Source: a virus
Virus record (IMG/VR): IMGVR_UViG_3300025120_000350
Location: 1 to 29,328 of that record
Reading direction: 5' to 3' (one strand)
Length of the DNA stretch: 29,328 bases
Below are positions 1-29,328 of the stretch, piece by piece. The position numbers and the translations under genes were made by a program. Position 1 is the stretch's first letter. The number at the start of each line of letters is the position of its first letter. The notes under the pieces were generated by a model. That model saw nothing but the letters and a program-made list of their open reading frames with translations, searched no databases and was not told the origin of the DNA.

Positions 1-286
1 AAGCAGCAACACTACCGCCTGATGCAGTAAGCGTTAAATCAGCAAGAACAAGTTTATAAACACCACCTGATTGTCCAGATGAGCTTGTTGTTAGGTTTCT
101 TGAAGACAAGTTACTGTAACTAATTTGGGTTACATTGCCTAAAATACCATTAGTATCCGCAGTTGGGTTAGAACTTTCAGATGATGGTGCTGTATTTGAC
201 AAAGCAATTATAAGTTGGTCACTTTCCAAATCCATATTTTCTACTGCGTTCGCAACAAAGTCGTTTATTTTAACAAAGGATGCCAT
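1..286 (-). CDS. Partial structural protein, MASFVKINDF type
   Basis: The start is fixed by a good ribosome binding site (AGGAGATAG) just before ATG at 286. The reading frame is open to the left edge, so the C-terminus is missing. The visible 95 residues begin MASFVKINDFVANAV and continue with Ser/Thr/Asn-rich sequence (SNTAPSSESSNPTAD, SYSNLSSRNLTTSSS) ending LTASGGSVAA. Proteins with this opening and the phrase 'SNTAP' recur in marine phages as small virion proteins of unknown role; that is recollection, not a search. It lies directly downstream of the last internal virion protein gene in the late block, so a tail, fibre or other particle-surface role is inferred. No catalytic motif is seen. 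Confidence 0.7.
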   Translation of the reverse strand, partial: MASFVKINDFVANAVENMDLESDQLIIALSNTAPSSESSNPTADTNGILGNVTQISYSNLSSRNLTTSSSGQSGGVYKLVLADLTLTASGGSVAA

Positions 287-341
287 ATCTATCTCCTATC
301 TGGCTTAGCTTTCGTTACCATAGTTACTAATTAATTTCAAA

Positions 342-3300
342 CTATCTAAATCCATCTTGAAATTGAGAGCTAATAAACTTTCCAAACACAGTGCCAGTTA
401 AAGGTATTGTGTTGTAAAGCATTTTTGCTCCTTGTGATGAATCACCAGCAAGAAGATTGTAAGCACCCTCGCCAATATCTTGAAGAGTAGATGGGCCAGC
501 TCCAGCAATTCCAGTTACAAAATCTAAAGCGCTAGGATCTTCTGTAAACTTAGGAGCAACATATCTACTCATTATAGGATTGCCACCAGCCAACATAGTT
601 TGCTGCATAGAGGTGTACATTAAATCTGAATACAAAGAAGCAAGCCCACTATAATCAAAAGCTCTAGCAAACTTATCTTTTTCGCTCATTTCATCCCAAA
701 TGTAATCGGGAGTCTTCATCCAAACAGCTAAATAACCCATACCAATTGCTGCAAAAGCTCCAGTCATTCTATTCTTAACTTGTCCAGATGTATAAGCAGC
801 AGTTACTTTGTTCATTGCCGCAAACATATAATTGTAAAATTGAAACGGCAGAGTCAAAGCTCCACTTTCAATTCTAACATAACCTTTTACTATTTCATCT
901 TCTGGTAATTTGTTACCCCAAGGCAATTTTTTAGCAACCCTCATAGGTATATACACAATGCCATCTGCTGGTACTGGTCTATCAGCTGGAGTTCCTGACA
1001 TAATTGTATTTAAAACACCTGAATTTATAGAGTTCCTAAATTTTTGAATTGTTTCATAACTAATTCCTGCTGTTTCCCAGTCGCCTACATTTGGCAAAAT
1101 CCTGCCATCTAGTTCTTGAATAGGAGCTTTAGTAACAATTTCTTTCATTTCTTTTATAGAAAACCCATATCTGCTTAAGTAATCCAATTCAAACTGAGAA
1201 GCATTGCCATCAACTATTTTTCTCATACGTTTTATTAAAGTATGCTGCCTTAACGAACCCTCCATTGTTTTAAAAAATTCAGTAAAAGGACCAAGAAAAT
1301 TTAAGATATGAGCTGTTTGCTGAACATTATTCCAAACGCTATTGGGATTAGTGTTGTCTACTAAACCTTCAGATACACGATGCTGCACAACACCTAATTC
1401 AATATCTAAACTTTCACCAAATTCGTCTTTAACATCTCGCATAGAAGCTCTAAACTCAGGTGTATTAAACATTTTTAATGAATGTTGAAAAATATCACCA
1501 GCATCATTCTCCATAACAATCCTTGAGAAATCAGGGAATGAAGCAAATCCAGCGGTTCCAAGATAATTTACACTTGCAAAACTTCTTAAATACTCAGCAG
1601 CCTTAATGTCAAAGCGAGTTGGATCTCTAAAAACACGGCTCATTACTCTGTTTTCTAAAACAGTAAAATTTTTGCGTGCCTCATCTATAAATTGAGTACT
1701 GTAACCATCTACAACAAGTTGATCGTTTATTTCCGTCCATACTTGTTCTGGATTTTTTCCATCAAACAATCTTGAGAAATGATATTTAGGAGCAGTTTTA
1801 TTTGTATAATTCTTCATAGCCTCAAGAGGATCTTGCTGAATAAAATCATACAAAACTCTATTGTCTATATCTAACATTCTATGAGCAAGCTTTACGCTTT
1901 TAGTTAACCCAGCCAAGCCATCAGAATTTAAAGGATCAGGATCATCTACAATAGATTTGTAAACATCATCAACCGCTTCCATAACTATAGCTGGATTAGA
2001 GGGAAGACCTTTGCGCTCATATAATTTTGTTTCTGGGTTATATCGAATGTAAGAGCCTTGATTCATAAAGTGATCAAAGATTATAGATTTAAACCGTTGT
2101 TCATTTTTTTGAATCCTAGGCACATCAAAAATACGATTAAAAAATGGTTCTGTTGATCTAGGCCCAGCAGAAGTTTTTGAAACAATATCTAAAGCAGATT
2201 GAAAAATCTTAATTTTTTCTTCAGTGGTAGTAAGCCTATCTTTAAAATAAAGACTTTCTTTATGCGTTGTTGCTAATTTATCTTTAATTCTAGACAGCTC
2301 TAAGTTTAGTATCTTAATTTCAGAATCTAAACCTGTTCTGCCAATTAAATTAGATTGCTCTGTTACGCTTCTCCAACGATCATAAAACTCAGTAATTCCA
2401 CGAATAACTCTAGCCTCCGCATCATTTTCTGGAGCTATTCCAAACAATCTTTTTCTATTAGCCTCTATAAGATACTGTCGATAAGTTGGGCCTGATCCAG
2501 TAAGCCCTCTTAACATACTTGTAGAGTTCATTTGAAATAATGTTCTGTTAGATGCGCCTGTGCCTTCTGCATAAGCTTGCCTAGCCATTCTACCATACTG
2601 TTGCCAATGACGCCTTTCAGTAGATGCTGCTATGAAAACAGTTTCATCAGATGCAACTCCTGCTAAATTACCTTTTGTAAGCCTTCCAAGATCTCCAGCC
2701 ATTTTTAATGCAGCTTTTTTAAGCATATTTAACCCATTAAAGTTTGGCTTTGAATCAGGGCCAACAATAGGATCAAGCTGTTGAATATCAGACATTGGAT
2801 TAGGTATTGGATTATAAGTGCCATTAGCTAATCTATAGGGATCAACAACTCCATCAACAGTTGCATTATCTACAAGCCTAGAAGATTGTTCATCTATAAA
2901 TTCAGATAATTTTGTTGTTTCCTCATCAACTAAATTACGCATTCTTAATATAAACTTTGAATTTTCATCAGAGGGTGGTGCTTTTTTAGCTTCTGCAATG
3001 CCTTCTTCAAGACCAAAAATACGTCTTTCTGTATATGTTATTTTTTCTGATAATTCAGCATCTTCAAGTATGCCATGGGTTCTAGATTCTCTTGCTTTTC
3101 CAGCAAACTCATCAACTCTATTTTGCAAATTTTCCATTGCAGTAATTTCTTGTTGAAGATTTCTATAGTTCCTATGAGCATCTATTACAAAACTTCTATG
3201 CGCTCTAACTCCTAAATCAACAGAACCACCAATAGCAGCACTAAATGCTGTAGACATTACAACAGATGAAACAGCACGTTCAGCAGTGTAATTAGCACCA

Positions 3301-3749
3301 CCAAAATATCTAGAAGTTTCTATACCGCTTTGAATAGCAAACCCAGTTAATGCAGCATTGTTTATTTTTGACAAAAGTGTTGGAGATTTAAACGCAACAA
3401 TTCCTGGGATTGCATTTAAATAATCAAATGGCATAGCAGCAACATGCGCTGTCCAAGGCGCATTAGAAGCAGTTTGCATTCTTCTGTTTTCTCTTCGTAT
3501 TTGCTTGTAAATAAAATCAAATTCAGCTTTGCTTTTCGCAAGGTTTAATTGATCTTGAAACATATAATGTTGTGGTCTTAGGTGATCAGAAATATTAAAA
3601 CTTAAATCTTCCTTAAAGCCAAAGCTTTGTTTAACCATTCCTTCAAGGATATCTACTCCTGTTTCTCTTAAATCTCCAACAAGTTGAGTTGAATTGCTAT
3701 ATAGAGTTGCAGTAGTTTGTGGTCTTGAAGTTAAATTAAAAGTTTCCAA
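342..3749 (-). CDS. Large internal virion (ejection) protein, T7 gp16-like position
   Basis: This 1135-residue protein is the last of the three genes after the tail tubular genes, the place of the T7 ejection proteins gp14-gp15-gp16. The start is TTG, supported by AGGAG 6 nt upstream and by tight spacing to the stop of the preceding gene. The N-terminal part has hydrophobic stretches (about residues 105-175), the middle is charged and helical, and the last 250 residues alternate hydrophobic and Gly/Ala-rich segments (such as GAFAAIGMGYLAVWM), as in proteins that insert into the host envelope during DNA ejection. I do not see the lytic transglycosylase Glu motif that T7 gp16 carries at its N-terminus, so a cell-wall hydrolase activity is not claimed. 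The family assignment rests on order, size and composition. Confidence 0.75.
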   Translation of the reverse strand: METFNLTSRPQTTATLYSNSTQLVGDLRETGVDILEGMVKQSFGFKEDLSFNISDHLRPQHYMFQDQLNLAKSKAEFDFIYKQIRRENRRMQTASNAPWTAHVAAMPFDYLNAIPGIVAFKSPTLLSKINNAALTGFAIQSGIETSRYFGGANYTAERAVSSVVMSTAFSAAIGGSVDLGVRAHRSFVIDAHRNYRNLQQEITAMENLQNRVDEFAGKARESRTHGILEDAELSEKITYTERRIFGLEEGIAEAKKAPPSDENSKFILRMRNLVDEETTKLSEFIDEQSSRLVDNATVDGVVDPYRLANGTYNPIPNPMSDIQQLDPIVGPDSKPNFNGLNMLKKAALKMAGDLGRLTKGNLAGVASDETVFIAASTERRHWQQYGRMARQAYAEGTGASNRTLFQMNSTSMLRGLTGSGPTYRQYLIEANRKRLFGIAPENDAEARVIRGITEFYDRWRSVTEQSNLIGRTGLDSEIKILNLELSRIKDKLATTHKESLYFKDRLTTTEEKIKIFQSALDIVSKTSAGPRSTEPFFNRIFDVPRIQKNEQRFKSIIFDHFMNQGSYIRYNPETKLYERKGLPSNPAIVMEAVDDVYKSIVDDPDPLNSDGLAGLTKSVKLAHRMLDIDNRVLYDFIQQDPLEAMKNYTNKTAPKYHFSRLFDGKNPEQVWTEINDQLVVDGYSTQFIDEARKNFTVLENRVMSRVFRDPTRFDIKAAEYLRSFASVNYLGTAGFASFPDFSRIVMENDAGDIFQHSLKMFNTPEFRASMRDVKDEFGESLDIELGVVQHRVSEGLVDNTNPNSVWNNVQQTAHILNFLGPFTEFFKTMEGSLRQHTLIKRMRKIVDGNASQFELDYLSRYGFSIKEMKEIVTKAPIQELDGRILPNVGDWETAGISYETIQKFRNSINSGVLNTIMSGTPADRPVPADGIVYIPMRVAKKLPWGNKLPEDEIVKGYVRIESGALTLPFQFYNYMFAAMNKVTAAYTSGQVKNRMTGAFAAIGMGYLAVWMKTPDYIWDEMSEKDKFARAFDYSGLASLYSDLMYTSMQQTMLAGGNPIMSRYVAPKFTEDPSALDFVTGIAGAGPSTLQDIGEGAYNLLAGDSSQGAKMLYNTIPLTGTVFGKFISSQFQDGFR

Positions 3750-3750
3750 C

Positions 3751-6700
3751 TTATTCTCCTAAACCAAAAGAACGTCCTGCTGAGTTTACAATAGAATTAA
3801 AAATGTCTAACGGGTTCATTCCGTCAAATTTTTCTATCATAAGTTCTACACGACTAGGGTAAGTTAAATTTTCTTCTACAATAAACCTTTGTAGATCAAA
3901 GTTTACACCCTCTCCAAAGTTTTTAATTACAACATTTGAATCCACAAGAGGCATAACTACTCCTCCTGCATCTAAAGTTGCCAACCTAAACTCTGCTTGT
4001 GATCTTGTTGAATTAGGAGTTGGGAAAAAAAACAACATTCTTTTTCCTTTAAAATCAAGGTCCGATTCTGTAGCAAAATATCTAACGCCTTTAGGGCGTA
4101 TAGGATTTCTTGGCTGGCCTTGAAAGGCAAAAGTAGTTAAAGGCAGATAGTTATCTTCATAAGCCTCTTTTCCAATTTCCTTTATTAAAGCTTGCTCAGC
4201 AAAACGAATTACAGAATCCCTTTCATTAGGAAATACATTTTGTAAGTTTACTGTAGTACGCTCATTTAAAGGCTGCCCAGTAAGGTCTACTGTGTAATTG
4301 TCAACAGAAAAATAACTATCAAAATGATTGTCAAGAATTTGCTTAGCATCTTCTCTACTAACACCAGCAGCAAAAAGACCTTTAAGATATCCCTCCATGG
4401 CTCCATGCAATTGAGGTGATGCTTCAAACTCAGAACCAATCATATCAGCGGCAATTTCATATACACTTTGATAGTCTCCAAAAACTCCTCTGTCACCAAA
4501 TTCAGCAATTAATCTTTTTTCTATTTTTTCATTATCAGATAAAGCTACTCGAACATTATCTAAATATTCTGCAGGAACTCCACCTTTATAGTTTTCTAGT
4601 AAGCCATCCAAAACGCCTCGCGTTGTAGAGTCAAAAGAATCAATTGCAGTATTGGATATAATTTTCTTTCCTTCAAAGGTATGACTGCCAATGTTTCTCC
4701 AAAGAATAGACAATGACTCAACGCTTACAGGTTCGCCATTAAATGCTCCACCTCCAGCCCCTCTTTTAATAAAAGTTTTTAAAGAAGGAGGTAGTATTTC
4801 TGTTGATCTCTTGAAGTAAAAATTAAGTAATTTACCTGCTTGAGCTTCAGGTGATCCCGCTTCTGCATTTAAATACTTAGATATGTTTTGAAATAAATCA
4901 GCGGGTTCATAATCTAGACCAAATCTTTTTAAAGAAAACGCTGCAAAAGCTTCTTGAACTTCTGGCATTCCTGCATTGTTTATTGCAGAAAGACCTAAGA
5001 AAGATTGATTTTGACTTTTCTCTGCGTCTTGTCTTTCTCTGTCTTTAAGGTTTTTCATTGCAATAGTTATATCAGCATTAGCTTGACTGCTTAATTCATC
5101 CCAATCTTTTTGTTTGTCGCCATATTTTTTTGTAGCGTTTACAATTAAATTATAATCATCTTTAGAAAGAGAAGTTGTTGCTCTATCATAAAGATTATTA
5201 GGATTGTTAATAACAGATAAAGCTTCGTTCATTTGTTCTTCAGTAGTAAAGCTACTAATTAATAGCGCAATCTGACGGCTTGATATGTCTTTATTAATGC
5301 TATCAAATAATTCTTTTCTTACTTTTGGATCTCCAGTAGAAGAAGCTTTTATTGTAGAAAAAATCTTAACTCTATTTCTTTCTAAATCAACATAGTTGTC
5401 AACGTCAGCAATTTGAGATTGAAATACAGCTATCTCATATTGCAAAGCAGAGTCTGCTTTAGATATAGCTTCTGCTTGAGCATCACTTCTTGTTTTGTCT
5501 AAGTTATTAACTCTTTCTATAAACCTAGTAACTAAAGAAGTTCTATCACTTACATTTGTAATCTTGCTTAAATTTTCTTTTAAAACATCTAAAACACCCG
5601 TCTGGCTTAAGGCTAATAAGTCTTTTTCTTTTGCAGAAGGATTTGATGCAAGAACATTTAACTCCGCTAAAACGCTAGGATTGTTTTTGTTTTTAGCTAA
5701 AAAATCGTTTAAAACTAATTTGCCTTGAGCAGCAATTAGAATGTCTTCATATTTTTTAGGGTTATCAATATTTAATAAATGTTTTCCTATTTTAGCGTCA
5801 GCGTTTTCAAGATTTGTATCTAAATCTGAAAGTGAGCCATCGCTTATTTGAGCAGCAAGCATGTCTATATTTGTATCAAGGTAAACTTGTGAAGCTTTCT
5901 TTCTAATAGCTTTTATGTTTTTAAGTGATGACTCTAAATTATTAGCTATTCCCTCTAATCTTTCTGGATTACCTATTCTAATTAATTCGTCTACAATTTT
6001 TCTTTCTTCAGTAGAAAACTTAAGGCCAACATTAACAAGTCCTTGTACATTCTTTTGGGATAAATAATTTTTTATTAGAATTATTTCACTTTCATCTAAG
6101 TCAGTATTTTGTATAGCTTTTAAAACTAATCCAGTTAAAGCTTGATCTTCAGCTTTTCCGATAAGATTTATAAGTTTAGTAACAGGTTCGTTTCCTAATG
6201 TTTTTAAAGTTTTTTCTTCACTAATATAGTCATCACGGGTTTGTCTAAGTGCAGTAATATTAGAATAAGCCTTTAAAGGGTCACTAAATGAATTATAAAA
6301 ATAACTATCTTCATCCACTTCAATTTGAGCTTCAAGGTTTAATTTATCTGCTAAAAGTTTTACATTTTCATCAGCAAGTCCTGCAAGAATATTTATTCGA
6401 CTAACTTGCGTAGAGTCGTATACATCTAGATTTTTTCTAAAAGTATCTGCTGTAGCAGCAAAGTCCATAATATCGCTAATATCATTAGGTAAATATTGAA
6501 GAATTTGTTCTTGAATAGCTTGCACTTCTGGAGTTAAAGTAACGGTTTTACTTCCATAACGACTAAGAGATTGAATAAGATTAAATCTTTGATCCATACT
6601 CAAGGAAGTCATTTTATTATTTATAAGACCTAATGCAAAACTAGTACTCTGTTTAATAAAAGATTTGTTTTTTTCAGATGGATCGTTAAGAACAGTCGCT

Positions 6701-7362
6701 AAGTCAGTTGTGCCTTGCTCAGTAACTTGTTGCATTTTTGCAAAGCCTTCAATATTTCCCGAAAGGCCATTATCAAAAGCTAAATCATTTAACTGAGCGT
6801 TGCGTTTTTCTAAGTCAAGTTTTGCTTGCGCCCTTTGTCTTCTAATGTTTGCTTGTTCTAAGGCAGCTGCTGATTTAACTGTCCAAATAGCACCAGTGTC
6901 TTTTATAAATTGACCATATTGACCATTTGTATGACTAGACATTTGCTCAAGGTATTCAAACATTGAATCAGAAAATAATTGTACAGAATTTGGTTTTCCA
7001 TCTACAGCTTCCGCTAACACAGAAGCTTTAGCGTGTATTTCTTCTTCAATTGATTGCTCAAAGCGAGCGTTAACAACTCTCTGAAATGCTTCAGCTTGCG
7101 CTCGACCCATGCCCTGCATTTCATTTAAAGCTACAGGTTTTTTTGTTTTTGGATCAATGCCTTTAATATTTGAAAGAGCTATAGATCTACCAAGCTCATC
7201 TCCACTTTCTTTAGCTTGTCTTAAACCTTCGTTATAAAACATTTTAGAAAAAGAATTAGCTGATTGAGCAATTGCTTCAGCAGTTATTCTACCGCCTTCG
7301 CTTGCTCTTGCTACTCCTATTGGGCCAATAGAGTATTGTTTTTGCTCTTTAATTACTGCCAT
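3751..7362 (-). CDS. Large internal virion protein, T7 gp15-like position
   Basis: A 1203-residue, mostly helical, charged protein with few hydrophobic segments. It is Asn/Lys/Leu-rich with many heptad-like stretches and contains no recognisable enzyme motif. Its place between the gp14-like gene and the other giant ejection-protein gene, 10 nt after the former and almost touching the latter, matches T7 gene 15, whose product forms part of the internal core and the trans-envelope DNA channel. It is longer than T7 gp15 (about 750 residues). The N-terminus (MAVIKEQKQYSIGPIGVAR) looks soluble, with no signal peptide. The virion role is inferred from position and size; sequence identity to gp15 cannot be shown here. 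Confidence 0.75.
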   Translation of the reverse strand: MAVIKEQKQYSIGPIGVARASEGGRITAEAIAQSANSFSKMFYNEGLRQAKESGDELGRSIALSNIKGIDPKTKKPVALNEMQGMGRAQAEAFQRVVNARFEQSIEEEIHAKASVLAEAVDGKPNSVQLFSDSMFEYLEQMSSHTNGQYGQFIKDTGAIWTVKSAAALEQANIRRQRAQAKLDLEKRNAQLNDLAFDNGLSGNIEGFAKMQQVTEQGTTDLATVLNDPSEKNKSFIKQSTSFALGLINNKMTSLSMDQRFNLIQSLSRYGSKTVTLTPEVQAIQEQILQYLPNDISDIMDFAATADTFRKNLDVYDSTQVSRINILAGLADENVKLLADKLNLEAQIEVDEDSYFYNSFSDPLKAYSNITALRQTRDDYISEEKTLKTLGNEPVTKLINLIGKAEDQALTGLVLKAIQNTDLDESEIILIKNYLSQKNVQGLVNVGLKFSTEERKIVDELIRIGNPERLEGIANNLESSLKNIKAIRKKASQVYLDTNIDMLAAQISDGSLSDLDTNLENADAKIGKHLLNIDNPKKYEDILIAAQGKLVLNDFLAKNKNNPSVLAELNVLASNPSAKEKDLLALSQTGVLDVLKENLSKITNVSDRTSLVTRFIERVNNLDKTRSDAQAEAISKADSALQYEIAVFQSQIADVDNYVDLERNRVKIFSTIKASSTGDPKVRKELFDSINKDISSRQIALLISSFTTEEQMNEALSVINNPNNLYDRATTSLSKDDYNLIVNATKKYGDKQKDWDELSSQANADITIAMKNLKDRERQDAEKSQNQSFLGLSAINNAGMPEVQEAFAAFSLKRFGLDYEPADLFQNISKYLNAEAGSPEAQAGKLLNFYFKRSTEILPPSLKTFIKRGAGGGAFNGEPVSVESLSILWRNIGSHTFEGKKIISNTAIDSFDSTTRGVLDGLLENYKGGVPAEYLDNVRVALSDNEKIEKRLIAEFGDRGVFGDYQSVYEIAADMIGSEFEASPQLHGAMEGYLKGLFAAGVSREDAKQILDNHFDSYFSVDNYTVDLTGQPLNERTTVNLQNVFPNERDSVIRFAEQALIKEIGKEAYEDNYLPLTTFAFQGQPRNPIRPKGVRYFATESDLDFKGKRMLFFFPTPNSTRSQAEFRLATLDAGGVVMPLVDSNVVIKNFGEGVNFDLQRFIVEENLTYPSRVELMIEKFDGMNPLDIFNSIVNSAGRSFGLGE

Positions 7363-7372
7363 TATTTTCTCA

Positions 7373-7846
7373 CTAGGCTGTAGGATTTAAAGGTTTTTGT
7401 TTGATTGTTTGATATTCATAATAGCCAGATGCTAAAGTTGTAAGTGCGCCTATAGTTGCAGATTGCATTGCAGCCGTACCTTCTATTCTTTGTGCAGTTG
7501 CTTGTTGTTGAAGCTTTGCGCCTTTAGCTTCTCCCATATAAGCTATATTATAAAGATCTTCTCCTGTGGTTTCTTTTTGTTTTTTGAAAAAAGCTTCAAC
7601 AGATCTATCTGAACCAATATCTCTGCCCATAGCAGAAAACATTGCGTTGTTAGTAGAAGTGTTAGCAATATATTGCTCCCTTCTATTTTTAGAATTTTGA
7701 AGAGTTTGAATTTTATTTCTTACTTTGTCAGTTTCAACATTAAAAGCATTTAGCTTTGACGCCTCTTGTTGAGCTTTTCCAGCTGCGATTGAACCAAATG
7801 CACTCATAACAGTTGATCCTATAAGAGCCATTGTCATTGGTTCCAT
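7373..7846 (-). CDS. Internal virion protein, T7 gp14-like
   Basis: 157 residues. An N-terminal hydrophobic Gly/Ala segment (residues 5-23, MTMALIGSTVMSAFGSIAA) is followed by a long polar helical region rich in Gln, Lys and Ala, and a second small-residue hydrophobic stretch near residues 124-142. This is the usual architecture of gp14-type proteins, which are ejected early and form a pore in the outer membrane. The ATG overlaps the stop of the tail tubular B gene (TAATG), so the two are probably translationally coupled. A short gap leads to the gp15-like gene. Confidence comes from position plus architecture. Confidence 0.78.
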   Translation of the reverse strand: MEPMTMALIGSTVMSAFGSIAAGKAQQEASKLNAFNVETDKVRNKIQTLQNSKNRREQYIANTSTNNAMFSAMGRDIGSDRSVEAFFKKQKETTGEDLYNIAYMGEAKGAKLQQQATAQRIEGTAAMQSATIGALTTLASGYYEYQTIKQKPLNPTA

Positions 7847-10701
7847 TAGATTATTAACTCCGCTACTATTCCATTAATCTGTAAGCCTAGTGGCTTGTCT
7901 TGCTCAATAGTTATCTGTGGATTTCTATTGTACCCCAAAGTTTTTACTTCTTTCTTCCCAGTAAAGCTTGAACTAACAACATCATTTGAATTTACCTTCA
8001 TTGATTCTGTTGACTTAACATCAACAACAATGTTGGTAATTCCCCTTGTTGTGCCAGTTGAAGGCCCATTGCCCATGTTTGCATCTATTGGATTGCTTAC
8101 TAACTTAGCAGTAAACTTCTTCCCAAACTCAGCGCTCTCATAGGTATTAACAAAATCACTTACTGCAATTGTATTACCCATGGAGTTGCCATGAACTGTA
8201 CAGTAATATTTTAAAGAAGCAGGCGCATCGCTAGCTACTACTATAGTAACCTTAGCTCCAGCCTGTCCAGCCGTTCCCGTTGTAGTTACACCAGTTGTAT
8301 AAGATGCATCTGCACTTGTTCTAAATGCAAAGGGATGACCAGAGTTTGATGAATCTGAAAGATCAAACACATAAGTATTTCCGCGAGAAAAACTAAGAGT
8401 AGGAGCAGATCCAGATATGCCAGCTATTGCGTATTTATTACCGCCATCATTTACTACAGTAACTGTATAATTTACCGTTGAAGGAGTAGCATATGCAGAC
8501 AAATCAATGTCATTATTACTATCTACAGTAAACTGATTTAAGTAAGTATACCCACTAGAAGAGACATACCCATATACATCAACTACATCTCCGCTGCTAT
8601 AAATATCACTTGCATCTACCTTGTTAGCAACAACAGATTTACTTTGCCATAAGTCTAAGCCTCTATCTGTATTAAACTCACAGAGATGTAGCTTACCATT
8701 ACTATCGTATACATTTGCAAACAATCTACTGTGTATTGCTATAACAGATCCAAAGTTGCCAGACGTACTAACTCTAGTCCAAGCCGCTCTTTTTTCAGCC
8801 CTATTAGAAGTAAACAGAATTAAGTCACCATTAGTTAGTGAAAAGGCAGCGTATGAATCTGCAAGCTCAAATCCACTATGAGCTACAGATAAATACTTTG
8901 GAGAATCAATTAAATGAGAAGCTAGAGTAGAAATAGCAGATGATGTATATGCATCCTCAGAGTCACTGTATAAGTATTCCCTAACAATTCTGCCATTTTT
9001 CTGAACAAATATAGTTGCACCATCTATAGATGTTGGCGTTACAAACTCTGTACCATATGGTGTTTGCATTCTTATCTGAGCGTTAGTTGGAGTGATTGCT
9101 TGGTTCAAGTAAGTAGGAACATATAGTTCGCCAGTAGAAGTAAACACTTGAAGATCACGATTAGAAATCATGTATCTTATTTCGTGAGAGTCACCAGTTG
9201 CAGCAACTAAGTTAATTGAATCATCGTCAGCAGCCTCACCTACATCAAAGTTAAAGAAGCTACCAATCTTACTCATCCATATTGTATCAGGTTCAGATAA
9301 CGTGCCGCCAAAGCACAGTCTGTTTTCATGAAAGACAACAGCAGCAGGATATCCTCTTACAGCAGAGAATGATTGTTCATCCCATGTTGTTGTTGGAGCA
9401 TGGCAAGATATAGACACATGCCCACCACCATCCTCACTACTAGATGCAGAACCACCAGCCTGATAGGTGTAGGTATTATCATCTATTATTTCTCTAACTT
9501 GATCTGTAACATTTAAATTACCACTATTAATACCGCCAGTTGCAGAAGCATCTTGTACTGTAATTGCATCACCTACATTAAGACCATGATTAATCTGAGT
9601 AACCTCAACTGTGCTTGAACCATCTCTTGTTCTAAGAGGATTTAAAACAGATAAACGCGCAACAAGCTCATCAACAACAGTACCAGCTATTGTTGCTGCA
9701 TCTGTTACTGCTGTAATTTCTATTTCCTGTTCATGATATCTAATTATTGTACCAACATGACCTGATGAGAAATAAGCTGGTCTGCCTTTAACTCCAGTAT
9801 CTATTCTATAACCCCCCGTAGTAGAAGTTGTAGTAATACTGGTAACTGTTTTAAAATACTTTGTTGAAGTTACTGCTGAGTTGCTAGTTGTATTAATGGT
9901 TTCACTAATAGATGTTCCGCTTATATTAGTGCCATTAATTGTATGTGTCCTTGTAGCAATTGTAGAAGGCGTAATTACTATTTGCCTTGCTTCTGGAAAT
10001 ATTCCAGTTTTTCCAAACTCTCCAACTGCTAAATTGCTAGGCGTCCAAGGCGTATATGCAATTCCTGTGTCAAGTACTGCTGCGGTAACACTATAATAAA
10101 CAAAAGCTGTAATTGATCCGCTTATTGCGCTTGGGTCAAACAAAAGGCTAGAGCTTTGGAATCTTGAGTATGGTTGATAAGTAACCTTATTATCTGCACG
10201 CGCATCAAATGAATAAGTATCTACCTCAAAAGAAGTAAGGCTTGTTCTTATAAGCAATCTAGGCGCAAACAAAGGATGTGATATAAACATTACATCGCCA
10301 TACTGAGCAGCTGTATATTCTTGTAAATACTCCCTGTCAAAAGGAAGGGCTACTGAATTAACATCAGTAGTAAGGGTCTGAACTAAAGTTACATTGCCGT
10401 TTGTTTCAAGTTGAAAACATCTTACTTTCTGATGCTCAATAGATATTACATACTCTTCATTGTCATCAAATATAAATTTGTATAAATGAGACTGTTCTGG
10501 ATAAGTTGAGCTAAAAGTAATTCCATAATTATATATATGCTTTAAGCCTGTTCTTTTTTTTACAGATCCTTCGCTCATAACAAGAAGGTTTTCTAATCGT
10601 TGGGCAGACTGATTATAAACAGGTGAATCCGTTCTCATTATTAATGAGTCACTGATTTCTCCATACTGAAAGCTGTTAATTGGAACTCTTACTTTCTGCA
10701 T
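7846..10701 (-). CDS. Tail tubular protein B (nozzle, gp12-like) with cupredoxin-like insert
   Basis: 951 residues. The N-terminus (FQYGEISDSLIMRTD, then a SAQRLENLLVMSEGSVKKRTG segment) and the central part (about 450-560: YPAAVVFHENRLCFGG, IWMSKIGSFFNF, LQVFTSTGELYV) are typical of podoviral nozzle proteins, which form the tail tip below the gp11-like ring. The middle has Ser/Thr-rich beta segments. Residues about 743-850 are unusual: a beta-rich block with GHPF (His789) and YYCTVHGNSMG (Cys834, His837, Met841), the spacing of a type-1 copper site, suggesting a cupredoxin-fold insertion. The gene overlaps both neighbours by TAATG junctions. The family call is confident; copper binding is inference. 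Confidence 0.88.
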   Translation of the reverse strand: MQKVRVPINSFQYGEISDSLIMRTDSPVYNQSAQRLENLLVMSEGSVKKRTGLKHIYNYGITFSSTYPEQSHLYKFIFDDNEEYVISIEHQKVRCFQLETNGNVTLVQTLTTDVNSVALPFDREYLQEYTAAQYGDVMFISHPLFAPRLLIRTSLTSFEVDTYSFDARADNKVTYQPYSRFQSSSLLFDPSAISGSITAFVYYSVTAAVLDTGIAYTPWTPSNLAVGEFGKTGIFPEARQIVITPSTIATRTHTINGTNISGTSISETINTTSNSAVTSTKYFKTVTSITTTSTTGGYRIDTGVKGRPAYFSSGHVGTIIRYHEQEIEITAVTDAATIAGTVVDELVARLSVLNPLRTRDGSSTVEVTQINHGLNVGDAITVQDASATGGINSGNLNVTDQVREIIDDNTYTYQAGGSASSSEDGGGHVSISCHAPTTTWDEQSFSAVRGYPAAVVFHENRLCFGGTLSEPDTIWMSKIGSFFNFDVGEAADDDSINLVAATGDSHEIRYMISNRDLQVFTSTGELYVPTYLNQAITPTNAQIRMQTPYGTEFVTPTSIDGATIFVQKNGRIVREYLYSDSEDAYTSSAISTLASHLIDSPKYLSVAHSGFELADSYAAFSLTNGDLILFTSNRAEKRAAWTRVSTSGNFGSVIAIHSRLFANVYDSNGKLHLCEFNTDRGLDLWQSKSVVANKVDASDIYSSGDVVDVYGYVSSSGYTYLNQFTVDSNNDIDLSAYATPSTVNYTVTVVNDGGNKYAIAGISGSAPTLSFSRGNTYVFDLSDSSNSGHPFAFRTSADASYTTGVTTTGTAGQAGAKVTIVVASDAPASLKYYCTVHGNSMGNTIAVSDFVNTYESAEFGKKFTAKLVSNPIDANMGNGPSTGTTRGITNIVVDVKSTESMKVNSNDVVSSSFTGKKEVKTLGYNRNPQITIEQDKPLGLQINGIVAELII

Positions 10702-11285
10702 TAACTGCGCCTTTCAGCAATAAACCTCGATGTTGTTAGCTTGCGCGTTGTCTGCTGCTGAGAATCAATGTTCCTAGCCTTTATAAACAATGCCGCAGCT
10801 TTCTGCTCCATTAACTGAGCAAGCTGTGCATCCCTAGCTAAAGAGATTGCAAAGGAGCCAGCAAGAGTAAACTCAATTGCTGTAGTAAAGTAAGAAGGCC
10901 AGCTAGACTCAGGCGCTCTCTCAACATAATCTAAAACAACGGTATCGTTTGTATCCGCGTCACAGAATATTTTATTGCCGTAGATGTCGTATTTAATTAG
11001 TGCATCATTAATCGTTGCGCCTATTACCGTAACGCAAGATGCTGGAATGTGATAAGACGCTGAAAACCTACCCTTGGGAGCGGTTGCTAAGCGTGTAAGA
11101 TCTATTTGAGTTGTGGCAAAACGCCAACGAAAAGAAGCAAATGAAGTCTGAACAATGTCTTCATATAAAGCATTAGCTACTTTTGCTTCAGATGTACTAG
11201 CTGCAAAGTCGGTAATCCCGTCAGCACCAATAAGATATAATGCGTTACTTGCAACTTCTAATGATGAATCAGCTACTCTTGGCAT
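10701..11285 (-). CDS. Tail tubular protein A (gp11-like adaptor)
   Basis: 194 residues with the hallmarks of gp11/tail tubular A proteins: an N-terminal helical segment (ASNALYLIGADGITDF), the central FRWRFATTQIDL motif, the YHIPASCVTVIGA segment, IYGNKIFCDADTNDTVVLDYVER in the middle (in two short beta stretches), and a helical C-terminus (AISLARDAQLAQLMEQKAA). These proteins form the dodecameric adaptor between portal and nozzle. Its ATG lacks a recognisable ribosome binding site: the upstream sequence is a strong GC hairpin and an AACCAAC spacer. The stop overlaps the start of the tail tubular B gene. Confidence 0.9.
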   Translation of the reverse strand: MPRVADSSLEVASNALYLIGADGITDFAASTSEAKVANALYEDIVQTSFASFRWRFATTQIDLTRLATAPKGRFSASYHIPASCVTVIGATINDALIKYDIYGNKIFCDADTNDTVVLDYVERAPESSWPSYFTTAIEFTLAGSFAISLARDAQLAQLMEQKAAALFIKARNIDSQQQTTRKLTTSRFIAERRS

Positions 11286-11292
11286 GTTGGTT

Positions 11293-11310
11293 TGGGGGCC
11301 GAAGCCCCCA
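11293..11310 (-). promoter_or_regulatory. Perfect UUCG-loop hairpin between head and tail genes
   Basis: On the minus-strand transcript this is a 7-bp stem (TGGGGGC paired with GCCCCCA) closed by a TTCG tetraloop, one of the most stable RNA hairpins known. There is no U-run after it, so it is not a textbook rho-independent terminator. It sits 8 nt before the start codon of the tail tubular A gene and just after the small head gene, the same place where T7 carries its late terminator after the capsid gene. Likely roles are protecting the capsid mRNA 3' end, partial termination, or limiting translation of the tail genes. Confidence 0.75.
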
Positions 11311-11315
11311 CTCCT

Positions 11316-11582
11316 TTAGGTATCAGTTGCGCTAATTGTATTACCATCAACAACGTCAACCGCAGTGGTTGCAACGCCGTTAAAGTAAGTCAATGTAGCT
11401 ACTGGTGTGCCGCCTGATGCGGAAATAACGAAAATAACATCGTTAATATTTAGCATCGGGTGAGCATCTTCAAAGTAATCTTCTGCACGAACAACAGAAA
11501 AAGCATCTGTTGTAGTATAGTGCCACAAAGAAACACCAGAAGCACCACTCAAACGAGTAAGGTTTGCTGAATTATAAGCCAT
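11316..11582 (-). CDS. Small head protein downstream of capsid (possible decoration protein)
   Basis: 88 residues: MAYNSANLTRLSG followed by a beta-rich, acidic sequence (LWHYTTTDAFSVV, INDVIFVISASGG, ATLTYFNGVATTAVDVV). It has no transmembrane or catalytic motif. Small proteins with this opening (MAYN.. then LYHY/LWHY) are commonly found just after the capsid gene in marine podoviruses; I recall them as hypothetical. A good ribosome binding site (AGAGGA) precedes ATG. It is 11 nt after the capsid gene and directly before the strong hairpin, so it would be among the most abundant late transcripts. A capsid decoration or head-completion role is inference. Confidence 0.72.
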   Translation of the reverse strand: MAYNSANLTRLSGASGVSLWHYTTTDAFSVVRAEDYFEDAHPMLNINDVIFVISASGGTPVATLTYFNGVATTAVDVVDGNTISATDT

Positions 11583-11593
11583 GATTAATCCTC

Positions 11594-12403
11594 TTAGTTA
11601 TTATCAAGGACTTCATAGATACCATCGCTATCAATAACGACAGCACCCATAGACATCATTGATGTGGCAAGGTGTGAGACTTTTTCCGCAATATAGTTTA
11701 CCTCAGTTTGAACATCAGCATTTACGCCAAGCCCTACTGAAGATGTATGGTACGAAAAGTTTTTACCACCAGCTACAGCAGACGTTGAAAAGATCTTGAA
11801 TCCCAAGAACTCTTTCATTGTCATACCGCCAGCAAACGGCAGGTTCTGAGGGCCAACGTAATCAGAAGAAGCAAACTCATTAATATTAAACAAGTCAGCA
11901 AAACCAGAAGGAGACATAGCTAAATAGCGTTGCCCGTCTTCTGGAACGTCAGCATTCCCAAGGGTTTCAAACAATGACAACAAGTCAGCTTTGCTTACTG
12001 CGCTGCCAGTTGCACCAATCTGAGTGGTATTAGCACCAGCATCCATTGCTGTAATTAAGATTTCATCAGTCTTACGACCGAGTGCAGCAGCAGCAGATTG
12101 CGCTACAGCTTGACGCTCGTTGATGTTAATCTTTAATTCATCAAGCTTGTCCATGTACTCTGAGGCATAGAAGTCAGCCATTGTTACTTCGACATTGGTG
12201 TGCGCCAACTCCATTGGAGTTACATTACCGTTGCGAGATTTAGTAGTTGCAGTGCCTTTTCCGATTACTTGGAAACGAGCAGTTGAACCTGTGACATTTG
12301 TCGTACGCACAGTGTTCCGTAACTTGGAACCCATACGCTGATACGCCATATGTACTTCAGTTTCAAACTGCTTGATAAAAGCTACGTCTATAGTATTAGC
12401 CAT
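11594..12403 (-). CDS. Major capsid protein
   Basis: 269 residues, short compared with T7 gp10A but typical of compact HK97-fold coat proteins. It begins MANTIDVAFIKQFETEVHMAYQRMGSKLRNTV and shows the expected order: an N-terminal helical arm; a beta segment with GKGTATTKSRNG; the long ADFYASEYMDKLDELKI helix region; a Ala-rich helix with GRKTDEILITAMDAGAN; a SPSGFADLFNINEF segment; and a C-terminal beta part ending VIDSDGIYEVLDNN. The long leader upstream and its position after scaffold and gp13-like genes fit. The protein has only Ala/Ser/Gly-rich soluble sequence and no signal peptide. Confidence 0.9.
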   Translation of the reverse strand: MANTIDVAFIKQFETEVHMAYQRMGSKLRNTVRTTNVTGSTARFQVIGKGTATTKSRNGNVTPMELAHTNVEVTMADFYASEYMDKLDELKININERQAVAQSAAAALGRKTDEILITAMDAGANTTQIGATGSAVSKADLLSLFETLGNADVPEDGQRYLAMSPSGFADLFNINEFASSDYVGPQNLPFAGGMTMKEFLGFKIFSTSAVAGGKNFSYHTSSVGLGVNADVQTEVNYIAEKVSHLATSMMSMGAVVIDSDGIYEVLDNN

Positions 12404-12482
12404 TTTTACAGTCCTATTAGAAGTTTCAGTTAATCACAGGTATCCGCTTTTCTATCTCAGCGAGGGTATCCTTACGGGCCTC
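12404..12482 (-). promoter_or_regulatory. Capsid gene leader with 7-bp direct repeats
   Basis: This 79-nt gap is the longest between structural genes of the late block. It contains two GGATACC copies (minus strand; 12471-12465 and 12445-12439) 26 nt apart, flanking a short CGCT/AGCG hairpin, and ends with AGGAC before the capsid ATG. I see no convincing -35/-10 pair. It may act as a capsid-specific mRNA leader or processing site. Confidence 0.35.
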
Positions 12483-13028
12483 TCAATGTATTACGGGCTG
12501 TCGTGGTTCATCATAAACACAATTTTGATCTAAATTGCAACGAACAAATTCAACATACTTATTTCCGTTCTGCGTAGACACACCAACAGGATCAAAGCCT
12601 AGCCACGTTGCCCAGCTTACCATGCCTTCGTAATCAGCAAGAATTGTCATAGACATATGCGATTGGCTTTGATCAAAAAACTCTACTAGCATTTTTGATC
12701 CACGCGCTAGCATAGTAAAGTTTTCCCTTATTTTACTGGAAAACATAGCAAACATTTGGGGCCAGTCTTGATCTTCGCAAAACCAAAGACCGCCAACAAA
12801 CAAAAGCTCACCCCCATCTTTACGACAAACATAAGCCTCAGATGTTTTGCTCATTACTTCTAGTGCAGTCCTTACATCGCAATATCCAAGTAATTTTATT
12901 TCTCTGCGATTTTCTTTTGAAAGAACTCTTTCAAGCTCATCAATGTGAAAAGATTTAAGGGGAGTCAAATAATAACTCCCCCTTTTTATAATCTTAACTT
13001 CTTCTTTTGTGAAGTTGTTGCCAGCCAT
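12483..13028 (-). CDS. Phage gp13-like protein (GNAT-fold type)
   Basis: 181 residues with the pattern of the T7 gp13-like family: a helical N-terminal part (FHIDELERVLSKENRREI), LEVMSKTSEAYVCRKDGGELLFVGGLWF in which a residue is exposed to a changing 'value' then VGGLWF, a MFSSKIRENFTMLARGSKMLVEFF helix, and the terminal pair MVSWATWLGFDPVG and KYVEFVRCN, which resemble the last strands of an acetyltransferase fold. T7 gp13 is needed for particle assembly but is not a proven enzyme. The gene overlaps the scaffold gene by 35 nt and no strong ribosome binding site precedes its ATG, so translation is probably coupled to the scaffold gene. Confidence 0.75.
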   Translation of the reverse strand: MAGNNFTKEEVKIIKRGSYYLTPLKSFHIDELERVLSKENRREIKLLGYCDVRTALEVMSKTSEAYVCRKDGGELLFVGGLWFCEDQDWPQMFAMFSSKIRENFTMLARGSKMLVEFFDQSQSHMSMTILADYEGMVSWATWLGFDPVGVSTQNGNKYVEFVRCNLDQNCVYDEPRQPVIH

Positions 13029-13737
13029 CGTCTATCTGCTTTATATAGTTTGGATCTCTACTCTTAGGCTCCCAATACCTTGGGTCTTTCATTAGTTCTT
13101 TTAATCCAGTTTCCGTAAGAGAGGGAGATGGGCTAGTATTGCCAGCAAAATTACCATCCTTCATTTTTTCCATAATAGTTTCTAGCGCTATAATGCCTTC
13201 GTGAGATTCGCACATACGCTCAATAGCTGGCAGTGCATCTTCTGGAAAAAACTTATTAGCAAACATAGACGCAGCTTCAATTCTTGTGCTGGCATTATCA
13301 CCAAGCTTTTCTGATTCAGCTTCCATATCTGGCTGAGTTCCATTAATCGCCTGAGCATACATCTCTATGCCCTTTTGAAACTCTTCTTGACCATAACCGT
13401 TTTCAAAAGAATGCTCAGACCACCACTGCAAAAGATCATTGTCAACAGCAAGATTATCATCAACAATATCTGGAAGCTGATAATCACCAGCAGTTTCTGG
13501 CCTATCAGCAAAAGCTTCTGTTTTTATTTCCTCAAGCAAAGCCTCTCGTATTTCTTCATCCTTGCCGCCAAGCTTGGATTCAAGTTCCTTATACGCTTTT
13601 GCTAAGTCTTCACCTGTTTTATATTTTTCTGGCAACCACTCTGGACGCTCAGGCGCAGCCGCTTGATCTACATCCTCTTGAGTTACAAAATCACGGCCAT
13701 CCGCTTCCGCCGCTTCAATTGCTGCTTCATCATTCAT
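12994..13737 (-). CDS. Capsid assembly scaffolding protein
   Basis: 247 residues and strongly acidic at the N-terminus. It carries the typical scaffold phrase PEWLPEKYKTGEDLAKAYKELE near residues 33-54, a helical central region, and a basic C-terminal tail (DDGWQQLHKRRS), which in scaffolds contacts the capsid protein. It lies between portal-side genes and the capsid gene as in T7 (gene 9). Its ATG overlaps the stop of the Bbp19-like gene (ATGA). The basic C-terminal helix is also the part encoded by the overlap with the gp13-like gene. Confidence 0.85.
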   Translation of the reverse strand: MNDEAAIEAAEADGRDFVTQEDVDQAAAPERPEWLPEKYKTGEDLAKAYKELESKLGGKDEEIREALLEEIKTEAFADRPETAGDYQLPDIVDDNLAVDNDLLQWWSEHSFENGYGQEEFQKGIEMYAQAINGTQPDMEAESEKLGDNASTRIEAASMFANKFFPEDALPAIERMCESHEGIIALETIMEKMKDGNFAGNTSPSPSLTETGLKELMKDPRYWEPKSRDPNYIKQIDDGWQQLHKRRS

Positions 13738-13994
13738 TTGTCTTTACTCCTATGTGCATGTGATATGCGCTGTTCAAGAAGGCCAACAATATATCGCTGC
13801 CCCTCTATATGCCTTAGCTCTTCTGTAGATACATTAGGCCCATTAACCATCTCAATAGTTACAGACCTGAGATATTGAAGCACAGCCTTTCCAGTAGGCG
13901 TGTTAAATATCTGAGCTATGTTCTTGCTTATTTCAACGTCCCTATCTATGTGACGCTGTATTCCGTCTATGCCAATATTAGCTTTCGTCGCCAA
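13734..13994 (-). CDS. Bbp19-like small phage protein
   Basis: 86 residues from a TTG start. I chose TTG at 13994 because AAGGA lies 7 nt upstream and because upstream extension would run deep inside the portal gene. The core IAQIFNTPTGKAVLQYLRSVTIE and the C-terminal RHIEGQRYIVGLLEQRI match the small Bbp19-type domain that many podoviruses encode right after the portal; its function is unknown. It overlaps the portal 3' end by 17 nt and the scaffold ATG by 4 nt, so the whole portal-to-scaffold segment is translationally tight. The family name is from recalled motifs. Confidence 0.75.
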   Translation of the reverse strand: MATKANIGIDGIQRHIDRDVEISKNIAQIFNTPTGKAVLQYLRSVTIEMVNGPNVSTEELRHIEGQRYIVGLLEQRISHAHRSKDK

Positions 13995-15522
13995 CTTGCA
14001 TTCCTTGTTGCTGTTGAGCCATTTGCTGCTGAGCCATTTGCTGCGCAACCGCAGCTATTTGTCTACGCTGTTCTTCGTCACGAATCAAGCTCTCTGGAAC
14101 ACCAAACTTTTTAGATAGGAATATAGCTGTCTTCTCTGAATCAATTAACATCTGCATCATCTCAGGGCCAAAGGCTCCACCAACAAGTTCTAAGAAGCGC
14201 GCAACACTTGAGATATCTTCATTTGCTTGTGCTTGAGCAAGTGGAGATACAGAACGCACTTTAACTTCCCTGCCATTTACTGTAGGTACTTCTATGCGGC
14301 CCTGCTTCTTTAGGATGTAAATTACACGCTGAAGTACGGGCTGCACGAGTTCTGCTTGCAATCTTCCAAACGAAGAACCCATTCTCCTAGATAAATCAGC
14401 CATTCTTTCGGCCACCTCAGTTGCAGTTGCAGGAGTTTTGTTAGGATCGGCAAGCATATCCATGAACAAAGCCTTGCGAATATTAAGCCGCATATCGTTA
14501 AGAACAAGCTGCGCTACATCAAAGCGACCTGCTGCTTGTATAGGCTGAAGCCCAGCAGAACCCATAGCCTTTGGTATAATAGTCCCCGGTACTAAATTAA
14601 TTGTATCAACATTAACTACACCATCGTCTTCCATTTGATATATACCAGAGATAGACATCTGAGCATTCTCAAGAATAAGCTCAATGGTTAAGTTAGTAGT
14701 TTTAATAGCAGATAGAGCATTAAGAATAGGTCCACGACCATATACCTCACCAGAACACTTAGACCATCTAAAGCAAATAAAAGGATTAGATCCTACGCCC
14801 TTCATTTGTTTTTCGTATAGCGTTGTTTTGGTACTCATGCAAAATGCATAGTGATAGTAAGCTTCTTCGTTTCGCTTACTGTAGTCGCGGCATACAAGTT
14901 CAAGAACAGTAGTTTCTCTGTCCTTGCCCATTTGCTGTTCGACCCTTGGATCAAACTGACCATCAGGAAAAAGAATTCTTAGTTCATCAAAGGGAATCTT
15001 CTTGCGCTCTCTAAATACATGATCAATCTTATCGTCTGGCCCAGTATCAAGTACGACATGTGGAAGGGGTATTGCGGTAAAGTTGACTGGATTAATTGAA
15101 TCCCCTTCTTCGACGCACAAGACACCAGTACCAACAGCCAAGTCCATAAAGGATTCATGAACCTCTTGGCTAAAATTGGAGTTCTGCAATACCTCAAATA
15201 CATATTCAGTAACTTCATCTAGCTCGTTATCAATTGCTTCACGCTGATCCTTTGGCACTTCACTGCCAGACACAAGATCAGCCCACCTAGCAAAGTTAGG
15301 CACAATGCCAGACTGCAATCTGCTAGCAAACTCTTGAACACCAACTACTGCTGTTTCATCAAAGATCTTTTCATCTCTGCGTTGTCCAGCTTCTTCATAA
15401 TAAAACGACTCACGTTGAGGCAGAGCGTATTCATAACACTCCTCAAAGAGAGGAACCCAGTTTTCCCGAAAGGCTTTTGCCTTCTGGTACTTCTTTAGTT
15501 TTTGCTCTGCCAATGTATTCAT
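13978..15522 (-). CDS. Portal protein (head-to-tail connector, gp8-like)
   Basis: 514 residues. The N-terminus (KAKAFRENWVPLFEECYEYALPQRESF) is the usual podoviral connector opening; IFDETAVVGVQEFASRLQSGI follows. Around residues 240-265 is ICFRWSKCSGEVYGRGPILNALSAIK, the conserved 'Y-GRGP' segment, and the C-terminal half contains PNKTPATATEVAERM and a long helix that ends in a Gln-rich tail (AQQMAQQQMAQQQQGM). Portals form the dodecameric packaging vertex. The poly-Gln tail is longer than usual. Start ATG overlaps the stop of the small upstream MCFG gene. Confidence 0.93.
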   Translation of the reverse strand: MNTLAEQKLKKYQKAKAFRENWVPLFEECYEYALPQRESFYYEEAGQRRDEKIFDETAVVGVQEFASRLQSGIVPNFARWADLVSGSEVPKDQREAIDNELDEVTEYVFEVLQNSNFSQEVHESFMDLAVGTGVLCVEEGDSINPVNFTAIPLPHVVLDTGPDDKIDHVFRERKKIPFDELRILFPDGQFDPRVEQQMGKDRETTVLELVCRDYSKRNEEAYYHYAFCMSTKTTLYEKQMKGVGSNPFICFRWSKCSGEVYGRGPILNALSAIKTTNLTIELILENAQMSISGIYQMEDDGVVNVDTINLVPGTIIPKAMGSAGLQPIQAAGRFDVAQLVLNDMRLNIRKALFMDMLADPNKTPATATEVAERMADLSRRMGSSFGRLQAELVQPVLQRVIYILKKQGRIEVPTVNGREVKVRSVSPLAQAQANEDISSVARFLELVGGAFGPEMMQMLIDSEKTAIFLSKKFGVPESLIRDEEQRRQIAAVAQQMAQQQMAQQQQGMQVGDES

Positions 15523-15755
15523 GAGTTAAACCGCCCTAAGAATCCAGCGCCGCCAGAGCGAAACAAAGATCTACGGCCACGACCACCGCGCATACCACGC
15601 TGTTGCGTTCTTGCAGATAAAGCCTCGCTAATATCTTCACGTTTGCTTTCTGCGCGTTTTTCTACTTCTAATCGCTTTGCTTGTTCTGCTGCAACCCTTT
15701 GATCTGCTGCTGCTTGCTTTTCCTCACTAGAAGGGCCACCACCACCAAAACACAT
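15519..15755 (-). CDS. Small MCFG-type protein upstream of portal
   Basis: 78 residues: MCFGGGGPSSEEKQ, a charged coiled-coil region (about 12-47, Ala/Glu/Arg/Lys-rich), then an Arg/Gly-rich tail (RGMRGGRGRRSLFRSGGAGFLGRF). Proteins beginning MCFGGG are common next to portals in podoviruses and have no assigned function. It sits 9 nt after the terminase large subunit gene and overlaps the portal ATG. A second gene in the window (18244-18429) begins with nearly the same residues. The Arg/Gly tail could bind nucleic acid; that is inference. A shared N-terminus without a hydrophobic core argues against a lipoprotein signal. Confidence 0.75.
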   Translation of the reverse strand: MCFGGGGPSSEEKQAAADQRVAAEQAKRLEVEKRAESKREDISEALSARTQQRGMRGGRGRRSLFRSGGAGFLGRFNS

Positions 15756-15764
15756 AGCTATCTC

Positions 15765-17288
15765 CTACATTCTAGACCAAACGCCAGCGGATCTTCGCAT
15801 ACGTGGGCCTTTGTTAAACACATCAAAGTTTCTTTTAGCTACTACAGGCTTAGACGGTTTCTGATTATTCATCAAGGCTCGTCCTTCGCCAGCACCTAAC
15901 AAGAGATATTGAAGCGCATCATGAATATGCGAATACATGTTTTTATCTGGTTTGTCAGCATATCTTTCACCAGACACTTCCATGCGCTTATACTGATAGC
16001 CGCCCTCAAAACCTTTAATAAGCTGTGGGCAACGCCTGTCAATTAAAAATGCTGGCTTACCTTCGGTCATCTTGTTCAGCTGAGAGGAGACTGATTCAAG
16101 ACGTAGGTCAACAGAGTTGGAGGGCGCTGGAAACGCCTTCAAGCCAGCACCGCGCAGAATGTGAAAAGGAGTCGATTCATCAGTCTGCGCTCTAAAGTCT
16201 CCCGCTGGATCGCCATAAATATATACATCAGAACATTCTGAAAACCTTGTGGCTATTTCCTGTCGCAGCACCTCAGCAAATCTTACAATGCCCATATCGA
16301 ATGCAACGACTTCAGCTTGGATTAACCACCTTCCCCTTACCTTTTGCCCTAGCACGGCGGCGGGGGTTAGGCCAAAGTCTAAGCCGACATAAAGGGGCAA
16401 CGAAGCGGCAATGGCAATTTCTTCTTTTGCAACATGCGTGTCTGCTGCGAACATTGGGTATATAGGTTTGCCATCTTGAATGGTTCCAAGCTGGTTCATT
16501 ACATAAACATCTATCCAACTTTTTGTCTTACCTTGAATTAAATTAGGGTAATAAGACTTTAACATATGCTTTGTGTTTTCAGCCTTACCGTTTGGAACGT
16601 AACTTTCTACTTCACCTTCTTCATTCTTCTGCGCCACCATCCCAGAGGGCTGCGTATAGAAAGACCAGTTGTCTGGTTTAACCAGCATCTTAGCTTGCTC
16701 ACGCGGTATATGATCTGGGATTGGAACCTCTCCAGCCATAATGGGCCACCAATGATCTTCTTCAGGGGCGTTGGTATCGGCAATAACGCCAGTCCAACTA
16801 GGGCCACCATCACGCATAGAAGGAAACCGCCCAACACGCATCGTGCAAGCATCAATAATACTTTTAGGAATCTCTCGGGCCTCGTTAATCCAGATGCCGG
16901 TAAGTTCCAAAGATAAGAGTTTCTTGACATCTTCTGGCCTATCAAGTGCAAGGAAAATAACCTCAAGGTCTATGTCTCCCTTTTTAATGCGGTGAGTGTA
17001 CGGAACAGACCAAGTAAATCTACCCCAGTCGCTTTCGGGAAACCAATCAAGCCAAGTCTTAATAGTGGTAGTTCTTAGCTGTGGATTGGTATTACGAATA
17101 ATAGCCCAACGGCTTTTGCGTATACCGCTCTCTGATTTCTTTTGAGAAAGCGCGCGGCGAAATACTTCAACACAGCAACCAACAGATTTACCAGAACCAA
17201 CTGGGCCTCTTACGCCACGAAAGAATGTATCGTCTTTCATAAAAGCCTTGAGTACGTCACCATCTGGTTTGTACTTGAAGTCAGTCAT
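15765..17288 (-). CDS. terL: Terminase large subunit
   Basis: 507 residues. The ATPase domain shows a Walker A motif GPVGSGKS at 28-35 and a Walker B/catalytic Glu motif GIWINEA at 131-137. The nuclease domain carries the three expected acidic positions: YVGLDFGLTPAA (Asp304), VYIYGDPAGDFR (Asp360) and HIHDALQYLLLG (Asp457), as in RNase H-fold terminase nucleases. It packages DNA into the prohead through the portal and cuts it. The DFGLTPAA phrase is typical of podovirus-type TerL. The start ATG overlaps the stop of the preceding small gene (ATGA). The small subunit lies about 1.9 kb upstream rather than adjacent. Confidence 0.96.
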   Translation of the reverse strand: MTDFKYKPDGDVLKAFMKDDTFFRGVRGPVGSGKSVGCCVEVFRRALSQKKSESGIRKSRWAIIRNTNPQLRTTTIKTWLDWFPESDWGRFTWSVPYTHRIKKGDIDLEVIFLALDRPEDVKKLLSLELTGIWINEAREIPKSIIDACTMRVGRFPSMRDGGPSWTGVIADTNAPEEDHWWPIMAGEVPIPDHIPREQAKMLVKPDNWSFYTQPSGMVAQKNEEGEVESYVPNGKAENTKHMLKSYYPNLIQGKTKSWIDVYVMNQLGTIQDGKPIYPMFAADTHVAKEEIAIAASLPLYVGLDFGLTPAAVLGQKVRGRWLIQAEVVAFDMGIVRFAEVLRQEIATRFSECSDVYIYGDPAGDFRAQTDESTPFHILRGAGLKAFPAPSNSVDLRLESVSSQLNKMTEGKPAFLIDRRCPQLIKGFEGGYQYKRMEVSGERYADKPDKNMYSHIHDALQYLLLGAGEGRALMNNQKPSKPVVAKRNFDVFNKGPRMRRSAGVWSRM

Positions 17289-17485
17289 CTAAGCCCCTTG
17301 TTGACTCCAAAACGAATCATGTTTTCTACAACCTCAGGCGCAATGCTGTCTATAAGCTGATCGCATTTATAATCATCAACAAATGATTCGCCCAACTTAT
17401 CAACCACATGAGCAAAGTGAACCTTGCGTACTATCTTACGCAGCATACTAATCTCTTCTGGCTTTAGCGTAGAAGTAAAACTCAT
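17285..17485 (-). CDS. Small protein of unknown function, coupled to terL
   Basis: 66 residues, mostly helical: MSFTSTLKPEEISMLRKIVRK, then VDKLGESFVDDYKCDQLIDSIAPEVVENMIRFGVNKG. No cysteine pair, membrane segment or known enzyme motif is visible. ATGA overlaps with both terL and the preceding gene make it part of the translationally coupled terminase string. I do not recognise the family; similar short helical proteins occur directly before terL in other podoviruses. A DNA-packaging accessory role is only positional. Confidence 0.7.
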   Translation of the reverse strand: MSFTSTLKPEEISMLRKIVRKVHFAHVVDKLGESFVDDYKCDQLIDSIAPEVVENMIRFGVNKGLR

Positions 17486-17718
17486 GTTCTGTACTGCCTT
17501 ACTTTATTGGCAATAGCTTTCGGTTGAGCCACATGCTGCTTACCCGCTGCCTTACCCTTTCGTTTAGCTCTGGTTGTAGCTGCATATTCAGAATCACTAA
17601 GAGCAGCGATAGCCTTACTAGGAAGATAACGCTCACCAGTCTCACTAGACTTCTTGCCAGACTTGGTACGCCACTTCTGCTTACCCCAGTTAAGCAATGA
17701 CTTCTGCGGAGCTTTCAT
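17482..17718 (-). CDS. Small basic protein, DUF5872-like
   Basis: 78 residues and very basic. The sequence QKWRTKSGKKSSETGERYLPSKAI, followed by EYAATTRAKRKGKAAGKQHVAQPK, matches what I recall as the DUF5872 family, found both in phages and on bacterial chromosomes with no known activity. The high Lys/Arg content suggests DNA or RNA binding. It is coupled to both neighbours by ATGA overlaps. The family name should be confirmed by a profile search. Confidence 0.75.
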   Translation of the reverse strand: MKAPQKSLLNWGKQKWRTKSGKKSSETGERYLPSKAIAALSDSEYAATTRAKRKGKAAGKQHVAQPKAIANKVRQYRT

Positions 17719-17882
17719 CTGTAGCCGCCACCAGCAGCTTTATAACGCTTTGCTAAAAGTTGCGCTTTCCTTGCTGACCACTTGCCAGCAGCAGTGCCTT
17801 GAACATTTGCAGCCTTTATTCTGTTGAACAAAGACTTCCGCATCTTAGGCTTGGTATAATTACCAGCGGCATTAACCGCCAT
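17715..17882 (-). CDS. Short basic protein ending in KAAGGGYR
   Basis: 55 residues: MAVNAAGNYTKPKMRKSLFNRIKAANVQG, then GKWSARKAQLLAKRYKAAGGGYR. The KWSARKAQLLAKxYKAxGGGY ending is a recurring signature that I recall from small proteins of marine and environmental phages, often next to the DUF5872-like gene. Function is unknown; a basic helix suggests nucleic-acid binding. The stop overlaps the next ATG (ATGA), and its own start overlaps the end of the upstream small gene by 11 nt. It is short and easily missed by gene callers. Confidence 0.78.
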   Translation of the reverse strand: MAVNAAGNYTKPKMRKSLFNRIKAANVQGTAAGKWSARKAQLLAKRYKAAGGGYR

Positions 17883-18003
17883 TTTTCTTTGCCGCCATAA
17901 TCTTTTTCTTTAAAGAAGCGGGTAAACTTTTCTTCTTACCCTTCAACATAGAACTCTTAGGACGACCAACCTTAGTTCCGTAAGTACCTTTTCCCATTGG
18001 CAT
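17872..18003 (-). CDS. Very short Lys-rich protein
   Basis: 43 residues starting MPMGKGTYGTKVGRPKSSMLKG and ending with a Lys/Ala-rich stretch. The opening MPMGKGTYGxKxGRP is one I recall from small basic phage proteins in the same neighbourhood as the previous gene. It overlaps the downstream gene by 11 nt, a tight arrangement that supports it being real. A weak AAGGA lies upstream of ATG. No function can be assigned. Confidence 0.65.
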   Translation of the reverse strand: MPMGKGTYGTKVGRPKSSMLKGKKKSLPASLKKKIMAAKKNGG

Positions 18004-18008
18004 AGCTA

Positions 18009-18251
18009 TTAATCCTTATTCATATATTTTTCTAATTCTTCTACTTGCCTTAGCAAAGAATAATGACGACCACTTAATACTCGCTGACCACGCTTTGCTG
18101 TTTCACTCTCATCGCGCATTTTGTCTTCACTCTTGTAAAGACGCTCAACCTTGCGCTTAAACTTTTTTAACAAAGTATTATTCTTAGCTCTCTCAACTTC
18201 ATCAAGCTCTCTGCTTAACTTATCGTACCGATCTCTATCTTGCCTATCCAT
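18009..18251 (-). CDS. Charged coiled-coil protein, unknown
   Basis: 80 residues from MDRQDRDRYDKL; a second ATG four codons upstream (18263) is also possible. I prefer 18251 because it gives the shorter overlap (8 nt) with the upstream gene, like the other junctions here. Nearly the whole protein is a highly charged helix (RELDEVERAKNNTLLKKFKRK, VERLYKSEDKMRDE, LLRQVEELEKYM) with heptad spacing, so a coiled-coil oligomer is likely. No family is recognised. Confidence 0.68.
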   Translation of the reverse strand: MDRQDRDRYDKLSRELDEVERAKNNTLLKKFKRKVERLYKSEDKMRDESETAKRGQRVLSGRHYSLLRQVEELEKYMNKD

Positions 18252-18429
18252 AATTAGATCCATTCGGCATCAGCAAAGAACGAGCCTGATAACCCTTCCG
18301 CTTTACATCCTCTAGCTTAGGCTTATCCCTCTTGGCTTTATCTATAGATAAAGAAGGTAACTCACCGAACTCAGGCTTCTGAGCCGCATATAGCGCTGAA
18401 GCACTAGGCCCAGTATTTCCAAAACACAT
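18244..18429 (-). CDS. Second MCFG-type small protein
   Basis: 61 residues: MCFGNTGPSASALYAAQ, then PEFGELPSLSIDKAKRDKPKLEDVKRKGYQARSLLMP. The first nine residues closely match the small protein before the portal (MCFGGGGPS), but the rest is unrelated in length and composition. It lies between the HNH gene and the coiled-coil gene with an overlap of about 8 nt. Two proteins sharing an MCFG-x-x-GPS opening in one phage suggests a common N-terminal docking or modification signal; this is inference. Confidence 0.68.
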   Translation of the reverse strand: MCFGNTGPSASALYAAQKPEFGELPSLSIDKAKRDKPKLEDVKRKGYQARSLLMPNGSNYG

Positions 18430-18431
18430 AG

Positions 18432-18698
18432 CTATGCCTTTCCCGCATTCTTATTGCGCTTAATAGATCTATTCACAGCCCTGCCAACAACTCTTAGATT
18501 ACCTTTAGAATTATCTCTTGGGTTTCCGTTCTTGTGGTCAACGTCCTTGCCATCACCACGCTTGGCAATGCCAGCTTGCTCCATCTTGTAACGAGCCTTC
18601 TTACGCTTTCGATTATCCTCCATGCGCTTAGAAGACTTGTCGTACTTGCCCTCACCAGCCTTAGAATAATCCCGAACATAATTCTTGCTACTGGGCAT
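18432..18698 (-). CDS. HNH-type endonuclease, small
   Basis: 88 residues. I start at ATG 18698 because it overlaps the stop of the upstream gene (TAATG). The C-terminal half contains DVDHKNGNPRDNSKGNLRVV followed by NRSIKRN, the H-N(G/P)-xN pattern of a compact HNH nuclease (DH, then N, then the NL..V strand). The N-terminal half is a basic helix (RMEDNRKRKKARYKMEQ) that probably contacts DNA. HNH proteins near the terminase genes often assist packaging cuts in tailed phages; a homing endonuclease is the alternative. Its place inside a compact coupled gene string argues for a packaging role. Confidence 0.82.
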   Translation of the reverse strand: MPSSKNYVRDYSKAGEGKYDKSSKRMEDNRKRKKARYKMEQAGIAKRGDGKDVDHKNGNPRDNSKGNLRVVGRAVNRSIKRNKNAGKA

Positions 18699-18919
18699 TA
18701 ACACTTCCACTTTCGTAAAGCTAAAGCCTTCCTAGTAGGACGACCCTTCTCATCTTTCATTGGCCCCTTAACACCACTCATCCTAGCGCAAAAAGATTTC
18801 TTTCTAGGCCCACCCTCAGGTTGAGGCCGCTTTAAATTAGCACCAGTTTTATTTTTAAAATACCTACGACCAGCAGCGTTTAAACCACCTTTAGGATTCT
18901 GATACTTTTTTGCGACCAT
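18698..18919 (-). CDS. Small basic protein, DUF6321-like
   Basis: 73 residues. NPKGGLNAAGRRYFKNKTGANLKRPQPEGGPRKKSFCARM and then GVKGPMKDEKGRPTRKALALRKWKC match a family I recall as DUF6321: small basic proteins found in phages and some environmental bacteria, function unknown. A conserved 'SFCARM.G..GP' core is clear. The stop overlaps the start of the HNH gene. A nucleic-acid-binding role is inferred from charge. Confidence 0.75.
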   Translation of the reverse strand: MVAKKYQNPKGGLNAAGRRYFKNKTGANLKRPQPEGGPRKKSFCARMSGVKGPMKDEKGRPTRKALALRKWKC

Positions 18920-19001
18920 AACCTTTACTCTTCAATAAAAGCTTTGCCTTGGAATTAGACTTCCGAATGGGCATCTTCTCAGGCTTCTTAGAATATCTCA
19001 T
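18891..19001 (-). CDS. Very short basic ORF at the head of the small-gene string
   Basis: 36 residues, MRYSKKPEKMPIRKSNSKAKLLLKSKGYGRKKVSES, preceded by AAGGGTGAG directly before ATG. It overlaps the next gene by 29 nt, more than the other junctions. Its Lys-rich make-up resembles the neighbouring small proteins. It might be a real leader gene or a chance frame. Confidence 0.45.
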   Translation of the reverse strand: MRYSKKPEKMPIRKSNSKAKLLLKSKGYGRKKVSES

Positions 19002-19152
19002 TTCTCACCCTTAACAGATAAAATATTTTTTGAGAACCTTTTTTAAGAAAAATGTGAGTAGGGGATCACATAGACATCCAAGGTCACGAGTTTTCGGGGC
19101 CACCCCCTAGCTAAGTTACCACCAGCCAAACGGTTGCACGGGACAAACAAAC
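19002..19152 (-). other. Gap between the TerS gene and the small-gene string
   Basis: About 150 bp with no convincing ORF. It holds a short GGGG-CCA-CCCC inverted repeat near 19097-19107, and an A/T-rich part with T6 runs (19020-19052) beside the TTCTCACCC/GTGAG sequences. A site near the terminase small subunit gene is where many phages carry their packaging initiation sequence, but no known cos or pac motif can be recognised. Confidence 0.4.
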
Positions 19153-19527
19153 TCAGCCTAGATCAATGGACACCTTGATATCCCCAGCCACCTGAACCTG
19201 TGAACGATCAATAGGCTTATACCCAGCACGATCCAACAAATCCTTACTAGCCTCAAGCTGAACGTACTCAGACTTAGCACTCGTAGCCAACCTACGCACT
19301 GTACCAGCAGCCAAAGTAGCACTCAATCCAAACTCATCATTCATCCGCTGCATCAAGTACTGCTGCACATGTGGCAACTTCATCGTCTTAGTTGCAGTTA
19401 CTCTTCCAGATTCACCCTTAGCATATCCAGCCAGATCTGCTGCTTGTGCTATCGTACAACCTTTTGCTACAATCGTGTCTACTAACGCCGTCTGTTTATC
19501 AGTCAGCTTCCTGTTTGCTGGAACCAT
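19153..19527 (-). CDS. Terminase small subunit (probable)
   Basis: 124 residues. The N-terminus LTDKQTALVDTIVAKGCTIAQAADLAGYAKGESGRVTATKTMKLPHVQQYLMQRM is the standard helix-turn-helix of small terminase subunits ('LT.KQ..Fv......G....AA..AGY' pattern), followed by a helical oligomerisation region and a C-terminus with DRSQVQVAGDIKVSIDLG, similar to other TerS tails that contact the large subunit. It would bind the packaging site. The start has a GGGGTG ribosome binding site close to ATG. It is the first gene of the leftward late block. Confidence 0.85.
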   Translation of the reverse strand: MVPANRKLTDKQTALVDTIVAKGCTIAQAADLAGYAKGESGRVTATKTMKLPHVQQYLMQRMNDEFGLSATLAAGTVRRLATSAKSEYVQLEASKDLLDRAGYKPIDRSQVQVAGDIKVSIDLG

Positions 19528-19589
19528 GTCACCCCTGTTTTCTAAGCTTAGTCATTATTAAAACATCTATCGTATGTCTCATTCGCTAG

Positions 19590-19612
19590 CCCCCCTCTCC
19601 CTCTCTCCCCCC
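19590..19612. repeat. 23-nt polypyrimidine mirror-like tract
   Basis: An uninterrupted C/T run: C6, TCT, C3, TCTCT, C6. It is nearly mirror-symmetric. On the minus-strand leader RNA it is a purine run with G6, G3 and G6 blocks. Such tracts can form triplex DNA or two-layer quadruplexes. It lies between the candidate late promoter and the terminase small subunit gene. Confidence 0.7.
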
Positions 19613-19643
19613 ATTACGACACCATTTCTTATAGAGCTGTCAA
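19613..19643 (-). promoter_or_regulatory. Candidate late promoter for the leftward block
   Basis: Read on the minus strand there is a perfect TTGACA -35 box (19643-19638) and, 19 nt later, CGTAAT (19618-19613), a 4/6 match to a -10 box. The spacing is long and the -10 is weak, so activation by a protein bound at the adjoining palindrome is plausible. No phage RNA polymerase gene is in the window, so host-polymerase use is a reasonable guess. Confidence 0.45.
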
Positions 19644-19663
19644 TAGTGACGTAACGTAACTAT
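19643..19663. promoter_or_regulatory. Near-perfect 21-bp palindrome (ATAGTnACGT half-sites)
   Basis: Two ATAGTnACGT half-sites face each other around a central A; only one base pair (positions 6 and 16) breaks the symmetry. The left end shares one base with the -35 box of the candidate late promoter. Seventeen bases of it recur exactly at 21507-21523. An extra inverted 8-bp copy of part of it, TACGTCAC, lies at 19675-19682. This is the form of a dimeric regulator's operator. Confidence 0.7.
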
Positions 19664-19818
19664 CCTTATTACCCTACGTCACACCTGATTATTACAGTTG
19701 ACACCATTTGGGCGATGGCCGCGCTACTCATGAACAGAGCCTAAAGTCTCTGCCTTTCAGGTGAGTATCGTTCCCTCCTTCGTCGGCTATCGCAAGGTAA
19801 AAGGTAGCTGGCTGTTAA

Positions 19819-19873
19819 CCAATGGCTTACACCATTGGGCCATCAAGTAGGGGGAATCTTGCCCGATTCCCCC
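19819..19873 (+). repeat. Two tandem perfect hairpins
   Basis: The first has a 7-bp stem CCAATGG/CCATTGG with a 6-nt loop (19819-19838). The second has a 9-bp stem GGGGGAATC/GATTCCCCC with a 6-nt loop (19850-19873). Only 11 nt separate them. The second is followed by AGCTATACG rather than a T-run, so neither is a standard terminator in the plus direction. Confidence 0.75.
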
Positions 19874-19934
19874 AGCTATACGCTTCCCCCATATGGCTAA
19901 AGTAAGAAGCAGAAAAAGACTAATAAAAAGAATT

Positions 19935-20057
19935 TGGACCAACTCCGAAGCTCGCGTCTGGCCCCCACCGTCATGGAACAGCCAGAACCTGCAGTCAAGA
20001 CGGACGTGGTTGCGTCTTGACTCCAGAACCATGGCAATTCCCTGTCGGAGTTGTCCA
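19935..20057 (+). ncRNA. Candidate structured RNA or cruciform, about 123 nt
   Basis: The two ends pair over 13 bp with a single bulged C (TGGAC-C-AACTCCGA with TCGGAGTTGTCCA). Inside are two further perfect helices: 6 bp (TCTGGC at 19957-19962 with GCCAGA at 19981-19986) and 10 bp (AGTCAAGACG at 19993-20002 with CGTCTTGACT at 20013-20022), giving a three-way-junction-like layout. Downstream is a GC-rich stretch with GGTTCAAAT, which resembles a T-arm but has no matching tRNA stem. It lies 70 nt before the first early gene. It could be a leader RNA, a small RNA, or an origin cruciform; no known family was recognised. Confidence 0.55.
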
Positions 20058-20127
20058 GCCCCTCACTTCGGGCCGGTTCAAATTACGAGAAACACACAAA
20101 AGTTAACGCTTAAAATGGAGAACTAAA

Positions 20128-20823
20128 ATGACTGCTTATGAAATCGCTACAAAAAACCACACAAAAGCCGAATTGATTGCAATGGTTGAACGCGCAAACG
20201 GTCTAGCTATAGACGCGGAAAAAGACTTCCAACACACAAAGAACCAACTAAATAGCTTGCGCGTTGATGCAAACCCCGCAGCCGATGCCAACAAAACCCG
20301 CACTAATCAAACCGACCCAGTAACGGATTTCTTAAACCACATCACGACAGATGAAACGCTATACCGCGACCGCCAGTTTACAGTAACAGACACTTGCCAA
20401 TTTGACCGCCGCGTTATTGTTGAGGCCATCATTGATAAGCTCTATTGGCTGAAGACATCCCGCAAGGGCCATGACGCCTACGCCATGAGCACCAAGGAAC
20501 GCGCAGAGTATGCAATGCGCCGCAACGATGGCACCGAGATCGGACTAACGCAGCTAAAAGCGGCAGTCTCAGAGGCACGCGCAGCGCAAAGCAAGCTCGC
20601 ATTGTTTGATCGCATGCAAGACCAGTTGCGCGGTTACTACGCTGAAACCTTTGGCAAGTCTTACATTGCCTACGGAGAAAACGAGGGCAACGTACCAATA
20701 AATCAGCAGCCACAAGCCATCCCCGCTGACATCGCGGCAGACATGGCGGCGCTTGGCATCACACCGCCCGCCGATCAGACGGCCAACACAAACGGCGTTG
20801 AGACAATCGCAGATGTTGCATAG
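20128..20823 (+). CDS. First early gene, unknown function
   Basis: 231 residues with TGGAGAAC just upstream of ATG. The N-terminal 50 residues are a charged helix (AELIAMVERANGLAIDAEKDFQHTKNQLNSL), the middle contains QFTVTDTCQFDRRVIVEAIIDKLYWLKTSRKGHDAYAMSTKERAEYAMRRNDG in shorter blocks, and the C-terminus is Ala/Pro/Thr-rich and probably disordered. No catalytic motif is recognised. Its base composition is clearly richer in G+C than the following early genes, suggesting different ancestry or a selected sequence. As the first gene of the early block it is a candidate host-takeover or regulatory protein; this is positional inference. Confidence 0.78.
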   Translation: MTAYEIATKNHTKAELIAMVERANGLAIDAEKDFQHTKNQLNSLRVDANPAADANKTRTNQTDPVTDFLNHITTDETLYRDRQFTVTDTCQFDRRVIVEAIIDKLYWLKTSRKGHDAYAMSTKERAEYAMRRNDGTEIGLTQLKAAVSEARAAQSKLALFDRMQDQLRGYYAETFGKSYIAYGENEGNVPINQQPQAIPADIAADMAALGITPPADQTANTNGVETIADVA

Positions 20824-20847
20824 CAGCGCACAACATAAACCAACAAG

Positions 20848-20902
20848 GGGCGGCCAAACGGTCGCCCTAAAAATTCTTCGGCCCTCCGCTTCGCTACGGG
20901 CC
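20848..20902 (+). repeat. Tandem GC hairpins after the first early gene
   Basis: An 8-bp stem (GGGCGGCC with GGTCGCCC, one G-T pair, AAAC loop, 20848-20867) is followed by TAAAAATTCTT and then a second, 5-bp stem GGCCC/GGGCC (20880-20902). The first could be a weak terminator or processing hairpin, but its 3' side is A-rich before becoming T-rich. It may reduce read-through from the first gene. Confidence 0.5.
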
Positions 20903-20924
20903 TCATTCGCCAGAGGAAAAAACA

Positions 20925-21083
20925 ATGCTTAAATTACCAAACATCCCGCCAAATGATAGCGACGACTTCCTATATGACGACGACCTGTGGCTAGATGCAG
21001 ATGACATCCGCTTGCAATGTGGTGTCCTCACTCCATATGAAGCATCGCTTGATAGCGACAGGCAGGAGAAAGCATGGCATTGA
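20925..21083 (+). CDS. Small very acidic protein
   Basis: 52 residues, MLKLPNIPPNDSDDFLYDDD, LWLDADDIRLQCGVLTPYEASLDSD, ending QEKAWH. AGAGGA lies upstream of ATG. Eleven of the residues between 10 and 30 are Asp or neighbours of Asp, so it could be a DNA mimic or inhibitor of a host DNA-binding protein, as many small early acidic phage proteins are; that is only a hypothesis. No homolog is recognised. Confidence 0.6.
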   Translation: MLKLPNIPPNDSDDFLYDDDLWLDADDIRLQCGVLTPYEASLDSDRQEKAWH

Positions 21084-21332
21084 GCCATGCAGTCTCCTAT
21101 CAAAATATGTCACTCCACCCACCCACCCCCGTGCCATTTTTTGATAAAATAAAAAGTGCGCCATGCTATTCCTCGTTCCTCGGGCATGGTCGCGTATCGT
21201 GCAATGGCACTCCCTCCCCAGAGTTCTCCCCCCAGACTGCGGCTAACTACGGTGAGAGTAATTTGGCGCAAGTTGTGCCAACATTTCATGACTAAAATAT
21301 TATAAGATGATTCAAACAACAGGAGAAACAAA
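21084..21332 (+). other. 249-bp gap with C-rich tracts and inverted repeats
   Basis: No convincing gene. It holds an AT inverted repeat with a C-rich loop (21098-21146), a CCATGC/GCATGG repeat (21161-21189), other C-rich runs near 21206-21234, and a GGCGCAA-G-TTGTGCC near-palindrome (21265-21279). Downstream, TATTAT at 21298-21303 is a possible -10 box for the next gene, with TTGTGC 19 nt before it. A frame starting ATG 21074 has a ribosome binding site but codes for a Pro/Ser-rich sequence that does not look like a protein. Confidence 0.5.
21098..21146. repeat. AT inverted repeat around a C-rich (G4-prone) loop
   Basis: TATCAAAA (21098-21105) and TTTTGATA (21139-21146) are perfect inverted copies. 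The loop contains CCACCCACCCACCCCC (21115-21130), which reads as G5-T-G3-T-G3-T-G2 on the minus strand, just short of a three-layer quadruplex motif. Confidence 0.6.
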
Positions 21333-21500
21333 ATGTTAAAAACTATATGGATTGCATTCGTTGCATTCAATTCACCCGAAGATTGCGACAAGTTTATAGA
21401 AAACAATTCATCACTTGTTCATGGTGAAATACAATGCGTCATTCATAAACATGAAGTGCCAGCAATAAAACCAAAACGAAAACCAAAAGCGTCCGAGTAA
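21333..21500 (+). CDS. Small protein, unknown
   Basis: 55 residues: MLKTIWIAFVAFNSPEDCDKFIENN, then CVIHKHEVPAIKPKRKPKASE. AGGAGAAAC precedes ATG at a good distance. The first part is hydrophobic and followed by FNSPEDC, similar to a beta-alpha fold start; the tail is Lys/Pro-rich. Two cysteines (about residues 18 and 36). No family recognised. It stands between two regulatory gaps. Confidence 0.65.
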   Translation: MLKTIWIAFVAFNSPEDCDKFIENNSSLVHGEIQCVIHKHEVPAIKPKRKPKASE

Positions 21501-21506
21501 TATAGT

Positions 21507-21527
21507 ATAGTGACGTAACGTAAATAA
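21507..21527. promoter_or_regulatory. Second copy of the ATAGTnACGT palindrome, degenerate right half
   Basis: ATAGTGACGTAACGTAA is identical to 17 bases of the palindrome at the late promoter (19643-19659). Its right half-site diverges (AATAA in place of ACTAT). It lies 12 bp upstream of a -35-like TTGTCA. A regulator binding here could coordinate the early gene pair with the late block. Confidence 0.65.
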
Positions 21528-21539
21528 TGACTTTAACTA

Positions 21540-21567
21540 TTGTCACTGCAATAATGCAGTACATAAC
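21540..21567 (+). promoter_or_regulatory. Early promoter with CTGCA-N4-TGCAG operator in its spacer
   Basis: TTGTCA (21540-21545, 5/6) is followed by the perfect palindrome ACTGCA-ATAA-TGCAGT (21545-21560) and then CATAAC (21562-21567, 4/6 to the -10 consensus), a 16-bp spacer. A start site would fall about 10 nt before the GGAG of the next gene. The operator occupying the spacer implies repression by blocking RNA polymerase. Confidence 0.6.
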
Positions 21568-21582
21568 CCACGGAGAACTAAC

Positions 21583-21771
21583 ATGAGACTCAACTACATT
21601 GACTACGCAGATCTACCTTTGTCTGTAATGTTTACCAAAGGTGACATCGATGCGATCCATAAATTTCTTAAAGATAACACAAGTGCAATTGCTAATTGCA
21701 CCACACCACATGCAATGGAACAAATTGCAGTTTGCTTTGCAGACATACATGCAAAACTAGAAGAGGTATAA
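21583..21771 (+). CDS. Small protein upstream of DUF932 gene
   Basis: 62 residues, MRLNYIDYADLPLSVMFTKGDIDAIHKFLKD, then NTSAIANCTTPHAMEQIAVCFADIHAKLEEV. A clear GGAG ribosome binding site stands 7 nt before ATG. It is helical with amphipathic periodicity and no known motif. It ends one base before the DUF932 gene ATG, so both are likely one transcript starting at the operator-containing promoter. Confidence 0.7.
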   Translation: MRLNYIDYADLPLSVMFTKGDIDAIHKFLKDNTSAIANCTTPHAMEQIAVCFADIHAKLEEV

Positions 21772-21772
21772 C

Positions 21773-22606
21773 ATGAAACATTTCTCAATGAGTGACTTCA
21801 ACTTTCCAGTTGAACAACAACCAATTCACGATCAGCTTGGCAATATTATTGCTGGTCATCAAGCTGTTGTGCGTACCGACACCGATCAGGTGTTAGGCGT
21901 ACACGGATCACGCTACAAGATTGTATCACACGATGATGTAGTCAACTCAGTTCTCGACGGAGTAAAGTCAGCAGATCTATCAGCTGATTATGAAGTAAGC
22001 GTCGATGTACTTGAGGACGGTCGCAAACTAAGAGGTGAGATACTATTTAATAATCTTACTGTTGAACCAGCAGTCGGTGACTACGTTAAGTTCCGAGTCA
22101 GCTTCTTCAATAGCTACGATGCATCTTGGTCTTTCTCTCAGCAAGCCAATGGCTTACGGCTATGGTGTCTCAATGGCTGCACTACACCTGACACAGTAGC
22201 GCGTAGTAGATACAAGCACACTGCATCCATCAACGTCGAAGGTGCAGCAGCCAAGGTAGTCAATGGACTTGAGCACTTTCAATCTCGCAAGGATATCTGG
22301 CAAAGCTGGATGCAAACCAAGCTAGAGCAACCACAGATCGAAAACTTCTTTAAGAAGACTGTCTGCAAAACATTCACACGTCAGCAGTCAGTCACCAAGA
22401 CCAACGAAAAGCAACTAGAAAACTTGCTAAGTCTTTGGAGCGGCGAGCGCAGCAACCTCGGCTCTAACAAATGGGCACTATACAACTGCCTTACTTACTG
22501 GGCTACGCATACACAAGATCTGCGTAAGCCAGAGATTGCTAAGTACAATCGTGAGTTACAGATTGCCAGCGCAATGAAGTCAAAACAATGGGAGGAGATG
22601 GCATGA
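21773..22606 (+). CDS. DUF932 family protein
   Basis: 277 residues. The segment GNIIAGHQAVVRTDTDQVLGVHGSRYKIVSHDDVVNSVLDGV (in shorter blocks), followed by RGEILFNN, GDYVKFRVSFFNSYDASWSF and RLWCLNGCTTP, then KHTASIN, is the typical DUF932 order: the 'VV.tDt...LG.vg..Y.iv....' N-terminus and the '..R..CtNGm' centre. The family occurs on plasmids and phages and its activity is not known; it is often in early gene blocks near recombination genes. The stop overlaps the following ATG. Confidence 0.88.
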   Translation: MKHFSMSDFNFPVEQQPIHDQLGNIIAGHQAVVRTDTDQVLGVHGSRYKIVSHDDVVNSVLDGVKSADLSADYEVSVDVLEDGRKLRGEILFNNLTVEPAVGDYVKFRVSFFNSYDASWSFSQQANGLRLWCLNGCTTPDTVARSRYKHTASINVEGAAAKVVNGLEHFQSRKDIWQSWMQTKLEQPQIENFFKKTVCKTFTRQQSVTKTNEKQLENLLSLWSGERSNLGSNKWALYNCLTYWATHTQDLRKPEIAKYNRELQIASAMKSKQWEEMA

Positions 22607-22830
22607 GACACGGCGAAGTATACAAAAAGAAAAGCTCTTGGTGGTACACCAAACAAACAGAGGGCAGCCCATTGCGGCTGTCCAGTAAGTTCAAAACAAA
22701 AGCTAAAGCCTTTGCTGTAGCAGAGCAAGAACTTAATGACGGACTTATTGATAACCTTCATTCATATAAAGCTAATGGAGTGTATGAATTTTGCATGGCT
22801 ACTTGCCAAATGAAAGGAGAACTACAATGA
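22603..22830 (+). CDS. Small protein coupled to DUF932 gene
   Basis: 75 residues starting at ATG 22603, chosen over the upstream ATG because GGAGGAG lies just before it and because it gives an ATGA overlap. MRHGEVYKKKSSWWYTKQTEGSPLRLSSKFKTKAKAF in shorter runs looks like a beta-rich basic domain, followed by AVAEQELNDGL helix. No family known. The 3' end contains the ribosome binding site of the next gene. Confidence 0.68.
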   Translation: MRHGEVYKKKSSWWYTKQTEGSPLRLSSKFKTKAKAFAVAEQELNDGLIDNLHSYKANGVYEFCMATCQMKGELQ

Positions 22831-23063
22831 ACTATAAAATTGAAAAGAATATTCCAATATCTAAACACGGACATATCGGGTCAGGTCATTTGTCAAAGAT
22901 TATAAAACAAATGGAGGTTGGAGATAGCGTTGTTCTTAAAAATAGAAAAAAAGCAAATAGCTTTACTCAGACTATAATAAGAATGGGTTATAAAGCAGTA
23001 ACTAGAAAAGTTGATAACGGTATTCGTGTGTGGAAAATGGAGAACAAAAATGCGAATGAGTAA
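22827..23063 (+). CDS. Small basic protein, unknown
   Basis: 78 residues from ATG 22827 (AAAGGAGAAC upstream, ATGA overlap with the preceding stop). MNYKIEKNIPISKHG, HLSKIIKQMEVGDSVVLKNRKKANSFTQTI, IRMGYKAVTRKVDNGIRVWKM. The pattern 'GDSV.l..rk.A..f.......Gyk..trkv..G.RVWK' resembles small phage proteins with a beta-hairpin and C-terminal strand seen in several environmental phages. Function unknown; overlaps the next gene by 14 nt. Confidence 0.7.
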   Translation: MNYKIEKNIPISKHGHIGSGHLSKIIKQMEVGDSVVLKNRKKANSFTQTIIRMGYKAVTRKVDNGIRVWKMENKNANE

Positions 23064-23253
23064 ACAACACTATGAATTTATTGCAGACACAATTGGGCCA
23101 ATGGTAGGTTGGCCGTCTCACCTACACTCAATAGCTGATGAGCTAGAGAAAACTAACCCACGTTTTAATCGTGAGAAGTTTCTGCAACGTGCAACTAAAG
23201 CTTGGGAGGACAACCATGACATACCAGATGTTGATGACCACATCCCTTATTGA
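23050..23253 (+). CDS. Small protein with NPRFNREKFL motif
   Basis: 67 residues from ATG 23050 (GGAG 7 nt upstream); ATG 23056 is an alternative. HYEFIADTIGPMVGW, then IADELEKTNPRFNREKFLQRATKAWEDN. The 'NP.F....F..a' helix is common in small proteins of many tailed phages, usually annotated as hypothetical. The overlap with the preceding and following genes shows a tight cistron string. Confidence 0.72.
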   Translation: MRMSKQHYEFIADTIGPMVGWPSHLHSIADELEKTNPRFNREKFLQRATKAWEDNHDIPDVDDHIPY

Positions 23254-23419
23254 ATGCCCAGAGTGCTACGGTCATGGCACTCTGACTTACACTAGGTTTA
23301 TTAGGCAAGGTTTCGATGTCGATGTAGGCTACGAAGAAGAATACAAAGACACCTGCTTCAACTGCAATGGTGACTGCGAGATCGAGATAGAACCAGAAGA
23401 TCTTGACAACGATGAATGA
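23216..23419 (+). CDS. DnaJ-type zinc-finger protein, small
   Basis: 67 residues from ATG 23216, preceded by GGGAGGA. Two CxxC knuckles are clear: CPECYGHGTL (Cys14, Cys17) and CFNCNGDCE (Cys47, Cys50), the CxxCxGxG arrangement of the DnaJ central domain. The intervening region and the tail are acidic. A zinc-stabilised adaptor or chaperone-like role is inferred. It overlaps the previous gene by 38 nt and ends 19 nt before the helix-turn-helix gene, which starts at an operator. Confidence 0.78.
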   Translation: MTYQMLMTTSLIECPECYGHGTLTYTRFIRQGFDVDVGYEEEYKDTCFNCNGDCEIEIEPEDLDNDE

Positions 23420-23439
23420 AGTGCTGCACTAATGCAGCA
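23403..23439 (+). promoter_or_regulatory. Promoter with operator ending on the start codon
   Basis: A perfect TTGACA (23403-23408) lies inside the end of the zinc-finger gene. About 16 bp later TGCACT (23425-23430) is a weak -10 candidate. The palindrome TGCTGCA-CTAA-TGCAGCA spans 23422-23439, so its last base is the A of the following ATG. A transcript starting at 23437-23439 would be leaderless, fitting the lack of any ribosome binding site here. This is the pattern of an autorepressed regulator gene. Confidence 0.55.
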
Positions 23440-23702
23440 TGAAATCATATCTCAAATATCTAGAAGACAAAGCAGAGGGGTGCGATATCCCTTTGCTTGC
23501 AGCATTCAAGCAAGCTGATGTACCAACATCAACTTACTATCGTACAATTAACTTAGTGTCTGAGCTTAGATATGAAACAGCAAGTAAAGTTTCAAATGCT
23601 ATTGAGTATCTACACAAGGCTAATGAAATGAAAGAGTACGCAAAGAAAGTAGGGCCATCAAAGCGCAAGAACATTTCAATTAGATCTAAGTTTAAAGCTT
23701 GA
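23439..23702 (+). CDS. Candidate repressor with helix-turn-helix
   Basis: 87 residues. LLAAFKQADVPTSTYYRTI (about 19-37) followed by LRYETASKVSNAIEYL has the spacing of a phage-type helix-turn-helix: first helix, short turn with a small residue, then a recognition helix with Ser/Thr/Tyr/Arg. The C-terminus is basic (KRKNISIRSKFKA). No ribosome binding site precedes the ATG and an 18-bp palindrome ends on it. It overlaps the next frame by a TTGA junction. The proposed job is to bind the CTGCA-N4-TGCAG sites, including its own. DNA-binding family is fairly clear; target is inference. Confidence 0.7.
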   Translation: MKSYLKYLEDKAEGCDIPLLAAFKQADVPTSTYYRTINLVSELRYETASKVSNAIEYLHKANEMKEYAKKVGPSKRKNISIRSKFKA

Positions 23703-24007
23703 AAAAAGCACAAGCTATTAACTGCATTGCTTGCGAAACAAAAACAATTTGGTTCGTTGCAATACTTAAAAACAATAGCGGCGGTACATACGAAAAGCAT
23801 TGGTACGTCTGCCTTCATTGCTATGAGGAGGACAAGTGGCAAATCGTAACAAGAACAAAGGAACTTACCACGAAAAGTGGTTCGTCGACTGGCTTACGAA
23901 AGCGGGTATCAAAGCCAAGAGGCAACCCCTCTCAGGCAGTTTGGGAGGAGAGTATAGCGGCGACATCAAGCTTGAACTCTTCGGTCAAGAACTGGTGGGA
24001 GAAGTAA
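23699..24007 (+). CDS. Possible zinc-ribbon protein overlapping the nuclease gene
   Basis: 102 residues if read from TTG 23699, which overlaps the stop of the repressor gene as TTGA. CIACETKTIWFVAILKNN (Cys9, Cys12) and WYVCLHCYEED (Cys37, Cys40) form two CxxC pairs like a zinc ribbon. After residue 46 the frame overlaps the nuclease gene for 172 nt, and that part (Thr/Ser/Arg/Lys-rich) looks less protein-like. Either a short real gene with a long overlap, or a chance extension. Kept at low confidence. Confidence 0.4.
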   Translation: MKKAQAINCIACETKTIWFVAILKNNSGGTYEKHWYVCLHCYEEDKWQIVTRTKELTTKSGSSTGLRKRVSKPRGNPSQAVWEESIAATSSLNSSVKNWWEK

Positions 24008-24189
24008 AGTATAGGGACAAATCTAACTTCCCCAGCCCATACACAGTATTAGATAAGCGAGACATTGCTTTCTACAAAAGACGGACAGGCAGTCCGCAAA
24101 CGTTAGTCATAATGACTGGCGAACAATTCCTAACATTCATGGAGAACGCACATGGAAAATCAAAACAAGATGATAAAAGCTTACCTTGA
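23836..24189 (+). CDS. PD-(D/E)XK nuclease, Hjc/resolvase-like
   Basis: 117 residues from GTG 23836, chosen because GAGGAGG lies 4-10 nt upstream. The pattern is that of a small restriction-fold nuclease: Glu13 in the first helix (YHEKWFVDWL), a basic turn (KRQPLSGSLGG), Asp43 (YSGDIKLE), Glu56-Val-Lys58 (GEVKYRDKSNFP), and a following helix-strand (LVIMTGEQFLTFM). The R.P.SG..G...GDI motif resembles archaeal-type Holliday junction resolvases and related phage nucleases. It likely resolves or trims recombination intermediates together with the exonuclease/annealing genes downstream. A resolvase rather than a restriction-like nuclease is inference. Confidence 0.78.
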   Translation: MANRNKNKGTYHEKWFVDWLTKAGIKAKRQPLSGSLGGEYSGDIKLELFGQELVGEVKYRDKSNFPSPYTVLDKRDIAFYKRRTGSPQTLVIMTGEQFLTFMENAHGKSKQDDKSLP

Positions 24190-24349
24190 AAAAGGTAAAC
24201 GATTAACATCATTAGAAGCATTAGATTTGTTTGGCTGTTTTAGATTATCAGCTAGAATATCTGAGCTTAAAACTTCTGGTTATTATATAGAAAAAACTAT
24301 GATCGAACTTCCAAGCGGTAAAAAAATAGCGGAGTATTACAAGCCATGA
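24152..24349 (+). CDS. Small winged helix-turn-helix protein
   Basis: 65 residues. MIKAYLEKGKRLTSLEALDLFGCFRLSARISELKTSGYYIEKTM and SGKKIAEYYKP (in shorter blocks) match a small winged-helix type found in many phages: 'yL..G..lT.leAl..fg..rl..RI.eLr..G..I.......Gk...eY'. It has a DNA-binding helix and a beta wing. The start overlaps the nuclease gene by 38 nt. It could be a transcription or replication factor; which is not clear. Confidence 0.75.
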   Translation: MENQNKMIKAYLEKGKRLTSLEALDLFGCFRLSARISELKTSGYYIEKTMIELPSGKKIAEYYKP

Positions 24350-24603
24350 AGAAACCTAAATCAATAGGCGCTGCTGTAGCTAGCAGTGTGTGGGATGCAC
24401 ACATTACAAAAGCAACAAGCTCACCACACTACGCTAAAGAATACAAAAAATATTCTTATGTACTAGATGAGTATGAAATTATAGCCAAGCGTATTAAGAA
24501 TGGTGAGCCTGTTGGCGAGTCATATCTTAAAGGTGAGCAGAGGAAAAAACTTCTTGAGCTTACTGACTTACACCACGCTGACTTCAAAAAATATCTTGAG
24601 TAA
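24346..24603 (+). CDS. Helical protein upstream of exonuclease, unknown
   Basis: 85 residues, coupled to the previous gene by ATGA. KKPKSIGAAVASSVWDAHITKATSSPHYAKEY is followed by YVLDEYEIIAKRIKNGEPVGESYLKGEQRKKLLELTDLHH, a charged helical pattern with no known motif. It ends just before the third palindromic operator and promoter, so it is probably the last gene of its cistron string. Confidence 0.65.
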   Translation: MKKPKSIGAAVASSVWDAHITKATSSPHYAKEYKKYSYVLDEYEIIAKRIKNGEPVGESYLKGEQRKKLLELTDLHHADFKKYLE

Positions 24604-24624
24604 GCTGCGCATATGCAGTAGGGT
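24596..24624 (+). promoter_or_regulatory. Promoter with third CTGC(A/G)-N4-TGCAG operator
   Basis: TTGAGT (24596-24601) and TAGGGT (24619-24624) are 4/6 and 3/6 matches to -35 and -10 boxes at 17-bp spacing, with the palindrome GCTGCG-CATA-TGCAGT (24604-24619) filling the spacer, as at the first early copy. It serves the exonuclease, annealing and SSB-like genes. One base of the palindrome (A to G) breaks perfect symmetry. Confidence 0.5.
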
Positions 24625-24638
24625 GTACAAATAGAAAG

Positions 24639-24650
24639 CCATTTAAATGG
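24639..24650. repeat. 12-bp perfect palindrome in exonuclease leader
   Basis: CCATTTAAATGG, fully symmetric with no loop. It lies about 8 nt upstream of the AAGGAG ribosome binding site and downstream of the predicted start site. It differs from the other two palindrome families. Confidence 0.5.
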
Positions 24651-24667
24651 TTACAAAGGAGAACTAA

Positions 24668-25444
24668 ATGAACCGCAAAGGTTTCATAGGCGGCAGTGAC
24701 TGCGTAAAAATTATGCAAGGCAAATGGCTTGAGCTATGGCAAATCAAAACTGGTCGCGTAGAGTCAGACGATTTGTCTCGCAATATTGCAGTACAACTTG
24801 GTAGCTGGACTGAAGACTTCAATCTTAAATGGTTTGAGCAAGAGCATAATTGCGTACTGTCTGGGCATCAAGAAGAACTAGAAGATATGATTGGCACTGT
24901 GCCAGCTAAAGGTATGATAGATGCTCGCTGGGGATCTCGCATTGTTGAAGCCAAGCACACCAATCCATACAAAAATATAGATGACATTATCGAATACTAC
25001 ATGCCACAGATACAATTGTACTGCTACTTGTCAGATACAGATGGTGCATACTTCTCAGTAATCTTTGGTAACAACAAGTGGGAATCAACTTATGTCTCGT
25101 ACAACCACAAGTATTTCAATTCTATGTGGGCAGTGGTGTCAGACTTCTGGGGTTACGTTGTACGCGACGAAGAACCGATTGGTATTCAAACGCCAGACAT
25201 CTCCATTAACAAGGTTGAGGTGGACAACATGGTCAAGCGAAACGCCAACACAGACAACCAGTTTATCGACGCAGCAGTTACCTACATCAACGGGTACGAA
25301 CACAACCGCGTGTTCGAGAACGCAAAGAAAGATCTTAAAAACATGGTCGATAGTAACGAACGAGAAGTTTACTGCGACCACCTTACAATCAAACGAGACA
25401 AGCGGGGATCACTCCGCATAACAAGGAGAACCAACAATGACTAA
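24668..25444 (+). CDS. YqaJ-type viral recombinase/exonuclease
   Basis: 258 residues. The N-terminus (RKGFIGGSDCVKIMQGKWLELWQIKTGRVE) is the YqaJ/lambda-exonuclease opening with the IGGSD and LW..K motifs; LGSWTEDFNLKWFEQE supplies an acidic residue; the core motif is MIDARW (Asp85) then IVEAKH (Glu94, Lys96), followed by the IIEYYMPQIQLYCYLSDT helix typical of this family, where Gln/Tyr residues lie close to the DNA. It should degrade double-stranded DNA 5'-3' to supply single strands for the annealing protein encoded next. AAGGAG precedes ATG. Confidence 0.88.
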   Translation: MNRKGFIGGSDCVKIMQGKWLELWQIKTGRVESDDLSRNIAVQLGSWTEDFNLKWFEQEHNCVLSGHQEELEDMIGTVPAKGMIDARWGSRIVEAKHTNPYKNIDDIIEYYMPQIQLYCYLSDTDGAYFSVIFGNNKWESTYVSYNHKYFNSMWAVVSDFWGYVVRDEEPIGIQTPDISINKVEVDNMVKRNANTDNQFIDAAVTYINGYEHNRVFENAKKDLKNMVDSNEREVYCDHLTIKRDKRGSLRITRRTNND

Positions 25445-25886
25445 TAACCTCGACATCTGGGACAAGCTAGCCTCTTCAGACCCCAAATATCTGAAGAAGG
25501 TTAGCTTCGGCAGCCGATCATTCACCGCCATCGACCCGCAATACCAAGTCAGAAAGATGACCGAACAGTTCGGAGCAGTCGGTGATGGCTGGGGCTGGCA
25601 CAACACAACAGAGATTGTGCCTGTAAGCAACGGAGACAGCGCTGTGTTAGCGCATGTTACTGTCTGGCATACATCACCAGCAAATTCATTTGGCCCTTTT
25701 ACAGGGTGCCGTAAATTCTTTGATGCAGCTAAGGGTCGTATGGCTGAAGATGCACCGAAGATGGCTATCACTGATGGCCTAACCAAAGCACTGTCGCACA
25801 TTGGATGTGATGCTGACATCTTCTTAGGTAAGATGGATGGCAACAAGTACGATCAAGATAGTGGTAACAAGAGCAGTGGCTGGTAG
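25437..25886 (+). CDS. Single-strand annealing protein (Rad52/ERF/Sak type)
   Basis: 149 residues, start overlapping the exonuclease end by 8 nt with AAGGAG upstream. IDPQYQVRKMTEQFGAVGDGWGW is followed by VTVWHTS, a beta-rich core, then AEDAPKMAITDGLTKALSHIGCDADIFLGKMDGNKYD in shorter blocks. The 'TDgltKALs.iG..aDiflG..D.nkY' ending is what I recall for short annealing proteins of the Rad52-like group. Partnering with the exonuclease mirrors the lambda Exo-Beta arrangement. The exact subfamily (Sak3-like or other) is unsure. Confidence 0.75.
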   Translation: MTNNLDIWDKLASSDPKYLKKVSFGSRSFTAIDPQYQVRKMTEQFGAVGDGWGWHNTTEIVPVSNGDSAVLAHVTVWHTSPANSFGPFTGCRKFFDAAKGRMAEDAPKMAITDGLTKALSHIGCDADIFLGKMDGNKYDQDSGNKSSGW

Positions 25887-25910
25887 TCACATAACACAGG
25901 AGCCAGAAGC

Positions 25911-26297
25911 ATGGCAGATCAACAGTACGATGACACAAATAGAGGCGCAGCCTTCACACCATTCCCAACACAGCAAATGATTTTACAAGGTAAGGTCAAT
26001 GTAGAAGGCGTAGATTCAAAAGTAGTTCTTGTCAAAGACCAAGCCAAGGATGGGCGTAGCATTGTCGAAGTCTATCAAAAGATGGCAATCATGTTTGACA
26101 ACGACAAGAAGGGCAATGATGCAGCACCCGATTACTCTGGCCCCGTTGGTGAAAAAGGATCACCAGATGAAAAGCGAATTGCTGGATGGAGACGCATGAA
26201 AGATGGTAAACCTTATATGTCCTTTCAGATAAGCGACAAACAACAAAGTAAAAAATCTGCATCTTCACCCTTGTCAGAAGATAGCATTCCGTTCTAA
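25911..26297 (+). CDS. Single-stranded DNA-binding-like protein
   Basis: 128 residues with AGGAG 8 nt before ATG. The C-terminal tail SSPLSEDSIPF carries the acidic, Phe-ending tip of bacterial SSB proteins, which recruits partner proteins. The centre has alternating polar/hydrophobic stretches (VNVEGVDSKVVLVKDQ, RSIVEVYQKMAIMFDN, KPYMSFQIS) that could form a small OB-like barrel, though the usual SSB motif is not clear. It follows the exonuclease and annealing genes, completing a phage recombination set, and is followed by a terminator. Confidence 0.68.
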   Translation: MADQQYDDTNRGAAFTPFPTQQMILQGKVNVEGVDSKVVLVKDQAKDGRSIVEVYQKMAIMFDNDKKGNDAAPDYSGPVGEKGSPDEKRIAGWRRMKDGKPYMSFQISDKQQSKKSASSPLSEDSIPF

Positions 26298-26342
26298 GCT
26301 AAGCTTAGTTCTCCAGAGGGACGTCCTGCCCTCCTCACAACT

Positions 26343-26385
26343 GCCTCGCTTAGTCAGATCACTCTGCATAGCGGGGCTTTTTTTT
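26343..26385 (+). terminator. Rho-independent terminator after the SSB-like gene
   Basis: An 8-bp stem (GCCTCGCT with AGCGGGGC, one T-G pair) closes a 19-nt loop that holds its own CAGA/TCTG mini-stem, followed directly by eight T residues. This is the clearest terminator in the window. Two plus-strand genes continue downstream of it with too little room for a separate promoter, so it must leak or be antiterminated. Confidence 0.88.
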
Positions 26386-26401
26386 ACCCAAAGGAAACAG
26401 C

Positions 26402-26596
26402 ATGGAAACATGGAAGCAAATAGAAACTCGACATCGCCGTGAAAAAATAGAGCTAGTAAAAGCATTAGCAAAATCTCGCTGCACTCAAACACAAGCAGCA
26501 AAAATTCTTGACGTAAAGCTAACTGGATTAAATAATTTTATTCACCGCAACAACATATTCTGGCCTGTCGTAGAGCAAGGGAGAAAACAATTATGA
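26402..26596 (+). CDS. Fis-type helix-turn-helix protein
   Basis: 64 residues, AAGGAAA before ATG, 16 nt after the terminator's T-run. A basic N-terminal helix (IETRHRREKIELVKAL) leads into CTQTQAAKILDVKLTGLNNFIHRNNIFWP (28-54), the Fis-type 'TQ.qAAk.L......l...i' helix-turn-helix. Placed at the end of the early block, it could switch on the late genes; this is a testable guess. Confidence 0.75.
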   Translation: METWKQIETRHRREKIELVKALAKSRCTQTQAAKILDVKLTGLNNFIHRNNIFWPVVEQGRKQL

Positions 26597-26877
26597 ATGA
26601 GAAGTTACTAGCTGCAATGCTTGAAGACGCAAAGCAAGTTAATAAAAGAGCCAAGGAAAGAGATGGCCAAAGCAGATTCTTAAAACAAAACAATACTAAT
26701 TATTATATGGGTGGCAAAGATGCCAAGCCAGAAACAAAAGAAATAATCAGACTAGCTTTAGAAGGCAAAAGCAGAGAGCATATATGCAGACGCATGTCCT
26801 TTATGGGATACAGTCGCACCTTAACTTTAAAAACTTTATCTCGTCACGCAGATAAAATTAATAGCCTAAAGCATTAA
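26593..26877 (+). CDS. Helical DNA-binding candidate at the end of the early block
   Basis: 94 residues, coupled to the Fis-type gene by ATGA. A Lys/Arg-rich N-terminal helix is followed by PETKEIIRLALEGKSREHICRRMSFMGYSRTLTLKTL, which has helix-turn-helix-like spacing (EIIRLALEGKSREHICRRM then GYSRTLTLKTLSRH). No family recognised. Its stop codon lies across the stop of the endolysin gene on the other strand (12 bp overlap). Confidence 0.65.
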   Translation: MNEKLLAAMLEDAKQVNKRAKERDGQSRFLKQNNTNYYMGGKDAKPETKEIIRLALEGKSREHICRRMSFMGYSRTLTLKTLSRHADKINSLKH

Positions 26878-27321
26878 CTCAAAGTGAGGGCCATCAATGA
26901 ATGGCCTTCGCCCTTGCTCTCTTCGTCTATCAACGTAAGCATTCATAGCATCTTCCATTGTGCCTTCCCACTTACGAATGTCAGGTACATGCCAAGCTGC
27001 TCCCCAACGCACAGCCACACCAGCAGCTTCAGCACCTTCCTTCATAGCGTCAGCCAAATCGTCATAGAGATTAAGCTCCCAAGAACCACGGCCCTCAATG
27101 TAAGCCATCAGATCAACAGCCAATCCATCTAAATGTTTTGATTTCATAGTCTGGCTAGCGCCCTTAGCTACTAACGCTTTCTGCATTTCAAGAGTACGCA
27201 TGCCTTGAATAACCCCGAAGTCTGTCTTCGTTGCCGTAATTGCAAACTTAACTACAGAAATCATGCGCTCATCTATACCGTCCATTCGATCAAGGCTGCG
27301 CTGCGATAATTTAAAACTCAT
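26866..27321 (-). CDS. Endolysin, peptidase M15 (VanY/L-Ala-D-Glu type)
   Basis: 151 residues from ATG 27321, chosen over the longer frame because it has GAAGGGG upstream and an ATGA overlap with the holin gene. The zinc-site pattern is complete: KSKHLDGLAVDLMAY (His63, Asp70) and GPHFELM (His146), with FGVIQGMRTLEMQKAL (Arg42) before and RWGAAWHVPDI between. It cleaves peptide crosslinks of host peptidoglycan at lysis. It has no signal peptide, so release depends on a holin, which the adjacent genes supply. Confidence 0.9.
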   Translation of the reverse strand: MSFKLSQRSLDRMDGIDERMISVVKFAITATKTDFGVIQGMRTLEMQKALVAKGASQTMKSKHLDGLAVDLMAYIEGRGSWELNLYDDLADAMKEGAEAAGVAVRWGAAWHVPDIRKWEGTMEDAMNAYVDRRREQGRRPFIDGPHFELML

Positions 27322-27662
27322 TTCTTTAACCCCTTCATTGTACGGATTCCAAAGCTTGCAGCTATTGAAGCATACATTCCCCACTGCACCCAGAGCGGTG
27401 TGGTTTCTAAATTAGCAAAGCCCTGTGCCATTACATCTTGCATAGAGGGAATAAAATTCATGCAAAGAATAGCTACAAAAACTATAGTCCATAGCTCATC
27501 CTTCCAAGAATCCTTTGATGCCTCTATTGCTGACTGCTCCCAGTCCATCTCACCAGTAGCTTGCTTGAGTTTGATCTCCGCATTAGCCTTCTGAACAGCA
27601 GTCTTACCGTCTATGTAACTACTAGCAAGACCACCTAATGCGCCTACAATCTGACCAATCAT
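27318..27662 (-). CDS. Holin candidate, GTA-type three-TM family
   Basis: 114 residues. KDELWTIVFVAILCMNFIP (about 55-72) and PLWVQWGMYASIAASFGIRTM (89-109) are hydrophobic segments; a third, weaker one lies at the N-terminus (IGQIVGALGGL). The phrases 'sWKDElwti', 'GFANLETTPLWVQW' and 'AASFGIR' are those of the three-TM holin family first defined in gene transfer agents. It would pierce the inner membrane to release the endolysin. ATGA overlaps on both sides tie it to the endolysin gene and the next membrane protein. Confidence 0.8.
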   Translation of the reverse strand: MIGQIVGALGGLASSYIDGKTAVQKANAEIKLKQATGEMDWEQSAIEASKDSWKDELWTIVFVAILCMNFIPSMQDVMAQGFANLETTPLWVQWGMYASIAASFGIRTMKGLKK

Positions 27663-27865
27663 TTTTCAGATCCCACCCACACTGCAAACGCACCTGTTAG
27701 CGCGCCCGTAACAGTTGCTGTAAGCGCAGTAGCTTGAGTGCTGACCACATCTTGCGGAAGAGACATAAACCATTCAACAACTCGTATATACATAATGGTC
27801 ATAACCAGCATCATAACGCGTGGCATTATCTTCCATGCTAATATCTTATCCATAGCCTTTGTCAT
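27659..27865 (-). CDS. Two-TM membrane protein, possible holin
   Basis: 68 residues: helix IMPRVMMLVMTIMYIRVVEWFM (13-34), in parts strongly hydrophobic, then a loop (SLPQDVV) and a second membrane helix (ATALTATVTGALTGAFAVWVG, 45-65). This two-helix layout, small size and place beside the other lysis genes suggest a second holin or antiholin. Similar small proteins are frequent in marine podoviruses. ATGA overlaps on both sides. Confidence 0.72.
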   Translation of the reverse strand: MTKAMDKILAWKIMPRVMMLVMTIMYIRVVEWFMSLPQDVVSTQATALTATVTGALTGAFAVWVGSEK

Positions 27866-28323
27866 TTCATTCCCTTTAAAAACTCAGTTAAGAAATACAA
27901 AACAGCAAAGCCGCCAACGCTTAACGAAGCAATCACGCCCCAAGAAATATATTTAATTGTAGCAGCTATCTGCTTCTGTCTTTGCTCAGCTTCCTTCTTT
28001 CGCTGAACGCGCATCTTAGCCTCAAAAGCTAAGAAAGAATCCCAAGTGCCGGGCTTGCCATACAAACGGCAGATAGATTCTAATTCTTTTCGTTGCTCTT
28101 GTATCTGTTGCAGTGCAATAAACTCATCAAAGTCATCAGCAGACTTGCCCATAACTTTAGAAAACAAACCGTCTTTCTTGCGGTTGCCCCTAGCTTTTAG
28201 ATCTTCTTCTGCACCAACAAGATTTTTAAGTGGCGAAAGAAAGTCACTAACTTCCTTGCCATTAGATACAAACTTTTTAATTGTAGAATAAGCTGCGTTG
28301 GCTGCGGCTAACTCAGCTAACAT
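27862..28323 (-). CDS. Coiled-coil protein with C-terminal membrane helix
   Basis: 153 residues. An N-terminal helical part (KEVSDFLSPLKNLVGAEEDL), a charged central coiled coil (ALQQIQEQRKELESICRLYGKPGTWDSFLAFEAKMRVQRKKEAEQRQKQ in shorter blocks), and one membrane segment near 123-147 (YISWGVIASLSVGGFAVLYFL). The order resembles small phage proteins that sit in the inner membrane, such as i-spanin-like or lysis-associated factors, but in those the membrane helix is usually N-terminal. The phrase 'ICRLYGKPGTW' recurs in phages of this type. Function unknown. Confidence 0.7.
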   Translation of the reverse strand: MLAELAAANAAYSTIKKFVSNGKEVSDFLSPLKNLVGAEEDLKARGNRKKDGLFSKVMGKSADDFDEFIALQQIQEQRKELESICRLYGKPGTWDSFLAFEAKMRVQRKKEAEQRQKQIAATIKYISWGVIASLSVGGFAVLYFLTEFLKGMK

Positions 28324-28326
28324 AAC

Positions 28327-28518
28327 TTAGCTCATCATGTTCATTCGCAAAAGCAAAGCAATAATGAATGCACTTGTTGCAATCATAATAGCCTCAAGCC
28401 GCTTTACACGATTAAACAAATCTTTAAATTGGATATCCATCTCAGTTTTCATAGCTATTAACTGTTTCTCAACAGCATCAATTCTATTATGTGCAGAAGC
28501 AACAGTTTGTTTAGTCAT
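28327..28518 (-). CDS. Small coiled-coil/TM protein, XhlA-like architecture
   Basis: 63 residues: a charged helix (ASAHNRIDAVEKQLIAMKTEMDIQFKDLFNRVKRLE, residues 7-42) with heptad spacing followed by one membrane helix (AIMIATSAFIIALLLRM). This layout is that of haemolysin XhlA-type lysis helpers. The start overlaps the stop of the preceding gene (ATGA); 3 nt separate it from the coiled-coil gene. Assignment by architecture only. Confidence 0.68.
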   Translation of the reverse strand: MTKQTVASAHNRIDAVEKQLIAMKTEMDIQFKDLFNRVKRLEAIMIATSAFIIALLLRMNMMS

Positions 28519-28838
28519 GCTATATCATCCACAATTTCTATTTCTATGTATCTACTATTTGGATAAGTCTGCACACCGCCACCAGCAAAAGTAACTTGAA
28601 TTTCACCCTCATAACTTCCAACAGTATCTGTGTTAGCTGCAATCCAAGTGTATTGAACATCGCCTGTTGTTGCCCCAGTTACAGCAGCCGCTGCATCTAC
28701 CTTAGCTGAAGACTCACCTAACTTTCTCATCTTAAACAGAACAGTAGAGCCAGTTAAGTCTGGCACACTACCATCACTATTAACTAGAGTGGCTGACAAG
28801 ATGGGTCTTGTATCATTTTGTTTTATATAAAATGTCAT
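28515..28838 (-). CDS. Beta-sandwich virion protein, BppU N-domain-like
   Basis: 107 residues: MTFYIKQNDTRPILSATLVNSDGSVPDLTGSTVLFKMRK (in shorter runs), then QYTWIAANTDTVGSYEGEIQVTFAGGG and SRYIEIEIVDD. The 'DT.P.l..tL....G...dLtG..v.f.mr' opening and 'VQY.W...dt...G.Y..Ei.v....G...tyPn.....i.I' body is the Ig-like fold of baseplate upper protein N-terminal domains. It likely attaches to the tail or receptor-binding apparatus. A 32-nt gap separates it from the upstream repeat protein. Confidence 0.75.
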   Translation of the reverse strand: MTFYIKQNDTRPILSATLVNSDGSVPDLTGSTVLFKMRKLGESSAKVDAAAAVTGATTGDVQYTWIAANTDTVGSYEGEIQVTFAGGGVQTYPNSRYIEIEIVDDIA

Positions 28839-28870
28839 AACCTCATTCCTTTTCCCTTAACTACAATAGT

Positions 28871-29328
28871 TTAAGCTACATTTGCAAACACTATATCATC
28901 ATGAAGAATAACGTCATTGAAACTTGTTGTTATTAAAACCTGAGAAGTAGAGCTATAGATTATTGCTTCAGTAGCAACATCTATATCTGGGTTAGCAACA
29001 ATAGCCTTAATATAAACTAAAGAAGAATCCTGCCCTGTTAAAGCAAAGCTTCCAACATCTGAAATAATTGACTTACCATTTATAAAGGCAACGCTTTGAC
29101 CAGTCAGAGCAAACGAAGCATGATCTGCTGTAAAGTTGTAGTTTGTAACTTGAGCCAAGCTAGCGTCTTGACCAGCTAAGGCGAACGAACCCGCACCAAA
29201 ACTTTCAGTAATAGATTTTTTAAGAGATACGTTTTGGCCGTTTGACGCAAACGAACCAACGTCAGCAATAAGCTTTGCGCCCGCATCAAATATAACATCT
29301 TGCCCTGACAAGGTAAACGAACCAGTGC
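28871..29328 (-). CDS. Partial GSFxLxGQD repeat protein
   Basis: The frame is open to the right edge, so the N-terminus is missing; 152 residues are visible. It has at least five tandem units of about 22-24 residues: TGSFTLSGQDV, VGSFASNGQNV, AGSFALAGQDA, HASFALTGQSV and VGSFALTGQDS, with diverse spacers. The end (ANPDIDVATEAIIYSSTSQVLI, then TSFNDVILHDDIVFANVA) is non-repetitive. Such GQD repeats are known from phage tail or surface proteins of uncertain function and resemble beta-strand stacks. The TTG at 29309-29311 is not the real start, because the repeats go on upstream. Confidence 0.72.
   Translation of the reverse strand, partial: TGSFTLSGQDVIFDAGAKLIADVGSFASNGQNVSLKKSITESFGAGSFALAGQDASLAQVTNYNFTADHASFALTGQSVAFINGKSIISDVGSFALTGQDSSLVYIKAIVANPDIDVATEAIIYSSTSQVLITTSFNDVILHDDIVFANVA

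Follow-up and report, generated by a model that had tools for sequence, protein, structure and literature searches.

The window, by which we mean the whole stretch of DNA analysed (IMGVR_UViG_3300025120_000350, positions 1 to 29,328; a virus record of 29.3 kb), is divided by a divergent early/late intergenic region at 19528-20127. Late genes lie on the minus strand and encode the terminase, head-tail adaptor, major head, tail and internal virion proteins, with terS (19153-19527, minus strand) belonging to this group. Early genes run on the plus strand from 20128 and include a RecE-like exonuclease, a RusA-like resolvase and an SSB-like protein. The first of them (20128-20823) encodes a protein of 231 aa for which a PHROG search returned no match, and its ribosome-binding site, GGAGAAC, is located at 20117-20123. 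Judged by capsid, the nearest cultured relative is Pelagibacter phage EXVC031P Hodr, at 51%.

At 19638-19703, TGACGTNRCGT palindromes lie between two TTGACA boxes that face outward, an arrangement that is retained across the family and that contains an inverted repeat (19646-19659/19669-19682). From its sequence, this stretch resembles a promoter region from which early and late genes diverge under a common operator. The outward-facing box at 19698-19703, after which a standard-type -10 box is absent, suggests that plus-strand transcription may pass through the element described below. A C/T tract, CCCCCCTCTCCCTCTCTCCCCCC, occupies 19590-19612, just upstream of terS, and is identical in more than 130 of the 340 loci fetched. 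Two contigs ending at this tract run into poly-G, the breaks falling there and not at the structured element; because poly-G is seen at both contig ends, sequencing failure fits better than a genome end at the tract, an idea that we rejected. Sequencing and assembly may also fail at this tract.

Within the same intergenic region, the sequence-only reading had proposed a structured element at 19935-20057, composed of three helices around a junction. Pairing in this stretch is indeed beyond chance, its folding beating dinucleotide shuffles on both strands (plus z -3.6, 1/200; minus z -3.8, 0/200). However, the element is longer, covering about 19927-20089, and its architecture is that of one long rod of about 160 bases (163 nt), which runs from a closing helix that covaries, through an internal core conserved in sequence, to an exchangeable tip. 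Delimited by covariation in eight sequences and by a covariance model, the rod is provisionally drawn here on the minus strand as the better-folding one. The model scores the window element at 200.6 bits and identifies it as a single copy, no second copy elsewhere in the window being convincing (next match 16 bits).

The rod is closed by helix P0, in which 19931-19940 (AATTTGGACC) pairs with 20075-20084 (GGTTCAAATT). Given this pairing, the string GGTTCAAAT, once likened to a T-arm, is the 3' strand of P0. Next comes P0', formed by CCGAAG (19945-19950) and CTTCGG (20066-20071), and then a core helix of CTGG (19958-19961) with CCAG (20055-20058) in the sequence-conserved internal region; being invariant in 13 sequences, this helix is neutral as to pairing. 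The middle helices (19968-19984 with 20032-20048) have 96% of cells paired and no double changes. The tip, of the version that we call A, pairs 19989-20002 with 20013-20026 around a loop (20003-20012) with conserved GACGTRGTTG. It contains the perfect 10-bp helix reported earlier, AGTCAAGACG/CGTCTTGACT, which reaches 14 positions with one mismatch, and the repeated CCAGAACC is likewise present at 19982-19989 and 20023-20030.

The fold is kept while the letters change across relatives, which marks it as a real structured element. Across eight version-A sequences, 95% of the cells of the full rod are paired and seven pairs have changed on both sides, compared with a shuffled mean of 2.1 and a count of seven in none of 500 shuffles; these sequences, like the other related sequences in our comparisons, share ancestry and are not independent. 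Slid control versions of the rod lose the covariation signal. The tip helix alone shows four pairs with changes on both sides and 92% of cells paired. MAFFT places P0 one base off in some rows, so we aligned this helix manually; at its positions 2-8, 80 of 81 cells are paired with several double changes, the forms seen including AATTTG/CAAATT, ATATTGA/TCAATAT, GTTTTG/CAAAAC and GAATTG/CAATTC. Between relatives, P0' switches from CCGAAG/CTTCGG to the CCAAGG/CCTTGG pairing found in L314. On this comparative sequence evidence, the element at 19927-20089 is held by selection on base pairing, and it is probably an undescribed RNA. The earlier proposal of a riboregulator or small-RNA-type element is thus backed by compensatory changes, which, in the covariation check across homologous phages, exceed those of shuffled columns.

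The closing helix of the sequence-only reading, a 13-bp pairing with one bulge between 19935-19948 and 20045-20057 (TGGAC/GTCCA plus AACTCCGA/TCGGAGTT), is present in the letters, but covariation supports 19931-19940/20075-20084 in its place. Although 90% paired, it has a sole informative pair, at which 4 of 13 sequences show a mismatch, and 33 of 500 shuffles equal its covariation score; given the mismatches and the shuffle ties, we treat this weakly backed helix as a possible alternative conformation. It and P0/P0' are mutually exclusive, using the same 5' strand. Folded as RNA, 19927-20089 has an optimum (z -3.8, 0/200 shuffles) closed by 19931-19940/20075-20084 and CCGAAG/CTTCGG. RNA energies, on the plus strand, give the covarying fold as the window optimum, whereas DNA energies give the earlier fold instead.

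Two accessory hairpins precede the rod, and compensatory changes are seen in both. H1 (19819-19838) pairs CCAATGG with CCATTGG in the window and CCGATGG with CCATCGG in aligned relatives, and H2 (19850-19873) pairs GGGGGAATC with GATTCCCCC in the window and GGGGGAACA with TGTTCCCCC in relatives; H2 is retained in L310, L320 and L322. At 19850-19890, GGGGGAA is able to pair with either of two copies of TTCCCCC, which form a direct repeat (19864-19874 and 19881-19891), and by sequence the leader can thus form another two pairings that exclude each other.

The view that the stretch is RNA rather than protein is supported. Open frames are present in the window (19893-20126 on the plus strand, 19787-20032 on the minus strand), and either might be read as a small protein gene. 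The plus frame, whose conservation as protein would have spoken for coding, is refuted by indels or stops that end it early or shift it in all eight relatives translated, and the minus frame is broken by single-base indels between relatives; we regard a protein gene as vanishingly improbable. ARAGORN finds neither a tRNA nor a tmRNA gene, in agreement with the earlier remark that no tRNA cloverleaf can be built. The Rfam search suggested for the element yielded no family: none reached its gathering threshold in the window with Rfam 15, none was found in eight relative loci at E up to 1, and the best matches within 19500-20200 were chance-level eukaryotic families. Hence, we file the element under no family. 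The sequence-only reading had located a real non-coding element with the wrong limits and, probably, on the wrong strand.

Relatives were gathered by their first early protein, capsid and terminase together with DNA patterns, giving more than 300 loci. The outer shell of the window element is present in at least 12 further distinct phages, in which the hairpin tip is swapped between two versions. Version A, that of the window, occurs in L008, L316, L317, L319, L320, L321 and L322; version B, CAGTTCGCAA..TTGCGAACTGCAAGC, in L006, L286, L290, L310 and L314, with a one-base variant in L318. Many other relatives also carry the version-B tip, within a leader type that otherwise differs; L006 and L119 have this tip in common, with a hairpin differing by one base. 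The version-B pattern is present as one copy each in all 39 contigs carrying it, and lies between terS and the first gene in a single orientation wherever these genes are scorable. The window-type element is followed by first genes of at least two groups between which no similarity was detectable, and it is therefore not tied to one coding sequence. In L098 (at 370-471 from the terS start), and at the same place in L154 and L028, a version-B-type hairpin has a loop expanded to about 80 nt, which in some relatives can be read as a short hydrophobic peptide with similar PFLALxIV stretches.

The element is restricted to phages, namely a group of marine podophages. The tip-B pattern has no match in 84,980 prokaryote genomes, and a 19-base pattern has 15 matches in bacteria against roughly 9 expected by chance (257 Gb, our own arithmetic), none of which fits the covariance model; no convincing copy of the element was present in the 84,980 genomes. 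DNA similar to it was not found in phage GenBank records, nor did our literature searches find a description of it.

The other leader type differs in its relation to the first gene, to which its rod often extends. It contains complements of 8-11 nt to the ribosome-binding region, mostly about 175-285 nt upstream, that are individually significant in 11 of 63 cases. Complements of the start codon and next two bases lie beside these in 13 of 40 leaders, some of the 13 being close relatives, as against 0.8 expected, and matched changes (ATGGC/GCCAT and ATGTC/GACAT) are observed. Predicted pairing of the ribosome-binding site is 0.84 in this type versus 0.69 in shuffles, and 0.42 versus 0.54 in the leader type of the window. 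Sequestration of the site was rejected for the window itself, where the longest complement is 6 nt, no better than in shuffles, and where the element is not predicted to hold the site. The covariance model of the window element does not match the other leader type; common descent of the two shells is accordingly unsupported.

The sequence-only reading had assumed the plus strand from the early gene downstream, but this is the worse-folding strand: 19927-20089 has z -6.2 on the minus strand versus -3.8 on the plus strand. When each strand is compared with its own shuffles, minus is the better-folded one in all 14 window-type members, with z values of about -6.7 and -5.2 (minus) versus -4.1 and -2.8 (plus), and in 11 of 15 members of the other leader type; six coding controls show no such trend. 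Helices predicted on both strands contain single mismatches of A.C type in 25 unique contexts and of G.T type in 6, where shuffles lead one to expect 22 and 18, most of these contexts deriving from the other leader type. As A.C on the plus strand corresponds to a G-U wobble on the minus strand, the bias points to the minus strand; strand-biased mutation could mimic it, and a stricter count of mismatches and wobbles leaves few independent events and no clear strand bias. The conserved internal loop GAACC..GAACC, which belongs to the repeat mentioned above, becomes a mostly wobble-paired helix on the minus strand, and one G-U in P0 of the window clade pairs only on the plus strand. A U-run follows the closing helix on the minus strand only in the clade of the window. 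Together, the folding and mismatch evidence from sequence supports, without proving, the minus strand as that of the RNA.

We tentatively favor a structured RNA of the antisense type, made from the minus strand and acting on the early leader, and place the probability of this reading at about 0.38. With the minus strand folding best, the most likely molecule is a minus-strand noncoding RNA of about 160 nt. Such an RNA would be transcribed across the early operon's 5' leader in the antisense direction and would pair with the complementary mRNA leader, itself presumably folded into mirror-image hairpins; pairing would lower early gene expression, as CopA does on CopT, with the tip hairpin carrying the specificity. 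The main weakness of the minus-strand antisense reading is that there is no recognizable minus-strand promoter: a consensus scan found no promoter-like site at 20090-20200, and none near the right end was convincing. A plus-strand leader would be just as compatible with the position and the fixed orientation ahead of the early genes. This chief rival, an RNA of the early operon's 5' leader that acts in cis during transcription or translation, is possible, though we consider it rather unlikely. It might block termination by host RNA polymerase in the manner of HK022 put, or use exclusive pairings to hide or stabilize the message. In all scorable contigs the element has a fixed orientation and lies at a fixed distance from the first early gene, the plus-strand RNA optimum is the covarying fold, and the same 5' strand serves two exclusive pairings; moreover, the rod of the other leader type pairs the ribosome-binding site, and the start codon with codon 2, and put RNAs are situated downstream of early promoters (PMC9378689). 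Against such a leader are the better minus-strand folding in 14 of 14 members, the opposing mismatch bias and the free ribosome-binding site of the window; we also found no intrinsic terminator or attenuator in the plus-strand leader, and rejected that candidate.

That the element acts as DNA, through a hairpin on single-stranded or extruded DNA recognized on the bottom strand during replication, packaging or recombination, seems to us clearly improbable. It adjoins terS and the very conserved C/T tract, and many helix mismatches are other than wobble pairs. In DNA, A.C mismatches are less well tolerated than G.T, and a bottom-strand hairpin would accordingly fit the minus-strand bias as well. 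Yet the fold from DNA energies is only weakly backed by covariation, nearby contigs break at the C/T tract with poly-G artefacts and not at the element, and the GC-skew check proposed earlier for replication reveals no clean switch at the element beyond the change of gene direction; for a cruciform or origin we found no positive evidence. A structured RNA acting in trans on another target, such as RNA polymerase (6S-like) or a host or defence protein, would account for a rod with a sequence-conserved core between covarying helices and for the phage-only distribution. However, Rfam models of 6S and every other family lack a match, which leaves rod and core as a likeness only, and the element always adjoins early genes, a placement that suggests a local role; we give this explanation a slender chance. 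It is tempting to extend the favored antisense reading to a phage-specific RNA family, a covarying rod with a conserved core and exchangeable tips in which a tip swap would reset which early messages are recognized, but this is a long shot. If true, it would represent RNA-based specificity of immunity or timing in marine phages known mainly from metagenomes.

Known systems offer partial parallels. CopA and CopT of plasmid R1 are an antisense RNA and its leader target, whose loops and stems can vary between replicons. By analogy, the window element may be a folded RNA antisense to a leader with mirror-image hairpins, its antisense (minus) strand being the one that forms the stable structure (z -6.2 versus -3.8; 14/14 members); unlike CopA, it would concern a phage early operon and not plasmid replication, and there is no sequence link. 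HK022 put RNA is about 70 nt long, has two stem-loops and binds the beta' zinc-binding domain of RNA polymerase; such RNAs are found downstream of early promoters, in the case of putR about 270 nt from its start (PMC9378689). The likeness is that of a structured RNA in a phage early-operon leader, put acting without a phage protein (PMC9378689), and the differences are the 160-nt rod in place of two stem-loops of about 70 nt and the opposite best strand. The c4 antisense RNA is Rfam RF01695 (PMC2864571); like the proposed RNA, it is a phage regulatory antisense RNA from a leader region, but its fold is different and it has no Rfam match in the window. The element is new and without a database family, though its general kind, phage regulatory RNA, is already known. 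Dozens of marine phage contigs carry a structured leader of this kind ahead of their first early gene, and such leaders have no counterpart in Rfam. Should it prove to be an antisense or leader RNA, it would constitute a new RNA family with clear covariation and bring early-gene control at the RNA level to a phage group known mainly from metagenomes.

In the leader of the MS2 maturation gene, the ribosome-binding site is held by long-range pairing. The other leader type resembles it in that a long-range helix is predicted to hide both the start codon and the ribosome-binding site; the window shows no such hiding, and its phage is a DNA phage. Similar complements were noted elsewhere. In L105, L010, L118 and L129, the terS ribosome-binding region has a perfect complement of 9-12 nt about 80 nt upstream, which varies in step between relatives and is absent from the window. 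Likewise, in L169, the distant cultured relative EXVC031P Hodr, TCCTCCTTTGG precedes the first early gene, about 170 nt upstream, as a perfect 11-nt complement of its ribosome-binding site.
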